DNA of 64,000 nucleotides from Sneathiella glossodoripedis JCM 23214 (GTDB lineage Bacteria; Pseudomonadota; Alphaproteobacteria; Sneathiellales; Sneathiellaceae): NCBI RefSeq assembly GCF_000616095.1, contig NZ_BAMS01000001.1, forward strand, positions 1,240,001 through 1,304,000, given 5' to 3'. Positions 1 to 64,000 of this stretch are shown here, in pieces (position 1 is the stretch's first letter; each line of letters opens with the position of its first letter). Below the pieces are notes generated by a model. That model saw nothing but the letters and a program-made list of their open reading frames with translations. It searched no databases and was not told the origin of the DNA. Position numbers and translations under genes: made by a program.

Positions 1-347
1 TGGTTTGGCAAATAGCTGACTTTCAAAATCGACGCCTGCTGAAAGATCCATATAGGCGTGTGTCGGCCTCGCAAAACAGTAAATGCAACCGTGTTCACAG
101 CCGCGATAGGGTTGATGGATCGGTCAAAGGGAAGATCAGGTGAGTGATTGCGAGTAATTATCGATTTTGGGTGTTCGATTGTGACGTGAGTTTTAAGTTT
201 ACTCTCTTCTGAAATTTCAGTCTGCCACCCATCGTAAAATACTTCACGTTCCTCTTGTAAAAAACGCGCCGAAGGATTTTGCGTAGTACCGCGACCTTTT
301 ACACGCCGGGTGTTAGCTTTATCTGCCAGAAAAAACGCCATATCCAT
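1..347 (-). CDS. PA0069-family radical SAM protein, N-terminal part, cut by window edge, apparent frameshift
   Basis: This is the N-terminal part of a radical SAM protein; the rest lies left of the window. Reading leftwards from the ATG at 345-347 (or the one at 339-341) gives a start followed by [14 protein letters not shown], typical of the PA0069 family. The conserved stretch [20 protein letters not shown], with the CxxxCxxC [4Fe-4S] cysteines, is seen only if one base is added in the ggg run at 109-111. Without it the frame shifts inside the motif. Radical SAM chemistry is expected; the substrate of this family is not established. The one-base gap may be a sequence error, as several other genes here show the same. 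Confidence 0.8.
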
Positions 348-383
348 ATTATAGCGTAAAAAAAGAACAAATGAAGAACAAAT

Positions 384-785
384 TTAGGCGTTGCTGGATA
401 AAATAGACAGACGATGAATGCTGGCTGCTTCAAGGAAACTAAACGCCGCTTCATCCAGTTCTTTGAAAGAAAAGGCAACCTGATTTTTGCCAAGAATTAT
501 CCGTGTTACCGTAGCTTTGCAGTTAACTGCTTGTCGGTGGCTAGGGTCATAGGATAGCTCTGTTACTTTTAGGACTTCTCCAACAGGGGGGCGACCAGTA
601 AAGTCGCGAACTCTAAATCCTCCCAGGCTCCAGTCGTAGGTCTGAAAGGACTTGCCAGCCATCACAAGCGATAACCTTGGAAGTTCAAATCTACGGTCTT
701 TACGATTATGTGACCGGTATTTACCCACAGTGAAAAATTTGACCATTGCCGTGCGAAAGTGTCCCCCAATAGATGATAGGGGCAT
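384..785 (-). CDS. PilZ-domain protein (putative c-di-GMP receptor)
   Basis: A 133-residue single-domain protein. It shows the two PilZ signatures: RxxxR at residues 28-32 (RKDRR) and DxSxxG at 51-56 (DWSLGG). In PilZ proteins these bind cyclic di-GMP. No signal peptide or membrane segment is seen, so it should be cytosolic. A second start at 746 (MVKFFTVG) would remove 13 residues; neither start has a clear ribosome site. It lies between the radical SAM gene and moaB on the same strand. The output controlled by this receptor cannot be told from context. Confidence 0.8.
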   Translation of the reverse strand: MPLSSIGGHFRTAMVKFFTVGKYRSHNRKDRRFELPRLSLVMAGKSFQTYDWSLGGFRVRDFTGRPPVGEVLKVTELSYDPSHRQAVNCKATVTRIILGKNQVAFSFKELDEAAFSFLEAASIHRLSILSSNA

Positions 786-881
786 TTTAGCCGTATATTT
801 ATTAACATTCCGTGATCAGCTTGATGAAAATTATCTAAACTTTCTCATACGGAAAATACGCTGACGGGCTTTGACTTTCAG

Positions 882-1430
882 TTAGCTTTTGCTTCTTTTT
901 TGATGTTCGTTGAGGCGATCAAACAATTCAACGAAATTGCAGGGCAGGAAACGGTAGTCAAGTTGATGGACAAGGATATCATCCCAAGCATCTTTCACTG
1001 CTCCGGTGGAGCCGGGAAGCGCAAATAGATATGTACCATCCGTAACACCGGCCGTTGCGCGGGATTGAATTGTTGAAGTGCCGATTTTTTGGTAGCTCAG
1101 CATTCGAAATAATTCGCCAAATCCTGGGATATGTTTTTCATAAAGGGCTTCAAAGGCCTCAGGTGTAACATCCCTGCCAGTAACACCCGTGCCGCCTGTG
1201 GAAATAACAACATCAACAGCGTCGGATGCAATCCAGTCCTTTAGGCAGGATTGGATTTCCAAAATCTCATCCTTGATGATCTTTCGATCTGCAAGAAGGT
1301 GTCCTGCCTTTTCAATCCTGTCAACCAAGGTTTGACCTGAGCGATCTTCTTGTAAACCGCGAGTGTCGGACACAGTTAATACGGCAATTTTTACAGGAAT
1401 AAAGGGACGGCTTTCATCAATTCCCGGCAT
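882..1430 (-). CDS. moaB: molybdenum cofactor biosynthesis protein MoaB
   Basis: A 182-residue MoaB/MogA-type protein. It has the family opening VKIAVLTVSDTRG near residue 13, the STGGTG motif near 78 and the PGSTGAVKDAWD segment near 140, which form the molybdopterin-binding pocket. MoaB/MogA proteins adenylylate molybdopterin before molybdate insertion. Length is normal for alphaproteobacterial MoaB. Its start overlaps by 14 bases the stop end of the upstream lytic transglycosylase gene on the same strand, suggesting translational coupling without a functional link. Confidence 0.93.
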   Translation of the reverse strand: MPGIDESRPFIPVKIAVLTVSDTRGLQEDRSGQTLVDRIEKAGHLLADRKIIKDEILEIQSCLKDWIASDAVDVVISTGGTGVTGRDVTPEAFEALYEKHIPGFGELFRMLSYQKIGTSTIQSRATAGVTDGTYLFALPGSTGAVKDAWDDILVHQLDYRFLPCNFVELFDRLNEHQKRSKS

Positions 1431-3224
1431 TGTCAGCTACCTTTTCATCTAAAATGTCCAGTGGATGATATTCAGGCCAGTGCCCTTGTGCAATATCATC
1501 AAGAGCTGGAAGTTCTTGTCCAAGGCGATGCCTGTAAATCCAGAAGTTGGTCAGGACACGTTTGATAAACCCACGTGTTTCACGGCTTTGCATGGCTTCG
1601 ATAAAGAATAATGGATCTTCGCTACCTTTTGCGCGCTTCTTCCATTTTATCAAATTTCCAGGTCCACCGTTATATGCAATAGCGAGGTAAAAAGATTATT
1701 TTCTACCGTATTGTCGCGCATCAAATACAAAAGATATTGCTGCCCGAGCTCTAGATTGTAGGAAGGATCAAATAATCGATTGTTTTTTCTGTTTCGCAAA
1801 GACTTGTCGCCCGCGATATAGCTGGCTGTTCTTGGCATGAGTTGCATCAGGCCTTTGGCGCCAGCAGGGCTTTGTGCTCTGCTGTAGAAACCAGATTCTT
1901 GCCGCATGAAAGCATAGAGAAGCGCACGATCAACTTTAAACCTATTTTTTGGTGCCCATTGTGGCAGTGGGTAAATTGCTGCATCCCATGGCTGATCTTT
2001 CCATTCCCACAAATATAATCCCATTCTCATAGCAACTGACGGAACTCCAATTCGCTCCGCAAACGAGAGAAGCATGGCAGCGTTATCAGTTCCAGTTGAG
2101 GCAAATTCGGTTCTAATTTCACGTTCAGAAAGATGATACTGCCCAGCCTCGCTAAGTGCCAGTGATCGGCGGATAGCCGGGCGCTTCAGGAGTTTACGAA
2201 GCGTTGCTTCCTTAAGCGGAGGTAATTCCCAGTTAAATGGTTTTTTGACCCCAAGCTGCCGCAGGGCTAACAAACCATAAAAAGTTCGTGGGTATTTGGC
2301 TGCTTTCAACAGATGAGCGTGTGTTTTTACAGGGTCTCCCAATTTAAGGAATGCACGCGATGCCCACCAGTTGGCGCGGGATGCGGTCCAATCAGTTTTC
2401 CGTTTGGTATTCGCCAGTGCGACAAAATGCTTAGCTGCTTTTGTGATCTGGTTCTGACGCCAGGCGGCAAGTCCGGCGGTCCAGTTTGCATGTGGCGTGA
2501 AGGAGGGCGCCTTTTTAAGGGCTCGATCAGCATACTCTATTGCCAGCTTGTCCTTGCCATAAAGAAAGAAGCTTTGCGCGATTTTTTCCTCAAGTTGAGC
2601 TGTTTCGACCCCATCCAGCAATTTCAGGATTTTTTTCTGATTTAGATATTCCGAAGCTGGGGTTGGTTGGCCGCGATACAGATATCGTCTGACAACACGT
2701 TTGGCATGAGCAACTTCGTTATTGGTCTGAGCTGAACGTTTCCGTTTGCTTTTATAGGCGCGAGAGACGAAAAAAGGTTGCCCCGGACCGGTACCACCAA
2801 GGTAGCCTTTGCGTTTGGGGCGTGGTGTTGGTTTCCAATCGGATAGATGACGGCTCACGGCAAGACGATAAAGATCGTCTGCAAATGGATGATCAGCATA
2901 GGATTTCATCCACATATGTAGCTCAGGATAGCTGGAGCGATATTTGGTTGGGTGCATGTAGCGTTGATATTGGACGTGACCAAGCAGGATTTTGTCGTCC
3001 AGTTTTTTGATAAGCCTGTCAGCTTTTTTCCAATCGCCGTTTGTTTGAAGATTGAAAATTTCTGCATAAAGAGCCGCGTCGGATTCGCTCAATATGCGTG
3101 GAAGTTCCTGAGCCTGACTTTGAGAAATTACTACCGTTAACGCAAACAGTGTGGCTAATATTCTTGCTGAGTTTTTCAAAGATGAGAGCAGCAAGGGAAA
3201 TCTACAGGTTAAATAGTTAAACAA
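1417..3224 (-). CDS. soluble lytic murein transglycosylase (Slt-type), frameshifted near its C-terminus
   Basis: A periplasmic peptidoglycan-cleaving enzyme of about 600 residues. It has an N-terminal signal sequence, a helical superhelix region, and a C-terminal SLT domain with the catalytic glutamate in AFMRQESGFY followed by GAKGLMQLMP. The reading frame breaks after NTVENNLF. Adding one T to the run at 1689-1693 restores the family motif YLAIAYNGGPGNLIKWKK and continues to a stop at 1417. I therefore treat 1650-3224 and 1417-1653 as one gene. If the deletion is real, the end of the SLT domain is lost. The gene overlaps moaB downstream. Confidence 0.88.
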
Positions 3225-3266
3225 AACAACACCAACTTAAGACAGGTTCAGATGGCTCACTAGCTA

Positions 3267-4091
3267 TCATGATGGCTCCAAAAGTGCAGCTTTTAGTTTG
3301 AGAAAATCCGCCCAAGCATGTTTTTTTGCAGCGGGATGTTCGATCAGGAAGGCAGGATGGAAAAGTGATAGCGTGCGGTAATCCTTTCCATTTATATGTG
3401 CCATTTCCCACTTTCCCCGTAATTTATTAATGCCTTCTTTTTTATCCAGCGTGAGTGCTGCCGCCTCCCCAAAGAGAAGAATGAATTTGGGTGCTTTTAG
3501 CTCGATATGGCGTTCAAGAAATGGACGGCATATGGTAATTTCTTCGCGTGTAGGCATCCGCCCCCCCGGTGGGCGCCAAGGAAGGCAGGCCATTAAATAC
3601 TGTTCTTCAATATTAAGACCAATGGCCCCAAGCATTTTTGTCAGCAATTCCCCTGCAGCTCCAGAAAAAGGCTCGCCGCTACGGTCTTCATCCGCTGATG
3701 GTGGGCGGTCGATAATCATTAATTCAGACTGCGCATTTCCTTTTGAAAACACAGAACTGGTTGCCAGTGCCTTTAAGGAGCAACCTTCAAAAGATTTGAT
3801 GGCTTGTCTTAATTCTTCCAGGCTGGATGCTTCCATCGCTGCTTTTTTCGCGCTCTCAATTGCGGCCGTGAAATTAATTGTCGGAGCAGGTTTAGGCCGG
3901 TTTTGTAGCGTGGATTGCAGCTTGGCACTGATGCTGATGGAAGGTTTGGGGGCTTTCGCGGGGGATTGAACAGGGCGAGTGGTGGAGCGTTCAAACCAGT
4001 TCACAGGTTCGTCCGTGATGGTTTCATCCACACCTGCTGAAAGGTAGAAGTCCAGTATTTCTTTAACGCTCAGTTCTGATTTCATGATCAT
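3267..4091 (-). CDS. uracil-DNA glycosylase, family 4-like, with divergent catalytic motif
   Basis: A DNA-repair glycosylase of the UDG superfamily that would remove uracil from DNA. The C-terminal two thirds carry SADEDRSGEPFSGAAGELL, the segment CLPWRPPGGRMPT and the closing LFHPAFL motif, all typical of alphaproteobacterial family-4-like enzymes. The usual GEAPG of motif A reads DRPPS here (before SADED), which removes the conserved Gly-Glu. I chose the ATG at 4089-4091 because an AAGGG lies 10 bases upstream; the longer frame to 4127 needs a GTG without such a site. It could be an active variant or a degenerate member. Confidence 0.82.
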   Translation of the reverse strand: MIMKSELSVKEILDFYLSAGVDETITDEPVNWFERSTTRPVQSPAKAPKPSISISAKLQSTLQNRPKPAPTINFTAAIESAKKAAMEASSLEELRQAIKSFEGCSLKALATSSVFSKGNAQSELMIIDRPPSADEDRSGEPFSGAAGELLTKMLGAIGLNIEEQYLMACLPWRPPGGRMPTREEITICRPFLERHIELKAPKFILLFGEAAALTLDKKEGINKLRGKWEMAHINGKDYRTLSLFHPAFLIEHPAAKKHAWADFLKLKAALLEPS

Positions 4092-4127
4092 AGCATAGCA
4101 GCCCTTTTCAAAAAACAGAACTGGCAC

Positions 4128-4396
4128 AGGATGAATTTTCTGACTATTGGACGTAAATTACTAGAAATTTCAGCCGTATCTTGTCTTTCCGTTCCAAGTC
4201 ACAGTTGCATTTTGCTCAATTCCCCAACGGAAGGGCAGAAAACTGCCGATATATTTGTAAAACGGGATTGACGCACCGCAAAAAAAATATAGTGTCGGTG
4301 AAAAAAAACATACTCAGGTGCGCATGGGAAAATTGTAATCTTCGAAAAACAGTGCCTGAATATTGAGTCCAATGTAGATGCTAGAAGAGGCTGGTT
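4128..4396. other. intergenic region between divergent UDG and ETF-QO genes
   Basis: No gene is seen here. The stretch must carry the promoters of the divergent uracil-DNA glycosylase and ETF-QO genes, but I see no convincing -35/-10 pair. An AAGAGG at about 4383-4388 serves as ribosome site for the ATG at 4397. Confidence 0.4.
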
Positions 4397-6046
4397 ATGG
4401 AACGGGAATCTATGGAATTTGATGTTGTAATTGTCGGTGGCGGTCCAGCAGGATTGTCAGCAGCGATTAAATTACGACAGTTAAGCGCAGAAGCCGGGCT
4501 TGATCTAAGTGTCTGCGTTTTGGAAAAAGGCTCTGAAATCGGCGCTCATATTCTTTCTGGCAACGTGTTCGAAACGCGCGCGCTGGATGAACTGATTCCT
4601 GACTGGAAAGAAAAGGGTGCGCCGCTTAATACCCCGGTAAAAGCAGAGAAATTTTATTTCATGACGGAACATAGTGAAATGCGGTTCCCGAATATGCTGT
4701 TGCCAAAAGACCTGCACAATAAAGGCAATTATATCATCAGCCTCGGAAACCTGTGCCGTTGGCTTGCAGAGCAGGCTGAAGAAATGGGGGTAGAGGTCTA
4801 TCCTGGATTCGCGGCTGCCGAAGTTCTCTATCATGAAGATGGTAGCGTAAAAGGTGTGGCAACCGGTGATATGGGTGTCGGTCGTGACGGGGAGAAGAAA
4901 CCTACCTATGAGCCCGGCATGGAACTGCATGCAAAATATACCCTGTTTGCAGAAGGGGTGCGTGGCTCCCTGACCAAGGTGCTTTTTGATAAGTTTGATC
5001 TGCGGAAAGATTGTGATCCACAGGCATTTGGCATTGGTATTAAGGAAATTTGGGACCTCGATCCTGAAAAGCATCAGGAAGGCACTATTTTCCACACCTT
5101 TGGTTGGCCTCTCAAGTCAGATACCTATGGTGGTTCCTTCGTATATCATCTGGAAAACAATCAGGCGTATGTCGGATTTGTGGTGGCGCTTGATTACAGC
5201 AATCCATATCTGTCGCCATATGATGAGTTTCAGCGTTTCAAGACCCATCCAATGATGAAAGAGATGCTCGCGGGTGGCAAGCGAGTGGCCTACGGCGCGC
5301 GAGCAATTAACGAAGGTGGTTTCCAGTCTGTTCCGGAACTGGTGTTTCCGGGCGGTGCCGTCATCGGATGTTCAGCTGGTTTCCTGAATGTGCCCAAAAT
5401 CAAAGGCACACATACAGCAATGAAAAGTGGCATGATGGCAGCCGAGGCTGCATTCAATGCGCTGAAAGAGGGCGGTGACAACCCTGTTAAGACATTGGAG
5501 GAATATCCGGAACTTTACAAACAGTCCTGGGTTTACAAAGAGCTATATAAGGTCCGTAACGCGAAACCTGCATTCCGTTGGGGGCTGCTGGCGGGTACAC
5601 TGTATACCGGTATCTCTCTTAAATTGTTCCAGGGTAAAGAGCCATGGACTTTCGAAGTTCATGATGATCATTCGCAACTTAAAAAGGCCAGCGAATGTGA
5701 AAAAATTGAATATCCGAAATATGATGGTGTTTATAGTTTCGACAAACCATCTTCAGTATTCCTTTCCGCGACAAATCACGAAGAAGATCAGCCAATTCAT
5801 TTGACGCTGAAGGATGACAGTGTCCCGGTTAATGTGAATTACAAGGAATATGCAGGCCCTGAACAGCGGTTCTGCCCTGCAGGTGTTTATGAGTTCCTGA
5901 CTGACGACGATGGATCAAATCCAAGGTTGCAGATCAATGCTCAGAACTGTGTTCACTGTAAAACATGCGACATCAAGGATCCGACACAGAATATTAACTG
6001 GGTTGTTCCTGAAGGTGCAGGTGGCCCAAATTATCCAAACATGTAG
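4397..6046 (+). CDS. electron transfer flavoprotein-ubiquinone oxidoreductase
   Basis: ETF-QO takes electrons from reduced electron-transfer flavoprotein, produced by acyl-CoA and amino-acid dehydrogenases, and passes them to ubiquinone at the inner membrane. The 549 residues match the family length. A Rossmann FAD motif ([14 protein letters not shown]) lies near residue 10. The C-terminus has the [4Fe-4S] cysteines in [10 protein letters not shown] and [13 protein letters not shown], ending in GGPNYPNM as usual. It stands alone between the UDG and TPR genes. It fits with the acyl-CoA dehydrogenase, fadD and CoA-transferase genes elsewhere in the window. Confidence 0.97.
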
Positions 6047-6175
6047 GATAAAACCGGTTGTTTATGACTGGTTATCACTGAAAATGTAATTATCTCTGTT
6101 ATCAAGCGGTGGGATATACTTTAATGTCTATTGCATGAAGTTGAAGATCGTCTTGATAACAGGGGCAGTTGATAA

Positions 6176-7932
6176 ATGTCGCAGCAAATTGGCCGCAAAC
6201 TAATCAGATTGGCAGCAGGAGTTGGGCTGTTAATTGGCGGAGGATGTTCGGCTGTCGGGCCCGGCACCGGGCGTGATTATGCTCCTGAAGTCTTTATGGA
6301 TGAAGGTGGCGTCTCCAAGGACATTCCCGAAACTCTGGCGGGACAATATCTTGCCGGACGGCACGCTCTTCGTGAGGAAGATACCGAGCAGGCTTATCGG
6401 TTTTTCTACAAAGCCTATTCGGGAAATGATCAGGATGCACTCCTTCGTGATTACACATTCCGATCCGCTCTCGCCAACGGAAATATGCAAACTGCTTTGA
6501 CGTTGGCTCAGAAAATCCTTCAGGAAGATAATCGGGATAATGAAATGGCGCGCTTGGTCGTGATCCTGAACGCGATCAAGGAAGGGCGAACTGAAGAAGC
6601 ATATGGTGAGCTGCAAAAAGTCGATCCACGTGGCATTAATATCCTTTTGAAACCCGTTTTGAGTGCTTGGGTCTTGCTAGCAAGTTCCGAGCAGGCTGCG
6701 GCGATCGAAAGTCTGGATCAACTTGATCGATATGATGGTTTCAAGTTGCTTAAATCCTATCATCTGGCGTTGTTGGCGCATCAGGCCGGGATGGTTGATC
6801 TGGCCGCAGAGCAGTATGAGGCCGCTTTGAAAGGGCCGTCCGGCCAATCGGTCAGACTGGTGCAATCTTATGGCACGTTTTTGATTGAAACAGGCCGCGC
6901 TGATGACGCCAGAAAACTGTTCGAAGACTACAAAAAACGCTTTCCACAAAGCCCCACAATCAACAAGCTGTTGGAACTGGTGGGGGATGGCAAAAGCATT
7001 AATCCGCTGATTTCCAACCCACTAGAGGGAGCGGCAGAGGCGCTTTATAGTTCTGCTGCGATAATCGGGCAGGAGCAGGCAAGCTCGACTGCAATTACAA
7101 TGGCGTATTTTGCTTGATGTTGCGGCCGGACCTGACGGTTGCGAATGTGTTGTTGGCGGAGTTGTTTGAAGATCGCGATCAGGATGAAAAAGCGCTGGAG
7201 TATTATGAGCGGGTTCCAGAAAAATCCCCCTATTTTCTGAATGCACAGATTCGTGTCGCCTGGTTGAAATACAAACTTGGCCAGGAAGATAACGCGCTCG
7301 CCAGTGTAAAGAAGCTCGCAAAAGAAAACCCTGCTGAAATTGAGCCATTAATTGTCCTCGCCGATATGAGTCGTGACCGTAAAGATTGGGGCGGCGCTGC
7401 GCGTGCTTACAGCAAGGCAATTGATAATATTGGCGATGCTAAAGGGCGGTTATGGTCTCTTCTATATGCGCGCGGTATTGCCTATGAGCGGATGAAGGTC
7501 TGGGAGAAGGCAGAGGCAGATTTATTGGCCGCGCTGGAGTTACGCCCGGATCATCCGCAAATATTGAATTATCTGGGGTACTCTTGGGCGGACCGCGGTG
7601 AGAAGCTTGATGAGGCAAAAAAACTCTTGATCAAAGCTGTCTCTCTTCGGCCGCAAGATGGGTATATTGTTGACAGTCTCGGCTGGCTTTACTATCGCGT
7701 GGAAGATTTCAGAAACGCGACTTTGCAACTGGAAAAGGCCGTATCGCTACAACCCGAAGATCCGACAATTAATGACCATTTGGGCGACGCTTACTGGCGT
7801 GTCGGGCGAAAAGATGAGGCACGTTACCAATGGCAACGGGCTTTGTGGCTGGAGCCCGAACCAGATCAGATCCCTTTAATTCAAAACAAGTTAAAAAACG
7901 GGCTGCCACCGATTGATCAGAAAACCAAATGA
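6176..7932 (+). CDS. TPR-repeat lipoprotein, split by an apparent frameshift
   Basis: An outer-membrane-type lipoprotein with tetratricopeptide repeats, about 585 residues. The N-terminus has a signal peptide ending in a lipobox (IGGGC, cysteine near residue 24). TPR units follow through most of the protein, most clearly near the C-terminus (LGYSWADRGEKLDEA, DSLGWLYYRVEDF, DHLGDAYWRVGRKDEA). The frame breaks near 7103-7114. Adding one T at GCTTGATG gives the continuous AYFALMLRPDLTVANVLLAEL expected of the family. The stop overlaps the ispE start (ATGA), so the two are coupled. It probably acts as an envelope scaffold; no specific partner can be named. Confidence 0.88.
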
Positions 7933-8786
7933 CCCATTCGGTAACAGCACGGGCGAAAATCAACCTGACCCTTGAAGTGACAGGGCGCCGGGTGGACGGG
8001 TACCATACCCTGCAGAGCGTAGTTGTTTTCACCCAATACGGTGACCAACTGTCAGTCTCAAAAAGCGATCACTTGGAGCTTGAATGCAGAGGACCCTTCT
8101 CCGAAGGGCTGGGTACTGGTGCAGATAACCTTGTTTTGCGCGCTGCAAAAGCAGTTCAGGACTATGCTGGCGTTGGGCTGGGCGCGAAAATTACCCTGAC
8201 TAAAAATTTGCCTGTCGCTTCCGGGATTGGAGGTGGGTCTGCTGATGCCGCTAGCACTCTACTTCTTCTAAATCGGTTGTGGGATCTGAACATTTCACAG
8301 GGTGAGTTATTGAAACTGGCTGCTACTCTTGGGGCGGACGTGCCGGCTTGTGTCACGGGGAAGCCTCTGTTGATGGAGGGTATTGGCGATAAAATAACGC
8401 CCCTTCAACAATTTCCAGGTCTGCCAATTCTGTTGGTTAACCCCGCTCATGCGGTCGAAACACCAACTGTATTCAGGCAGTTGAATTTTCTGGAAAAGAA
8501 GGCGAGACCGGTTCCATCGTTATCGCTAAGTTCGGTAACTTTGGATGACATTATCTGTGGGCGAAATGATCTGCAGGCTCCGGCGATTGAATTGTTACCC
8601 GTGATTGAGGATGTTTTGGCCGTCCTAAGTCAGCAAAGCGGTGTACTCCTTACGAGAATGAGTGGAAGCGGGGCAACCTGCTTTGCCCTGTTTGACAGCG
8701 CAGATGATTGTATCAAGGCAGGGGATCAAATTCGGAAACTTCAACCTGCGTGGTGGGTGCAGGATACATTTATCGAAGGTGGGTAG
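7929..8786 (+). CDS. ispE: 4-diphosphocytidyl-2-C-methyl-D-erythritol kinase
   Basis: IspE phosphorylates CDP-methylerythritol in the non-mevalonate (MEP) isoprenoid pathway. The 285-residue protein has the GHMP-kinase N-terminal motif (ARAKINLTLEVTGRRVDGYH), the ATP loop PVASGIGGGSADAAS near residue 95 and the C-terminal MSGSGATCFALF. The length is normal. Its ATG overlaps the stop of the upstream TPR gene by four bases, a pairing common in alphaproteobacteria. Confidence 0.97.
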   Translation: MTHSVTARAKINLTLEVTGRRVDGYHTLQSVVVFTQYGDQLSVSKSDHLELECRGPFSEGLGTGADNLVLRAAKAVQDYAGVGLGAKITLTKNLPVASGIGGGSADAASTLLLLNRLWDLNISQGELLKLAATLGADVPACVTGKPLLMEGIGDKITPLQQFPGLPILLVNPAHAVETPTVFRQLNFLEKKARPVPSLSLSSVTLDDIICGRNDLQAPAIELLPVIEDVLAVLSQQSGVLLTRMSGSGATCFALFDSADDCIKAGDQIRKLQPAWWVQDTFIEGG

Positions 8787-8792
8787 GAATTT

Positions 8793-9614
8793 ATGAGGCG
8801 ATTGGGGGGGATATACTGCAATCTGATTCTGATTGCCCTGTCGCTGATTGCCTGCAGTACCCCTTCACGCAATTTTCAGCCACCGGTCCGTTTCAACAGC
8901 CCGGTAATCTCAGATGAAGCGTTGGTTTGGCAGGGGGGACGTATTGCTGTTCCGGTGCGGGGATCTGCAGGATCCCTGATTACAACCAATCCCTCAGGCC
9001 CCGATTTGCATGAGCTTGCGGGCGCAAAACCAAATACACGCTGGCCCGTCATTTTAATTCTGGAAGCTTGTTCTGAAGACAGTCCACCCCGGCTCTTGCA
9101 TGCGCTCGCAGAGCAGGGGTTTGTTGCCATTTCGCTTTCCAGTCATCAACGCAGGCATGTGCTGTCCCCCTGTCAAAGGGGCACACAAACAGACGAGGCG
9201 GATGCTGAGTTTCAAAGATTAAAGCAGGCCGAGTTGGTCTATGCAATGCGGCTGCTGAAAACGGCGTCTTGGGTGGATGAAAACAATATTTTTTTGCTCG
9301 GACAAAAAGAAAGCGCCAATTTGGTCGCGCGCATCAATGATAGCAGTCTTCGGGGCCGTATACTGGTAAACTGGCCCTGTATTGAGGATAACACCGGGGC
9401 CTCGATAGTTTCTGGGGACAGCCCGGTATTCACGGTTTTCACCGCCGCAAAGCCTGAGCAGACGGGTGCTATCAAACATTGCGAAGGGTTGCTGTCTGTA
9501 AATACAAACAATCAGTCTGTAACGCTGCATCAGTCCTACGCGCTGAATGTTTTACTGGAACCAATTGCCTTTACACAACTGCTGCAATTCATGGACCGAC
9601 AGCTTTTTCGATAA
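8793..9614 (+). CDS. alpha/beta-hydrolase-like lipoprotein, function unknown
   Basis: A 273-residue protein with a lipoprotein signal peptide (LILIALSLIAC, cysteine near residue 21). The mature part resembles an alpha/beta-hydrolase layout (WPVILILEAC, then LLHALAEQGFVAISLSSHQRR, then NNIFLLGQKESANLVARI). In the elbow position a glutamine-lysine replaces the nucleophile of GxSxG, so it is probably not catalytic by the usual triad. It starts 6 bases after ispE and likely shares its transcript. I do not recognise a characterised homologue. Confidence 0.6.
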   Translation: MRRLGGIYCNLILIALSLIACSTPSRNFQPPVRFNSPVISDEALVWQGGRIAVPVRGSAGSLITTNPSGPDLHELAGAKPNTRWPVILILEACSEDSPPRLLHALAEQGFVAISLSSHQRRHVLSPCQRGTQTDEADAEFQRLKQAELVYAMRLLKTASWVDENNIFLLGQKESANLVARINDSSLRGRILVNWPCIEDNTGASIVSGDSPVFTVFTAAKPEQTGAIKHCEGLLSVNTNNQSVTLHQSYALNVLLEPIAFTQLLQFMDRQLFR

Positions 9615-9680
9615 AAATCCGAATAAAGTCATTTTAAGGCTTGAGCTTGCCGAACAGTTTATATAGAAAGAGGGCCGCAT

Positions 9681-9755
9681 TGGGGTGTCGCCAAGTGGTA
9701 AGGCAACGGGTTTTGATCCCGTCATGCGCAGGTTCGAATCCTGCCACCCCAGCCA
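9681..9755 (+). tRNA. tRNA-Gln (anticodon TTG)
   Basis: A full cloverleaf can be drawn: acceptor TGGGGTG pairs with CACCCCA, the anticodon loop TTTTGAT presents TTG, the T arm has GGTTCGAATCC, and the encoded CCA ends at 9755. Its 3' 18 bases are repeated at 19268-19285 and form the left attachment site of an island. The tRNA itself remains intact. Confidence 0.97.
9738..9755 (+). repeat. attL core: 18-bp 3' end of tRNA-Gln
   Basis: The sequence atcctgccaccccagcca is found here and again at 19268-19285 in the same orientation. Extending left, three more bases match except for one A/G change. A tyrosine integrase gene starts 59 bases downstream, the usual arrangement of a tRNA-targeting island. 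Confidence 0.92.
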
Positions 9756-9813
9756 CTCCTTCTTCATATCCTTGTAATACCTGAATAAGAGCGCTTTTCG
9801 TAACGCTTGAGCT

Positions 9814-11601
9814 ATGGGTAATTACGGTATGAAGGTCACACAAAGGTACCACAAAGGTACCACAAAGCGCCCCCCTCACTTGTACCAGAAAGGTGCACTG
9901 TACTATTACAGGAGAAGACTTCCTTCCTTTCTTGGTCGTAGTGAAATTCGATTATCACTGAAGACCAGAGATTTCTATGAAGCTGCGTTTCTTTGTAGGA
10001 TGTTGGAAGGTAAGTTCGTCGAGTTTCTGAGTGCGAATAGCAAGAGTGCCGATCTGAAAATGAGTAATGATGAATTTGAGAGAGTTGACCTCAAGCCAAT
10101 TCTCAAAAAGTGCCTAGAAGAGTTCCTTGAAGTTGATGCAGATCATCATCGTGAAGCGCCCCCAAGAAAGCCCCTGTACGGCGGAAGGCGCCATAACATC
10201 GATCAGACGGTTCAAGACGTAGACATCGAAACACTCTCCCTTCTGCGAGGTGATTATAGAGATGCTTTACGTGACCGAAACACGAGGCTCGTTGAAAAAC
10301 AAGCTCTCGCGCTTATGGAACGCCACAACATCCCAATTGAACAGCAGACTGAATTTTCACTTGGATTACTGAAAGTGCTTCTCGAATATAGTTCAATCGC
10401 CGTGCAAAGGGTTGAGAGTTTTGGAGATGTCCCATGGTTACCCAAAAACTCCCTTGAAATGGAAACAGGTGGAGAACCAGAAAGTAGCGAGGGAAATGGC
10501 CCTCTACTGTCAACACTGTTACCGGACTACTTCGACCACCAGTTGACGGAAACTGGCTGGAGTCAGCAAACTTTGAAACAGAATACGGCTACGATTGAGC
10601 GGTTCATTGAATTGGTAGGCGACAAACCCATTCAGTCTTATCAGCGTGAGCATCTTGGTGAATTCTATACCGTCGCCCTGAAAGTTCCCGCAAAATGGGG
10701 ACAGGTTCCTGCATGGAGAGAGATGAAATGGAAAGACTTAGTCGAAGCGACAAAGGGTGATGACACCATTCCACGGCTCACAAAGAGGACGTTGGAGCGA
10801 CATTTTCATGCTTTAGGAGGGCTGTTCAAGCACTTCAAACAACTTGGAAAGTACGTGGGAGAGAACCCAGCGAGTGGCTTTACTTTTCCTAGTGGAAAGA
10901 ACAAATCAGTGACATTGGGGTTTGATCGGCAAGAGTGGAAAGGTGAAAAGATCGTGAAACTTTTTGGTTCTCCTCTTTGGCAGGGCTGCAAAACTGAAAA
11001 TAAGCGATACTTGAAGGGGGAACTGGTCATCAAGGACGAGAAATTCTGGTTGCCTCTGCTTGGTCTGTACCATGGCAACCGATTGGAAGAGTTTGCTCAG
11101 CTGACCCGAAATGATCTAAAGCTGGAGAATGATATCCCTTATTTTGATATTCAGGATGTACTGGAGGGCAACCACTTGAAGAACAAGCAATCTGCAAGGC
11201 GAGTTCCAGTGCACCCGACTTTGATCGATTGGGGGATTATTCAATATATCGAAAACGTCGCCCCTAACCCTGCTGATCGGATTTTTCCTAATCTTAGACG
11301 CGCAGGACCTGACCAAAAGTTTGGAGTAAACTTTTCAAAATGGTTCACGCGGTATCGGCAGAAGATCGGAGCCTATGAAAGAGGTGTTGATTATCAGTCA
11401 TTCCGTCATGGCGTAGTAACGAAACTTCATGATGCTGGAGTGGCATCAGTGGTGGTGAACCAACTTGTTGGTCATGAAGGGCAGGGAACAGGCGAAAAGG
11501 TTTATCTGAAAGGGCTTTCCATTGAGAAGCTCCATGAAGGTATTTCACGGGTGAGTTGGCCTGAGGTTGAGAAGCTGTTTGTAAAGGTTCAAAAGTGCTA
11601 G
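9814..11601 (+). CDS. tyrosine-type site-specific integrase of a tRNA-Gln island
   Basis: A 595-residue phage-type recombinase that would integrate and excise the island at tRNA-Gln. The N-terminus (HLYQKGALYYYRRRLPSFLG) is the usual opening of large alphaproteobacterial island integrases. A core-binding SAM-like region lies around residues 230-360, and the catalytic domain around 390-580. Catalytic residues visible are R423 (GNRLEE), R531 (QSFRH), H554 (LVGHE) and nucleophile Y564 (EKVYLKG). The usual His of HxxR is Q528 here. Start is the ATG at 9814, or 9829; both place the arm repeats in the coding region. There is no frameshift, so it may be active. Confidence 0.93.
   Translation: MGNYGMKVTQRYHKGTTKRPPHLYQKGALYYYRRRLPSFLGRSEIRLSLKTRDFYEAAFLCRMLEGKFVEFLSANSKSADLKMSNDEFERVDLKPILKKCLEEFLEVDADHHREAPPRKPLYGGRRHNIDQTVQDVDIETLSLLRGDYRDALRDRNTRLVEKQALALMERHNIPIEQQTEFSLGLLKVLLEYSSIAVQRVESFGDVPWLPKNSLEMETGGEPESSEGNGPLLSTLLPDYFDHQLTETGWSQQTLKQNTATIERFIELVGDKPIQSYQREHLGEFYTVALKVPAKWGQVPAWREMKWKDLVEATKGDDTIPRLTKRTLERHFHALGGLFKHFKQLGKYVGENPASGFTFPSGKNKSVTLGFDRQEWKGEKIVKLFGSPLWQGCKTENKRYLKGELVIKDEKFWLPLLGLYHGNRLEEFAQLTRNDLKLENDIPYFDIQDVLEGNHLKNKQSARRVPVHPTLIDWGIIQYIENVAPNPADRIFPNLRRAGPDQKFGVNFSKWFTRYRQKIGAYERGVDYQSFRHGVVTKLHDAGVASVVVNQLVGHEGQGTGEKVYLKGLSIEKLHEGISRVSWPEVEKLFVKVQKC
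9832..9867 (+). repeat. tandem arm-type repeat at left island end
   Basis: Two exact 11-bp copies of aaaggtaccac (9842-9852, 9853-9863) follow a degenerate third copy (aaggtcacac). The 20-mer at 9834-9853 recurs at 19165-19184 with one mismatch. The spacing from the core repeat is similar at both ends (about 79 and 82 bases). This suggests integrase or excisionase arm-binding sites. The repeat lies inside the first codons of the integrase gene. Confidence 0.6.
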
Positions 11602-11730
11602 GAGTCGTTTGTTGCTATTTCCTAATCAGTAGACAGTTTTACCGCGCGTTAAAAACCCATTGAAGTTGTTTTGATTGGATGCTAGGCAATTAAGGGTAAT
11701 TTCTGACTCCCTAAAAGTGCGAGGCTCCAC

Positions 11731-12075
11731 ATGACAGGTAGGAAGCCAAAACCACCTTCGATCTGGTCATTTTCAGAGTTCGTCAAATCTATTAAGCTAC
11801 ATCGAGAAGAACTGAAGCGAGATAGGGTTGACGGACATAAAGCTAAAGTGCTGCGACTATCTCGAGAAATTAAAGAATATGAAAATCCGGAGCTCAAGGT
11901 CGCACGTGAAAAGGAAGAAGCCAGACGTTACGGTCTTGAATATAGAAAGTACGGAATTTCTCCAGGGCTTCATATGTTCATGATCGAACTATGGAAGCAT
12001 TTCATAATCCCAAGTGTTATTGTTTTGGTTCTCGGTGGTATACCAATGCTCTTCGTTGCGTGGCTAATTCAGTAG
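11731..12075 (+). CDS. small protein with C-terminal membrane anchor, unknown
   Basis: A 114-residue protein I do not recognise. The first 80 residues are highly charged and helical (KLHREELKRDRVDGHKAKVL, then KVAREKEEARRYGLEYRKYG). They are followed by one hydrophobic segment (FIIPSVIVLVLGGIPMLFVAWLI) at the end, as in a tail-anchored protein with its head in the cytosol. It lies alone in the island between the integrase and a thermonuclease-like pair. The codon pattern looks like that of its neighbours. Confidence 0.6.
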   Translation: MTGRKPKPPSIWSFSEFVKSIKLHREELKRDRVDGHKAKVLRLSREIKEYENPELKVAREKEEARRYGLEYRKYGISPGLHMFMIELWKHFIIPSVIVLVLGGIPMLFVAWLIQ

Positions 12076-12255
12076 GTAGACAGGATCATCGGGATTGCCT
12101 CGAAGGCCTATGAGTTGAGCAGCCCGACTTCATTTGCACGTCACTAATCACTACTATGCTAAGAAGGTCTCTTCCGTCCTTTTCTACGTTGGCTAGCTTT
12201 GCCGAAATCTTCTTTCCAAGCTGGTAGACTATACAGCGTTTCTAGGAGATGTGTT

Positions 12256-12459
12256 ATGATTTTTAGTGCGTTGCGTAGTTCAGATTTGTCTGGAAGGCCC
12301 ACGACAGTAAATGAAAGTACTTTTTACCCTGATTTTATTTTTGAGAGATTGCTCAATGATATCATTCATCTTATAATTGCAGAAACGAGAATGCACTGCT
12401 ACACTCCTTCAATCAATTTTAAGCAATTCAAACGCGACTGCAGATCCATCACGCCATGA
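12256..12459 (+). CDS. small hypothetical protein coupled to the SNase-like gene
   Basis: A 67-residue frame starting at an ATG preceded by AGGAG at about 12245-12249. Its stop overlaps the ATG of the next gene (ATGA), which suggests coupled translation. The sequence (YPDFIFERLLNDIIHLIIAE) contains one amphipathic or hydrophobic stretch. No family is recognised. A longer frame from 12199 lacks a good ribosome site. It is moderately likely to be real because of the coupling. Confidence 0.45.
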   Translation: MIFSALRSSDLSGRPTTVNESTFYPDFIFERLLNDIIHLIIAETRMHCYTPSINFKQFKRDCRSITP

Positions 12460-13106
12460 AGAATTTCCTAATACGAGTTATGATTCCTCTCATTTTGCTC
12501 GGTACCCTTGCGTACAAGTTTTCCCCGGTATCGGAACGAGTTTCTTATATGGTGGGAGCCCCGCAATATGTCCTGTCAGGTACCCTAGAACGAAAAGGCT
12601 TGAACACATTTGACATTGACGGAAAGCGCATACTTATAGTCGGGGTGGGGTTCCCTAGAGCCGACCAAACATGCATTCAAGACACGGAACATCCCATGTT
12701 CTCCTGCTTAGAACGCTCTACAGAAATGACAACGGAGTATTTACCAGAGACACCAGTGCGTTGCGACGTTCTGTTTGAGCTTGGCAGCGACAAAGTTGGA
12801 ATTGCCAATTGCTTTGATGGTGACATCAACATAGGCGCTGAACTCATCAAAAGAGGTATCGCATATGCTGAACGTAGATTTGCAGGGGGGATATACCTCC
12901 CAGAAGAATATTTGGCAAGAGTCAAAGAGGTTGGCCTGTGGTCGAACTACCATATGCACCCTGAGGACCATCGAGTACAAAGACAAGAAGCAGAAATGCG
13001 ATACCGAGCAACCAGACACCTTGGATCAAATGGCCCAAAAATCATTGAACACTTTAGAAAAAAATATGAAACAGACGGAGGGCTAATCAAGCCTCAAGAT
13101 GAATAA
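12456..13106 (+). CDS. membrane-anchored SNase-fold (thermonuclease-like) protein, probably inactive
   Basis: A 216-residue protein with one N-terminal membrane segment (IRVMIPLILLGTLAYKF). It is followed by a staphylococcal-nuclease-like domain: the QTC...C...VRC cysteine pattern, GAELIKRGIAYAERR and GLWSNYHMHPEDHR all match alphaproteobacterial thermonuclease-family proteins. Aligning on PxxxQTC, the catalytic Arg, Asp and Glu of the RLxGIDAPE motif become Leu, Gly and Arg (VGVGFPRADQTC). Nuclease activity is therefore doubtful; a binding role is possible. It overlaps the small gene upstream by four bases. Confidence 0.65.
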   Translation: MKNFLIRVMIPLILLGTLAYKFSPVSERVSYMVGAPQYVLSGTLERKGLNTFDIDGKRILIVGVGFPRADQTCIQDTEHPMFSCLERSTEMTTEYLPETPVRCDVLFELGSDKVGIANCFDGDINIGAELIKRGIAYAERRFAGGIYLPEEYLARVKEVGLWSNYHMHPEDHRVQRQEAEMRYRATRHLGSNGPKIIEHFRKKYETDGGLIKPQDE

Positions 13107-13141
13107 GAGTGGCATCAAATGAAAGATGAAGGGGGAAGGTA

Positions 13142-13249
13142 ATGGGTAAAGACATTAGCGTTCTTTTTGATGGCTTCAAGGGGTTCAAAGATCTTTCAGA
13201 GTGGATCAAAGTAGATGATAGCTTCAAGTGTGCCAACGTCGAAACATAG
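13142..13249 (+). CDS. possible 35-residue small protein
   Basis: An ATG with a strong ribosome site (gggggaagg, 3 bases upstream) opens a 35-codon frame (MGKDISVLFDGFKGFKDLSE...). It ends at a TAG. No similarity is recognised. It could be a short real gene or the start of a truncated one. The 119 bases that follow, up to 13368, hold nothing else I can support. Confidence 0.3.
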   Translation: MGKDISVLFDGFKGFKDLSEWIKVDDSFKCANVET

Positions 13250-13368
13250 GTAGCCATAAAACGAAAATGGAAGCTGACCATGGATTTGAAAGAAGCGGAA
13301 GCGATCAAAATAATTTCTGATGAGCACTGCTGAATACAAGTATAGAAAGAAAAAGGAAAATAAGGCAT

Positions 13369-13830
13369 ATGAAATTTTTAGCTATATTTGGAATTGCGAG
13401 TTTGTTGATAGGTTGCGCATCAACGAATACTGGATCATCAGTAAACTCTCTTACAGAGTCATTGGTAAACTCGTATTTGACCGAAACAAACGGAAGATTT
13501 CCAAGAGTGGAAAGGGCCCTCGTATTTGTTAAAGCCACACAAGAGGACAAAGAACTGATCACCCACGTACTTCACGCTGTCCCCGGAAAATCAAAAGAAA
13601 TGCGAATGCCTCAAAACGAGTACACTGATAAATTGCGTGAGGAGTACCTTTGGACATGCACGAACAAAAATTTTTACGCTCTAATCAATTCAGGTTACAG
13701 CTTCCACCTGAAGATCATTGACTACAGAGGCAGCACTTCAGCTCTAAGTCATTCAGAACTCAGTACAATCGACATCACGCAGCAATTTTGTGATTTTACG
13801 CATATGAAGCATCAAACAAAACGTAGTTGA
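13369..13830 (+). CDS. small lipoprotein, paralogue of the gene at 20287-20733
   Basis: A 153-residue protein with a lipoprotein signal peptide (LAIFGIASLLIGC, cysteine at residue 16). The mature part is of unknown function. It shares a pattern with the lipoprotein encoded at 20287-20733: a YLxxxNxxxP segment, a long beta-like stretch, LRxxxLxxCxN with an (A)LxxxG after it, then a last cysteine near the end (ITQQFC versus VFRDYC). The two cysteines may pair in the periplasm. It is preceded by a weak aaggca ribosome site. Confidence 0.6.
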   Translation: MKFLAIFGIASLLIGCASTNTGSSVNSLTESLVNSYLTETNGRFPRVERALVFVKATQEDKELITHVLHAVPGKSKEMRMPQNEYTDKLREEYLWTCTNKNFYALINSGYSFHLKIIDYRGSTSALSHSELSTIDITQQFCDFTHMKHQTKRS

Positions 13831-13966
13831 GCAGCTATTCTGGTAAAAAAATCTGAGGGGGTAATAATCTCCTTCTCGCCAGCAATCTCCCCCGTAGCCC
13901 CCTAAAGCTCTCCTATAGGCCTCTAATTGGGTGCCCCCGGTTACACATAAAAGCTTGCCCCTTTGG

Positions 13967-14275
13967 CTAGCTCAAGCCGTCACCTTTTGAAGGTTTGGCT
14001 TCAACAAGTACCAAGCGAAAGTCACCATACATCCTTCCCAGCAGAAACTTGATGGCAACGATGGATGTCTATATTCCTATCGCCGCTCCAATTGCTTCAT
14101 ATACTTATTCGTTTGCAGGATGCCTAAGTCCAAGAGCCCCCACCACAAAGCCGATTACAAAAGTGACCGCCGCTCTAAGCGCACCGCCAACTATCATTGC
14201 AACCAGATTACGCCACACGATGGCCCACCATACACGCGCTACTCTTCGCCAATTAATTTCAACTTCTTTGTAATC
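13967..14275 (-). pseudogene. remnant of a small integral membrane protein with two in-frame stops
   Basis: The minus strand, read from 14275 leftwards in one frame, gives VEINWRRVARVWWAIVWRN, LVAMIVGGALRAAVTFVIGF, VVGALGLRHPANE, stop (TAA), VYEAIGAAIGI, stop (TAG), TSIVAIKFLLGRMYGDFRL and a final stop at 13967. The pattern resembles small two-helix membrane proteins common in proteobacterial accessory regions, where a tryptophan often sits at the TAG position. No start codon is left upstream. I read this as a decayed gene with two nonsense changes and no frameshift. No intact gene on the plus strand is convincing. Confidence 0.6.
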
Positions 14276-14398
14276 CCCCGAAATTGAAGCTCAACCAACC
14301 TTAACAATCAGAAGGTGTTTTTTCAACAACCCAGAACTCCCTCAGGTGTGTTACTCTTAACCAAGATCATACGGAACACTCTCAGACACTCAAAAAAT

Positions 14399-14467
14399 CG
14401 TTACAATAAGATTGCTCTTGATTTTTGTAACAATAAACGTTACGTATCCTTAGATTCAAGCGTAACA
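14399..14467 (+). promoter_or_regulatory. cluster of heptamer repeats upstream of the resolvase (possible res site or operator)
   Basis: Four related heptamers lie in alternating orientation: CGTTACA (14399-14405), TGTAACA (14426-14432), CGTTACG (14438-14444) and CGTAACA (14461-14467). They form nested inverted repeats 27-94 bases before the resolvase start. Serine resolvases often bind such sites next to their own gene. Confidence 0.45.
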
Positions 14468-14493
14468 CAATTCCATAACCTGAAGGGTGACAC

Positions 14494-15093
14494 ATGAAGA
14501 TCGGATATGCACGAACAAGCACCTTGGACCAACTTGCTGGGTTCGAAGCACAGGTGAAAGAATTGGAAGCCTTAGGGATCGACAAGGTATTCAAGGAACA
14601 AGTCAGCGCTACAAGTAAACGTCCTGAATTAGAACGTGCACTGGATTATCTGCGTGATGGGGACACCTTGGTTGTCACTAAATTAGATCGGCTTGCCCGA
14701 AGTGTGAAACATCTCGGGGAAATCGTAGAACTCATTGAAAGCAAGGAAGCTCACCTTCGCATTCTCAATCTTGGCATCGACACTAGCGAACCTACGGGAA
14801 AACTCGTGCTGAACCTGCTTGGCTCTGTTGCTCAGTTTGAACGGGAGATGATGCTAGAGCGCCAACGAGAGGGTATCGCCAAGGCGCAAGCAGAGGGAAA
14901 ATACAAGGGACGTCCTGCCAAGATCGACAAGGAAATGATCATCCAGCGCCATGCAAACGGTGAAAGTCCAACTGCGATTGCAAAGGAGATGGGGGTGAGT
15001 CGAACGGCAGTCTACAGGGCACTTGGTCGGGTCACAGATAAGCGCCCCGAGAGAAATCTGAAAGCCATACAGGGAGCTGAAACAGGCTCCTGA
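14494..15093 (+). CDS. serine recombinase (resolvase/invertase family)
   Basis: A 199-residue small serine recombinase. The catalytic Ser is S9 in YARTST, with the canonical KLDRLARS motif near residue 65, the QFEREMMLERQREG helix, and a C-terminal helix-turn-helix (SPTAIAKEMGVSRTAVYRAL). Such enzymes resolve multimers or invert segments. Its length and motifs are complete. Upstream heptamer repeats may be its binding site. The island already has a tyrosine integrase, so this gene more likely maintains or rearranges the element, or comes from an older plasmid or transposon. Confidence 0.92.
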   Translation: MKIGYARTSTLDQLAGFEAQVKELEALGIDKVFKEQVSATSKRPELERALDYLRDGDTLVVTKLDRLARSVKHLGEIVELIESKEAHLRILNLGIDTSEPTGKLVLNLLGSVAQFEREMMLERQREGIAKAQAEGKYKGRPAKIDKEMIIQRHANGESPTAIAKEMGVSRTAVYRALGRVTDKRPERNLKAIQGAETGS

Positions 15094-15185
15094 AGCCGGT
15101 GGATCCGTCACTGAGAAGGGCAACCCATGGTACCCTGCCAGTTTCTCAAAAATGCTAGATCGACTTTAAAATCAAATTAGTTTGC

Positions 15186-15491
15186 CTAAACTTCATTTAA
15201 TTCATCCGGTCCTTGCTGAATTGACCAAGTGGATACAAAGTCTGGGTCCACAACGATCTCATCACTGTCCTTCATTTGATACTCTCCCGGCTCCGCTGGA
15301 TGGATGGCTTCTTCATCGAAAGGAATGGAGAACTCTTCTCCATTATCTTCTCTCATAAACCACACAGTCTCTTCACCCACAGCAGTAATTTTGCCGTGCA
15401 GTTGGAGCCTTTCTGTGATTTCCCCTTCTCGGTCAAAATACGTAAGCCCTACCAAAAGATGCTTTCCAATGAGCTCTTTTTTCATATTCAT
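15186..15491 (-). CDS. uncharacterised 101-residue protein
   Basis: A small acidic protein on the minus strand, with many charged residues and predicted beta structure: VGLTYFDREGEITERLQLHG, then KITAVGEETVWFMREDNGEE, then EPGEYQMKDSDEIVVDPDFV. I have a sense of a widespread family of about 100 residues with the AEPGEY...VVDPDFVSTW ending, but cannot name a function. It has no signal peptide or membrane segment. It faces away from the polymerase-like gene at 15762. Confidence 0.6.
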   Translation of the reverse strand: MNMKKELIGKHLLVGLTYFDREGEITERLQLHGKITAVGEETVWFMREDNGEEFSIPFDEEAIHPAEPGEYQMKDSDEIVVDPDFVSTWSIQQGPDELNEV

Positions 15492-15585
15492 CCCCGAAGT
15501 CTTTCACCAATAACAATACGCTACCTTTGAGTGCGTAAATAAGCAGTTAACACACCAAATTTTCCATTCTTTAATAAGTATCCCC

Positions 15586-15601
15586 CTTAGGGGAGGACAC
15601 T
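15586..15601 (+). repeat. short hairpin before the polymerase-like gene
   Basis: A CCCC-CTTA-GGGG stem-loop lies here. A similar CCCCT-CATT-AGGGG hairpin lies on the far side of the polymerase-like gene at about 17283-17296. The role is unknown. Confidence 0.35.
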
Positions 15602-15761
15602 TAATGCCCTGCTTCTCCCACCTTGTCTCGCCACCATTGTTTCCAGTCTTTTCTCATCATTCCGAATAAACCCCCACCTTAGTAGAACCGCTTACCACTC
15701 CCGAAAAGATTCTCGTTCTACGTAAAGACATTCACAACTCAAACCTACACTAGGAGAACCC

Positions 15762-17042
15762 ATGAAACCTCCTCAAAGGGCATTCAATCCATGGCGAAGA
15801 GCCAAATCTGAGAGCGCCAAGACCCTCGTGCAACTGATCACTAAAACCATAGAAGAACACGAGAAAGCTCAAAAACTCAGAACCCGAAAGCGAAGAGCAG
15901 CAGATCAATTGACATTTGAGAATATCGTAGAGGCCATCATCATGGACATTACTCACTGTCACTTGATCGGCATCCATCAAGGGATCCACATGAGCTTCTC
16001 CAACAGTCGCCTTGGGGTGAAAAGCAGGTATCGTCCTGAGGTTCTGTCGCAAACTCTCCCAACAGTCGTCCAGCGCCTCTCGATGCCTGAACTCAATTAC
16101 GTCATCTTTCAAGTTGGTGAGAACGGCAAAGGAAAAAGCCGTCAACAGACCTCCGTTAGTATCGGGCCTCAACTGAAGCATCTGATCCATGAGATGGGTC
16201 TCACGTTGCAGGATATCGATGAGAGCCTTGATCGAGAAAGCATCGAGTTGAGAGAACCTAAAGACCGATCAGCCTCTTCCCGAGGGCAACCCATCGAGTA
16301 CACCGACAGTGAAATGACAGAAGCATTGCGAGAGGAAATGCGTTCTATCAATGAGTGGCTTCAAGAAGCGGACTTGCAACTTACCTCCAACTCATGCAGT
16401 CAATCAGCAAACAACTGGATCAATGACGAAGAAAGGTTCCTTAAGCGTATCTTCACACATGGTTCATTTGAATCTGGAGGGCGTCTTTATGGGGGATTTT
16501 GGCAACAACTTAGAAAGACAGAAAGATTTGAGGGCTTGACGATACAGGGAGAAAGGATTGCTGAAGTCGACTATGGACAAGTTGGTTTACGGATCGCGTA
16601 CAGTTTCGCAGATCATCATCCCCCTTCAGATGACTTGTACGAAATACCCGGGCTTGAGAATTACCGACAGGGAATAAAGAAATTGTTGAATGCCATGCTA
16701 TTCAATTACGGGCCTCTAAGAAGGAAACCTTACGGGACCAAGAAGATGTTACCTGTCAATCAGTCCGTTTCCTCTTTGCAGGAAGCCATTATCCAAAAAC
16801 ATCAGCCCATTGAAGACCTCTTTGGAACGGGCATCGGTCATCATATTCAACGGATTGAAAGTGACATCTTGGTAAAGGTCCTTTTGAAGCTCAGAGAGGA
16901 AGGCATCGTATCTCTACCCATTCATGATGCTGTGCTGGTGCCTCGTTCAACTGTAGACATCACTTCAAGGATTATGCTTGAAGAATTTAAGGGCCTGACA
17001 GGCATCCAAGGTTCGGTATCTGTCAGTGTAGGGGATGATTGA
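15762..17042 (+). CDS. compact polymerase-A / T7-RNA-polymerase-like palm protein, unassigned function
   Basis: A 426-residue protein not annotated in any system I know. Residues 225-395 match the polymerase palm of the DNA polymerase I / T7 RNA polymerase superfamily. Upstream of motif A is SFESGGRLYGGFWQQL. Motif A is AEVDYGQVGLRIAYS with D270. Motif B has R302 and K306 (RQGIKKLLNAMLF) with F314 at the Tyr766 position. Motif C is PIHDAVLVP with H388-D389. The Glu710 steric-gate position of Pol I is G275. There is no exonuclease domain; residues 1-220 are unrecognised. Both catalytic Asp are kept, so polymerase activity is plausible. Whether it makes DNA, RNA or primers is open. Confidence 0.6.
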   Translation: MKPPQRAFNPWRRAKSESAKTLVQLITKTIEEHEKAQKLRTRKRRAADQLTFENIVEAIIMDITHCHLIGIHQGIHMSFSNSRLGVKSRYRPEVLSQTLPTVVQRLSMPELNYVIFQVGENGKGKSRQQTSVSIGPQLKHLIHEMGLTLQDIDESLDRESIELREPKDRSASSRGQPIEYTDSEMTEALREEMRSINEWLQEADLQLTSNSCSQSANNWINDEERFLKRIFTHGSFESGGRLYGGFWQQLRKTERFEGLTIQGERIAEVDYGQVGLRIAYSFADHHPPSDDLYEIPGLENYRQGIKKLLNAMLFNYGPLRRKPYGTKKMLPVNQSVSSLQEAIIQKHQPIEDLFGTGIGHHIQRIESDILVKVLLKLREEGIVSLPIHDAVLVPRSTVDITSRIMLEEFKGLTGIQGSVSVSVGDD

Positions 17043-17503
17043 GAGGGATAAAAAGGAATACCCTTCCGTCTTATGGTTTTCCATTGGATTAATTGTCTGA
17101 CGACAATGAATTCATAAGTTACTTCAGCAAAGTGTACATGGCCTTTAAAAGACTCTTAAAAGACATCCTTTATATATTTCTGTAAGAGCATAAAGAGGGA
17201 TACTCCTCCTTATGATATTATTATAATAATAATAATAAATTTCAGGGTCCCTTCAAGACACCCTATATAAATCTATAGGGCACCCCTCATTAGGGGGAGT
17301 GGTAAGAATTGGCAGCTATCTCTCTCGATCATTTTACCTAGAAAAAACAGATGAATCCTAAAACCGCCCCAGAGACTCCGTGAGTCCATCTGGCAGCTCT
17401 GAGCACCCCCTACCTCGAAATCACCTCAATGCCCCCTCAGCGACTCTCTCTGGGACTCTGAGGGCGTGTCCATGTCTCTTGCATACGGAAAACCTTCAAC
17501 TAA
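17043..17503. other. AT-rich, hairpin-rich non-coding stretch after the polymerase-like gene
   Basis: No gene is seen. It holds an ATA-type microsatellite (17214-17239), a perfect CCCTATA...TATAGGG hairpin (17261-17280, loop 6), a CCCCT-CATT-AGGGG hairpin (about 17283-17296), and a CCCTCAG...CTGAGGG inverted repeat (about 17444-17465). The clustering of AT-rich DNA and hairpins beside a polymerase-like gene could mark a replication origin or a structured RNA, but nothing proves it. Confidence 0.4.
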
Positions 17504-17722
17504 CTTCAAGAAAGTCCCAACTGGAAGAAGAAGGGCTGGAAGAACTCCAGTGGTGACCCCGTCAAGAACCAAGACCTGTGGCAACGGCTGGAGGCAGCGA
17601 AGGAGAACTATCAGGTGTCCTTCAGGTGGGTAAAGGGGCACTCGGGGGTGCCCGGAAATGAGAGAGCTGATGCATTGGCTGCGTCAGGATGTTCGACTGA
17701 CAGCAGCAAGTTTACTCTCTAA
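17504..17722 (+). pseudogene. C-terminal fragment of ribonuclease HI
   Basis: The plus frame from 17519 reads [57 protein letters not shown] and ends at TAA 17720-17722. This matches the last half of RNase HI, including the KGHxG histidine and the NERAD aspartate. The frame is closed upstream by a TAA at 17501, and the N-terminal half with the other catalytic Asp and Glu residues is absent. It is therefore a broken gene. Its end overlaps the tail of the nuclease gene on the other strand by 39 bases. Confidence 0.75.
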
Positions 17723-18370
17723 CTCTTCGACCATTTGCTCAACTTGAGTGATTACATTCTCAGGGGAAATGAATTCTCGCGGGGGTTCAAACCACAAGCC
17801 ATTATCTGCCGTGAAAGGATAGTTTCCCCTAAAAGCTCTCGCTAATATATCGCTGCAGAATTCTAAAATATGGCTGCCGGAATAACCTATTGATCCCACT
17901 TCTGGACGCAATCCAAATCTTATCCTATTTTCTTTCGAAATGTCCCAATAAGCAGAATGACAATTATCTAGCCGATCATGAAGTTCTCTCATTCGCATAG
18001 CGAAAATGTCGTTTTTTGCACTAGATTCGAGGCCTTTCAGAGAACTAAGTTGTATGTTTGTTAAGTTTGCTGCTTCAAGAGCACCACTCTGAAAACCAGA
18101 CTCAGATAGCAATATGCCTCGGTCCGCACCCAAATCTGAAACAATGGTTCGCAATCCAAGTACATGAAGTTTGGAAATTGGTGCGCTCCATAACTTGCAT
18201 TCCACGATCCAAGTAACTTCAAAACCTAAATGCTCCGATCTGACAAGCACATCAACGTCGTGCTTTGTCCTAGCGCCCTTCATTGTAACATCGGTGGCTG
18301 CTTCCAAACCAAGCGACTGAAAGAACCCTGCAGTGTCTTCTTGATACTGCTTCCATTCAGGTGATGGCAT
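17684..18370 (-). CDS. Mrr-like PD-(D/E)xK nuclease
   Basis: A 228-residue protein with the restriction-endonuclease-like fold near its N-terminus: KHDVDVLV (D38, D40), then WIVECKLW (E57, K59), which is the PD-(D/E)xK metal site seen in Mrr-type nucleases. A conserved [20 protein letters not shown] segment follows, as in Mrr_cat proteins where it shapes the active site. The C-terminal half is unassigned. It follows the HEPN-like gene by 60 bases on the same strand, so the two probably form an operon. A DNA-cleaving defence role is likely; the trigger is unknown. Confidence 0.75.
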
Positions 18371-18430
18371 TCATCCACTCACTTGCATATCGTAATAAGG
18401 GAACCCAATGCGAATAAGAAAGAAACGATT

Positions 18431-19033
18431 TCATTTCTCTACAATCATAGTTTCTGCAATATTTATCATTTCTTCAGCATAATTAATCGCTAGGCTTGCC
18501 ACTGAAATTGGATCATTTTGATATAGCTCTGTATCTAAATGAGAAGTTGGTACCGGAAATCTTTTTTTTGAACGTTGGCAAGTCACATCCACAAGGTAGA
18601 TTCCTGGAGCGTGAATCCTAAAAAGCTCTTCACCAGCTTTAGCATTCGCGGGAGCTATCACTTCTAATCGATTGTCTTTATGGCCTGACCTGACTACTTT
18701 GGCACCTTTTCCTACCGCTTCAATTCTGAATCCGGTCTTATCAGTTGTACCGATCAACGTATGCTCTTCGGAGTTACGTGCTTGTTGAACATATGAGAGA
18801 AGTGGATCAGTTCTCCTTTCATGTTTGATCTTGTCATACCAAGCCTTACTTTTGCTATCTGCTTTGGCGCCTTGCTCTAGTTTTGAAAAAATAGTGTTCA
18901 ATAAATTTAGAAAATCTTCCCAAGAAGCTTCAAATTCTTCGAAAGAGAATGAGCGATCTTTAATCATTTGCTCAAGTTTTTCTTTGGAACGGTTCAAGCG
19001 CCCCTTTGCATCCTTCACTGCTTTTGCTTCCAT
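18431..19033 (-). CDS. HEPN-like protein with RNxxEH motif, probable RNase
   Basis: A 200-residue protein of a family found widely but not characterised. The N-terminal 95 residues are helical (LNRSKEKLEQMIKDRSFSFE, FLNLLNTIFSKLEQGAK) and end in YVQQARNSEEH, where R86 and H91 form the Rx4-6H motif of HEPN ribonucleases. The C-terminal half is beta-rich (TGFRIEAVGKGAKVVRSG). HEPN proteins act as RNA-cleaving toxins in toxin-antitoxin, abortive infection and CRISPR-linked systems. It is the first gene of an apparent operon with the PD-(D/E)xK nuclease. Confidence 0.55.
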   Translation of the reverse strand: MEAKAVKDAKGRLNRSKEKLEQMIKDRSFSFEEFEASWEDFLNLLNTIFSKLEQGAKADSKSKAWYDKIKHERRTDPLLSYVQQARNSEEHTLIGTTDKTGFRIEAVGKGAKVVRSGHKDNRLEVIAPANAKAGEELFRIHAPGIYLVDVTCQRSKKRFPVPTSHLDTELYQNDPISVASLAINYAEEMINIAETMIVEK

Positions 19034-19164
19034 TCTCTAATTGTACACTAATTAGGAGATATGCGAAAAGCTTAAATCACTGTTTCCGATTTCGTTTGCT
19101 GACGCTATGATTTTTTCTGGATAAGACAATTCAGCGTTGAATTTATTGACAACGATCAAAAATT

Positions 19165-19184
19165 GGTCACACAATGGTACCACA
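19165..19184 (+). repeat. arm-type repeat at right island end
   Basis: ggtcacacaatggtaccaca matches the left-end 20-mer at 9834-9853 with a single A/T difference and in the same orientation. It ends 83 bases before attR, close to the left-end spacing. It is likely an integrase or excisionase site. Confidence 0.6.
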
Positions 19185-19267
19185 TCTGGCGCTCAATGGT
19201 GTTGCCATTGGACTTGAACAGGTAAGTTTTTCTGAGGTTTTAGGCCGCTTCGCGTTTTTTACTGCGG

Positions 19268-19285
19268 ATCCTGCCACCCCAGCCA
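19268..19285 (+). repeat. attR core: 18-bp copy of tRNA-Gln 3' end
   Basis: An exact direct copy of 9738-9755. No tRNA body lies upstream of it, so this is the duplicated end left by integration. It sets the island as about 9.5 kb. Confidence 0.92.
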
Positions 19286-19360
19286 ACCTTCCAAATCGCA
19301 CTATTCAGCCATTCAAGGTCTCTCGATAACCAAGTTTTAGGCTTGTTCACTGCCAATTGC

Positions 19361-19379
19361 GGGAACATTGTGGGAGCAT
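19361..19379 (+). repeat. tandem decamer 76 bases right of attR
   Basis: gggaacattgtgggagcat is an imperfect tandem repeat (GGGAACATT / GTGGGAGCAT). It has the look of arm sites of a different integrase family and sits at the same distance from attR as the left arm sits from attL. It may be left from a second element at the same tRNA. Confidence 0.3.
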
Positions 19380-19397
19380 GTCAAACTCAAGATGGCC

Positions 19398-20219
19398 CTA
19401 AAGTTTCTCCTGATTAGAGGGATCATCTTCTGACGCTGTCAATTTGAAGCCAAAATCACCAAGAACTAACGTGACTGAAATTGAGGTGTAAACAGCATAG
19501 AAGAAGAATGAGATAGTTTGTCTAACTGGTTGGAAATAAAAATAGACTGTGTCATATCCAATTTTGCTTGTTAAGTTAAATGCACGAGCGAGTTCCACAG
19601 CTCCAATGGCAAACAAAAATTCAATACTAACCAGCATAACTAAGCCAACGAATATCGCTACGAAAGTCATCAAGAACGGGATTGGAAGTGTTTCATTCAA
19701 GCCAATTGATTTGGGGAGATTGCTAGGCTTCACATTCTTAATGACGAATATCAATGAAGTGAGCGTCACGGTAATCGGAATGGTATGCAAGTGACCTTGG
19801 TTGCTCAATAGATTGAGGTAGTAGGTGAGGTCATCACGAACGGGTAAATTTGAAAAGATACTTTTATATGCTAGGCAGAACGCTACAGAGATCGCAACAA
19901 TTAGAGGTATTAAAGTAAGCGAAAATAAGGGGTATTGAGTGCGAAGGCCATGTTTTGCCGCTAAGTTTTGCTTCAATAAAAAAAGGCACCACACTAACAA
20001 ACTGAAAGAAAATGCAATTGCATGACCATAGATGACAAAGCTTATTTGTCCAAACAAGCCGAGTATCTTGTGGTCTGGATATATCGAGTTTAGTGAAATA
20101 CTGCTTATTATCGTAAAGGGTAGCCACGTGAGTAAGCACATCCACGCATTTTGGTTTACGATGCGAATAGATGGTTTTATTGAAGCAAGTAATTTGTCTT
20201 TGTAAGGATGGTTAGACAT
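19398..20219 (-). CDS. polytopic membrane protein, unknown
   Basis: About 273 residues with roughly six hydrophobic segments (for example LTWLPFTIISSISL, FVIYGHAIAFSFSLLVWCLF and FVAIFVGLVMLVSIEFLFAIG). I do not recognise the family. The start is placed at the ATG 20217-20219 because AAAGGCAACG precedes it; a longer frame from 20258 lacks this. It lies just outside attR, beside a lipoprotein gene on the same strand, so the pair may be accessory genes from another element. Confidence 0.6.
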   Translation of the reverse strand: MSNHPYKDKLLASIKPSIRIVNQNAWMCLLTWLPFTIISSISLNSIYPDHKILGLFGQISFVIYGHAIAFSFSLLVWCLFLLKQNLAAKHGLRTQYPLFSLTLIPLIVAISVAFCLAYKSIFSNLPVRDDLTYYLNLLSNQGHLHTIPITVTLTSLIFVIKNVKPSNLPKSIGLNETLPIPFLMTFVAIFVGLVMLVSIEFLFAIGAVELARAFNLTSKIGYDTVYFYFQPVRQTISFFFYAVYTSISVTLVLGDFGFKLTASEDDPSNQEKL

Positions 20220-20286
20220 CGTTGCCTTTAAGCATAAGAGCAAACTCCCCTTTTCCAATAAAGAGAAATTATAGGGTAGCTAAGGG

Positions 20287-20733
20287 TTAACGTTGTCGTG
20301 CACAGTAGTCACGAAATACAGGTGATAACCTTCCATCCTTTTCGTTGGGGTCTCGAGTTACAGTTCTGGTGTAGAAGTTAATGCCCTCTTTAAGCAATGC
20401 TAGATACATTGGGTTCAGGCATATCTTGCGGAGTTCGTAAGTGTAGAAAACCCTATCACTGGCAATCGCAGACTTATAGTTGTCGTACACAAAAGTTGTG
20501 ACGATATCATTACCCACCAAGTCAACGCTTTGAATAGTCAGAACATCAACAGTTTTTGGAAGGTTGCTGTTTGCATCCTTGAGATACTTTGCCACAAGCG
20601 GACTCAAACGTTCATTTGTTTCAGCTGTTGCCGTTTTAGAAACTGCATGAGATTTATGGGTACCATTCGTGTCGCTCGAAGTAGTACAGCTTGTCAACAA
20701 TAACAGCATGACGAAGGGATAAAGCAGCTTCAA
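20287..20733 (-). CDS. small lipoprotein, paralogue of the gene at 13369-13830
   Basis: About 148 residues. I chose the TTG at 20733 because GGAG lies just upstream and it yields a clean lipoprotein signal peptide (YPFVMLLLLTSC); the frame extends to 20751. The mature part shares a layout with the island lipoprotein at 13369-13830: YLKDANSNLPKTVDVL, then VFYTYELRKICLNPMYLALL, then KEGINFY and a terminal DYC. The cysteine pair is conserved between the two. Function unknown. It precedes the membrane-protein gene on the same strand. Confidence 0.6.
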   Translation of the reverse strand: MKLLYPFVMLLLLTSCTTSSDTNGTHKSHAVSKTATAETNERLSPLVAKYLKDANSNLPKTVDVLTIQSVDLVGNDIVTTFVYDNYKSAIASDRVFYTYELRKICLNPMYLALLKEGINFYTRTVTRDPNEKDGRLSPVFRDYCARQR

Positions 20734-20751
20734 TGTAATTCTCCAACTCAA

Positions 20752-21213
20752 AAGGGGCAGTACGAAGAGGTCATAAAATCAACTTCTCTTGTTAACTACA
20801 GTAATTTTTCCAAGCTTGTCATATCGAGTAGGTGTTGTGCAATTAAGAATTGAGTATTCTGTATACTGATGCTCTTCCAATTCTAAGTTCTTTGGCTATC
20901 TTCGTTGCCCTTTGAGGTCTCTACAATGTCTCCTGAGTACCTAATAGAGCGTACTAGGTGGTCTAATTGGTTCGCGACTTTGGTATACTAGCGCCAACTA
21001 AGAGGTAATTTTATGCTTGAGGCAGTTCCTGCCACTGTTCTTAACTATTAGTTATAGGTAAGCTTCCATTCAGAGTTCGCTCCTGTAGTAAATTCAAAGC
21101 GCAATGTACTGTAATTGCCTTCTCCGCAATGGAATGTGTTCGGCCTTTTCATCTGGGGGGCAAGGCGTTAGACTGCGGGACTTTTCTACTTATTGATATT
21201 GTGAGGGCGGGTT
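20752..21213. other. non-coding stretch between accessory genes and lemA
   Basis: No substantial gene is seen. A 12-codon frame (21013-21051, MLEAVPATVLNY) has an AAGAGG ribosome site 7 bases upstream and a TATACT hexamer at about 20988-20993. It could be a leader peptide but has no clear target. No third copy of the tRNA-Gln core repeat is present. Confidence 0.35.
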
Positions 21214-21780
21214 GTGTTGACGTTTTTTATTGTCGCGGGTGTTGTTCTGGGGCTGGTATATGGCTGGTATGCAACGATTATTTCGCGTCGCAACAAGGCT
21301 CTTGAGGCGTTGTCAGGGATTGATGTGCAATTGCAGAAGCGATCCGATTTGATCCCAAGTATCCTGAAAATTGCCAAGAAATTCATGGAGCATGAAAAAG
21401 AGCTGATCACAGAGGTGACAGAGCTTCGTACCCGAATGGAGGCTGGATATGACGCGCGCGACCCAAACGCGGTCGGGGAGCATTTGCAGGCCGCTGAAAA
21501 ATTGGGCGGTGCTATGGGGAAGCTGATGGTCGCTGTGGAAGCTTACCCGGATTTGAAATCCAGTGACAACATGGTGCAGGCGCAGCGGACCTATAATGAG
21601 GTTGAGGCGCAAATTTCGGCCGCACGTCGGTTTTATAACGCGTCTGTCTCTCAGCTAAATACATCAATTCAAATATTTCCGGGCACGTTTATCGCGCAGA
21701 TGGCGGGTGTTGAGCCAATGCCATTCTACGAGGCGGATGATGGGGCAAAAGCGCCTGTAGATGCGAGCGATTATCTGTAA
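21214..21780 (+). CDS. LemA family protein
   Basis: A 188-residue LemA protein with one N-terminal membrane segment (FFIVAGVVLGLVYGWY), followed by helical arms: NKALEALSGIDVQLQKRSDL, then the conserved RTYNEVEAQISAARRFYNAS and a Phe-Pro region (IQIFPGTFIAQMAGVEP). The start is a GTG with gagggcggg upstream. It is followed by a DUF3137 gene after 3 bases, a common pairing. The cellular role of LemA is unclear. Confidence 0.93.
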   Translation: MLTFFIVAGVVLGLVYGWYATIISRRNKALEALSGIDVQLQKRSDLIPSILKIAKKFMEHEKELITEVTELRTRMEAGYDARDPNAVGEHLQAAEKLGGAMGKLMVAVEAYPDLKSSDNMVQAQRTYNEVEAQISAARRFYNASVSQLNTSIQIFPGTFIAQMAGVEPMPFYEADDGAKAPVDASDYL

Positions 21781-21783
21781 TCC

Positions 21784-22815
21784 ATGGGGCATTTTAATAA
21801 TATTCTGAGCCTGTTGACGGGGAAATATCGCACGTTCAGCGGTTTGCCAGTCGACTTCACCGAAGCCAGGGATTATGAGGCGGGTTTTGCCGCTCATTAT
21901 GACGCCTATGTACGGCCTCATGTGGATCAGTATGAAGCCAACCGTCTAAAGGCGTTAAAGGCAGCAACGACCCGTTGCCGGGCAAGTGTCATGCTGTTTC
22001 TGACAGTCATTCCGCTGTTGCTTGTGTTTGTTGCGCCCCACATGTCGGACCCGGAAGATCTTATTCTGTTTATTGTGGTGCCGATGGGGTTTGCTGCCGT
22101 TGTCGTATATTATCCAATCCGTTGCTATAAGAGAAATGTCAAGACTGGCGTGTTTCCGGACATCATCTCATTTTTAGGGGATTTTTCTTATTCACCCAGT
22201 TGCCCTGGCCGAGTAAAGGGTCTAGAGGCAACCGGCCTTGTTCCCAGCCATGATCGGGAGACGAGCGAAGATGAAATTCGTGGAGTTTACAAAGGGGTCG
22301 CGATTGATTTTTTCGAAACGCTCTTAAAGAGACGCACTCAGGATAGTAAAGGGCGAACAAAATATACGACGGTTTTCGACGGCATTTTTATTTCCCTGTC
22401 CTTTCAAAAACCTTTCCGGGGGCGAACACTTGTTCAAAAAGACAAGGGGCGTGTTGGAAACTGGTTTAAGAATACTTTTGGCTCACTGGAGCGGGTCGCG
22501 CTGGAGGACCCTCATTTTGAAAAAATTTTTGAGGTTTACAGTGATGACCAGATTGAAGCCCGGTATTTATTGACCCCTTCCTTTATGGAGCGGCTGAAAG
22601 CGCTTAGTGAGAATTTTGGCGGGCGCGATTTGGAATGTTGTTTTTACCGCGAGCAATTGGTGATCAAACTCTCCATGAGGGAAGATTTGTTTGAGCCCGG
22701 ATCCATTTTTATGCCTGAGGATTTTATGGATGACGCGAGGCGGATACTGGCTGACATGCAGCATATTTTCGCTGTCGTTGATGTTTTGCAACTGGACGAA
22801 AATACCGGTCTGTAA
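21784..22815 (+). CDS. DUF3137-type membrane protein
   Basis: A 343-residue protein with two central membrane segments (SVMLFLTVIPLLLVFV, then LILFIVVPMGFAAVVVYYPI) at about residues 75-115. A C-terminal cytosolic domain carries the DUF3137 features (GVYKGVAIDFFETLL, FDGIFISLSFQKPF, FEVYSDDQIEARYLLTPSFM). The family usually lies next to lemA, as here. No function is established. Confidence 0.88.
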   Translation: MGHFNNILSLLTGKYRTFSGLPVDFTEARDYEAGFAAHYDAYVRPHVDQYEANRLKALKAATTRCRASVMLFLTVIPLLLVFVAPHMSDPEDLILFIVVPMGFAAVVVYYPIRCYKRNVKTGVFPDIISFLGDFSYSPSCPGRVKGLEATGLVPSHDRETSEDEIRGVYKGVAIDFFETLLKRRTQDSKGRTKYTTVFDGIFISLSFQKPFRGRTLVQKDKGRVGNWFKNTFGSLERVALEDPHFEKIFEVYSDDQIEARYLLTPSFMERLKALSENFGGRDLECCFYREQLVIKLSMREDLFEPGSIFMPEDFMDDARRILADMQHIFAVVDVLQLDENTGL

Positions 22816-22824
22816 GAATTCTTT

Positions 22825-23103
22825 TTATGACAGTTTGGAGTGAGTGCCGTCGCAATAAGGGGGCGTTTTCGTTTGTTTGCAAAGGCACAGGGCTACTGGT
22901 TTTTCACGCTTGCAAGTGAACTCAACAGGTTCGAAAGGAGTGTCTTTGTGGGATCCATCGCAAAAAGGTTGTTTTGCTGATTTCCCGCACTGGCACCACC
23001 AGTATGTTTTCCCCATATCCAGTTTGAGAATTTTAGGTTTCCTGTCCGCGATCTGAGGTTTTGTCATATGTTTGCTGCCCGTTTGTTCAATTGGGTTGAT
23101 CAT
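22825..23103 (-). CDS. CDGSH iron-sulfur protein, two-motif type
   Basis: A 92-residue protein with two CDGSH-type [2Fe-2S] sites: CQCGKSAKQPFCDGSH, then CLCKQTKTPPYCDGTH, each with the 3Cys-1His ligand set. Bacterial tandem CDGSH proteins handle Fe-S or redox balance. A later start (MTKPQIADRK, 12 residues in) would also make a good protein. It stands between DUF3137 and fadD. Confidence 0.92.
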   Translation of the reverse strand: MINPIEQTGSKHMTKPQIADRKPKILKLDMGKTYWWCQCGKSAKQPFCDGSHKDTPFEPVEFTCKREKPVALCLCKQTKTPPYCDGTHSKLS

Positions 23104-23151
23104 ACGGCACTATAACAGATTTTTCTTAAATTGTGTTTCGAATTAGCCAAG

Positions 23152-23181
23152 AAAAAAGCGGGCATTTCTACCCGCTTTTTT
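23152..23181 (-). terminator. terminator after fadD (symmetrical)
   Basis: AAAAAAGCGGG and CCCGCTTTTTT pair around an 8-base loop. On the minus strand the stem is followed by a T run, just after the fadD stop. Confidence 0.8.
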
Positions 23182-23196
23182 GTGGAAAGTTATGCG

Positions 23197-24834
23197 CTAA
23201 TTGGCATCCCTGAGTTCCCGGCGCAGAATTTTACCAACCGCTGATTTGGGAATCTCGTTCGTAAACACGATATGCTTAGGAACTTTGTAGGCGGTAAGGT
23301 TTTTGCGGCAGTAGTCTTCAATTGCTTCCGCGGTTACTTCTGTTCCCGGTTTTTTAACAACAAAAAGTTTGACCGCTTCACCGGTGCGTTCATCCGGAAC
23401 GCCAATGCAGGCGCATTCAGCGATCTCTTCAATTTCGGCGGCTACCGCTTCAATCTCATTTGGGAAAACATTGAAGCCTGATACCAAGATCATGTCTTTC
23501 TTGCGATCAACAATGTGGAAATACCCATCTTCCGACATATAGGCGACATCACCGGTCTTAAAGAAGCCATCTTCTGTCATAACCTCTGCTGTCGCATCAT
23601 CACGCTTCCAATACCCCTTCATGACCTGAGGTCCGCGCGCGCAGATTTCGCCCGTTTCACCCTGAGGGACATCATTTCCCTGATCGTCGCGTATGGCGAT
23701 GTCTGTCATGGGCAGAGGGATGCCGATCGAGCTTCTGAATTCAGTGGCGTTCGGCGGATTGAAAGTCAAAATGGGCGAAGTCTCCGAAAGGCCGTAACCT
23801 TCGCGAATATGAGAGCCGGTCAAGGCTTTCCAGCGATCAGAAATTGCTTTTTGAACAGCCGTCCCACCGCCAGCAGCGTTGCGCAGGTTAGAAAAGTCAC
23901 ATTCTTCTATGCCAGGGGTCATCAACAATCCCGCGTACAGCGTGTTCACGCCAGTAAAGACACTGAACTTGTGCTTCTTAAGTTCTTCAACAAACGCCGG
24001 CATATCCCGTGGGTTGGTGATAAGCACGTTTTTCGCACCCGCAAGGAAGTAAGTGATGAAATTCACCATTAAAGCAAATATGTGATAGAGGGGTAGGGCG
24101 GTGATAACGATTTCGTTGCCTTCCTGCACGAGACTCCCTGCAAAAGATCGATATTGCATGACATTGGCGACCAGATTGCCGTGGGTAAGCATGGCGCCCT
24201 TTGAAAGGCCAGTAGTCCCGCCAGTATATTGCAAAAATATCAGGTCATCCTGATTAATGTCGACTGGGTTAAAGGGTAGGTTTTCACCTTCATTCAGAGC
24301 CTTTTGAAAGTCGATTGCATTTGTAATGCGCGCGTCAACAGGGGGGCTTGGCAGGTTCGGATTGCAAAGATCGCCGAGCGCGACAGTAATTATGTTTTTA
24401 ACAGGTGTTTCCTCTAATATTTCCGCCAGGACAGGTGTGGAGCCGCTGAAGATAATGATGGTTTCAACATCTGCATCGATCAGCTGATGTCTAAGTTCTC
24501 TGGGTGTATAGAGCGGATTAACATTGACCTGAACCAGACCCGCACGCAAAATTCCCAGCATTGATGTGGGAAAGCCCATGATGTTCGGCATCATAACGGC
24601 TACACGGTCACCTTTTTTGTGACCGAGCGCAGATTGCAGATACGCGGCTATTTTACGGGAAGCGACATCAAGGTCAGAATAGGTGAGGTCAAATCCGAAA
24701 TTTTGGAATGCGATTTGCGGTCCGAATTTCGCGATCGCCTCATCAAACATTGCGACTACATTCGGATAGGCTTTGACGTCAACCTCTTTGGGAATTTCAG
24801 ATCCGTAATGCTGATACCATACTTTTTCTGACAT
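23197..24834 (-). CDS. fadD: long-chain fatty acid-CoA ligase
   Basis: A 545-residue AMP-forming acyl-CoA synthetase that activates fatty acids for beta-oxidation. The AMP-binding loop YTGGTTGLSKGAMLTHGN lies near residue 205. Other motifs are EGYGLSETSP near 340, GEICARGPQVMKGYW near 395, the hinge region DRKKDMILVSGFNVFPNEIE and the C-terminal lysine in SAVGKILRRELR. The N-terminal start VWYQHYGSEIPKEVD is typical of proteobacterial FadD. It has its own terminator. Confidence 0.95.
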   Translation of the reverse strand: MSEKVWYQHYGSEIPKEVDVKAYPNVVAMFDEAIAKFGPQIAFQNFGFDLTYSDLDVASRKIAAYLQSALGHKKGDRVAVMMPNIMGFPTSMLGILRAGLVQVNVNPLYTPRELRHQLIDADVETIIIFSGSTPVLAEILEETPVKNIITVALGDLCNPNLPSPPVDARITNAIDFQKALNEGENLPFNPVDINQDDLIFLQYTGGTTGLSKGAMLTHGNLVANVMQYRSFAGSLVQEGNEIVITALPLYHIFALMVNFITYFLAGAKNVLITNPRDMPAFVEELKKHKFSVFTGVNTLYAGLLMTPGIEECDFSNLRNAAGGGTAVQKAISDRWKALTGSHIREGYGLSETSPILTFNPPNATEFRSSIGIPLPMTDIAIRDDQGNDVPQGETGEICARGPQVMKGYWKRDDATAEVMTEDGFFKTGDVAYMSEDGYFHIVDRKKDMILVSGFNVFPNEIEAVAAEIEEIAECACIGVPDERTGEAVKLFVVKKPGTEVTAEAIEDYCRKNLTAYKVPKHIVFTNEIPKSAVGKILRRELRDAN

Positions 24835-24909
24835 GATGTTGTTTCTTCCTTAGATGTTTATTTGTTATTTGGGTGTGTCGCCCTCTCCCTGTTGAGGGTA
24901 TCTATTTAT

Positions 24910-24930
24910 AAAACCTGTCTCTCACAGGCT
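24910..24930 (-). terminator. weak terminator after oxyR
   Basis: On the minus strand CCTGT-GAGAG-ACAGG is followed by TTTTAT, 42 bases after the oxyR stop. The stem has only five pairs. Confidence 0.45.
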
Positions 24931-24969
24931 CAATTAATATTCGCAATTCTTGCGTATTTGTGATCGGAA

Positions 24970-25878
24970 CTAGTGTTGAGCGCAGTATTTGGACAGCTCG
25001 GATTTGAAAATTTCCATTAGAATCTCAATGTTCGACAATCCTACAAAATTCGGCCTTGTAATGAAGGCGAGAGTTCTGTGGGGACCCGGATCTTTTAAAT
25101 GCAGGGCGCGCAGTTCCGAGTTTTCATGCAGCAACTGGTCCAACGCCATCTGCGGAACTAATGTTGTTCCCATATGTCCTGCGACCATTTGCACAAGTGT
25201 ATTGAGGCTGGTTCCTGCCAGCGAGTTGTCAACATCTGTTGGGGGAAGCTTGCACGCAGATAGCGCATGATCTTTCAGGCAATGACCATCTTTGAGAAGA
25301 AGGAGTTCTGACGCTTTGATTTCCGATCCGGATATTTCACTCTGTCCGGGTTTCGTGTCGTCTTCATGGGCAATGATATAAAAATCTTCTTGCCAGAATT
25401 CAAAAGCATGTAGCCCTAAATGTGCATATGGCAGAGCTAGTATTGCAGTGTCGATTTCGCCATTTCGAACTTTTTCAACCAGAATATGTGATTGTTCTTC
25501 GATAATGGAAAGTTTGAAGGAAGGGTATTGCCGTCGCAACTCAGGCAGGACTTTTGGTAACAGATAAGGGCCGATGGTTGGGATCGTTCCAATGGTCATT
25601 GGGTAGCTCAGAGGAGCTTTCTCGGATTTGGCAAGTAAATATAGATCATCAACTTCCAGCTTTATGCTGCGGGCTTTCTCCAGCACTTTCGCACCCAACG
25701 GTGTGATGAGGACTTTTTTGTTATCCCGCTCAAAAATCTGAATGCCTAATTGGCCTTCCAATTCTGTAAGGGCGGTGCTGAGTGCTGACTGTGAAACACC
25801 ACACTCGATCGCGGCCTGTTTGAAATGGCGAGTTTTTGCGATTGCGAGCGCATAAGTCAATTGTTTGAGTGTGATCAT
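24970..25878 (-). CDS. oxyR: hydrogen peroxide-sensing LysR regulator OxyR
   Basis: A LysR-type regulator with an N-terminal winged helix (LKQLTYALAIAKTRHFKQAA, then ECGVSQSALSTALTELE). The peroxide-sensing cysteine pair is in GHCLKDHALSAC, with nine residues between the cysteines spanning the same spacing as Cys199-Cys208 of E. coli OxyR. I chose the ATG at 25876-25878 (MITLKQL), which matches the family start; the frame can extend to 25911, but that would cover a dyad likely to be its operator. It is divergent from ahpC-ahpF, which it probably activates. Confidence 0.93.
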   Translation of the reverse strand: MITLKQLTYALAIAKTRHFKQAAIECGVSQSALSTALTELEGQLGIQIFERDNKKVLITPLGAKVLEKARSIKLEVDDLYLLAKSEKAPLSYPMTIGTIPTIGPYLLPKVLPELRRQYPSFKLSIIEEQSHILVEKVRNGEIDTAILALPYAHLGLHAFEFWQEDFYIIAHEDDTKPGQSEISGSEIKASELLLLKDGHCLKDHALSACKLPPTDVDNSLAGTSLNTLVQMVAGHMGTTLVPQMALDQLLHENSELRALHLKDPGPHRTLAFITRPNFVGLSNIEILMEIFKSELSKYCAQH

Positions 25879-25893
25879 TTTACATTCTAAAAA

Positions 25894-25912
25894 ATTGATC
25901 AATGTTATCAAT
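25894..25912 (+). promoter_or_regulatory. putative OxyR operator between oxyR and ahpC
   Basis: ATTGAT and ATCAAT lie as an inverted repeat with a 7-base spacer, containing the palindrome ATTGATCAAT. This suits a LysR-type or OxyR half-site pair. It lies 16 bases upstream of the oxyR start and about 100 upstream of ahpC. Confidence 0.5.
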
Positions 25913-26014
25913 ATTATTCAATTTACTTTATCGATGCAACTTCTTAAATTCCTCCCCGACACCAATGGTGGTGTCACGAAATTTAGCTTTAACGTTCATC
26001 ACAGGATTTAGAAA

Positions 26015-26578
26015 ATGGCTATTATTAACAAGACTATTCCAGAATTCACAACTGACGCTTTCCATAACGGTGAGCTTAAAACAATCTCCTCAGAAGATGT
26101 GAAAGGTAAATGGTCAATCTTCCTGTTCTATCCTGCAGACTTTACATTTGTTTGCCCAACTGAGCTTGAAGATATGGCCAACCACTATGAGGAACTGCAA
26201 AAGCTTGGTGTTGAAGTATATTCAGTGTCTACTGACACACATTTTGCACACGCTGCATGGCACGGATCATCAGAAGCAATTGGCAAGATCAAATTCCCAA
26301 TGCTCGGCGATCCAACAGGTAAAATTTCACGTGGATTTGACGTCATGATTGAAGAAGCTGGGCAGGCTCTGCGTGGTACATTCCTGGCTGACCCAGACGG
26401 TGTTATCAAAGTTGCTGAAATTCATGATCTGGGCATTGGCCGTTCAGCGAAAGACATGGTTCGTAAAGTCAAGGCTGCACAGTATGTTGCTGCTAACGAC
26501 GGTGAGGTATGTCCGGCTGCATGGGAAGAAGGTCAGAAAACACTGACACCAAGCCTTGATCTTGTTGGTAAAATCTAA
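26015..26578 (+). CDS. ahpC: peroxiredoxin, alkyl hydroperoxide reductase subunit C
   Basis: A 187-residue typical 2-Cys peroxiredoxin that reduces hydrogen peroxide and organic peroxides. The peroxidatic cysteine is in [10 protein letters not shown] near residue 47, and the resolving cysteine in [10 protein letters not shown] near 165. It is 90 bases upstream of ahpF on the same strand, with a hairpin between, and divergent from oxyR. AhpF should regenerate it with NADH. Confidence 0.97.
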
Positions 26579-26595
26579 AACAGCCTTATGGCGCT

Positions 26596-26618
26596 GGCAG
26601 CGGACATGTTCCGCTGCC
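26596..26618 (+). terminator. hairpin between ahpC and ahpF
   Basis: GGCAGCGGA and TCCGCTGCC form a 9-bp stem with a 5-base loop, followed by a weak T stretch. It may partly terminate or process the transcript, giving more AhpC than AhpF. Confidence 0.6.
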
Positions 26619-26668
26619 TCTTATACCCCCATATACCCCCACAATTTGTAGAGTAGAAAGCTGAAATC

Positions 26669-28228
26669 ATGTTAACACCAGATATTTTGAATGCCCTGAA
26701 AGGCTACACCGCAAATATGTCGAACTCTGTGACATTGGTCGTTCAAACCGGTGAGCATGAGAAAAGGGCAGAACTCCTATCGTTTCTAAATGATTTTGCG
26801 TCTGTTTCCGAGAGCATTTCTGTCGAAGAGCGTGACACAATGGGCAAGCTTCGCAGCCCGGTTAGCTTTATGCTTGAAGTAGATGGCAATCCAAATGGGA
26901 TCATTTTCTCAGGCATTCCAGGTGGTCACGAGTTTAACTCTTTGGTGCTCGCTGTACTGCAGTCATCAGGCACGCCCCTGAAACTTGATAGTGGAATTCA
27001 GAATATTATCAAGGGTGTTGCGACCGAGTTGAAATTTGAGGTTTTCGTGAGTTTGAGTTGCCACAACTGCCCTGATGTGGTGCAGGCTCTAAATCAGTTT
27101 GCTGTTTTGAACGAGAATATTTCGACAGAAACAATTGATGGCGGGCTATACAAGGACTTGATTGAAGAGAGAAACATTCAAGGAGTACCTACAGTTTTTC
27201 TTAATGGTGAAGTCTTTGCAAATGGCAAGATTGACACCGCGCAACTTCTTGAAAAGCTAATGGATAAATATCCATCCATAACCGAGAACATGACTGCAGA
27301 GGCAGAAAAGCTTCCCTTGCAAGATGTTACGGTCATTGGAGGCGGTCCAGCGGGTATTTCTGCTGCCATCTACTCAGCACGTAAGGGCTTGAACGTAACT
27401 GTCGTTGCCGATCGTGTTGGAGGGCAGGTTAAAGATACTATGGGCATTGAGAATTTGATTTCTGTTCCCAAAACAACAGGGCCCGAGCTCACCAATGCGC
27501 TTCTTACTCATTTGAATGATTATGAGGTGACGTTAAAAGAACATCTTCGAGTTGATAGAATTGAAGATGGAGATACCAAGAAAATTTACCTGTCATCTGG
27601 CGAGGTCATCGAAACCAAAACAGTGATTTTGGCGACGGGTGCGAAATGGCGTGAGCTTGGTATTCCTGGAGAGAAAGAAAATATTGGAAATGGTGTTGCC
27701 TATTGTCCGCACTGTGATGGACCGTTCTTTAAAGGTAGGGACGTTGCGGTTGTCGGTGGCGGAAACTCCGGGATCGAAGCAGCACTGGATCTGGCGGGAA
27801 TTGTCAAATCCGTGACAGTGCTTGAATTCCTGCCACAGTTAAAAGCTGACAAAGTCTTGGTTGATCAGGCCGAAAAGAGGGACAATATTCAAATTCTGAG
27901 AAATGTCGCGAGCCGTGAGGTCATGGCTGCAAACGGCAAAGTACAAGGCTTGGAATATATGGACCGTGAAACTGAAGAGGTTAAGGTTCTCGATGTTGAC
28001 GGAATTTTTGTTCAGATCGGCTTGCTGCCAAACAGTCAATTCGTAAAAGGGCTTGTAGAGTTATCTGCTTACGGCGAGATTATCGTCAATGAGAAGTGCG
28101 AAACGAATGTTGAAGGAATTTTTGCCTGCGGTGACGTGACGACCGTTCCCTATAAACAGATTGTGATTTCAATGGGCGAAGGATCGAAGGCAGCTTTGAC
28201 TGCATTTGAATATTTGCTCAAAAAGTAA
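26669..28228 (+). CDS. ahpF: alkyl hydroperoxide reductase subunit F
   Basis: A 519-residue NADH-dependent flavoprotein that reduces AhpC. The N-terminal tandem thioredoxin-fold domain has CxxC in LSCHNCPDV near residue 130. A linker follows, then a thioredoxin-reductase-like part with the FAD motif [16 protein letters not shown] near 216, the redox CPHC in [11 protein letters not shown] near 345, the NADH motif [14 protein letters not shown] and the C-terminal [15 protein letters not shown]. Length and domain order match AhpF. Confidence 0.96.
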
Positions 28229-28249
28229 TTGCCGTAAATTACGTATAAG

Positions 28250-28277
28250 CAGGAGCCGGCAGGTTTGTCGGCTCCTG
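28250..28277 (+). terminator. terminator after ahpF
   Basis: CAGGAGCCG and CGGCTCCTG pair in a 9-bp stem around a 10-base loop, 21 bases after the ahpF stop. The following tail (tattattag) is only partly T-rich. Confidence 0.65.
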
Positions 28278-28315
28278 TATTATTAGAAAAAAATGATTCT
28301 TTTGATGGTGACTTG

Positions 28316-28472
28316 TTAACCATTTCGATCACCTCATTAACCATAATTGTTAACAAAAATAAGAAAAAAATGCCGTGTTCTTGGCTGAAAATGCAGAATT
28401 ACCGTAGTATTCACTAACAATGATTGACTTTGTACGGATCTAATTTTAAACAAATAGTTAACAAATTCTTAA
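28316..28472 (+). promoter_or_regulatory. CtrA-like binding sites upstream of the PEP-CTERM gene
   Basis: Two TTAACCAT octamers (28316-28323, 28337-28344) and one full TTAA-N7-TTAA box (28458-28472) lie in the 328-base region before 28557. These match the two known forms of the alphaproteobacterial CtrA site. The region is AT-rich, so chance matches are possible. Confidence 0.45.
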
Positions 28473-28556
28473 TTATTGTAGCCTGTACCCCCGCGACCGA
28501 ACAATCACATGCAGGTTGTCTGGTTTGACTGAACGCTATATAGAAGGAACGCAACA

Positions 28557-29216
28557 ATGGCTGTTAAAAATTGGCTTGCAGCAGTAGCAATGTCAGCCTG
28601 CGTATTTGGTGCATCATCAGCATCCGCAGCAATCGTAACAAATGGTGGATTTGAAGACCCTGTTCGTGCAAGTGGAACATGGGAGGTTTATGACAGCATT
28701 CCAGGATGGACAAAGTTTGATGATACCGCTGGTATTGAAATTCAAACTGGCAATGTTGGTGGTTCTACTGCCTATGAAGGGCAAAACAAGGTGGAACTAG
28801 ACAGCCACGGTGGTACTGACACGAATTCCGGTATGTACCAACAGTTAGTTTTGGGTGTCGGTTCTCACGAGTTTTCATTCCAGTATCTTGGTCGTACGAA
28901 TAACAGTGGTACGAATGGAATTCATTATGCGCTTGAGGATGGTGGTGTAACTAACGGTACAACCTATACCTCCGGATTATTTGTTGATGATGTGACAGGT
29001 GTAAAATCAGATGGTTGGCAAACTGTGACAGTTCTTTTCAATGTCCTTACTGCAGGTACTTATACGCTTGAATTCTGGGCTGGCGGCGCTGACGACACGT
29101 TGGGCGGTTACATTGATGATGTCCAGATTTCCGCTGTACCTCTGCCACCTGCTGTGCTTCTGTTCGGAGCAGCGATGTTAGGACTAGGTTGGGTAAGCCG
29201 GCGCCGCAAAGCGTAA
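28557..29216 (+). CDS. secreted protein with VPLP-type PEP-CTERM sorting tail
   Basis: A 219-residue exported protein with a signal peptide ending near ASAAI. The body (IVTNGGFEDP, then NKVELDSHGGTDTNSGMYQQ, GGYIDDVQISA) has the beta-sandwich look of DUF642-like or carbohydrate-binding exported proteins. The end is a sorting signal: VPLP, a hydrophobic helix, and RRRKA. In PEP-CTERM systems an exosortase removes this tail; none is in this window. The gene follows CtrA-like sites and has its own terminator, so it is a single-gene unit. It may take part in exopolysaccharide or surface structure. Confidence 0.85.
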   Translation: MAVKNWLAAVAMSACVFGASSASAAIVTNGGFEDPVRASGTWEVYDSIPGWTKFDDTAGIEIQTGNVGGSTAYEGQNKVELDSHGGTDTNSGMYQQLVLGVGSHEFSFQYLGRTNNSGTNGIHYALEDGGVTNGTTYTSGLFVDDVTGVKSDGWQTVTVLFNVLTAGTYTLEFWAGGADDTLGGYIDDVQISAVPLPPAVLLFGAAMLGLGWVSRRRKA

Positions 29217-29238
29217 TTAGTTCTTCATTGATGTTTTA

Positions 29239-29266
29239 GAAGCGGCGCTTTTGGCGCCGCTTTTTT
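29239..29266 (+). terminator. strong terminator after the PEP-CTERM gene
   Basis: AAGCGGCGC and GCGCCGCTT pair over a short loop, followed directly by six Ts. Confidence 0.9.
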
Positions 29267-29337
29267 ATGCGTCTTCAAAATTTTCCACTGATTCGCTTTT
29301 TTGAAATAAAAAAAATTACAAATATTGATATAATTTA

Positions 29338-29369
29338 AATATTATTGTTACATAAACAACAATAATATT
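29338..29369. repeat. perfect 12-bp inverted repeat in AT-rich spacer
   Basis: AATATTATTGTT and AACAATAATATT flank an 8-base loop. No T run follows, so it is not a normal terminator. It sits in the 473-base gene-free region 29217-29689, which also has a CTGATA...TATCAG hairpin at 29610-29631. Confidence 0.6.
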
Positions 29370-29644
29370 CACTTAAGTAATGAACAGATTGGACTGAAAT
29401 ATAACTATCATTGTTAATATCTGTTTGTTCTCGTTAAAGTATTAAATTTTATTTTTACTTGAATAACCTCGCGATTAACCTGATACTCCACTCATTGATC
29501 GGGAGCACACACGGTCAGCAGAATATCATCCCCCCCTCGATATTCGAACTTAGTACCAAGTAGTAGCATGTATCTTGTGTGTAACTGTACCATGTACCCT
29601 AGTACCCCGCTGATAGGGTTACCCTTATCAGTAGATGTTATGAT

Positions 29645-29669
29645 CCCGGCACATACCCCTCGTGCCGGG
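29645..29669. terminator. hairpin after the ChaC-like gene
   Basis: CCCGGCAC and GTGCCGGG form an 8-bp stem with a 9-base loop, 20 bases beyond the stop of the minus-strand gene at 29690. The T-rich side is on the plus strand and weak. Confidence 0.5.
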
Positions 29670-29689
29670 TCATTTCGTTTGGGCGTTTT

Positions 29690-30349
29690 TTATGGATTTA
29701 ATTTTTTGCGCAACGTGTGCAGGTATCGATCCTGAACCTGAATGTCATCCAGGTGCTCGATCGTGTTTTCAAAGTAATCCCGGCAACTTCCCAGATAACC
29801 ATTGCCTTGATTGATGCGTTTTACGGTTTCTTCGATAGAGAGATTGGGGATATACCGACTATGCTGGCGATTAACGACAAAAGCGAGCCCTTTAACGCGT
29901 TTGCCATTTTCAAATTGAAGACTTCCCCAATGGGGAAGGTATGCTCCGGACAGCATTTCTCTCATCCAAAGGATTCTGGTTTCGCTTTCAATTTTGTCTG
30001 GCTCTATTAATAATGCTCTGCCATTGCAGGAGCCGCCGTTATTCAAGGCCAGCATTACGCCGGGTTTATCTGGGCTCCCCCGGCCCATAGTGAGATGGAG
30101 GCAAAAGTGGCGGCGATATCCAAATAGTTTTGCTTTCTTAGAGGCTACATAATCAAACGCTGGATTCCAGAGAAGTGACCCATACCCAAACACCCATAAA
30201 CCTTCATCTGCAGTCGTAATATTTGACAAAAAGTCTCGCCGACTTCGTTCGCGCTCTTCATGGGTGAGGGCTTCAAACGGGCCATGTTTGCGTGCCTCTG
30301 CGATCAACATTTCAATTCGTTCTTCGGTGAAATCCTCACGCTTAAGCAT
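29690..30349 (-). CDS. ChaC-like gamma-glutamylcyclotransferase
   Basis: A 219-residue protein of the ChaC family, which degrades glutathione to 5-oxoproline and Cys-Gly. It shows the substrate loop LWVFGYGSLLWNPAFD near residue 50, the YRRHFCLHLTMGRGSPDKPG segment and NGYLGSCRDYFENTIEHL near the C-terminus. The catalytic glutamate region (FVVNR) is near 157. It lies 8 bases downstream of a sulfotransferase-like gene on the same strand and is probably cotranscribed with it. Confidence 0.92.
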   Translation of the reverse strand: MLKREDFTEERIEMLIAEARKHGPFEALTHEERERSRRDFLSNITTADEGLWVFGYGSLLWNPAFDYVASKKAKLFGYRRHFCLHLTMGRGSPDKPGVMLALNNGGSCNGRALLIEPDKIESETRILWMREMLSGAYLPHWGSLQFENGKRVKGLAFVVNRQHSRYIPNLSIEETVKRINQGNGYLGSCRDYFENTIEHLDDIQVQDRYLHTLRKKLNP

Positions 30350-30357
30350 TGGTGTTC

Positions 30358-31113
30358 CTATGTACTGGAGGGGACGAGTTTCTTTTTTCTCAGAAGCTCG
30401 TAAATTGGCTGCAGTTCACCTGCAAGCTGTTCCTGTTCTCGCGTAAGAATTACGGATTTCTTTTCATAGGTTTGGAAGCCAGTGGAGTTTTCCACTGCGC
30501 TATACCAGTGGGAGCCCCAAACGCCATCTTCTTTGCGAGGCCCTTTTTCCCATGCCAGCATGGATGGATCAAAATCAATTCCTATAGTTGTACACAGGTG
30601 AGATAACATTGTTTCGGGTGCCTTGAGTATATCTTCACCTTCGATCACAACCGGGGAGTATTTACCATGCTCGCTAAAATACTCAAATAATTCCATTTGT
30701 TGAGGAAAGCCTGTTGTTGATGCTTCTATCTGATCCCATTTCTGTGCAAATGACGCAATCACAAGCCTAGGATCGCGAATTAAAAAACAATTTACATGTT
30801 CTAGAAAGCAGTCTTTGTTGATCGGGGGTAACATATGCTGCGCCATATGCTTGATGTAAAGAAGGCTTTTGTTGCCTTCTACCGGGCCATTTAACGCCTC
30901 CGCGACAGTTTCCCAATCGTTTGGCTGGCTTTGTATGACTTCTTCCCGCATGGGGTGTGCAAGGCCAGTTTCATTCAGGTAGTAGGCATAAAAAGGCTCG
31001 TCGATGGCTTGGCAATCGTTGCGATTTCCAAAGGATCGCATGAGGGCAGTTGATATATTACGTGGGCCGGACCACATGGAAAGGCGTATGGGAGAGATGG
31101 GAGTCACCGGCAT
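30358..31113 (-). CDS. sulfotransferase-like protein
   Basis: A 251-residue cytosolic protein. The N-terminal IRLSMWSGPRNISTALMRSF has the P-loop-like PAPS 5'-phosphate motif of sulfotransferases, and FLIRDPRLVIASFAQKWDQ matches the 3'-phosphate motif. Such proteins in alphaproteobacteria are often labelled HAD or branched-chain aminotransferase-like, which I think wrong here. The substrate is unknown. It is the gene before chaC and follows the acyl-CoA dehydrogenase on the same strand. Confidence 0.75.
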   Translation of the reverse strand: MPVTPISPIRLSMWSGPRNISTALMRSFGNRNDCQAIDEPFYAYYLNETGLAHPMREEVIQSQPNDWETVAEALNGPVEGNKSLLYIKHMAQHMLPPINKDCFLEHVNCFLIRDPRLVIASFAQKWDQIEASTTGFPQQMELFEYFSEHGKYSPVVIEGEDILKAPETMLSHLCTTIGIDFDPSMLAWEKGPRKEDGVWGSHWYSAVENSTGFQTYEKKSVILTREQEQLAGELQPIYELLRKKKLVPSST

Positions 31114-31163
31114 ATTCCTCCTAAAAATTCGGAGAGGCGTTGTCGGCCTCTCCTACACTTTAA

Positions 31164-32365
31164 TTACAGACCCAAAATCAGCTTTGCCATAATATTGCGC
31201 TGGATTTCATTTGAGCCGCCATAAATCGATACTTTGCGGGCATTAAAGTATCTGGCGCCGCGCCATTTGCATAATCAGGTCCAACGCCATCATTTTGACC
31301 ATGTGCAAGTGGAATAAAGGGAATGCCATACGTTCCAACTGCTTCGAGTGCCAGCTCTACCACTTCTTGGTAAAGATCTGTCCCGCGGCATTTCATGAGA
31401 GAGCTTTCCGGCCCCATATTCTGACCCGAAGCAAGCTTACTTAAGATCCTCAATTCAGTCATTTCGAGCGCCTGAATTGCTACTTCCAGCTTCGCGAGTT
31501 TAGCGCGGAAAGAAGGGTCGTTAATGACGGGCTCGCCATTTGCAATTTCCGCACTTGCGATAGTTCTAATTTTCTGTGCACCGCGTTTTAGTCTACCAGC
31601 GTAGGCGTTCCCTCTTTCAAATTCGAGAAGGTATTTGGCGCATGTCCAGCCTTTGTTGATTTCACCAACCAGATTTTCCTTTGGAACTACAACATCTTCA
31701 AAAAAGACTTCGTTGATTTCCTGAGCACCTTCAGCAGGCAGATCCAAGGTTTGAATAGGTTTTACGGTGATGCCAGGGGATTTCATATCGATCAGCAGGA
31801 AAGAGATGCCTTCCTGTTTCTTACCTTCGTTGCTCGTGCGTACTAGGCAGAAAATCCAATCCGCATATTGGGCGAGAGTGGTCCAGATTTTTGATCCGTT
31901 ACACAGAAAATGATCGCCTTTGTCTTCAGCCTTCATTTTAAGGGACGCCAGATCGGAGCCTGAACCAGGCTCTGAATAGCCTTGGCACCACCAGTCCTCG
32001 TTAGAAAGCATCCGCGGAAGGAAACGCTTCTTTTGCTCTTCGGTGCCGAATTTCATGATTACAGGAGCACACATACGAACACCAAACGGCATTACACCGG
32101 GTGCATTATGATTGGCCATTTCTGTATCGAAAATGTATTTCTGGGTCGTTGTCCAACCGGGGCCACCGTATTCAGTTGGCCAGTCCGGCACCAGCCAGCC
32201 TTTGTCGTTCAGCGCCTTTTGCCAACGAACATGATCTTCTTTAGGTAGATAGCTATTCCTGTTTTCAGCCATCTTTTGTTTTAGATCATCCGTTAAATTA
32301 TTTTTTATGAAGTCAACAACTTCTTCACGAAATGCGTTGTCTTGGGGTGTGAACGAGAGATCCAT
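31164..32365 (-). CDS. acyl-CoA dehydrogenase family protein, frameshifted near the C-terminus
   Basis: A flavoprotein of about 400 residues that oxidises acyl-CoA thioesters and feeds electrons to ETF and then ETF-QO. It shows WCQGYSEPGSGSDLASLKMK near residue 130 and IWTTLAQYADW near 160. As written, the frame ends in a foreign tail at 31178. Adding one base near 31248-31252 restores the family ending APRYFNARKVSIYGGSNEIQ then RNIMAKLILGL with a stop at 31164. I report the restored gene. Confidence 0.88.
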
Positions 32366-32486
32366 GCTTTCCTCTTATTTTTATTACTTATCTTCCAACT
32401 GGCGCTGTCCTAGCGTAAATTGTAGCATAATGATAATTTGTCATTAATGGGATGACGAAGCATACAACCAGTTTCACGGAGAAGAA

Positions 32487-32879
32487 ATGAAAAAAACAGT
32501 AAAAGAAATGGTTGCAGAGGCGAATAGCAAAATTACAACGCTTACTATTGAACAGGCGCTTGAGCTTTATGGTCAGGAAAATGTCAGGTTCGTCGATATA
32601 CGTGACGTAAGGGAACTCTACAAGGAAGGAGCTATTCCCGGAGCAATGCATGCACCTAGGGGGATGCTGGAATTTTGGGTGGATCCGGAAAGTCCCTATC
32701 ATCGAGCCGAGTTTTCCGAAGAAAAAAAGTTTGTGTTTTTTTGTGCAGCCGGATGGCGATCCGCACTTGCGACCGCCACAGTTCAGTCCATGGGGCTCGA
32801 AAATGTGTGTCATATCGACGGGGGATTCGGCGCCTGGCGCGAAGCGGGGGGAAAAGTTGAAGAAAAGAAACCCAAATAG
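32487..32879 (+). CDS. rhodanese-domain protein
   Basis: A 130-residue single rhodanese domain. The active cysteine is in FFCAAGWRSA near residue 90, with the CDC25-like DIRDVRELYKEGAIPGAMHA at 37-56 and the closing HIDGGFGAWREAGG. It may transfer sulfane sulfur in the cytosol. It opens a four-gene cluster with an exported amidohydrolase, a YtkA-like protein and a di-haem peroxidase, divergent from the acyl-CoA dehydrogenase. Confidence 0.92.
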   Translation: MKKTVKEMVAEANSKITTLTIEQALELYGQENVRFVDIRDVRELYKEGAIPGAMHAPRGMLEFWVDPESPYHRAEFSEEKKFVFFCAAGWRSALATATVQSMGLENVCHIDGGFGAWREAGGKVEEKKPK

Positions 32880-32907
32880 ACTATTTTAATAACTACTGGA
32901 GAGTGGC

Positions 32908-33729
32908 ATGAAATACGGGATCATCAGTGTTGTATTGTTAGCGATTTGTTGGACCGGATTTTCTTCGGCGGAAGAATTGCCACTCGTAGATACTCATATC
33001 CACTACAGTCATGACGCTTGGGAAATGTTGCCGCCCGAGAAAGCCGTTGGACTGCTCCGTAAAGCGGGATTGAAATATGCATTTGTCTCAAGTTCCAGTG
33101 ACGACGGAACACAGATGCTTTATGACGCGGCACCTAATCTTGTTATTCCCGTATTGCGCCCCTATCGAAAAAGAGGGGAATTAAGCAGCTGGTTATATGA
33201 CGAGAGTGTTCCGCAAATGCTAGAGAGACGGCTGGAAAAGTATAAGTACGCTGGCATTGGGGAGTTTCATGTCTTTGGTGACGATACGAATTTGCCAGTT
33301 ATGCGCAAAGTAATCCAGTTGGCTCATGACTATGGTATTTTTCTGCACGCTCATTCGGATTCTAAAGCGGTGGAAAATATTTTTAAAATTCAGCCCCAAG
33401 CGCGCGTTTTATGGGCTCATTCCGGATTTGAACAGCCAACGGAAATTCGGAGAATGTTGTCAACATACGAGAATTTAATGGCTGATCTTGCTTTTCGTAA
33501 TGAGCATGCCGTTAATGGAGAGATTGACCCGCAGTGGCAGGCTCTGTTTATGGAGTTTCCAGATCGAATTACTGTGGGTACCGATACATACACCCCAGAA
33601 AGATGGTTTTACGTTGAAGACCATGCCAACTGGAGCCGTGAATGGTTAATGACTTTGCCCGATCAAGTGCGTGAAAATATCGCGTATAGAAATGCAGAAA
33701 GATTAAAGGACTGGGGGCTGTCTAAATGA
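32908..33729 (+). CDS. exported amidohydrolase-like metal-dependent protein
   Basis: A 273-residue protein with a signal peptide (ISVVLLAICWTGFSSA). The mature part has the TIM-barrel metal motifs of the amidohydrolase superfamily: DTHIHYSHD near residue 28, GIGEFHVF near 116, HAHSDSKA near 150, VLWAHSGFE near 172 and VGTDTYTP near 228. It should act in the periplasm; the substrate is unknown. Its stop overlaps the start of the next gene (ATGA), so translation is coupled. Confidence 0.83.
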   Translation: MKYGIISVVLLAICWTGFSSAEELPLVDTHIHYSHDAWEMLPPEKAVGLLRKAGLKYAFVSSSSDDGTQMLYDAAPNLVIPVLRPYRKRGELSSWLYDESVPQMLERRLEKYKYAGIGEFHVFGDDTNLPVMRKVIQLAHDYGIFLHAHSDSKAVENIFKIQPQARVLWAHSGFEQPTEIRRMLSTYENLMADLAFRNEHAVNGEIDPQWQALFMEFPDRITVGTDTYTPERWFYVEDHANWSREWLMTLPDQVRENIAYRNAERLKDWGLSK

Positions 33730-34139
33730 ATGGTTGGTCTGCCCTGATCTTACTTTTGGCTTTTCTGATGGTTCCGGTGCCATATGTGGCGGCCTGTCCG
33801 ATACAAAAGCAGGCGGCGACTATATCAGCTCATAATGACATTTACACAGTTACCCTCTCCACAGAGCCAGAAAAGGTTCAAGTCGCCAAACCGTTTTCGG
33901 CGAAAATAGTTGTGTGTAGAAAGGATAACGAAAAATTTGATGGACGGTTGAGGCTGGATGCGAAGATGCCAGAACATGGCCATGGAATGAATTACCTGCC
34001 AGTTGTTAGAAAGTTGGAAGATGCCATTTATCATGCCGTGGGGCTGATCTTTCATATGCCAGGAAAATGGCAATTTATTATAGAACTGGAAGAGCGAGAC
34101 AATTTTGAAAAACTGAAATTGGATTATGTGCTCAAATGA
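33726..34139 (+). CDS. YtkA-like periplasmic protein, possible copper binder
   Basis: A 137-residue exported protein with a hydrophobic start (ALILLLAFLMVPVPYVA) and then a YtkA/FixH-like beta domain. The core MPEHGHGMNYLP near residue 84 is rich in His and Met, and GLIFHMPGKWQF follows; such motifs suit copper binding. It overlaps both neighbours by four bases and sits between the amidohydrolase and the di-haem peroxidase. Confidence 0.75.
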   Translation: MNGWSALILLLAFLMVPVPYVAACPIQKQAATISAHNDIYTVTLSTEPEKVQVAKPFSAKIVVCRKDNEKFDGRLRLDAKMPEHGHGMNYLPVVRKLEDAIYHAVGLIFHMPGKWQFIIELEERDNFEKLKLDYVLK

Positions 34140-35266
34140 AATTTGTGCGCCAATGCTTGTTGTTTTTTCTAGTCATGGTTTGCGGTGCTCAGGATGTATC
34201 TGCAGACGTTACATTTAATAAAGCTGAAAAAATAGTGATCAGTCGTTTTGGCCCTTGGCCTCCTGTAAGCCAGGCAGATGTCAGCAACAAAGCCTCGGGA
34301 AATCCTGAAGCGATAGAGCTTGGCGAGCAACTTTTTGGGGATCGACGTTTTTCCAAGGGTAACAAACTCTCTTGCAAAGATTGTCACCAGCCTGAATTTA
34401 GCTTTGCAGACAGTGTTTCTTTGAATAGAGGGTTTGCACCATTAAAGCGAAACACGCTTAGCCTTTATAATTTACGTTGGAGCAATTGGTTCGGTTGGTC
34501 GGGGGCATCGGATAGTTTATGGATGCAAAGCCTTCGCCCTATAATTTCGCCGGATGAAATGAATATGACGGTGGCGAAGGTTGGGGAAATTATTAAAAAT
34601 GATCGTAGTTTAAATGAGGAATTTGAACGTATTTTTGGAGATGCAGGCAACTTAAATGGTGAACTTCTGTATGTACAATTTGGAAAAATTTTAGCTGCCT
34701 ATCAGGAAACTCTTATTTCGCCCAGATCGCGCTTTGATCAGTTCAGGGATGCATTGCTTGCTGGAGATAAGCGAGCAATCGACCTGTATCCCGAGGACGC
34801 CAAGCGTGGCTTGAAGATTTTCTTGGGTAAGGGGAGGTGCCATTTCTGTCATTTCGGGCCCTTATTTACCACTGGCGAGTTTGCGGATATTGGCATGAGT
34901 CAGTTTAATGCAGACGGATCGGTGGACAAAGGGCGGTATACCGGAATTCAGACACTTCTTGCCAGTCCCTATAATCTTCTTGGAAAATATAACGATGACC
35001 TGACAGGAACGGTGGGAGTCCGAACACGCCATATTCGGTTGCTTCATCGTAACTTTGGGGAATTTAAAATACCTTCTTTGAGAAATGTATCAAACACATC
35101 ACCCTATATGCATAATGGATCTTTAAAGACACTTGAGGACGTTGTCGCTCATTATTCGGAACTGGATATAGAAAGAATACATCAGGATACAGAAGCTTTA
35201 TTGAGGCCGTTGGGGCTTAGTGATGAAGAAAAGCAGGATTTAGTTAGTTTCCTCAAAACTCTATAA
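34136..35266 (+). CDS. MauG/cytochrome c peroxidase-type di-haem protein
   Basis: A 376-residue exported di-haem c-type cytochrome. A signal peptide is present (LLFFLVMVCGAQDVSA). The haem motifs are CKDCH at residues 80-84 and CHFCH at 235-239. The family segments LSLYNLRWSNWFGWSG, then FKIPSLRNVSNTSPYMHNGS and LEDVVAHY are present. Members either reduce hydrogen peroxide or oxidise amino-acid side chains. It ends the coupled cluster begun by the rhodanese gene, so it may act on the product or partner of those exported proteins. Confidence 0.92.
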   Translation: MKFVRQCLLFFLVMVCGAQDVSADVTFNKAEKIVISRFGPWPPVSQADVSNKASGNPEAIELGEQLFGDRRFSKGNKLSCKDCHQPEFSFADSVSLNRGFAPLKRNTLSLYNLRWSNWFGWSGASDSLWMQSLRPIISPDEMNMTVAKVGEIIKNDRSLNEEFERIFGDAGNLNGELLYVQFGKILAAYQETLISPRSRFDQFRDALLAGDKRAIDLYPEDAKRGLKIFLGKGRCHFCHFGPLFTTGEFADIGMSQFNADGSVDKGRYTGIQTLLASPYNLLGKYNDDLTGTVGVRTRHIRLLHRNFGEFKIPSLRNVSNTSPYMHNGSLKTLEDVVAHYSELDIERIHQDTEALLRPLGLSDEEKQDLVSFLKTL

Positions 35267-35296
35267 AAAAACGCCAGTGTTACCACTGGCGTTTTT
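35266..35296. terminator. bidirectional terminator
   Basis: AAAAACGCCAGTG and CACTGGCGTTTTT flank a 4-base loop. It serves both the di-haem gene (plus) and the AsmA-like gene (minus), whose stops face each other here. Confidence 0.92.
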
Positions 35297-35317
35297 GAAG
35301 CAAAGATAATGAGTAAC

Positions 35318-37314
35318 TTAGTTTTTCTTGCCCCCCAACATGCCGCCAAGGCCTTTGAGACCTCCTTCAAGGCCTTCTTTAAGTCCGCCTTTCAGGTTTT
35401 CTTGAAGCTTTTCCTTTCCTGCCTCTTCAATCTTTTCCTTCAGGGCATTTGGGTCGGCAACATTTGAGATTACGCCTGCTAGATCCGGTGCAAATTTGGG
35501 GTCATTCCAAGTGCCAGTAATTTTTAACGGAACAACAATACCCGCAGCTTCAGAACCTCCTTGTCCTTGTGCAGAAGCCGTCAGTTTTGGCTCCAACCGA
35601 TAATTTTGTGTTTTAGGAGGTATGTTGACCTGACCACTCCCTGATACCTGAATGAACGGGTTGAGAAGTTTTAGGTCTTTGTTTTCAAGAAGGCCGTTTT
35701 TAATTGTATATGTTCCTGAAAGTTCAGCGAAATCTGTCTTCTGGACTTCGCCACTTCCAGTGAAAGCGCTAGTAACATTTCTAGCCATTGCGGCAAGGTT
35801 AATCCCGTTGATTGCGCCATCTGAAAAGAGAATGGAGCCGTTTCCATTCAGGGCCCCCACAAATGTTTTCTGCGAAATGCCTGTTGTGGATATATCCAGT
35901 TCGAAGTTGCCTGTTCCTTCGAGTTTATCAAAATCTGCAGCGTCAGTCAGAAAAGGCTGCAGTTGAAGCCCTGTCAGAGAAAATACTTTCGTGATGCGGG
36001 CCTGTTCACGTCTGGCGTCAACAGATACCGTGCCCTTGCCTTTACCATCGTAAAGCGCAAGTTCGCTGAGATTCAGTGTAAGAAGACCGTCATTCAGTTG
36101 TGCAAGTAAACTGGTTTTGCCGATTTTCATTTTCTGAACAAGGAATTCCCCAACGGACAGCCTAAAGTCTAGATTTGCAAGTTTAAGCCCGCTAAAATCG
36201 ATGGGAGTGTCATCCCAGCCTTGGTCAGTTGAGGTTGAGGCAGTTTCTTTGGATGATTGCGTCCCGTCTGCCTGTTCGGTAGGTAAGGCTTTATATTCAA
36301 GACGGGTACATCCAGATCTCCTTTGAGAGAAGGAATGGCGCCGCCGATATCTACGACAAAGTTTCCGTTAGCCGAAATTTTGTCAAATGTGAGTTCTGCT
36401 TCTGTAAAAGAAAATGTGTTACCTTTGGCGCCTACCTTGCCTTTAATATTCACATTTTCCATTGTTCCGTCGGCAGCTTCCAAGGGATCGCCGATCCAGC
36501 TAACAAGGTTTTTAAGTGACGGAACGTCGAGTTCAGTCTTTCCGCTAACATTCAGCGGGGTCAGAGTTGTCACATTTCCGTTGAACTGAAGTGCTGCCTT
36601 GGGAGCTTGAACAGACAGATCCGCTGTCGTTGCTTTGTTTTCAAGAATGGCTCGAAGTGCACCAACCTCTGTGTTAAGCTCAATCTTGTCCCCTTTCCAA
36701 AGGGCGGATCCGCTGGTTTTAAATGGTTCATCCAACCCAAGCAGTTCTAATGATACATTGGCTTCGGTAATCTCATGAGTGACGCCGGCTTTCTCATCCC
36801 GATATGTAATGGAGCCGTTTTTAATTTGGACGTCACCTAAATTCAGATCCCGTATTCCCAGGTCGGACGCACCTGATGTCTCGCTAGGTTTCGTATCTTT
36901 TTCGGGTGCAGTATCCGTTGTTGCAGTTTCAAATTCCCAATTTTTTTTACCGTTTTTGTCTACCTCCAAAACGATAACCGGTTTATCAAGAATGAACTTA
37001 TCGACAGAAACATTCCCTGAAAGCAGCGGAATTAAGTTAAGTTCAACAGTCAGATTCTCAATTGTTGCCATATTGGCAATTTTGCTTGTTGGCGCATTGG
37101 AAAAAGATACTTTACTGGCGTTCAAACCCAAAACAGGAAAAACACTGACGCCAAAATCTCCGTCGATGCTAAGCGTGCGTCCAGTCGCATCATTCGCGGC
37201 GATCATCAGTTCGGTTTTTATACGTTCCGCTGGAATTAAAAAGGGAACTGCAATAACTGCGACTATGAGAATTAATACGATAGCGCCTATCGCATAGGCC
37301 AGTTTTTTCATCAT
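35318..37314 (-). CDS. AsmA family protein, split by an apparent frameshift
   Basis: A membrane-anchored periplasmic protein of about 665 residues. It has one N-terminal membrane segment (IGAIVLILIVAVIAVPFLI), then FGVSVFPVLGLNASKVSFSN typical of AsmA, beta-rich repeats, and the C-terminal ISTTGISQKTFVGALNGNGS block with the usual SDGAINGINLAAMARN. A Gly-rich tail closes it. The frame breaks near 36275-36290. One added base gives PYLPTEQADGTQSSKETAST and joins 37314-36169 to 36130-35318. AsmA-like proteins help move lipids to the outer membrane. Confidence 0.87.
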
Positions 37315-37332
37315 GCGCCTCTCGGAAATTGG

Positions 37333-38256
37333 TTAATTCTGTTTCTTACTTACCAAGTATAACCCTGCAAATATCAAAACTATGCTTGGTATCATGTACC
37401 ATTTAATGCTTTCGCCGAATAATAAAACACCAAATATTAATGTGGTAATTGTAATGAAGTAGGATATCTGGCTGAAATATACAGGGGCTGCAATCCTCTG
37501 TAACTCGAAATAAAAGATAAAGCCGACATAGGATATTACAATATTACCAAGGAATACGGTGATCGCTATATTGTTGTTAAAATCGGGCCAAACTTGGGCA
37601 TCGCTAAATAAAAGTACTGGCAGAAGTAATAAACTTGTAGCGATTAGCATTCCAGATGCCAAAGGGATCGGTTTGGTGCCCGTGGGCCAATCCATACTTC
37701 TGTAGATGTTCCCAAGACCTAGAAAAATCGGCACTAGAAACGCAAGGCCCAGCCAAATGGCTGAAATGTTTTGGGTGCCATCACTTGTGCTATCAAGGGC
37801 GGGAGGCAGCACAATCAAAAATGCACCGACGAGACCAGATATCATTCCTGTAATTTTGAGGGGGCTGGCCTTGTCAATTCCGATCAACAGGGAAAAGGCA
37901 AAGGTAAAAACCGGAGACAACGGATAAACAAGTCCGGTTAGTGCAGCGCCTATATTCACGGATGCCATGAAAGCAAGGGTGGTTGGTACGGCATTTCCCA
38001 GCAAACCGGCGATCAGATAGTAGCGGGTATGTCGAATGTCCGTTCGCACCGGTTGTGAGAGTACTTTGGCTGTAAGCCATAACAAAATGCCACCGATCAA
38101 CATTTGCCAGAACACTAGAGTTAGCGGATCAAGGCCGTTGAGCGCTCCCAATTTCGCGAAGCTGATGGTGGCACCGAACAGAGAGCCAAACACCATAACA
38201 TAGAGGGGAGCCTTGTTTTTAAACATTGATTTCAGTTGAAGTTTGAATTGCGGCAA
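37333..38256 (-). CDS. EamA/DMT-family membrane transporter
   Basis: A 307-residue protein with about ten hydrophobic segments in the two-EamA-repeat layout of drug/metabolite exporters (APLYVMVFGSLFGATISFAK, then LALVFWQ-like and ISGLVGAFLIVLPP; second half from about residue 165). The substrate cannot be told. It lies upstream of the AsmA-like gene on the same strand with only 18 bases between, so they may share a transcript. Confidence 0.87.
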   Translation of the reverse strand: MPQFKLQLKSMFKNKAPLYVMVFGSLFGATISFAKLGALNGLDPLTLVFWQMLIGGILLWLTAKVLSQPVRTDIRHTRYYLIAGLLGNAVPTTLAFMASVNIGAALTGLVYPLSPVFTFAFSLLIGIDKASPLKITGMISGLVGAFLIVLPPALDSTSDGTQNISAIWLGLAFLVPIFLGLGNIYRSMDWPTGTKPIPLASGMLIATSLLLLPVLLFSDAQVWPDFNNNIAITVFLGNIVISYVGFIFYFELQRIAAPVYFSQISYFITITTLIFGVLLFGESIKWYMIPSIVLIFAGLYLVSKKQN

Positions 38257-38465
38257 TAAAATTCAGAAGATGTTTATTTTTAACACCTTAGTTAAGCTCA
38301 CCAGCAATGCAAAACAGAAAATCATATTTTTCTCAAACTTCAACATGGTTTTGAAAGTTGATTTAGGGTAAATGTAGAGAAACACGGAATGCCATTGGCA
38401 AAGTACCGAAAACAGAACGTTCGGACAAACGGGCGCAAAATCAACAAAACAGAGGAGAGAAACGA

Positions 38466-39449
38466 ATGCGTTTATTGACAGCAGCAGCAACTGCTATTGG
38501 TTTAATGCTTGGAGCAACTGCAGCCCAAGCCGATGCTATCAAGATCAAATTTGCCCATGTGGTGGCTGAAAATACCCCAAAAGGGCAAATGGCTCTTAAA
38601 TTTAAGGAACTAGCTGAATCTCGCTTGCCTGGTAAGGTTGAAGTAGAAGTTTACCCAAACTCTCAGCTTTTTAACGACAACAACGTTCTGGAAGCCATGT
38701 TGCTGGGGGATGTGCACTTGGCTGCACCATCTTTGTCGAAATTCAACAAATATACCAAAAAGCTTCAGGTTTTTGATCTGCCGTTTTTGTTCAAAGACAT
38801 GAACGCTGTGGCTAAGTTCCAGGATGGACCCGCAGGCCAAAAACTTCTGAATTCCATGAATAGCAAGGGGTTGCTTGGTCTTGGGTATTTGCACAATGGC
38901 CTGAAACAGTTGTCAGCAACTCGCGAGTTGCGCAATCCTGAAGATGCAAACGGCCTGAAATTCCGTATTCAGTCTTCAGACGTGATTGCAGCGCAATTTG
39001 AGGCTGTTGGTGCGACACCTTTGAAAAAGCCCTTCTCTGAAGTGTTTCTACTGCTGCAAACAAAAGCAATTGATGGACAGGAAAATACCTGGTCCAACAT
39101 CTATTCCAAAAAGTTCTTTGAAGTTCAGGAACATATTACTGCCTCCAACCACGGTCTTATTGACTATTTGGTCGTGACTTCAGCAGAGTTTTGGAATGGT
39201 CTTCCTGACGATATTCGTCCGGTTCTTGATGCATCTATGAAAGAAGCAATCGCGCACGGCAATAAAATTGCAGAAGACAAGGCAACAAGCGATCGTAAAC
39301 GTATTGCTGAATCTGGTCGGTCAACCATTCTGGAATTATCAGATGGAGAGCGTGCCAAATGGGTAAAAGCAATGAAGCCGGTTTGGGATAAGTTTGCTGG
39401 TGAAATCGGACAGGATCTGATTGACGCAGCTGTTGCTTCAAACAACTAA
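38466..39449 (+). CDS. dctP: TRAP transporter substrate-binding protein DctP
   Basis: A 327-residue periplasmic binding protein of a TRAP transporter. A signal peptide ends near TAAQA. The mature start IKIKFAHVVAENTPKGQMAL and the segments EVEVYPNSQLF, LRNPEDANGLKFRIQSS and DGQENTWSNIYSKKF match DctP proteins for C4-dicarboxylates and related acids. The Arg in KFRIQ is the usual carboxylate ligand. It is followed by dctQ and dctM. AGGAGAG lies just before the ATG. Confidence 0.93.
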   Translation: MRLLTAAATAIGLMLGATAAQADAIKIKFAHVVAENTPKGQMALKFKELAESRLPGKVEVEVYPNSQLFNDNNVLEAMLLGDVHLAAPSLSKFNKYTKKLQVFDLPFLFKDMNAVAKFQDGPAGQKLLNSMNSKGLLGLGYLHNGLKQLSATRELRNPEDANGLKFRIQSSDVIAAQFEAVGATPLKKPFSEVFLLLQTKAIDGQENTWSNIYSKKFFEVQEHITASNHGLIDYLVVTSAEFWNGLPDDIRPVLDASMKEAIAHGNKIAEDKATSDRKRIAESGRSTILELSDGERAKWVKAMKPVWDKFAGEIGQDLIDAAVASNN

Positions 39450-39491
39450 TTTCAATCCCGAAAATTCGGGTGACGACATAGGAGATTAACT

Positions 39492-40043
39492 GTGCGTCAT
39501 ATTATTGGAAAGCTGGAGGAGGGAGTAATTTCCCTCCTTCTCGTTATCATGACCGGGCTCGTGTTTGTAGAAGTCGTGATGCGGTTTGGGTTTAGTTCCG
39601 GTGTGTTGTGGATACAGGAACTGACATTGTTGGTTTCGGCCTGGTTTGTGCTGATAGGAGCATCATATGGGGTCCGAGTAGGGGCGCATATCGGTGTAGA
39701 TGCCTTTGTAAAGCTGTTTCCTGACAACATCCGACGATCCATTTCAATCGTCGCGGTGTTGCTATGCCTGTTTTACTGCGGATTATTGTTTGTAGGATCC
39801 TGGGAATATCTTGAGAAGATGCATAAAATCGGTCTTGAGATGCAGGATATGACTATCAAAAAATGGATGGCCCATTCAATCCTGGTTATCGGTTTTGGGT
39901 TATTGTTTTTTCGTTTTCTTCAGCTTCTTTGGAAGATGGTCAAGGGCGAAGAGATCGGCTTTCATCTGGCTGATGAAGCCGAAGAAGTACTAAAAGACTT
40001 GGGGGCTGATATAAAGTCTGATGGTAAGGGGGATGCCAGATGA
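39492..40043 (+). CDS. dctQ: TRAP transporter small membrane subunit DctQ
   Basis: A 183-residue protein with four membrane segments (EEGVISLLLVIMTGLVFVEV, WFVLIGASYGVRVGAHI, the VAVLLCLFYCGLLFVGSW segment and MAHSILVIGFGLLFFRFLQL), the DctQ layout. The start is GTG with GGAG upstream. It overlaps dctM by four bases and should form the membrane complex with it. Confidence 0.93.
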   Translation: MRHIIGKLEEGVISLLLVIMTGLVFVEVVMRFGFSSGVLWIQELTLLVSAWFVLIGASYGVRVGAHIGVDAFVKLFPDNIRRSISIVAVLLCLFYCGLLFVGSWEYLEKMHKIGLEMQDMTIKKWMAHSILVIGFGLLFFRFLQLLWKMVKGEEIGFHLADEAEEVLKDLGADIKSDGKGDAR

Positions 40044-41440
40044 CCGCTGCAGCACTATTTATTATATTGTTCCTGTGCATGTTTATGGGGATGCCCATTG
40101 CAATCGCTTTGGGATTTTCAAGTGTGGTTACAATTTATTTTTTCTCCGGAGACAGCATTGCCTCCATGGGGCTTAAATTTATTGATAATTTGACTGAGCA
40201 CTACACGCTTTTAGCGATCCCATTTTTTGTACTTTCAAGTTCATTTTTATCGACTGGCGGTGTAGCCAAGAGGTTAATCCGATTTGCGGTTGCCTGCGTG
40301 GGGCATATTCGTGGCGGTCTTGCTATGGCTTCGGTTTTGGCATGTATGCTCTTCGCAGCTGTTTCAGGATCCTCGCCTGCGACAGTTGCAGCGATCGGAT
40401 CCATCGTAATTATTGGAATGGTTAAAACCGGGTATCCTGAAAAATTTGCAGCGGGCGTGATCTCCAATGCAGGTACTTTGGGTATTTTGATTCCTCCCTC
40501 AATTGTGATGCTGGTATATGCATCCGCAACTGAGGTTTCCGCTGCGCGAATGTTTATGGCCGGTTTTATACCCGGTATCATGATGGGCCTTCTGTTGATG
40601 CTGGCGATTTATGTTTATGCGCGCATTAAAGGCTTGCCAGCGCAGGAACGTGCAACGCTGAAGGAGTTTTTATCTTCTGGTTTTAGTGCATCTGGGGGCA
40701 TATTGCTGATTGTGATAATTCTTGGTGCCATCTATGGCGGTATCGCAAGTCCAACTGAGGCAGCAGCAGTGTCTGCAGTCTATGCTTTCTTAATAGCGGT
40801 TGTTGGATACAGGGATATGGGGCCATTAAAAGGGGTTCCGTGGAAAATTGCTGGTGAGAGTGTTGTTGGGAGTATTGCTCGGAATTTGCGAATTTCCATA
40901 ATATCCATACCCAAAGCAGTATTTTCGAGTGATGTTCAGAAGGTCGTACTCGATGGTGCAAAGGTCAGTTTTGTGCTGCTTTTCATTATCGCCAATGCGA
41001 TGTTGTTTGCCCATGTGCTGACCACCGAACGTATTCCTCATATGTTGAGTGAAGCGATTACAGGCATGGGGCTGCCAGCGTGGGGATTCTTGATTGTCAT
41101 GAATTTGCTGTTGTTGGCGGCTGGTAACTTTATGGAACCTTCGGCCATTTTGTTAATCATGGCACCTATTCTGTTCCCCATCGCCATGCAATATGGAATT
41201 GATCCCATTCACCTTGGGATTATCATGGTTGTAAACATGGAAATTGGTATGATCACGCCACCTGTTGGGCTGAATTTATTTGTCACAGCCGGGATAACGG
41301 GGCGCGACATATTATGGGTTGTTAGGGCAGCCGTTCCCTGGCTCGGCATATTGCTGTTCTTCCTAATATTAATCACCTATATTCCGCAAATATCCTTGTT
41401 CCTGCCGGAATATATAGATCATCTAAGAGGATATCGATAA
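40040..41440 (+). CDS. dctM: TRAP transporter large permease DctM
   Basis: A 466-residue polytopic permease, the transport channel of the Na+-driven TRAP system. It shows LLAIPFFVLSSSFLSTGGVA near residue 55, the AAVSGSSPATVAAIGSI block near 110, the GILIPPSIVMLVYA motif near 150, and in the second half MEPSAILLIMAPILFPIA and IGMITPPVGLNLFV. Its start overlaps dctQ (ATGA). A central insert (about residues 270-310) is longer than in some homologues. Confidence 0.94.
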   Translation: MTAAALFIILFLCMFMGMPIAIALGFSSVVTIYFFSGDSIASMGLKFIDNLTEHYTLLAIPFFVLSSSFLSTGGVAKRLIRFAVACVGHIRGGLAMASVLACMLFAAVSGSSPATVAAIGSIVIIGMVKTGYPEKFAAGVISNAGTLGILIPPSIVMLVYASATEVSAARMFMAGFIPGIMMGLLLMLAIYVYARIKGLPAQERATLKEFLSSGFSASGGILLIVIILGAIYGGIASPTEAAAVSAVYAFLIAVVGYRDMGPLKGVPWKIAGESVVGSIARNLRISIISIPKAVFSSDVQKVVLDGAKVSFVLLFIIANAMLFAHVLTTERIPHMLSEAITGMGLPAWGFLIVMNLLLLAAGNFMEPSAILLIMAPILFPIAMQYGIDPIHLGIIMVVNMEIGMITPPVGLNLFVTAGITGRDILWVVRAAVPWLGILLFFLILITYIPQISLFLPEYIDHLRGYR

Positions 41441-41447
41441 CCATGGA

Positions 41448-41474
41448 GGGGCGCTCTGGAGCGCCCCTTTTTTT
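41448..41474 (+). terminator. terminator after dctPQM
   Basis: GGGGCGCT-CTGG-AGCGCCCC with seven Ts directly after it, 8 bases from the dctM stop. Confidence 0.95.
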
Positions 41475-41539
41475 AGCCTAACTTCGGTCACTTTCGACAC
41501 TATAATCATCCCTTGGATTTTGGATGTGAAGGTCTTTGG

Positions 41540-42235
41540 ATGAAAGTTTTATGGGCTATATGTTGTATACTAACTCCATTGATATTGAGTTTGCGTCCGG
41601 CGCTTGCAAGTAATGCGACCATAGATTTGCAGCTTGTATTGGCAGTCGATGTGTCTTCAAGTGTGAATTATGATGAATTTGACCTGCAGATGCGCGGTTA
41701 TGTTTCAGCCTTCAGAAGTCGTGAAGTGAAAGAGGCGATATCATCTGGGTTATTCGGTCATATCAGAGTGTGCTTGATTCAATGGGCGGGTAGTCAACAA
41801 CAGGAAGTTAGCATTGGGTGGACAGATATAAAATCCGCATCTGACGCTGATGAATTTGCAAAGAAAATAGAGTATCTGCCAAGGGCTTTCGATTATGGGG
41901 GCACTGCCATTGCACCAGCACTTCGCTTGGCATTGAAACAACTTCAGTCTGATCCCGTACTAGCGACCCGTCAAGTCATCGATATTTCCGGGGATGGCCG
42001 TGTTTCAATGGGAGCGGAACCTTCTCAGGTCAGAGGAGATATATTGGATTTTGGTATTATTATAAATGGCCTCCCCATATCGAATGAAGAGCCGGATCTG
42101 AGCGTTTATTACAAGAATTTCGTAATTGGAGGAATAGGTTCTTTTACCGAGGAGGCGCGAGATTATTCAGATTTTTCCCGCGCTATCCAAAAGAAGCTAG
42201 CACGGGAAATTCGTGGTGAGTTTATCGGAATGTAG
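41540..42235 (+). CDS. DUF1194 exported vWA-like protein
   Basis: About 231 residues. The ATG at 41540 gives a signal peptide (VLWAICCILTPLILSL...ALA); a frame extension to 41513 is less likely. The mature part is a von Willebrand A-like domain with the MIDAS motif LAVDVSSSVNYDEF, then FDYGGTAIAPALRLAL and VIDISGDGRVSMG, as in DUF1194 proteins. It is probably periplasmic and metal-dependent in binding a partner. It stands alone. Confidence 0.88.
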   Translation: MKVLWAICCILTPLILSLRPALASNATIDLQLVLAVDVSSSVNYDEFDLQMRGYVSAFRSREVKEAISSGLFGHIRVCLIQWAGSQQQEVSIGWTDIKSASDADEFAKKIEYLPRAFDYGGTAIAPALRLALKQLQSDPVLATRQVIDISGDGRVSMGAEPSQVRGDILDFGIIINGLPISNEEPDLSVYYKNFVIGGIGSFTEEARDYSDFSRAIQKKLAREIRGEFIGM

Positions 42236-42237
42236 GG

Positions 42238-42876
42238 TTACTTGTGGATTTTGTCCTGTGCTTCCTGATCAGGGCGAGCCAAGCTGAATACGTCTTTGAC
42301 AGCGGTATAGTCACGGTATCCCAGTCTTGCCAGCGGATGATATTTTTTCATGTCAATCATTCCGTCTTTTATGATGTCGTCGCTAATGTGAATGCCGACG
42401 ACCTGACCCACAACCATTGTATTGGGATGTTCGGGGTTATTGGATGGAAGGTTTATAATATCGATGAGCGTGCACTCCAAATTAACGGGGCTTTCAGCAA
42501 CCCGGGGGGCTGAAACGACGTTACTTTTGGCTGCGGTCAGTTTTGCGAGTTCAAATTCATTAACAGCCCTTTCCACCATTTCTGATGTCGCATTCATCGC
42601 ATCCCGAATTTCATAAGTAACCATGTTGACTACATATTCACCAGTTTCACGGATGTTTTCGAGAGTATCTTTATAACCGCCTTCGCTATGGCTTCCGTTC
42701 ACACCCATGACTACCGTTGGCGGTCCATCTGACATGGCATTAAAAAAACTGAATGGCGCCAGATTTAGTTCACCAGCCTTGTTTTGGCTGCTGACCCAAC
42801 CTATTGGACGCGGTGCAATTAGTGCCTTAAAAGGGTTGTGTTTCAGTCCGTGGTGATCTGATGTGTTGTAATACAA
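42238..42876 (-). CDS. flavin reductase-like FMN-binding protein
   Basis: A 212-residue protein with the flavin-reductase split-barrel fold: LIAPRPIGWVSSQNKAGELN near residue 20, LAPFSFFNAMSDGPPTVVMG near 40, and GQVVGIHISDDII near 157. It should bind FMN and reduce it or transfer electrons. It lies convergent with DUF1194, stop to stop with 2 bases between. Confidence 0.9.
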   Translation of the reverse strand: MYYNTSDHHGLKHNPFKALIAPRPIGWVSSQNKAGELNLAPFSFFNAMSDGPPTVVMGVNGSHSEGGYKDTLENIRETGEYVVNMVTYEIRDAMNATSEMVERAVNEFELAKLTAAKSNVVSAPRVAESPVNLECTLIDIINLPSNNPEHPNTMVVGQVVGIHISDDIIKDGMIDMKKYHPLARLGYRDYTAVKDVFSLARPDQEAQDKIHK

Positions 42877-43045
42877 AATCGGCCTCTTTGGGTTACTTTT
42901 GGTGCGCGCCCTGCGTTAGGTTGAAAATACAGTTCAATCCGCGCAAGTGGCAAGTAGCTTTTTAAATTGCTTTATTTCATGGAACGAGTGTGATAGATCA
43001 ATTCCTATGACACAGGTATTGATTATACGACGACGACGATAAAGA

Positions 43046-43063
43046 CAGCGCATTAATGCGCTG
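43046..43063. repeat. perfect 18-bp palindrome
   Basis: cagcgcattaatgcgctg reads the same on both strands. It lies 84 bases before the GNAT start in the spacer divergent from flavin reductase, and could be a repressor operator. Confidence 0.5.
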
Positions 43064-43146
43064 GTGTTTCCGCCTGCCTGTTCTTTTTCCATAAAAATTT
43101 TGCTGACCGGTTGGTGGGTGTTTCCCTATTTTGTCAGGATGTCGTT

Positions 43147-43662
43147 ATGTATGAGATTACCCCAGAACAGCCGCAAGACCATGCGGCTATTGAAAAATTG
43201 CTGGATAAAAGTTTCGGTGAAGACCGGTTTAAGAAAACAGCTTATGCCCTTCGGCAAAATTCAAATTCTATTCCTGAACTGTGTCTGGTTGCGCGAGAGG
43301 CGGGAAATCTATTGGCGTCAATTCAATATTGGCACTTAAAGATTGCAGGTGAAGTGCCAGCGCTGCTTCTCGGACCTATTGCCGTACAACCAGAGCGTCA
43401 GGGAGAGGGAATTGGTGTTGGTCTCATTCGAGATACATTGCAGCTTGCAAAATCTTTAGGGCACAAGATCGTCATTCTAGTTGGTGATCCCGCCTATTAC
43501 GGGCGTTTCGGGTTTAGCTCAGCGTTTGAAAAAGGGCTTGAGTTACCGGGGCCAGTAGAAGCTCATCGCTTTTTGGTATGTGAACTTGAAGATGGTGCAC
43601 TTGATAATGTGAAAGGTTTAGTGACTGGGCATAAGGCCCTTTCAGATTTGGCTCTGAACTAA
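43147..43662 (+). CDS. GNAT-family N-acetyltransferase
   Basis: A 171-residue acetyltransferase. The start at 43147 (MYEITPEQPQDH) fits the family better than the upstream frame. The acetyl-CoA loop is in LLGPIAVQPERQGEGIGVGL near residue 80, and VGDPAYYGRFGFSSA follows, as in YhbS-like proteins. The substrate is unknown. Confidence 0.92.
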   Translation: MYEITPEQPQDHAAIEKLLDKSFGEDRFKKTAYALRQNSNSIPELCLVAREAGNLLASIQYWHLKIAGEVPALLLGPIAVQPERQGEGIGVGLIRDTLQLAKSLGHKIVILVGDPAYYGRFGFSSAFEKGLELPGPVEAHRFLVCELEDGALDNVKGLVTGHKALSDLALN

Positions 43663-43668
43663 TTCGCG

Positions 43669-45756
43669 TTACCGGGATTCTCGCCACCACATAAGTGACA
43701 ACAGTCCAAGCAGGATAACAATCGCAAGAAGTTCTGGGAGCAAAGTACGTTTGGAATAACCAGTTATTTCATAACGTTTGTTGGCAACCAGCCCCCACCA
43801 CAAATCTGTTGATTGATTGCCAGTGAAGGTTGTTCGTTTGAAATCAGGCAAGGGCGCCTGATTTATCCAGTGAATTCCGCCTCCGCTACGTTCAGCAACA
43901 GGTCTGATTTTCTCTTCAGTAGCTCTTACGTCACGCTCTTCCAGAGGGTTGAGCTCCCCAACTGCAACGACACTGGATACTCCGGTGGTGCGTAGCCTGT
44001 ATAGTCCCTTTCCATTTAGTGGGATTGAGGCTGTGTAACGGCCATCCTCTGTAGGTGAAAGCGTGGTGTTTACGATTTGACCGTCAGGCATTGTTATCTC
44101 TAGGTTGTCATCAGGAAGGTCAACCGTTTGCCGAGTTATTTCCAGTGTACCAGCCTTAACCGTTGCGATCAGATTTTCTTCTTCCAACTCAGGTTCTTTC
44201 ATTAACCAGTGAGCAGTACGCCGAAACAGTTCACTTTGCGGCCCACCACCATCAAAACCTCTCCCCCAAAGCCAGGCATGATCCGACATGAGTTGCGCGA
44301 CACGGCCTTTACCTTGCCTGTGAAGCACCAATAGTGGCTTATTTACCGGTCCAGTCATAAGAATATTTCCTTGGACCACGTGCGTGTCAATTAGCCGAAA
44401 CCAACGCCCCCAATTTTTACCGGGTCCGTTTTGAGCCAAGCTTGCAGTTACGGGATGCTTGTTCCCAAGCTCGCTAACGGCAGGAATATAAGGCTCCTCG
44501 TAAATTTCGCCTGTTGGTTTGCCCGGTAACACAACAGAGAGTGGTGTCCGATACAAGCTCAATGGTGTTGCGAAGGAGGGGCCTGCGGCTTCGAGCAATG
44601 CTCCCCCGTTTTCAACATATTTGACGATATTGGCAAGGTAATGCGAAGATAGGACGCCACGGCGTCTATATCGGTCAAAAATAATCAGATCAAACTCTTC
44701 AAGCTTCTGTTCAAACAGCTCCACAATAGGAAAAGGGATCAATGAAAGCTCTTTTAAAGGGGTACCATCCTGTTTCTCAGGAGGACGCAAGATCGTAAAA
44801 TGAACCAGTTCAACTGAAGGGTCAGACTTTAATATATTGCGCCAGCTTCGCTCTCCCATATGTGGTTCACCTGACACCAGCAACACTTTAAGTCTGTCGC
44901 GAACACCGTTCACAGAGAAGATGGCAACATTATTTTTCAGACTTAACTCATTTTGAAGTGCTTCCACTTCAAGAACAATGTGGTTTAACCCGCCATGAGG
45001 AATATCCAGAACTGCCGTCTGTGTCTTTCCTATTCGAGCTGCTTGACGTTTAACAATTTCACCGTCCATTTCTATGGATACAACCACAGTCTTGTTTTCG
45101 TTCGGTACACCATAGTCTGACACCTTGTATTTAAAACTGACGCTTTTTCCGACAATTCCATATCCCGGTGTTTTCTCGATGGTTAAAACTCTGTCAGTTT
45201 CATGTTTCGCACCGGATAGCAACGTATGAACGGGGGAGCTATTCTCGAAACGGGACATGTCAGAGGGAATGTCATGAACTTGACCATCTGTAATCAAGAT
45301 TGTTGCTGCCAGCCGATTTACTGGAAATGTGGATAGAAATTCGTCGCGGACCCTAAATAGCTGGGTACCCTGGCTTTGCTCACCCAGCTGATTATTTTCA
45401 CCGCCAACTTTCAGCACATGAACTTCCACATTCTCAAAATGTGCAAGCTTTTGCTGAATTTTTTCACTTGTCGCGAGGGTCTGTTTCAAGCGATCGTTTG
45501 TGTTTTGACTGTCTGAGACGTCTTCAAGTATTAATACGGTGTCTTTGAGATAGTTACGCTGCTCTTCAACAAGTTGCGGGTTTAACAGGAGAAGCAGAAC
45601 GAACGCGAAAAAAGCGCCCCTGAAATATATCGGTCTAACCTCTTGCCAAACTGCAAAACCAAGCGAGGCAATCGTCAGTGCAGCAATTACAAAAATCCAT
45701 TCTCCTGCGATGAGGGGAGAAAAGGTAATATCCGCGTAATATTGCGACGCGGTCAT
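43669..45756 (-). CDS. membrane protein with periplasmic glutamine-amidotransferase-like domain
   Basis: A 695-residue protein with two N-terminal membrane segments, a vWA-like or CARDB-like middle, a class-I-amidotransferase-like domain (IIFDRYRRRGVLSSHYLANI, YVENGGALLEAAGP, GRVAQLMSDHAWLWGRG) and one C-terminal membrane segment. It is the last gene of the moxR-DUF58-DUF4159 operon and overlaps the upstream gene by four bases. The system resembles Bat-type operons. Its role is unknown. Confidence 0.78.
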   Translation of the reverse strand: MTASQYYADITFSPLIAGEWIFVIAALTIASLGFAVWQEVRPIYFRGAFFAFVLLLLLNPQLVEEQRNYLKDTVLILEDVSDSQNTNDRLKQTLATSEKIQQKLAHFENVEVHVLKVGGENNQLGEQSQGTQLFRVRDEFLSTFPVNRLAATILITDGQVHDIPSDMSRFENSSPVHTLLSGAKHETDRVLTIEKTPGYGIVGKSVSFKYKVSDYGVPNENKTVVVSIEMDGEIVKRQAARIGKTQTAVLDIPHGGLNHIVLEVEALQNELSLKNNVAIFSVNGVRDRLKVLLVSGEPHMGERSWRNILKSDPSVELVHFTILRPPEKQDGTPLKELSLIPFPIVELFEQKLEEFDLIIFDRYRRRGVLSSHYLANIVKYVENGGALLEAAGPSFATPLSLYRTPLSVVLPGKPTGEIYEEPYIPAVSELGNKHPVTASLAQNGPGKNWGRWFRLIDTHVVQGNILMTGPVNKPLLVLHRQGKGRVAQLMSDHAWLWGRGFDGGGPQSELFRRTAHWLMKEPELEEENLIATVKAGTLEITRQTVDLPDDNLEITMPDGQIVNTTLSPTEDGRYTASIPLNGKGLYRLRTTGVSSVVAVGELNPLEERDVRATEEKIRPVAERSGGGIHWINQAPLPDFKRTTFTGNQSTDLWWGLVANKRYEITGYSKRTLLPELLAIVILLGLLSLMWWRESR

Positions 45757-48515
45757 TGGCTTAACCTGTTCAAAATGGTTGGTATATGCACCTGATCCGC
45801 TTTGTAACTTCCTGTAAGTGTGTACATCGCCAGATTGACGCCAAATCGGCGTGCTTGTTCGCGCTGTCTTTCGTTCCCGGGAATGACGCTGACCATCGCT
45901 CGTCCCTGTTCATCAATTGCCCAAGCGGCGGCCCAATCGTTTGATCCGATAATTACTGAAGAAACGCCATCATTTCCATCGCCTTCACTTGTGAGAGAAA
46001 CCCATACATTGCCAGACTCATATCTGCCGGGAAAGCTCTGCATAAGGTAAAATGAACGAGTTAGCACATGGTCAACCGGTACTATTTGCAGCAAAGGTAT
46101 TTGCAATTTTGAAACTATCTTTTGTAGTCGGATATTCTCAGGACTGTTTGAGATATTTCCGCCATAGCGGCCAACTTTATGCTGATTGCGTGTGTCGAAG
46201 ACAATCGTGCCACCTTCTTTTAGATAGCGATTAATTCGCGAAATGGCACGAGAGCTCAATTCCGGAAAATCGGCAGTCACTGGCCAGTAGACGAAGGGGT
46301 AAAACAGCAGTTCGTGCTTTTCTGGGTCAACCTGCATCGGAGGCGCTGTCTCCACGGATGTTCGCCGTAACAGTGTCTGACTTAGACCTGCAAGACCTGC
46401 CGCTGTTATTTTGTCCACCTCCGGATCACCTGTGAGAACAAACGCCAGTCTTGTATCCAGCGTTGCATCCAACAGGCGTTCCACGTTTTCTTCTGCCAAG
46501 CTTGCTGAAGTGAAGAAAAACAGGAATATAGAAATTACCAAAAAGCTTGCTGACAAGCTAGTATTTGGACGTCTGAACGGCTCGAAAACACCTTTAAAAT
46601 AGAGAAGCACACATAGGTCAAATACTGCAAGCAAGAGAATAATTAAAAGTAAGTTGCGCCTCAGGTCGATTTCCTTGCCAACAGTAATACTGCTAACGGT
46701 GGCGTTTACAGAATCCAGATTGATGACTTCATAGGGAAAAGCTGAGTCCCCTATATTCAGCGCTACATGTAAAGTTGCGTCACCATAGTAACCTGCCGGT
46801 GTGTTTTGCGACACTGCGGTTGATGTGGCCGCAGGTTCTATCGGAGAAGCCTCTGACATCGCGGAATTGAAATATCCGAAACCATCCATCAGTTGGTAGG
46901 GAGGAAGCATGCGGGTATTCATGGTTTCCGCGTTTTTAGCGTAGTGCCCCAATTGACCGATTTCTCGCAACATTTCTACGAAAAGACCGGAAATAGCCAA
47001 GTTTGACCAACTCGGAGTGGCAGTTGTATGAAAAAGAACGATATGCCCATCAGTAAAACGTTTTCCTGTAACAAGCGGTGTTCCATCTGATAGGGAGGCC
47101 CATGTGCTGTTGGCCAAATCAGGTGATGGTATTGCCAATATTTGTTTGTTTACAGTTATCTCAGATGTGGGTGCGAGCCCTGAGAAAGGGCTTTCTTTGC
47201 TAAAATCACCAAGTTTTGCAGGTGTGGTCCATGAAATGCTGCCATCAAGATTGCGGCTGCCTTGTCTTAATGGAACTGGTGTTAAACTCGTTTTTGCGTT
47301 GGCTAGCTTCACTCCCGCGAATCTGACAAGGACACCACCGCTCTCAACCCATTGGAAAATTTTTAGTTCGGTTTCTTCCAGAAGGTTTCCGGTATCACCC
47401 ATAAAAATAAGAGCCGTATCCTTGGTCAGTAAATCGTCAATTTCGCCGGTTTTTACGTTATAAAAAGGCGCAAGCGCTTTAGATAGATAATGCTGTTCTG
47501 ATAGCAGGGCCTGTGTCGGGTCGAACTGATCCGAGGACACCAGCCCCACATTTTTACGCTGATTTCGGGTGTCCATTAGGTAAAGGGACCCCGCGGAGTT
47601 TTTACCTGCAATTTGAAGGCTTTTTATTTTGTTCAGTACACTGCCTGGCAGTTTCAGGGAGACTTGAGTTTCTCTCTCGCCCGCTGAAAAGAAAGGTTCC
47701 TGTTGCGTAAGGATATGCCCTTCTATTGACTTGATCAGTAAACTCTCACTCTGGGCCTGATCTGCGTTCACCCTTGTAAGGGGGATTAGCAATCCACCAT
47801 TTTCATATCGCGGCGGGCCTATAAGCGGAATATTTTCAATCGTTTCCGGTTTGTAAACTGAGAGGCTCCCCCTCAACTCGACATCATGAAGGAATTTTCT
47901 GAACCGTTCAGGATCAATACCAGTTAAAGTTCCGTCTGTTAGCAAATGGAAACTTCCATTTCTGTTATCCGAAATATTTTGAAAAATATCTTCAAGTCTG
48001 GTTTCGGACAGGTTCCAGGCAACTGGTTGGATCAAACCCAGACTTTCAAGCAATTCCTTTGGAGGTTCCGGGTTAGATTTTGCAGGCTTTTTAGTCGGCC
48101 ATCCAGCAAGTGGTATCAGGTTTACCAGTCTACCATCAGCGTCTGCTTTGGTAACAATTTCTTTCGTTTTTTGCTCAATGGCGGTCCAGTGAGGAGCGCT
48201 CGCCCAGTCATTGTCCAAAAGGATGGTAATGGGGCCACTTCCATCCAAGGGCGTGTTGGGATAAAGGCGTGGTTGCGCTATTGCAAGGATAACGAGCCCA
48301 GCAATCAAAAGACGCAGAATTAACAGCCACCATGGCGTGCTGATGGTGGTTTCTTGTCGATCAGATAACCCAAGTAAAAATTGAACTGCAGAAAAAGTAA
48401 TGATTTTTGGTTTGGGTGGTGTAACTCGGATCAACCAATAGAAAAGTGGCAATGTTATTAGCAGGAAAAGAACCCAGGGATAAGCGAAGGTCAAAGAGGA
48501 AAGCGCAGAAATCAT
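45753..48515 (-). CDS. BatA-like and DUF4159-domain membrane protein
   Basis: A 920-residue protein. The first 85 residues are a BatA-type N-terminus with two membrane helices (FAYPWVLFLLITLPLFYWLI, then LLILRLLIAGLVILAIAQPR). A periplasmic region follows, then another helix pair near residue 630-680, and a C-terminal DUF4159 domain (LAFVLTGDPEVDKITAAGLA, then INRYLKEGGTIVFDTRNQ). It sits directly after DUF58 and before the amidotransferase-like gene, overlapping the latter. Confidence 0.85.
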   Translation of the reverse strand: MISALSSLTFAYPWVLFLLITLPLFYWLIRVTPPKPKIITFSAVQFLLGLSDRQETTISTPWWLLILRLLIAGLVILAIAQPRLYPNTPLDGSGPITILLDNDWASAPHWTAIEQKTKEIVTKADADGRLVNLIPLAGWPTKKPAKSNPEPPKELLESLGLIQPVAWNLSETRLEDIFQNISDNRNGSFHLLTDGTLTGIDPERFRKFLHDVELRGSLSVYKPETIENIPLIGPPRYENGGLLIPLTRVNADQAQSESLLIKSIEGHILTQQEPFFSAGERETQVSLKLPGSVLNKIKSLQIAGKNSAGSLYLMDTRNQRKNVGLVSSDQFDPTQALLSEQHYLSKALAPFYNVKTGEIDDLLTKDTALIFMGDTGNLLEETELKIFQWVESGGVLVRFAGVKLANAKTSLTPVPLRQGSRNLDGSISWTTPAKLGDFSKESPFSGLAPTSEITVNKQILAIPSPDLANSTWASLSDGTPLVTGKRFTDGHIVLFHTTATPSWSNLAISGLFVEMLREIGQLGHYAKNAETMNTRMLPPYQLMDGFGYFNSAMSEASPIEPAATSTAVSQNTPAGYYGDATLHVALNIGDSAFPYEVINLDSVNATVSSITVGKEIDLRRNLLLIILLLAVFDLCVLLYFKGVFEPFRRPNTSLSASFLVISIFLFFFTSASLAEENVERLLDATLDTRLAFVLTGDPEVDKITAAGLAGLSQTLLRRTSVETAPPMQVDPEKHELLFYPFVYWPVTADFPELSSRAISRINRYLKEGGTIVFDTRNQHKVGRYGGNISNSPENIRLQKIVSKLQIPLLQIVPVDHVLTRSFYLMQSFPGRYESGNVWVSLTSEGDGNDGVSSVIIGSNDWAAAWAIDEQGRAMVSVIPGNERQREQARRFGVNLAMYTLTGSYKADQVHIPTILNRLSQ

Positions 48516-49412
48516 CTAGCGGCCCTCATGAATTAAATTGTAGAGTTCTATAACTGTTTCAGCGATTTTTCGATCAGTCCGCACGAATACATATTGCCAG
48601 CCAAACCTGACAGCCAGGTTCTTCAGGTTGTTTTGATGCTTTGAGTATGCTGAGTGGTAATCATTCCTGATATTCTCTACCTGCTTAAACTCTGCGGCAG
48701 GCCTGCCTTGCATATCCTGAAAATACACTCTGCCCGAATAGGGTAGATCAACTTCTGCAGGGTCAGCGAGATGTATGATAATACCGTCAGATTTTTCGCT
48801 TGAGATTGCACTGATTTCTTTTTGAAGCTTTGCTATATCCAAAAGAAAATCGCTGATTAGTAAGAATTTCGATTTTGCTTTCGCATGGGTGCTTTCACCT
48901 GCTTGTGATGGGGCTTTATCTCTTGCAGATGGAAGGGTGTGGGCCACTTTTTCCAAATGCGATAAGCCATGCCCAGCGGTCTCCATCTCTCCCAATATAC
49001 CGAAATTTTCATCCGCTCTATTGAGCAAGATACAAAGAACGAGAGTTAGCAGATTGGCGTATTCAATTTTGTTGTACGCAGCTAATGAAGATTGAAAATG
49101 CATGGTGTCGTCCTGATTGATCCAGAACCATGCCGTTTCAGAGCTTTCCTGTTCCTTTTGCCGGATAAAGATTTCACCACGTTTTGCTGATTGCCTCCAA
49201 TCGATTTCAGAGGTTTCATCACCCGTTGAATAAGGTTTGAATTGCCAGAAATCTTCACCTGTACCAGCCCGTTTTCGGCCATGCTGCCCCACATCAATAG
49301 TTGCCGCAATCTGTTCAGCCTTTATCAGTAGTGCTGGGAAACTGCCCGCTAGTTCTTCGGCATTTGCGCGAAGCTTGATTTTTGAAAATAGCGAGCTGTC
49401 AGATAATGACAT
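48516..49412 (-). CDS. DUF58 domain protein
   Basis: A 298-residue protein with the DUF58 core, RKRAGTGEDFWQFKPYSTGD near residue 43 and the IDWRQSAKRGEIFIRQKEQE segment near 70, which resembles a vWA-linked fold. It sits next to a MoxR ATPase and a BatA-like protein, as usual, and probably acts with them in envelope protein maturation or stress tolerance. It abuts both neighbours by one or no bases. Confidence 0.93.
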   Translation of the reverse strand: MSLSDSSLFSKIKLRANAEELAGSFPALLIKAEQIAATIDVGQHGRKRAGTGEDFWQFKPYSTGDETSEIDWRQSAKRGEIFIRQKEQESSETAWFWINQDDTMHFQSSLAAYNKIEYANLLTLVLCILLNRADENFGILGEMETAGHGLSHLEKVAHTLPSARDKAPSQAGESTHAKAKSKFLLISDFLLDIAKLQKEISAISSEKSDGIIIHLADPAEVDLPYSGRVYFQDMQGRPAAEFKQVENIRNDYHSAYSKHQNNLKNLAVRFGWQYVFVRTDRKIAETVIELYNLIHEGR

Positions 49413-49413
49413 T

Positions 49414-50412
49414 TTATTTAAGTTCTTCGAGCAATGAGTTAATAATTGTTGTTACTGTTACACCCTCCGCTCTGGCCGAGTAGCTTACAGACATTCTATG
49501 CTGCAGAACAGCGGGGGCCAATGCAATGACATCGTCAACGGATGGGCTGAAACGCCCTTGTAAAAAGGCTCGAGCGCGTGCCGCCAGTATAAGCGCCTGA
49601 CTGGCGCGTGGCCCAGGGCCCCATGCAACGTGAGATCTAACAAGGTTATTGTCTGTGCTTTCCGGACGCGCCTGCCGAACAAGGCTTAAAATTGCATCAA
49701 TTGTCTGGTCTGTTACCGGAATATCGCGCACCAGTTTTTGAACTTCGATTAATTCTTGCGGGCTTAAAACAGTCTCAACCTTATGTGAACGATTGTCAGT
49801 GGTTTCTAACAGAATTCTGCGCTCAGTTGCTTCGTCGGGGTAGTCTACATTGATTTGGAGCAGAAACCGGTCTAGCTGAGCCTCTGGAAGGGGGTAAGTC
49901 CCTTCCTGTTCAATCGGGTTTTGAGTGGCTAGGACGTGAAATGGCTCTGGCAGTTCATAAGTGGCACCAGCAATTGTCACACGCTTTTCCTGCATGGCTT
50001 GTAACAGTGCAGATTGAGTTCTCGGGCTGGCTCGATTGATTTCATCCGCCATAAGAAGTTGGCTAAAAACCGGGCCTTTCAAAAATTGAAAATGCTGCTG
50101 TCCAGATGCGTCTTTTTCCAGAATTTCAGATCCGAGGATATCCGCAGGCATCAGATCAGGTGTAAATTGAACCCGTTTTTCATCAAGTCCGAAGACGCCG
50201 CCCAATGTCTCTGCCAGTTTTGTCTTCGCAAGTCCGGGTACGCCAATCAAGAGCGCATGCCCACCAGCCATAAGAGTTATAATCGATAGCTCGATCACTT
50301 GTTGCTGACCAAAAATCTGTCTGCTTATTTCCTCTGTAAGAGATGCGAATTTCTTCGAGAGGTTTTTGATTTCTTCGCGTATATTTTCATCTGTTGCTTC
50401 TAGATTTTCCAT
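49414..50412 (-). CDS. MoxR-family AAA+ ATPase
   Basis: A 332-residue AAA+ ATPase. Walker A is GVPGLAKTKLAETL near residue 58, Walker B is LLMADEINRASPRTQSALLQ near 120, with sensor 1 in VLATQNPIEQEGTYPLPEAQ and a lid with VRSHVAWGPGPRASQALIL. MoxR proteins act as chaperones for partners bearing vWA domains. It is the first gene of this operon; the start is 87 bases from the divergent DUF1285 gene. Confidence 0.95.
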   Translation of the reverse strand: MENLEATDENIREEIKNLSKKFASLTEEISRQIFGQQQVIELSIITLMAGGHALLIGVPGLAKTKLAETLGGVFGLDEKRVQFTPDLMPADILGSEILEKDASGQQHFQFLKGPVFSQLLMADEINRASPRTQSALLQAMQEKRVTIAGATYELPEPFHVLATQNPIEQEGTYPLPEAQLDRFLLQINVDYPDEATERRILLETTDNRSHKVETVLSPQELIEVQKLVRDIPVTDQTIDAILSLVRQARPESTDNNLVRSHVAWGPGPRASQALILAARARAFLQGRFSPSVDDVIALAPAVLQHRMSVSYSARAEGVTVTTIINSLLEELK

Positions 50413-50499
50413 CAGATCTCCAACTTATTTTTTGAAATTCAGTGACGCGAGTGTACATAATGATCCATAATACAGAATAAGCTAGGATAAGGCTAAAAT

Positions 50500-51087
50500 A
50501 TGACAAGTACTGTGTCGAGCGATGCGCTTAATGACATTATTAAGCAAATAAAAGATAAAAAGCATCCACCAGTGCATATGTGGAATCCGGATTATTGTGG
50601 TGAATTGGATATTCGGATTGCGCGTGATGGAACGTGGTATTATCTAGGTTCGCCCATTGGTCGTAAGGCGTTGGTGAAACTCTTCTCTAGTGTCTTGAGA
50701 TATGATGAAGATGGCAAATACTATCTTGTGACGCCAGTAGAGAAAATTGGAATTACTGTTGATGATGTGCCATTTGTCGCGGTTCAGATGTATGTAGAGG
50801 GCCAAGGGCGTAATCAGGTCATAAGTTTTCGCACTCATGTAGATGAATATGTGATTGTAGATAAAGAACACCCATTGCGAATGGATTTTGAAGAGCAAAC
50901 GAGAGAGCCTTCTCCGTATGTGCTTGTAAGAAGTAATCTGGAAGCGTTGGTCGTACGGTCTGTATTTTATGATCTGGTGGAACTGGCAGTAGAGGAGACC
51001 ATTGAAGGGGAGCCTCGTTTCGGTGTCTGGAGTAGCGGTGAATTTTATGAGTTTGGGTCAGTAGATGAACTTTTTGGTGAACAATAG
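50500..51087 (+). CDS. DUF1285 protein
   Basis: A 195-residue protein with the DUF1285 features: HMWNPDYCGELDIRIARDGT near residue 27, WYYLGSPIGRKALVKLFSSV, and YYLVTPVEKIGITVDDVPFV near 78. The function is unknown. The next gene starts 22 bases before its stop. The cluster DUF1285-NUDIX-DUF6111-cca is frequent in alphaproteobacteria. Confidence 0.93.
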   Translation: MTSTVSSDALNDIIKQIKDKKHPPVHMWNPDYCGELDIRIARDGTWYYLGSPIGRKALVKLFSSVLRYDEDGKYYLVTPVEKIGITVDDVPFVAVQMYVEGQGRNQVISFRTHVDEYVIVDKEHPLRMDFEEQTREPSPYVLVRSNLEALVVRSVFYDLVELAVEETIEGEPRFGVWSSGEFYEFGSVDELFGEQ

Positions 51088-51721
51088 AAAAATCTTGAGA
51101 GAGAGTTTTGGGGCTTTTTTAGACCCCGCGCCAACGAGTGAAGCTCATGAAGAAGTCCTTCGGCGCAGCTTCAAGGGTGACCATGATCTTAACCCTGCGA
51201 GTTTTCCGGGTAAAATTGGGACCTTTAAACCTGCTGCCGTTTTGGTACCTATCGTTGTACGGGATGACGAGTTATCAGTTATTTTGACGCGAAGGTCTTC
51301 TCATATGAAGAAACACGCGGGGCAAATCAGTTTTCCGGGTGGTCGCGCAGAAGACGAGGATGACACACCAGTATGCACAGCCCTTCGTGAAAGCAGGGAG
51401 GAAATTGGCCTCGACCCTGATTTGGTGGAAGTGATCGGAAGTTTGAGTCCCTATGTTACCGTTACTCAATATTCGGTAATCCCCGTGGTAGGCTTAGTTG
51501 AGCCGGCTTTTGATCTGGTGCCAGAAGAAAGCGAGGTTGCCGAAATTTTTGAAGTGCCACTTGATTTTCTGATGGATGAGAGAAATCACCAAAAACACAG
51601 TGGCTTTCATAACGGGATTGAGAGGTTCTGGTACGCCATGCCTTACAACGATTATTATATCTGGGGGGCAACTGCCGGAATGCTCAAGGATTTGTCTGAA
51701 AGGGCCAAGACCATATGTTGA
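51065..51721 (+). CDS. NUDIX CoA pyrophosphatase-like hydrolase
   Basis: A 218-residue NUDIX protein. It shows the CoA-pyrophosphatase insert (LTRRSSHMKKHAGQISFPGG) before the Nudix box, which reads GGRAEDEDDTPVCTALRESR then EEIGLDP. It should hydrolyse CoA or derivatives to phosphopantetheine and 3',5'-ADP. The start lies within the DUF1285 gene, and the DUF6111 gene starts inside its end. Confidence 0.92.
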   Translation: MNFLVNNRKILRESFGAFLDPAPTSEAHEEVLRRSFKGDHDLNPASFPGKIGTFKPAAVLVPIVVRDDELSVILTRRSSHMKKHAGQISFPGGRAEDEDDTPVCTALRESREEIGLDPDLVEVIGSLSPYVTVTQYSVIPVVGLVEPAFDLVPEESEVAEIFEVPLDFLMDERNHQKHSGFHNGIERFWYAMPYNDYYIWGATAGMLKDLSERAKTIC

Positions 51722-51990
51722 GAGGGTTTTTATTTCATCTGATCCCATTGTTAATTCCTTTCGTCGTTTATGGGATTTATCTGTATTTTCTGAAGCGCGC
51801 AGGCGGGGAGGGAACCTGGAAAGGTAAATCTACGGCAATTGTGACAATCATCGGCCTGACATTAATGGCTGCAAGCTTTGTTGTGTTATGGGCGGTTCAG
51901 GATCCTCCAAAAGATGGAAAATACATTCCACCACGCTTTGAAAACGGTCGCTTGATTGATCCCCAAATAATACCCGACGAGAAGGACTGA
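51715..51990 (+). CDS. DUF6111 small membrane protein
   Basis: A 91-residue protein with two membrane segments (FLFHLIPLLIPFVVYGIYLY, TAIVTIIGLTLMAASFVVLW) and a short polar tail with PPRFENGRLIDPQIIP, a pattern of the DUF6111 family. It overlaps the NUDIX gene and is followed after 8 bases by cca. Function unknown. Confidence 0.9.
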   Translation: MLRGFLFHLIPLLIPFVVYGIYLYFLKRAGGEGTWKGKSTAIVTIIGLTLMAASFVVLWAVQDPPKDGKYIPPRFENGRLIDPQIIPDEKD

Positions 51991-51998
51991 GACGCCAT

Positions 51999-53207
51999 TT
52001 GCACAAGCAACTTCTGAGCACGTATCTAAATACGACGCCCGCATGGTTGGTTGATGAGAGAAGCCAGCGTATTCTGAGCCTTATCAGAAAAGCGGGTGGA
52101 GAAGCGCGTTTCGTGGGAGGGTGCGTGCGGGACGCCTTGCTTGGGGCAACAAGTGAAGATCTTGATATCTGCACGGAAGTAAAACCGGCAACAGTTATCA
52201 AGCTACTCGAAAACAGGGGCATTAAGGTTATTCCGACCGGGCTTGCACATGGAACTGTGACGGCGGTGATTGATGGACAGCATTTTGAAATTACGACGCT
52301 TCGAGAGGATGTCAAAACTGATGGCCGTCACGCAACGGTGCGTTACACAGATGACTGGCAAAAAGACGCGGCGCGCCGGGATTTTACATTTAATGCACTT
52401 TCGGTCGATGCATCCGGGTATCTTTACGATTATTTTACAGGGATTGAAGATCTAAAATCCGGCTTGGTTCGCTTTATAGGAGAGCCGGAAAGCCGGATTA
52501 AGGAAGATTACTTACGAATTCTGAGATACTTTAGATTCCTGGCGCGATATTCCAGTTCAGACCTTCATCAAGCTTCTCTACAGGCTTGCGGAGCTCTTAA
52601 AACTGGGCTTGAAAGCCTCTCAAGAGAGAGAGTTACAAAAGAGATTATTGGGTTGTTGTGTGCAGAAAGCCCGATGTTAGCATTGAGGTTGATGAATGAA
52701 ACACAGGTTTGGGAGTTTCTATTTGATAAACCGCCTGCTTTGTCAAACTTGCAACGATTATTGGAACTGCAGCTTGAAAAACCGGATCCGATTTTGAGGC
52801 TGGGCTGCCTGATTGCTGATGAGCAAAGGTCCCCACAAGAAGTCCTCTCTACCTTGAGGTTGTCAAAGGCACAAATAAATAGGCTGGCAGATCTGTGGGA
52901 TTTTAAAAAGCTTAGTTCCGCTCAACGCGAAACAACGGAGTTGATCTATCGGTTGGGCAGGGGGCGCTATCTGGATCAGGTTACGTTATTGCTGGCTTCT
53001 CAGGAAGAGCCGGATGTGAAACTACTGTCCAGTATAGAATTCGCTCAAAACTGGGAAATCCCTGAATTTCCTGTAACAGGGCAGGATCTACTGGATAAAG
53101 AAATGGTTGCAGGACCGGAAATACGAATAAAACTGCAGGAGCTTGAACAGTATTGGATTGATGAAGGGTTTAGACCAACCAAGGAAATGCTGCTTCAGAG
53201 ACACTAA
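51999..53207 (+). CDS. cca: CCA tRNA nucleotidyltransferase
   Basis: A 402-residue class II nucleotidyltransferase that adds or repairs the tRNA 3' CCA end (or polyadenylates RNA, which the sequence cannot exclude). Motifs: FVGGCVRDALLGATSEDLDI with the DxD carboxylates near residue 50, the flexible loop LREDVKTDGRHATV near 100, and RRDFTFNAL then EDYLRILRYFRFLAR. The start is a TTG, 8 bases after DUF6111. Both tRNAs in this window encode CCA, so repair may be its role. Confidence 0.92.
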   Translation: MHKQLLSTYLNTTPAWLVDERSQRILSLIRKAGGEARFVGGCVRDALLGATSEDLDICTEVKPATVIKLLENRGIKVIPTGLAHGTVTAVIDGQHFEITTLREDVKTDGRHATVRYTDDWQKDAARRDFTFNALSVDASGYLYDYFTGIEDLKSGLVRFIGEPESRIKEDYLRILRYFRFLARYSSSDLHQASLQACGALKTGLESLSRERVTKEIIGLLCAESPMLALRLMNETQVWEFLFDKPPALSNLQRLLELQLEKPDPILRLGCLIADEQRSPQEVLSTLRLSKAQINRLADLWDFKKLSSAQRETTELIYRLGRGRYLDQVTLLLASQEEPDVKLLSSIEFAQNWEIPEFPVTGQDLLDKEMVAGPEIRIKLQELEQYWIDEGFRPTKEMLLQRH

Positions 53208-53292
53208 TATTATTGCTGAATATTATGTGGACCTTGAAAATGACAAAATCCGCGAGCATCCTTATTAAAGTGTTTATACGGGGAGTAACTAG

Positions 53293-53565
53293 ATGCGAAG
53301 AACCTTGTTTGCGGCAATTGCTGGGGCATTTTTTTTGATGCAGCAGCCTCTGGATGCCTCAGCTGATGAAAAATCTGTTGATGAGTTAGCTATAGAAGGG
53401 ATCAGCAAACTTATGGATGCACTTAGTCTGTTCGTGAGTACTATCCCTCAATACTCGGCGCCGGAAATACTCGAAAATGGTGATATTATTATTCGCCGTA
53501 AAAATAAGTCAGATTCTGAAGGTGATGAACCTGATCAGAATAAACCTGAAGAAACAGCGGCCTGA
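53293..53565 (+). CDS. small exported alphaproteobacterial protein
   Basis: A 90-residue protein with a signal peptide ending near ASADE, a helical middle and a C-terminal ILENGDIIIRRKNKSDSEGD tail. The pattern matches a conserved alphaproteobacterial family whose records are often wrongly labelled AAA+ ATPase; no Walker motif is present. The role is unknown. GGGGAG precedes the ATG. Confidence 0.7.
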   Translation: MRRTLFAAIAGAFFLMQQPLDASADEKSVDELAIEGISKLMDALSLFVSTIPQYSAPEILENGDIIIRRKNKSDSEGDEPDQNKPEETAA

Positions 53566-53653
53566 GCTCATCCGAATTACGTGTCGGAAACCGGATGGAT
53601 TGTACTGTAAAATTTCGATAGTAACATTCCTGTAGATGCAAGGGGATGTTTGA

Positions 53654-54739
53654 ATGTTGACGCAAATTGAAATGCTGGATGCTGTTCGGGACCGAAATGG
53701 AAGTTTTGACGGTGAGTTTGTCTATGCCGTTCGCACGACAGGAATTTACTGCCAACCCTCCTGTTCTTCCCGGCAGGCTAATGTAGAAAATATCCTGTTC
53801 TTTCAAACCTCAGAAGAAGCAAAATTGAAGGGGTTTCGAGCATGCAAAAGATGTCGACCCGACGAACTGGGCCCCTCGGATCCCAAAGCTGAATTGGCAA
53901 GACGGATTTGTTTAATCCTGAAAAATTATTTAGCCGCGCCAGAGAAAGGTAAGCCGACACTGAAGATGTTGGCAAAAGAGTTGAAGCTCAGCGAGGATCA
54001 CTTGTCGCGCAGTTTTCGTAAAGTGATGGGTATGGGCCCTCTTGATTACTTTGATGAGCTTAGAAGCCAAAACTTCAAGAAACAGCTAAAGGAAAGCCGG
54101 ACCATCACGGAGGCAGCTTATGGAGCTGGCTATGGTTCATCCAGTCGGGTTTATGAACGCGCTATTAAACATTTGGGGATGTCGCCAGCGTCATATGCAA
54201 AAGGAGGCAGGGGGGCAGAAATCGCCTACACAATCGTCAACTGTTTTTTGGGGCGAATGTTGGTTGGTGGTACACGACAAGGCGTTTGTGCTGTTTATTT
54301 TGGCAATAATGACGGGGAACTGGTTCGCGAGCTTGAGCAGGAATTTCCCAAGGCTGAAATAGGTGTGGAGTTGGGCGAACTAAACCATTGGGCTCAGGTA
54401 ATTGCGACATATCTTGAAAAGGAAGGCAAGGTCACACTGGATATCCCGCTTGATATGTACGGGACCGCATTTCAGCGACTGGTCTGGCAGGAGCTTTTAA
54501 AAATCGCACCGGGGGATGTAAAGACATATCAGCAGATCGCCCGTCAATTGGGACGTGAAAAATCTTCCCGCGCGGTTGGTCGGGCCTGTGCCACAAATCC
54601 TGTCTCACTAGTTGTTCCCTGTCACAGGGTAATGGGAAGCGATGGAAAGTTGCATGGTTATCGGTGGGGACTCGAACGCAAAGCAGCTCTCATGAAGTGG
54701 GAAGAAAAAATATCGGCTAACTCTCCTTCAACTGTTTGA
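53654..54739 (+). CDS. ada: Ada bifunctional DNA repair methyltransferase and regulator
   Basis: A 361-residue protein. The N-terminal zinc domain has C33, C37, C64 and C67 (YCQPSC, ACKRC), where Cys33 takes methyl groups from phosphotriesters and activates transcription. An AraC-type helix-turn-helix follows (AKELKLSEDHLSRSFRKVMG). The C-terminal O6-methylguanine methyltransferase domain has the acceptor Cys323 in PCHRV. A start within the same frame at TTG is not needed. It overlaps a convergent lytic transglycosylase gene. Confidence 0.95.
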   Translation: MLTQIEMLDAVRDRNGSFDGEFVYAVRTTGIYCQPSCSSRQANVENILFFQTSEEAKLKGFRACKRCRPDELGPSDPKAELARRICLILKNYLAAPEKGKPTLKMLAKELKLSEDHLSRSFRKVMGMGPLDYFDELRSQNFKKQLKESRTITEAAYGAGYGSSSRVYERAIKHLGMSPASYAKGGRGAEIAYTIVNCFLGRMLVGGTRQGVCAVYFGNNDGELVRELEQEFPKAEIGVELGELNHWAQVIATYLEKEGKVTLDIPLDMYGTAFQRLVWQELLKIAPGDVKTYQQIARQLGREKSSRAVGRACATNPVSLVVPCHRVMGSDGKLHGYRWGLERKAALMKWEEKISANSPSTV

Positions 54740-55414
54740 AGAAGCCGGTTGGCTCACAATCCGCTCGCGTTTTTGCGCTTCCATTTTGAGACGGATGGCT
54801 TCGCGTCTTTTGCGATATTCTTCGCGTGCTTTGGCCATGCGGGCATTTGTATCTTTTCGACGCTCTTTTTGCCAAAGGGCTAGAACTTTCTTTCGATAAG
54901 GGACGTAGTATTTTTTTGTCTGGGAGTGATAGTAGGCGACCGCCAACGTCCAGGAACGAGTGCTATTGCGTAGCTTTTTCAACAGGCTCGCTGCGTAAGC
55001 TGCATTCGTGACGGGATCAAAGGCTTCCTCAAGTGTGTCAAATGCGTTTGGATGCCAATACAAATTTACCTGCATACATCCAACGTCTATGTTTTTAACT
55101 CCTTTGGCCTGAAGTGCTTTTACTTCGGCGATTGCGGCCTCTTTCGTCGGCAAATATCTTCCTCGCCCCTCGGAATAAACTGTCCACGGCCAGGCAATTA
55201 TTTCCTTTCTTTTGGAGTGCCAACGACCAGTCTCAGCTAATGATATTGCGTTTAAAAGGCGCTTAGGTAAGCGGTAGGATTTTTCGTTACTTTCTGTCGC
55301 TTTTTTACATGTTTTCAAATGCTTGGTGTCATTTGCCGGAAAGGTCGCTGCAGCGGCATTTGTTGCTGCTAACCATAATGTTGCTAAACATAAAGATAAT
55401 ATAAATCTGGGCAT
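54728..55414 (-). CDS. transglycosylase SLT-domain protein
   Basis: About 228 residues. The ATG at 55412-55414 is chosen because AGGAGAACCCAA precedes it and it gives a signal peptide (PRFILSLCLATLWLAATNAAA); the frame extends to 55504. The catalytic glutamate is likely in ISLAETGRW, with NIDVGCMQVNLYWHP and DPVTNAAYAASLLKKL as SLT family motifs. The tail is rich in Lys, Arg and Glu. It would cleave peptidoglycan in the periplasm. The end overlaps ada by 12 bases. Confidence 0.88.
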   Translation of the reverse strand: MPRFILSLCLATLWLAATNAAAATFPANDTKHLKTCKKATESNEKSYRLPKRLLNAISLAETGRWHSKRKEIIAWPWTVYSEGRGRYLPTKEAAIAEVKALQAKGVKNIDVGCMQVNLYWHPNAFDTLEEAFDPVTNAAYAASLLKKLRNSTRSWTLAVAYYHSQTKKYYVPYRKKVLALWQKERRKDTNARMAKAREEYRKRREAIRLKMEAQKRERIVSQPASSNS

Positions 55415-55475
55415 TTGGGTTCTCCTGCTACCGCTTCTGGTATAGGATATGCAAACGCTGTGCCGAAACTGGGCC

Positions 55476-56333
55476 TCAAAACGTAGAGGTGAAATAAACT
55501 TCAAGCCGCATTAACAGTTTTCGTATTCTAGACATCAGTTCAGTATGTCCATCATGTAATCGCAGAGGGTCGGATTCCATATACAGGTCTCTGTTCAACT
55601 CAATCTGCAATGTATGGGTTTTAAGAGACGGATCTGCATAGTTTTGAGTTATATACCCTCCGGCATATGGCGCATTGAAACTGATGGTGTAGCCTGTCTG
55701 GTCCAAAATTCCCGCAATAAATTCAGAAAATTCCGAGGGGCAGGTTCGGCCAAAGCGATTGCCCAAGACAATATCAGCAAGTTCTAGGTCGGACGATTGA
55801 GCTTCAGAATTACCGGGCATTGAGTGACAATCAATTACAAATGCTCGTCCAAATTTTTTTCGGCATAGTGCGATCAGACGCTGCAGAGCAGTATGATAGG
55901 GATAGTAACAACTATTCAGGCGGTATTCTGCCTCACTATAGGGAAGTAAACGATCATAAATAGGAGTGTCTGCGGACACTAGTTTTGGAATAGTGCCCAG
56001 CCCTGCAAGGACGCGAGGCGAGGAGTGGCAGGATTGGTCAGTTGGAGCTGATACAAACATTTCCAGATCAATTTCATTGGCTGCACGATTGACATCACAA
56101 TAAGCGCGAGGGAAATTTGCATGGATAAGAGGAGCACCGAATGCTGGCACATCTTTGAAGAGATAGTGGACGTTAAAATCTTCTGAAAGGCGTAGTTGTT
56201 CTGGATTAAGGCAGGTCTGGTGGAGGAACTTTTCTGAATAGTGATTCCCACTATGCGGAGACGAAAAAATCAGAGGTAACGTCCATTGATCCGGTAGTTG
56301 GATACAATAAGGGCTCTGTTCAGGGTTTTTCAC
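55476..56333 (-). CDS. N-formylglutamate amidohydrolase family protein
   Basis: A 285-residue protein of the N-formylglutamate deformylase family, which releases formate from formylglutamate in histidine degradation. It has LPLIFSSPHSGNHYSEKFLH near residue 15, FVIDCHSMPGNSE near 165 and HTLQIELNRDLYME near 250, with His and Glu metal ligands. No other hut genes lie near. It is divergent from cpdR, as in many alphaproteobacteria. Confidence 0.9.
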   Translation of the reverse strand: MKNPEQSPYCIQLPDQWTLPLIFSSPHSGNHYSEKFLHQTCLNPEQLRLSEDFNVHYLFKDVPAFGAPLIHANFPRAYCDVNRAANEIDLEMFVSAPTDQSCHSSPRVLAGLGTIPKLVSADTPIYDRLLPYSEAEYRLNSCYYPYHTALQRLIALCRKKFGRAFVIDCHSMPGNSEAQSSDLELADIVLGNRFGRTCPSEFSEFIAGILDQTGYTISFNAPYAGGYITQNYADPSLKTHTLQIELNRDLYMESDPLRLHDGHTELMSRIRKLLMRLEVYFTSTF

Positions 56334-56479
56334 TGAATTCTCCGTCGTGACACCGGATGCAGGTGGTGTTTGTCACAAATATAAGATTTTTGTGGTTGGG
56401 CTTTTGCCTTAACCAGCACAATAGTATAGGCTAGGGTAAAGATTACAATGCTTGATAAAGATTGGCGTAAAATTTTGAC

Positions 56480-56851
56480 ATGGCCCGTATACTGCTCGCA
56501 GAAGATGATAATTCGGTAAGGCATTTTTTGGCACGCAGTCTTGAGCTTGCTGGTCATGAGGTGTTGGCTTTCGCTGATGGTGAAGACGCCCTTCCTGCTT
56601 TGAAGGCGGGACCGTTTGATATTCTGGTGACTGATATCGTCATGCCACGCATGGGCGGGTTGGAACTTGCCATGAAAGCACAGGAAGCAAATCCTGGTGT
56701 TCCTATCATTTACATCACCGGTTTTTCAGCCGTGTCAGTTGAGGAGCCTGAAGCACAAAGTGGTATCAGTCAGTTGCTCTCAAAGCCATTTCATCTGAGT
56801 TCTCTGGTGGAAGCTGTTCATAAAGCACTTAAAGCCAAGGAAGCGTCCTGA
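56480..56851 (+). CDS. cpdR: CpdR-type single-domain response regulator
   Basis: A 123-residue receiver with no output domain. The phospho-acceptor is D52 in ILVTDIVMPRMGG; other residues are the acidic pair in LLAEDDNSV and the lysine in LLSKPFHL. The sequence and the neighbouring N-formylglutamate amidohydrolase gene match CpdR, which in Caulobacter controls ClpXP-dependent CtrA degradation. That link is inferred for this organism. Confidence 0.9.
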   Translation: MARILLAEDDNSVRHFLARSLELAGHEVLAFADGEDALPALKAGPFDILVTDIVMPRMGGLELAMKAQEANPGVPIIYITGFSAVSVEEPEAQSGISQLLSKPFHLSSLVEAVHKALKAKEAS

Positions 56852-56933
56852 ATTTCATGCTGCCTAAAAAAGAGGGTTGCCAAGTTTCTACTCGCAGATT
56901 ATAAGACGCGCACTTCACGTGCTTGCACGATGT

Positions 56934-57010
56934 GGGTGTATAGCTCAGTTGGTTAGAGCGTTGCCTTGACATGGCAGAGGTCACAAGTTCGAATCTTGTT
57001 ACACCCACCA
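56934..57010 (+). tRNA. tRNA-Val (anticodon GAC)
   Basis: A full 77-base cloverleaf: acceptor GGGTGTA pairs with TACACCC, D arm AGCTCAGTTGG, anticodon loop TTGACAT presenting GAC, T arm CAAGTTCGAATCTTG, and an encoded CCA. There is no integrase beside it. Confidence 0.96.
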
Positions 57011-57229
57011 TTCCCTATTCAATTAAGTTTACTGATTTTTTCGCTTTACAGCGTTATTTTTGCTCGCTAACATCCGCGGCATGAAACACGCACGTACACA
57101 TAACACTATTGTGGCCGTCATTCTTGGACATAGAATGGCGGAGTTTTAAGAAGATTAAGATGTCCGCCCTTGAGGGGTCGGATCGTCGTGCAAGTTTTCT
57201 TCCCCTCGGGGCACCGAGAGGAGAAGAAA

Positions 57230-57724
57230 ATGACTTTAAGATCAACAAAACCAAAATTGCATTTTTTCTGCGGTAAGCTTGCGTCCGGAAAAACCACTCT
57301 TGCGCGTCAACTGGCCGAAAAGGAAGAGGCTATACTGATCAGTGAGGACCTTTGGTTGTCACGCCTGTTTCCAGAGGAAATTCAAACTTTCGAGCAATAT
57401 TTGACCATGTCTTCGCGCTTGAAAAGGATCTTGCAGGATCATGTCAAGGATCTGCTTAAATCCGGTGCAAATGTCGTCATGGATTTTCCAGGTAACACAC
57501 GAGCTCAGCGGGCGTGGTTTAAAAACCTACTAAAAGAAGTAGGGGCAGAGCATGAGTTGCATTTTATTGATCGAACTAATGCCGACTGTCTAGTGCAGCT
57601 AAAAAAACGTAACCGTGAAAAGCCTGAAGGGTCAAAGTTCACGACACCTGAGGAATTTATGATGGTAACCGGATATTTCGAAGCCCCTCGTGAGGATGAG
57701 GGGTTCCGAATGGTCCGCCATTAA
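57230..57724 (+). CDS. P-loop ATPase/kinase, unknown substrate
   Basis: A 164-residue protein. The ATG at 57230 has GAGGAGAAGAA directly upstream; the longer frame from 57170 is unlikely. Walker A is FFCGKLASGKTTLARQLAEK at the N-terminus. A DFPGNTRAQRAWFKNLL segment and a LKKRNREKPEG lid suggest a small-molecule or nucleoside kinase of the AAA_33/zeta-toxin-like group. There is no antitoxin nearby. It overlaps the convergent mscS-like gene by four bases. Confidence 0.8.
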   Translation: MTLRSTKPKLHFFCGKLASGKTTLARQLAEKEEAILISEDLWLSRLFPEEIQTFEQYLTMSSRLKRILQDHVKDLLKSGANVVMDFPGNTRAQRAWFKNLLKEVGAEHELHFIDRTNADCLVQLKKRNREKPEGSKFTTPEEFMMVTGYFEAPREDEGFRMVRH

Positions 57725-58614
57725 GTTGACGTCCCGTCAGCACCCGCGCCAGATCCCATATGAACAGACGGGGCTTTGCCGGGTGCTGGCATCGCAATGG
57801 CCAAGCCTGAAGGGGTGAGAAGTTCGACACCGGTCTTGTCCAAGAGCTGTTGAATTTTGTGGTTGATATCATATCGAACTTGAAAATATTTTTGACCCGG
57901 TACCCATGACCTTAGACCAATTACATAACCACCATACGTAAAATCATGTATGCCTACTTGAGGTTCTGGTTCATTGGGGATATCGGGATGATCCGCAAGA
58001 ATCTCAAGAATGCCTTGTATTAAGGCCTGAGTATCTGTCTCTGCTGAGACACTAAAACTCGTCTCAAGAATTCGAGTGTCATGTGAATTGACAATGACTT
58101 GTCCCACAATTTCTTTGTTGGGAATTGATATTTCCTCCCCATCCTCGCCGGTTAGAAAGGTAATGCCGAGCGTAATTTTGTTTACAACCCCGCTGACACC
58201 TAGAACAGTGATCACATTGCCGACAACAAAAGGCCGGGTCAGTATGATTGCGACTCCAGCACCGAAGTTGGAGATCGGACCTTGCAGGGCAAGGGTTGCT
58301 CCCAGAGAAACGGCACCTGCGAGCGCGATTAATGGCGCAATGCTGATGCCGAAATTACCTAGCGTAATGATGATAAGTAGGATTAGAAGAACAAATTTGA
58401 TGGTGCTGCCAATGAACTGTGACAGGGTTTGGTCTATACCGCGGGCGATTGCCAATTTGGTCAGTCGCGTTCCAATCCAGTTGGAAACCATCATGCCGAC
58501 CAGTAAAAACGCTAACGCACCAAGAATTTGAAAGCCGTATTTGATAGCAAACTCAACCAATAGGTCGAGCCACTTGTTTACGGTTTCCAAATTTTCTTCT
58601 AATCCATCCATCAT
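57721..58614 (-). CDS. small-conductance mechanosensitive channel (MscS family)
   Basis: A 297-residue MscS-type channel. Three membrane segments occupy residues 20-130, with the pore helix GAVSLGATLALQGPISNFGA near 108 and the beta domain ITVLGVSGVVNKITLGITFL near 150. It would release solutes on osmotic downshock. The C-terminal part resembles YnaI/MscS small forms. It follows an AsmA-like gene on the same strand by 15 bases. Confidence 0.93.
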   Translation of the reverse strand: MMDGLEENLETVNKWLDLLVEFAIKYGFQILGALAFLLVGMMVSNWIGTRLTKLAIARGIDQTLSQFIGSTIKFVLLILLIIITLGNFGISIAPLIALAGAVSLGATLALQGPISNFGAGVAIILTRPFVVGNVITVLGVSGVVNKITLGITFLTGEDGEEISIPNKEIVGQVIVNSHDTRILETSFSVSAETDTQALIQGILEILADHPDIPNEPEPQVGIHDFTYGGYVIGLRSWVPGQKYFQVRYDINHKIQQLLDKTGVELLTPSGLAIAMPAPGKAPSVHMGSGAGADGTST

Positions 58615-58629
58615 TAGGCCCGCCGTATC

Positions 58630-59442
58630 TTACTTAAATAAACCTTTGACAGTTCCTGCAGCTCCTTCAAGCGCTTTTCCTGCCCCTTCAGCGGCCCCAC
58701 TTTCAGTAATGCTTTTGGTAACAGAACCTGCTGCATTGCCAAGCACACCAGAAAGCGATTCAAGTGTTTTCCCAACCCCCAGATTGGTCACTACACCCAT
58801 GGCGCTATTGGCGATAGTATCAACAACTTTTGCCGCTACCTCACCCGGACTGGCGCCGCCTTCATCCTTGCCAATATCCTTTAGGTGAAGTTTTGGCAGG
58901 CTGCCTTCAATGCGCTTGTTCATGGTAATCGGAGCCTTTACAACGACTTGCCCGTTTTGAATAATGATTGAATCAATGATGAGTTTAGGGCCATCACCAC
59001 TTTCCTCATTGGAGGAAGAGTCGCTTGCGCCTCCATTCGCTGCGATAAACTCATCTACATTCTTCTTAATTGTGTCCAGATTGTTGGTAACATTATTTAA
59101 CTCATAAGTTACCTTGGGAGCATCTACTATGATGGATGTAATGTGGATAACATCTCCAGTGGTTTTTTCAACATTGAGTGCAAGGGAAATTTGACCAAGC
59201 TCAAAAGCCGATGGCTCTTCAAACCCAGCCGGATTACCGACTTTCAGGCCTTTCAACCCTCCTTTCCCCGAAGTCATGTCAATATCGACTTCAGCAAGTG
59301 TAACTTCTGATTTCGTTACATCAGAGCCATAACCTTCAACAGCAGCGATGATGATTTTATCGAGATTGAAATAAACCACTCCGACAAAAACTGCTACGAC
59401 GATCACTAGTACGGCAATTGCGCCACCAATAATTTTACCCAT
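58630..59442 (-). CDS. AsmA/DUF748-like membrane-anchored protein
   Basis: A 270-residue protein with an N-terminal membrane helix (IGGAIAVLVIVVAVFVGVVY). The body has AsmA-like features: VTLAEVDIDMTSGKGGLKGL, then KVGNPAGFEEPSAFELGQIS, and a Ser/Glu-rich linker. The C-terminus is Gly- and Ala-rich with TKSITESGAAEGAGKALEGA. It probably sits in the periplasm and concerns the envelope. It is upstream of the MscS gene. Confidence 0.75.
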   Translation of the reverse strand: MGKIIGGAIAVLVIVVAVFVGVVYFNLDKIIIAAVEGYGSDVTKSEVTLAEVDIDMTSGKGGLKGLKVGNPAGFEEPSAFELGQISLALNVEKTTGDVIHITSIIVDAPKVTYELNNVTNNLDTIKKNVDEFIAANGGASDSSSNEESGDGPKLIIDSIIIQNGQVVVKAPITMNKRIEGSLPKLHLKDIGKDEGGASPGEVAAKVVDTIANSAMGVVTNLGVGKTLESLSGVLGNAAGSVTKSITESGAAEGAGKALEGAAGTVKGLFK

Positions 59443-59642
59443 CTGGACCCCTCTAGAATAAAGTAATTGCGTTTTGGATACTGCCCGCGACCTGCATTTT
59501 AAGCAATTGTAAAATCGACTGAATATCCATACGAATTTATAGAAATGTTTCTACTGCGTACAGTTTTCAATTGGTGACAGGCGTTAGAGGAGTGTTTAGA
59601 CTGCAGGAGTTTAAAACTCCTCATCAGAAAGGAAAAATAAAA

Positions 59643-60785
59643 ATGGGACCACTGGCGGGAATAAAAATTGTAGAAATGGGTGGCATAGGGCCGGGCCCGA
59701 TGTGTGCGCTACTCCTTGCAGATATGGGGGCGGAGATTATTCGCATCGACCGATTGCAGGAAACAGGGCTGGGCGTTCACACAGATCCAAAGTTCAATTT
59801 GTTAATGCGGGGACGCCGTTCAATCGCAGTAGACAGTAAATCTGAAGCCGGTCGAGAGGTTATCTTAAAATTGATTGAGCAGGCGGATGCACTCATAGAG
59901 GGCTTTCGACCCGGCGTGATGGAACGATTGGGGCTGGGGCCTGATGTCGTTTTTGAACGCAATGAAAGAATTGCGTATGGCCGTATGACCGGTTGGGGAC
60001 AAGATGGTCCTTTGGCGAGGGCTGCAGGGCATGACCTGAACTATATTGCACTTTCCGGTGCGTTGCATGCCATTGGCCGTAAAGATGGCCCGCCTACACC
60101 ACCGCTTAATCTGGTCGGCGATTTTGGTGGCGGTGCACTTTATTTGGCGATGGGACTGTTGGCGGCTATCTTAGAAGCCAAAACGTCAGGTAAGGGGCAG
60201 GTGGTTGATGCTTCCATGGTTGAAGGTGCGGCCAATTTGATGACAACTTTCTTTGGGTTGAAAGCCGCCGGACGTTGGACTGACGAGAGGGGAACAAATA
60301 TCCTCGATAGCGGGGCCCATTTTTATGATGTCTACGAAACAGCAGATGGCAAATATGTGTCTATCGGTTCAATTGAGGGTAAGTTTTACAAACTGCTTCT
60401 TGAAAAGACATGTCTGGATAAAGAAGAGTTGCCAGATCAAATGGATGTGAGCCAATGGCCACTGCTAAAGGAAAAACTGGCGAAGGTAATCAAACAGAAA
60501 ACGCGGGATCAGTGGTGCGATATCATGGAAGGAAGTGATGTCTGTTTTGCACCCGTGCTGTCTATTACCGAAGTTGCCGATCACCCCCACAACAAGGCGA
60601 GAGGAAGCTTTGTTGAGGTTGATGGAGTTCTGCAGCCGGGACCTGCACCCAAATTCTCCAGAACGCCAAGTGAAATTCAGCGACCTCCTTGTGCGCCAGG
60701 TCAACATACTGATGAGGCACTTGCCGATTGGGGATTTGAAGTTGCAGAAATCGCCAGTCTAAAAGATAAATCTGTCATCAGATAG
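59643..60785 (+). CDS. CaiB/BaiF CoA transferase, alpha-methylacyl-CoA racemase-like
   Basis: A 380-residue family III CoA transferase. The ATG at 59643 ([20 protein letters not shown]) follows GAAAGGAAAAA; the frame extends to 59571. The family motifs include [14 protein letters not shown], the [16 protein letters not shown] segment, [20 protein letters not shown] with the catalytic Asp and [13 protein letters not shown]. The AMACR-like HDLNY pattern suggests racemisation of 2-methylacyl-CoAs in branched fatty acid breakdown, in keeping with fadD and acyl-CoA dehydrogenase here. Confidence 0.93.
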
Positions 60786-60794
60786 GGTGTCTTA

Positions 60795-60826
60795 ATCGGT
60801 CAGGCTCCAATCTGTGCCTGACCGAT
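60795..60826 (+). terminator. hairpin after the CoA transferase gene
   Basis: ATCGGTCAGGC and GCCTGACCGAT form a perfect 11-bp stem with a 10-base loop, 9 bases after the stop. No T run follows, so it may be a factor-dependent terminator or RNA stabiliser. Confidence 0.6.
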
Positions 60827-60904
60827 AAAACTACACTATTTCAAAAACTTGACGTTTGGTCGGATTTGCGAGACCCTTAACCATGGTTGTAAAGGGGACA
60901 GGCA

Positions 60905-63900
60905 ATGCTGCTTAAACATCCAAATGCAGATGACAGGGAAGAAGCTCCACTGGTTCTGGGGGGGCACGAACAGGTAAAAGCGGTAAGGAAGTCGGGGCTC
61001 GCCTCCAAATTATTCTTTGGTCTTCTTTTTCTGGTTTCAATTCTTTGGCTTGCAAGCGTAGCTGTTTATGCCGACCGGCATATAGGCTACACCAATATTC
61101 TGCATATGCTACCCCATGAAATTGGTGCATTTTTTGCCGGTGCATTTGCGCCTTTGGCATTTTTGTGGTTGTTGGGCGCATTTTTGCGGCGTGGGATAGA
61201 TAATCGTCTTCAAGCAGGTGCACTTGACGCGTTAATGCGCGAGCTCTCCTACCCAAGTCCCGAGGCAGAAGCGAGGGTTGCCAGTCTTACTTCGACGTTA
61301 CGCAGGCATGCACGCGAAGTCCAAAGTGAAACGGAAAACGCTGCGACACGATTGCAGGCAGTCAATGCAGAATTAGATAGCCAGCAACTGGTCGCGAGCG
61401 AAGCTGTGGGCAAATTAATAGCGAACGCTGATGATTTGCAAGAGCAGATGCAAGTGCGCCTGGATAAGATCTCTCAACTTCTTCAAGATGCACAGAGGCA
61501 ACGTGATGAACTTGACACTGTCGCATTTGAACAGGAAGAGCGGTTAAAAGAAGCATATGGATTTGCCGAGAGGAAAAGTGCCGAGATTAGTGAGCGGCTT
61601 AAAGATCAGATAGAAAATTTACAAAAAGCAGTTAAAGCGGCTGAAGAAAAAGCCTCTGTTATGGTCGAGTTGTTGGACAATACAAGTCACTCCATTGAAA
61701 GTATCGCCAACCAGACACTTGAGAAAGCAAACAGCAGTAGTGAGGCTTTGAGCAGTCAAATTAGAAGTCTCGATAATGCTGCGGACAATGCGAGAGAAAA
61801 GCTGGATCGTGGTAGTGATCAATTCAAAGTTCGAATTGAAGAAATTGAGGCTGCAGCAGGTCAATCGAAGTCGGCCCTCACTCTTGCCAGCGATGAAGTG
61901 GCGGACAAGGTGTCCGAACTCTCACAGCGCAGTTCGGTAACATTGGAGCGTTTGTCAGATCTGCGCAATCAATTTGGTGAAGGCATAGGACAACTTGATC
62001 GTGCTATTGAAAGTTTGCAGCAAAAGCAGGTTGAATTCCGCTCCACCGCCCATGAGATAGGTCAGGATGTTAGCCATTCCAGCGAAGTGCTGGGTACTGA
62101 CGCTGCCCGCCTTGCAACGTTATCTGGTGAGCTCTCTGAAGACATAATTCTGGCATCTGAGAAACTCAGGACAGAAGTGAATGAACTTCAAAAATCTTTT
62201 AAAGTGGCTGAAGCTGATCTTGATCAGGTGGAGGATATCTTGATGCGGGGACAGGAGTTGCTTGCTAAAGCAGGTGAAACGTCCTTGGAGAATGCTGAGA
62301 CCCTGAAAACGCGTTTGGACGATTACACGAGCGAACTTGATTCAAGTAGTGAACGTACTGCAAACAGAACAGCACAGATACAAGAGAAGTTTCGCAAACA
62401 GCTCAATGCTCTACAAAATGCTGCGGAACGAATTGATGAAATGTCGCAGGATATTTCGTCGAGACTTGATGAGAATATTGATAACCTTTCTGCGGCCAGT
62501 CTGGAAGCCAACAACCAATTAACGCGCATTGGAAACGGGTTTCAGCGTCAGGCAGAAGCATTGAATACAGCGACTACACGTATGTCTGAAGAAATTCGGG
62601 ATGCTGGTGAAGGGTTAAAGCGAGAAACGCAGGATATTGAGCAATCTGGTGCCCGCACCAGTCGTTCCATTAAAGATGCTGTATCTGAATTGGAACAGAA
62701 GCAAAAAGATCTGGCCGCCAGTGCGGATATATCGGGGTCGAAACTATCAATGGCTGTCGAAGAAGCTGTCCGTCAGCATCAGGATCTAATGGCCAGTGCG
62801 GAGCGAGCGACGTTGCAGGCCCGTCAATCAGGTGAAAGCGCGCATTCGCAAAGTGCAGAGCTTGCTAGAATAGCGGAAAAAGCTTCCGCTGAGTTAAGGG
62901 CGATGGGTGATCAAGCCCGCGAATATGTGGACCAGTTAACATCTGCCGCTGAAAAAGCGAACCGCGAAGGTGAGCATCTTTCCAAGAATGCCAAGGAAAA
63001 TGTGGAGCAGCTAGGCGAGGCAAGTCAGTCTGCAAGAGATCAGTTTAAGGAGTTGGCTTCTTTGTCGGAACAGGCACGCACAAACGCCGAAACTATGGAA
63101 AAAATGTTGAAAGAAGAAACGGCGGCCCTTACCGACGTGGCACGTGAACTGGCTGATAAATCGGAATATATCGAAAATTCGTTGAGCGAGCGTGCAAGGT
63201 TACTGCAAAAAACAACAGGCTTATCCAACGTTGCTGGTGACGCCTATCGACGTAAAACACTTGAACTTGCCAAGGCAAGCGAATTGATGTTGAGCGGCTT
63301 GCAGTCTGCAGATGAAGCCCTGAACAGGCATCGCAAGCAAATTGATAACACACGGGCGCGTTTCCAAGTGGACCTGGATAGTTTGACCCGACAGATGGCG
63401 GAAGCCGGCGAACATGCGAATGCGCGAACGGATCAGGTCACAAGATCTTTCCGGGAAAAAGCAAAAGAGTTGATACAATTTGTTGAACAGGCTCAAGCGG
63501 GATCGCAAGAGTTAATCAAGCAGTTTGAAGAACAGAAAAAACGCCTGGAAGTGACATCAAAGCAGGTTGAGAACTCTTTGACTGAAACATCAGGTATATT
63601 GAGTGAGGAGAGCAAGAATTTAAGAAATGCTTCCAACAGTGCTGCAGAAGAAGCACTTGTAGCCAGCTTGAAATTCCAGCAGCAGGCCGATCGCCTAAAA
63701 GAGGCATCAGCGAGGGTAAAACGGCAGACTGAGGAAATAGAAGAACGCCAAAAGGCTTACAGTGGTGAAGCATTCCGCAAAGCATCTGCGCTGATCATTG
63801 ACGGTTTGCATTCAATTTCCATTGATTTGGCAAGGTCTTTGGATAATACACTGCCCGAAGAATTGTGGAATCGTTATCGTCGGGGTGAAAAGAGCATATT

Positions 63901-64000
63901 CACTAAAAAATTACTCAAAAATAAGGATCAGGAGCTCATTCGCAAACTCTACAGGGAGAGTGGTGATTTTAGGCGTTATGTGGATCAATACAGATCATCA
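60905..64000 (+). CDS. very long membrane-anchored coiled-coil protein, partial at right edge
   Basis: An uninterrupted frame of 1032 codons from the ATG at 60905 to the window edge, so at least that long. AGGGGACA lies upstream. After a polar start there are two membrane segments, at about residues 34-56 (FFGLLFLVSILWLASVAVYA) and 76-96 (IGAFFAGAFAPLAFLWLLGA). The rest, to about residue 980, is alpha-helical heptad-like sequence rich in Glu, Ser, Ala, Gln and Lys (for example AEEKASVMVELLDNTSHSIE). The region near 990-1032 is globular (ISIDLARSLDNTLPEELWNR). I recall similar long uncharacterised proteins in Rhodospirillales-like bacteria, often loosely called kinesin-like or apolipoprotein-like. 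Function unknown. Confidence 0.85.
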   Translation, partial: MLLKHPNADDREEAPLVLGGHEQVKAVRKSGLASKLFFGLLFLVSILWLASVAVYADRHIGYTNILHMLPHEIGAFFAGAFAPLAFLWLLGAFLRRGIDNRLQAGALDALMRELSYPSPEAEARVASLTSTLRRHAREVQSETENAATRLQAVNAELDSQQLVASEAVGKLIANADDLQEQMQVRLDKISQLLQDAQRQRDELDTVAFEQEERLKEAYGFAERKSAEISERLKDQIENLQKAVKAAEEKASVMVELLDNTSHSIESIANQTLEKANSSSEALSSQIRSLDNAADNAREKLDRGSDQFKVRIEEIEAAAGQSKSALTLASDEVADKVSELSQRSSVTLERLSDLRNQFGEGIGQLDRAIESLQQKQVEFRSTAHEIGQDVSHSSEVLGTDAARLATLSGELSEDIILASEKLRTEVNELQKSFKVAEADLDQVEDILMRGQELLAKAGETSLENAETLKTRLDDYTSELDSSSERTANRTAQIQEKFRKQLNALQNAAERIDEMSQDISSRLDENIDNLSAASLEANNQLTRIGNGFQRQAEALNTATTRMSEEIRDAGEGLKRETQDIEQSGARTSRSIKDAVSELEQKQKDLAASADISGSKLSMAVEEAVRQHQDLMASAERATLQARQSGESAHSQSAELARIAEKASAELRAMGDQAREYVDQLTSAAEKANREGEHLSKNAKENVEQLGEASQSARDQFKELASLSEQARTNAETMEKMLKEETAALTDVARELADKSEYIENSLSERARLLQKTTGLSNVAGDAYRRKTLELAKASELMLSGLQSADEALNRHRKQIDNTRARFQVDLDSLTRQMAEAGEHANARTDQVTRSFREKAKELIQFVEQAQAGSQELIKQFEEQKKRLEVTSKQVENSLTETSGILSEESKNLRNASNSAAEEALVASLKFQQQADRLKEASARVKRQTEEIEERQKAYSGEAFRKASALIIDGLHSISIDLARSLDNTLPEELWNRYRRGEKSIFTKKLLKNKDQELIRKLYRESGDFRRYVDQYRSS

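Follow-up and report, generated by a model that had tools for sequence, protein, structure and literature searches.

Background

TV-Pol was named in 2008 by Iyer, Abhiman and Aravind (Biol Direct 3:39; PMC2579912), who predicted both primase and polymerase activity for it. The protein is characterized by a family A-like palm, a hairpin arginine and a fingers aspartate together with an RxxxK motif, and it sits in mobile elements with a gamma-delta resolvase and a lambda-type integrase. Its hosts include many alphaproteobacteria, of which Loktanella vestfoldensis was named for a D5-helicase neighbor (PMC2579912). Phage relatives from Barbavirus and other phages were described as divPolA2 (Virol J 2024 21:200; PMC11348598). 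Passages of that paper leave the role of divPolA2 open between a repair polymerase and an RNA polymerase; TV-Pol appears there a single time, as background, and is not equated with divPolA2. CCPol of SCCmec has been characterized by experiment and synthesizes de novo primers with its partner MP, using only dNTPs under the conditions employed (in part of PMC7581432, eLife 2020). The same part reports that CCPol retains the equivalents of Glu710 and Phe762, by which Pol I discriminates against ribonucleotides, and that it has an alanine where other PolA-like enzymes carry a catalytic glutamate, in a passage that does not say which one. Nearly all known primases belong to the DnaG or AEP families (according to a passage of PMC10061031, Front Mol Biosci 2023), and a PICMI-like satellite of Vibrio combines an integrase, AlpA and a primase (in an excerpt of PMC10803314).

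A compact polymerase gene in Sneathiella glossodoripedis

The window analyzed here is a stretch of 64,000 nucleotides from Sneathiella glossodoripedis JCM 23214. Its open reading frame at positions 15762-17042 of the forward strand encodes a compact polymerase of 426 residues, which was assigned to the TV-Pol type on the basis of the PHROGs family phrog_4756, an AlphaFold2 model and fold matches. The frame starts with ATG and is preceded by the motif AGGAGA, which ends four bases before the start codon. A scan for promoters and terminators stayed near the level of shuffled sequence. The only clear PHROGs family for the protein is phrog_4756 (E 5.8e-28, residues 53-415), whose function is unknown, while the best matches in Pfam and NCBIfam (E 0.11 and 0.36) are both to unrelated families. 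Within Pfam, neither PF00476 (DNA_pol_A) nor PF00940 (single-subunit RNA polymerase) matched at E up to 1, and a sequence search of solved structures gave no real match. A second host Pol I was ruled out, as PF00476 matches the genome once at E 0.001, in a separate gene elsewhere that encodes the host Pol I, and the family profile matches once, at the window polymerase.

The preliminary description of this DNA had placed a set of Pol I-like catalytic residues in the protein, and all of them were located at the positions claimed: D270 (16569-16571) and G275 (16584-16586) in motif A, R302 and K306 (16665-16679) with F314 in motif B, and H388-D389 (16923-16928) in motif C. Motifs A and C are separated by only 118 residues. 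Upstream of motif A, R241 (16482-16484) lies in a GGR(L/F)YGG hairpin on a predicted strand (residues 239-244), in the place of the template-contacting arginine of family A. The reported absence of an exonuclease domain also fits, with residues 1-158 forming another, winged-helix-like domain; a fused nuclease domain was found neither by Pfam nor among the listed structure matches of the N-terminal part.

A tRNA-Gln island carrying the polymerase

The gene had been placed in a tRNA island, which was borne out by an exact 18-bp repeat of the 3' end of a tRNA-Gln. This tRNA gene (anticodon TTG, 9681-9755, forward strand, ARAGORN) ends with the first att repeat (9738-9755), and the second copy (19268-19285, same strand) marks the right end of the element. 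The 9.5 kb between the repeats encode a tyrosine integrase with a DUF6538 N-terminal domain (9814-11601, forward; PF20172 E 1.6e-10, PF00589 E 4.3e-6), a small serine resolvase (14494-15093, forward; PF00239 E 8.5e-41), the polymerase, and small genes of unknown function. The cargo includes an Mrr-type restriction endonuclease (17684-18370, reverse; PF04471 E 1.6e-11) and a protein of unknown function that matches phrog_23516 (18431-19033, reverse; E 1.6e-16). Across the whole genome, two DUF6538 integrases and three resolvases were counted.

Comparison with congeners places the boundary of the element at the tRNA. In each of the 25 matches other than the window's own, DNA similarity stops at query positions 756-760, which correspond to the tRNA 3' end. 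In one congener (G005) the tRNA-Gln is not followed by any island protein, and fadD, which also lies downstream in the window, is found about 3 kb on. In another (G018), an integrase that is 36% identical to the window's (L129, 3086-4150) directly follows the same tRNA-Gln, and a 25-bp repeat of the tRNA end lies about 24 kb on, so that this site holds an element of another kind. The site is thus used by other elements too.

No helicase domain was recognized by Pfam in seven proteins of the element and the frame at 11731, nor in the 153-residue frame at 13369, which was compared with PADLOC only. Iteron-like repeats were absent from positions 15000-17700. Suspected paralogy of the small frames at 13369-13830 and 20287-20751 was dropped (E 0.32). 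A protein of 216 residues (12456-13106, forward) matches nothing in Pfam even at E 1; it presumably resembles a staphylococcal-nuclease-like fold. Beyond the right att repeat, the region up to fadD (19286-23100) holds a membrane protein, a small frame and others, among which we take some to be LemA-like and CDGSH proteins. These genes have no match in the congener stretch L126, and the region is therefore possibly a further, older insertion.

Distribution and conservation of the family

The family was detected in 11 of the 142 genomes of the window's genus and class and, within the genus, in 3 of 24 genomes including the window's own. A scan of a species-genome collection yielded 232 confirmed relatives, of which 80 were kept. 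Of two viral scans, the first, which used the window protein as its sole query, returned no relative and the second returned six. By tblastn, 157 phage records matched, from phages of Rheinheimera (115), Vibrio (39), Aeromonas (2) and Shewanella (1). Kinship with divPolA2 was seen in a phmmer search of a small set of frames with the window protein (Barba1A, E 2.6e-7; KASIA, E 2.8e-13) and by tblastn, where the Barba and KASIA proteins matched at 1e-4 and 2e-7. Phage matches of the window polymerase in BFVD ranged from E 1e-21 to 6e-17. Plasmid records with a family match numbered three for each of two queries, and as all of them are about 128 kb or larger, the idea that the polymerase serves as the only Rep of a plasmid found no support.

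Conservation was analyzed in 95 full-length members, in rows of 380-700 residues obtained from matches to open reading frames. The catalytic set is invariant or nearly so, with D270 and R302 present in 95 of 95 members, K306 in 94, and H388 and D389 in 93 each; the hairpin R241 is kept in 94 and the fingers aspartate D291 in 91. Nearly all homologs thus retain both catalytic aspartates, a point on which the preliminary description had made its reading depend, and a chance coincidence of short motifs is ruled out by this conservation together with the fold. The members that deviate at R241, K306 or motif C are the very divergent L011, L056 with an unaligned C-terminus, and L061, which has HN in motif C. 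The frame in L011 (706-2061) keeps the N-terminal part of the family, and its palm lacks the hairpin arginine, the motif B lysine and the motif C histidine; this polymerase is possibly an inactive derivative. At least two family copies, of which some are fragmentary, occur in L104, L030, L067 and L026, as well as in Yoonia (L057 and L064) and HTCC2083 (L041 and L042).

Predicted fold

An AlphaFold2 model built on a 77-row alignment reached a pLDDT of 94.7 and a pTM of 0.92, and it falls on family A polymerases, as expected for the palm fold that the preliminary description had proposed to check. The 50 Foldseek matches listed from the PDB, of which the best has E 1.2e-6, all belong to family A DNA polymerases. 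In VIA-align, the apicoplast polymerase apPol (5dkt) gave a Z-score of 14.9 (rmsd 3.8, 250 residues), and not far below came yeast mitochondrial RNA polymerase (8c5u; Z 13.9, rmsd 3.4, 244 residues), which is level with many DNA polymerases at Z 13.6-14.3. The fold alone can therefore not tell a DNA from an RNA polymerase, which agrees with passages of PMC11348598, where the divPolA2 authors likewise could not separate the two by fold. The matched part consists mainly of residues 157-426.

The N-terminal domain (residues 1-158; 15762-16235, forward strand) was modeled with a pLDDT of 94.5 as a mixture of helices and strands. Its best match in VIA-align is the N-terminal domain of T7 RNA polymerase (Z 6.2, rmsd 3.6, 107 residues), and many winged-helix regulators and some ribosomal and other chains follow near Z 5. 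Foldseek returned nothing below E 0.4, and no OB-fold protein was recognized among the listed structure matches. In view of these weak matches, the modeled domain is described as winged-helix-like and no more.

The sugar-gate position

In T7 RNA polymerase, Gly542 occupies the place of Pol I Glu710, and the exchange Y639F relaxes sugar choice. The preliminary description had placed G275 of the window polymerase at the same position and had taken F314 for a second relaxed gate of the Y639F kind. The first placement is borne out by the register of a profile-profile alignment with host-type Pol I. When the family was aligned by hhalign with 18 Pol I polymerase domains, 31 columns around motif A were matched (E 8e-4, with a probability of only 24.6) and DYGQVGLR was laid on DYSQIELR, which puts G275 in the place of Glu710. 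The argument from F314 does not carry, since position 314 is asparagine in 68 of the 95 members and phenylalanine in only 9, and hence not a family trait. Position 310, which by spacing corresponds to Phe762 of Pol I, is an asparagine in the window protein.

A family-wide check of the gate, as had been proposed, revealed glutamate in none of the 95 members. The position holds His in 41, Ala in 11, Gln in 10, Gly in 9, Asn and Phe in 8 each, Ser in 4, Trp in 2, and Leu and Met in one each. For the Pol I control, which comprised the window's genome and 29 genomes of its class, a pattern that left the gate position free matched 29 of 30 loci, and all 29 contain Glu. All 21 relatives with at least 31.7% identity to the window protein have Gly, Ala, Ser or Asn at the gate, and the next relative by identity, L065 (31.5%), has Trp. 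On a quick maximum-likelihood tree, computed with the gate column masked, three gate states (small, His and other) require 15 changes compared with at least 36 in 200 shuffles, with the small state also taking in Asn and Ala rows from other lineages. The gate residue accordingly goes with lineage, and seven rows with Phe cluster in a separate clade. The placement of the window row is weakly supported, and no starred set contains it. L065 shares a group (SH-aLRT 92) with L049 and the window protein and is one of the two nearest companions of the window row, so the small gate holds by identity rank (21 of 21) and not for every neighbor on the tree.

In the open literature searched, including the text of PMC2579912, no discussion of the gate was found for the branch with the fused N-terminal domain, and the word 'steric' has no occurrence in the available text of PMC11348598.

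Elements of the relatives

A scripted search found repeats of tRNA or tmRNA ends flanking the polymerase in 26 of 108 loci, the window included, many of the 108 being cut contigs or too short for such a search. As about 92 words of 14 bases compared with 20 kb lead to an expectation of approximately 0.007 chance repeats per tRNA and locus, a few of the shortest repeats (14 bp, L100) may be due to chance. The 71- and 66-bp repeats of L094 and L113 could be tRNA duplications. The 26 bounded elements span 4.8-18.6 kb and use tRNA genes for Gln, Met, Leu, Ser, Pro, Ala, Thr, Tyr, Val, Cys, Phe and Gly as well as tmRNA as targets. In the neighborhood check suggested earlier, apart from the polymerase, which is present in all 26 by construction, the cluster-1 integrase occurs in 20 and the resolvase in 16, and every other cluster in at most 4. 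For 90 family loci without the window, the fetched stretch contains the same integrase in 42 cases and the resolvase in 30. As the only other gene that is widely shared, the polymerase is most likely responsible for initiating or carrying out replication of the excised circle.

A scan of 134 cargo genes identified parts of type I, II and III restriction-modification systems, transposases and one DncV-like CBASS gene; the cargo families reported are the best 25 of 70, 81 and 223, each in 5 or fewer. The 'DNA helicase' family phrog_16 was matched by 4 of the 134 cargo proteins among the matches listed, as was ResIII, and the phrog_16 matches are possibly restriction subunits. In 11 loci, the polymerase is adjoined on the same strand by a cysteine- and histidine-bearing protein of about 230-260 residues (for example at 11454-12170 in L069 and 7079-7852 in L027), which in 10 of the 11 lies within 125 bp of the polymerase or overlaps it. 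Two of these neighbors gave no Pfam match at E 0.01. The protein is a candidate polymerase partner in one branch.

A second neighborhood was compared with the published family. The polymerase of locus L057 shares 38% identity with that of the window, and a DUF5906 gene (E 8.6e-21) lies downstream of it. The locus comes from Yoonia vestfoldensis, which we take to be the organism formerly called Loktanella vestfoldensis. With this synonymy, the DUF5906 neighbor fits the pair with a D5-like helicase in the TV-Pol paper, and the L057 polymerase is presumably the published TV-Pol gene itself.

Possible roles of the polymerase

Taken together, the window element is bounded by att repeats, encodes an integrase and a resolvase, and carries a polymerase with a fused N-terminal domain. 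The model and the alignments indicate a palm of the family A or single-subunit RNA polymerase type that has its catalytic residues and lacks the glutamate gate. The protein is probably a TV-Pol that replicates a small integrative element. The recombinases give the element its presumed mobility: the integrase would excise it from the tRNA-Gln, the polymerase would then prime and extend DNA on the circle, and the resolvase would split the dimers that replication produces. The winged-helix-like domain may serve to grip the template strand or the origin, a job that falls to the separate protein MP in the case of CCPol in SCCmec. The small gate residue (Gly) suggests, though less strongly, that the active site can accept ribonucleotides, at least for the first nucleotides of a primer. 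Against a primase-polymerase stand the lack of a recognized helicase in the element and of iterons around the gene, the relatives in phages equipped with another replicase, the lack of a confident match for the N-terminal domain, and the use of dNTPs for priming by CCPol. The island-borne primase or template-copying enzyme of the preliminary description stands as far as the predicted family A-type palm, the catalytic set, the missing glutamate and its place as the leading role are concerned. The enzyme is no isolated case, as the family had been published as TV-Pol in 2008 and divPolA2 in 2024.

Other roles were weighed against this one. A primer-dependent enzyme that uses dNTPs for gap filling or repair of element or phage DNA, without priming, would explain why DNA polymerases are the top structural matches listed, and it would suit the barbaviruses, which hold the polymerase beside a separate replicase and for which repair is offered by the divPolA2 authors (in parts of PMC11348598). 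As these genomes have their own replicase, the relative there is probably not the main one. In small elements, by comparison, a gene that is the only widely shared one besides the recombinases fits element replication better, and the glutamate gate is missing in 95 of 95 members, which makes a mere repair function rather unlikely. The missing gate would instead suit a single-subunit RNA polymerase for the transcription of genes of the element or of phages, a role that is also proposed in print for divPolA2 (in a passage of PMC11348598). It would be consistent with the closeness of the mitochondrial RNA polymerase to DNA polymerases by fold, with the T7 N-terminal domain as the best N-terminal match, and with hhalign laying motif C (LPIHDSFIV) on that of T7 RNA polymerase, although not significantly. 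We consider this role unlikely, because the hhalign comparison with the T7 enzyme reaches only E 0.22, a Z-score of 6.2 is no higher than common arrangements reach and has no Foldseek counterpart below E 0.4, and motifs A and C lie so close together. The window protein moreover lacks the PF00940 match that its phage relative KASIA shows weakly (E 0.16); a PF00940 scan of the 142 genomes, in which the controls gave no match either, was not counted as absence.

The gene might also be defensive cargo, with the polymerase acting against phages like polymerase- or RT-based defense systems. A weak PADLOC match to RTasPolA, which is listed with the DRT defense systems (E 0.0015), and the restriction genes and single DncV-like CBASS gene in the cargo of family elements point in this direction. 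The match is limited to the motif C end (residues 358-422), the polymerase is common to elements with differing cargo, in which no other non-recombinase cluster exceeds 4 of 26, and tailed phages carry it too, so that a defensive role appears very improbable.

A broader proposal is put forward tentatively. The TV-Pol branch with the fused N-terminal domain may comprise self-contained family A-type primases without the glutamate gate, whose gate has become His, Phe or a small residue depending on the lineage, so that they form a natural series from DNA-only to mixed-sugar or RNA priming, with the window enzyme at the open end. If true, priming by a family A polymerase without a partner would add another route to those of CCPol-MP and piPolB. 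The gate residues found allow sugar choice to be tested on variants that occur in nature rather than on engineered mutants, and the att-bounded elements suggest how small tRNA islands could replicate once excised.

Comparison with known systems

The closest described system is TV-Pol, with which the window protein shares the two palm aspartates, the hairpin arginine, the fingers aspartate with RxxxK and the lack of a nuclease domain, as well as an extra N-terminal domain (in a subset of TV-Pol), resolvase and integrase neighbors and a setting in restriction-modification islands. Differences are found in the D5-type helicase, which accompanies some TV-Pol members whereas none was recognized in the window element, and in the N-terminal domain (TV-PolN), which was predicted to be all-helical while the modeled domain of the window protein contains helices and strands; the sugar gate is not discussed in the TV-Pol paper (PMC2579912). 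The phage divPolA2 proteins, as described in passages of PMC11348598, resemble the window polymerase in length, fold, the N-terminal globular domain and the absence of a 3'-5' exonuclease, and differ in that they are encoded by phage genomes that have a regular replicase.

As described in part of PMC7581432, CCPol is likewise a family A polymerase of a mobile element, near recombinases. It needs a separate OB-fold partner, is accompanied by a helicase and keeps the gate glutamate and the Phe762 equivalent, whereas the window enzyme has G275, N310, a fused N-terminal domain and no recognized helicase. With regard to the traits of PolA-SSB primases, Pfam found no helicase beside the polymerase gene, whose neighbors are the resolvase, a frame of 101 residues and the Mrr endonuclease. 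The 101-residue protein (15186-15491, reverse strand, divergent from the polymerase) is weakly barrel-like, with faint SH3-barrel matches to the RimP C-terminal domain (PF17384, E 0.0056) and the RimM PRC domain (E 0.14), and could be either a polymerase partner or a host-like gene. The alanine of CCPol would be the residue after the motif C aspartate, in which case A390 of the window protein agrees. As CCPol used only dNTPs in the work excerpted and retains its glutamate, it neither confirms nor refutes the use of rNTPs by the window polymerase. Pipolins (in part of PMC7385651) are also integrative elements with their own polymerase, piPolB, which belongs to family B, whereas the window polymerase has a fold of the family A type. 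The logic of the PICMI-like satellite, as far as its excerpt goes, is similar to that of the window element.

The interpretation of the window polymerase is thus largely anticipated by the TV-Pol paper of 2008. Less discussed is the lineage-sorted absence of the glutamate gate, apparent from the alignments throughout the family, in a branch whose characterized cousin CCPol keeps this residue.
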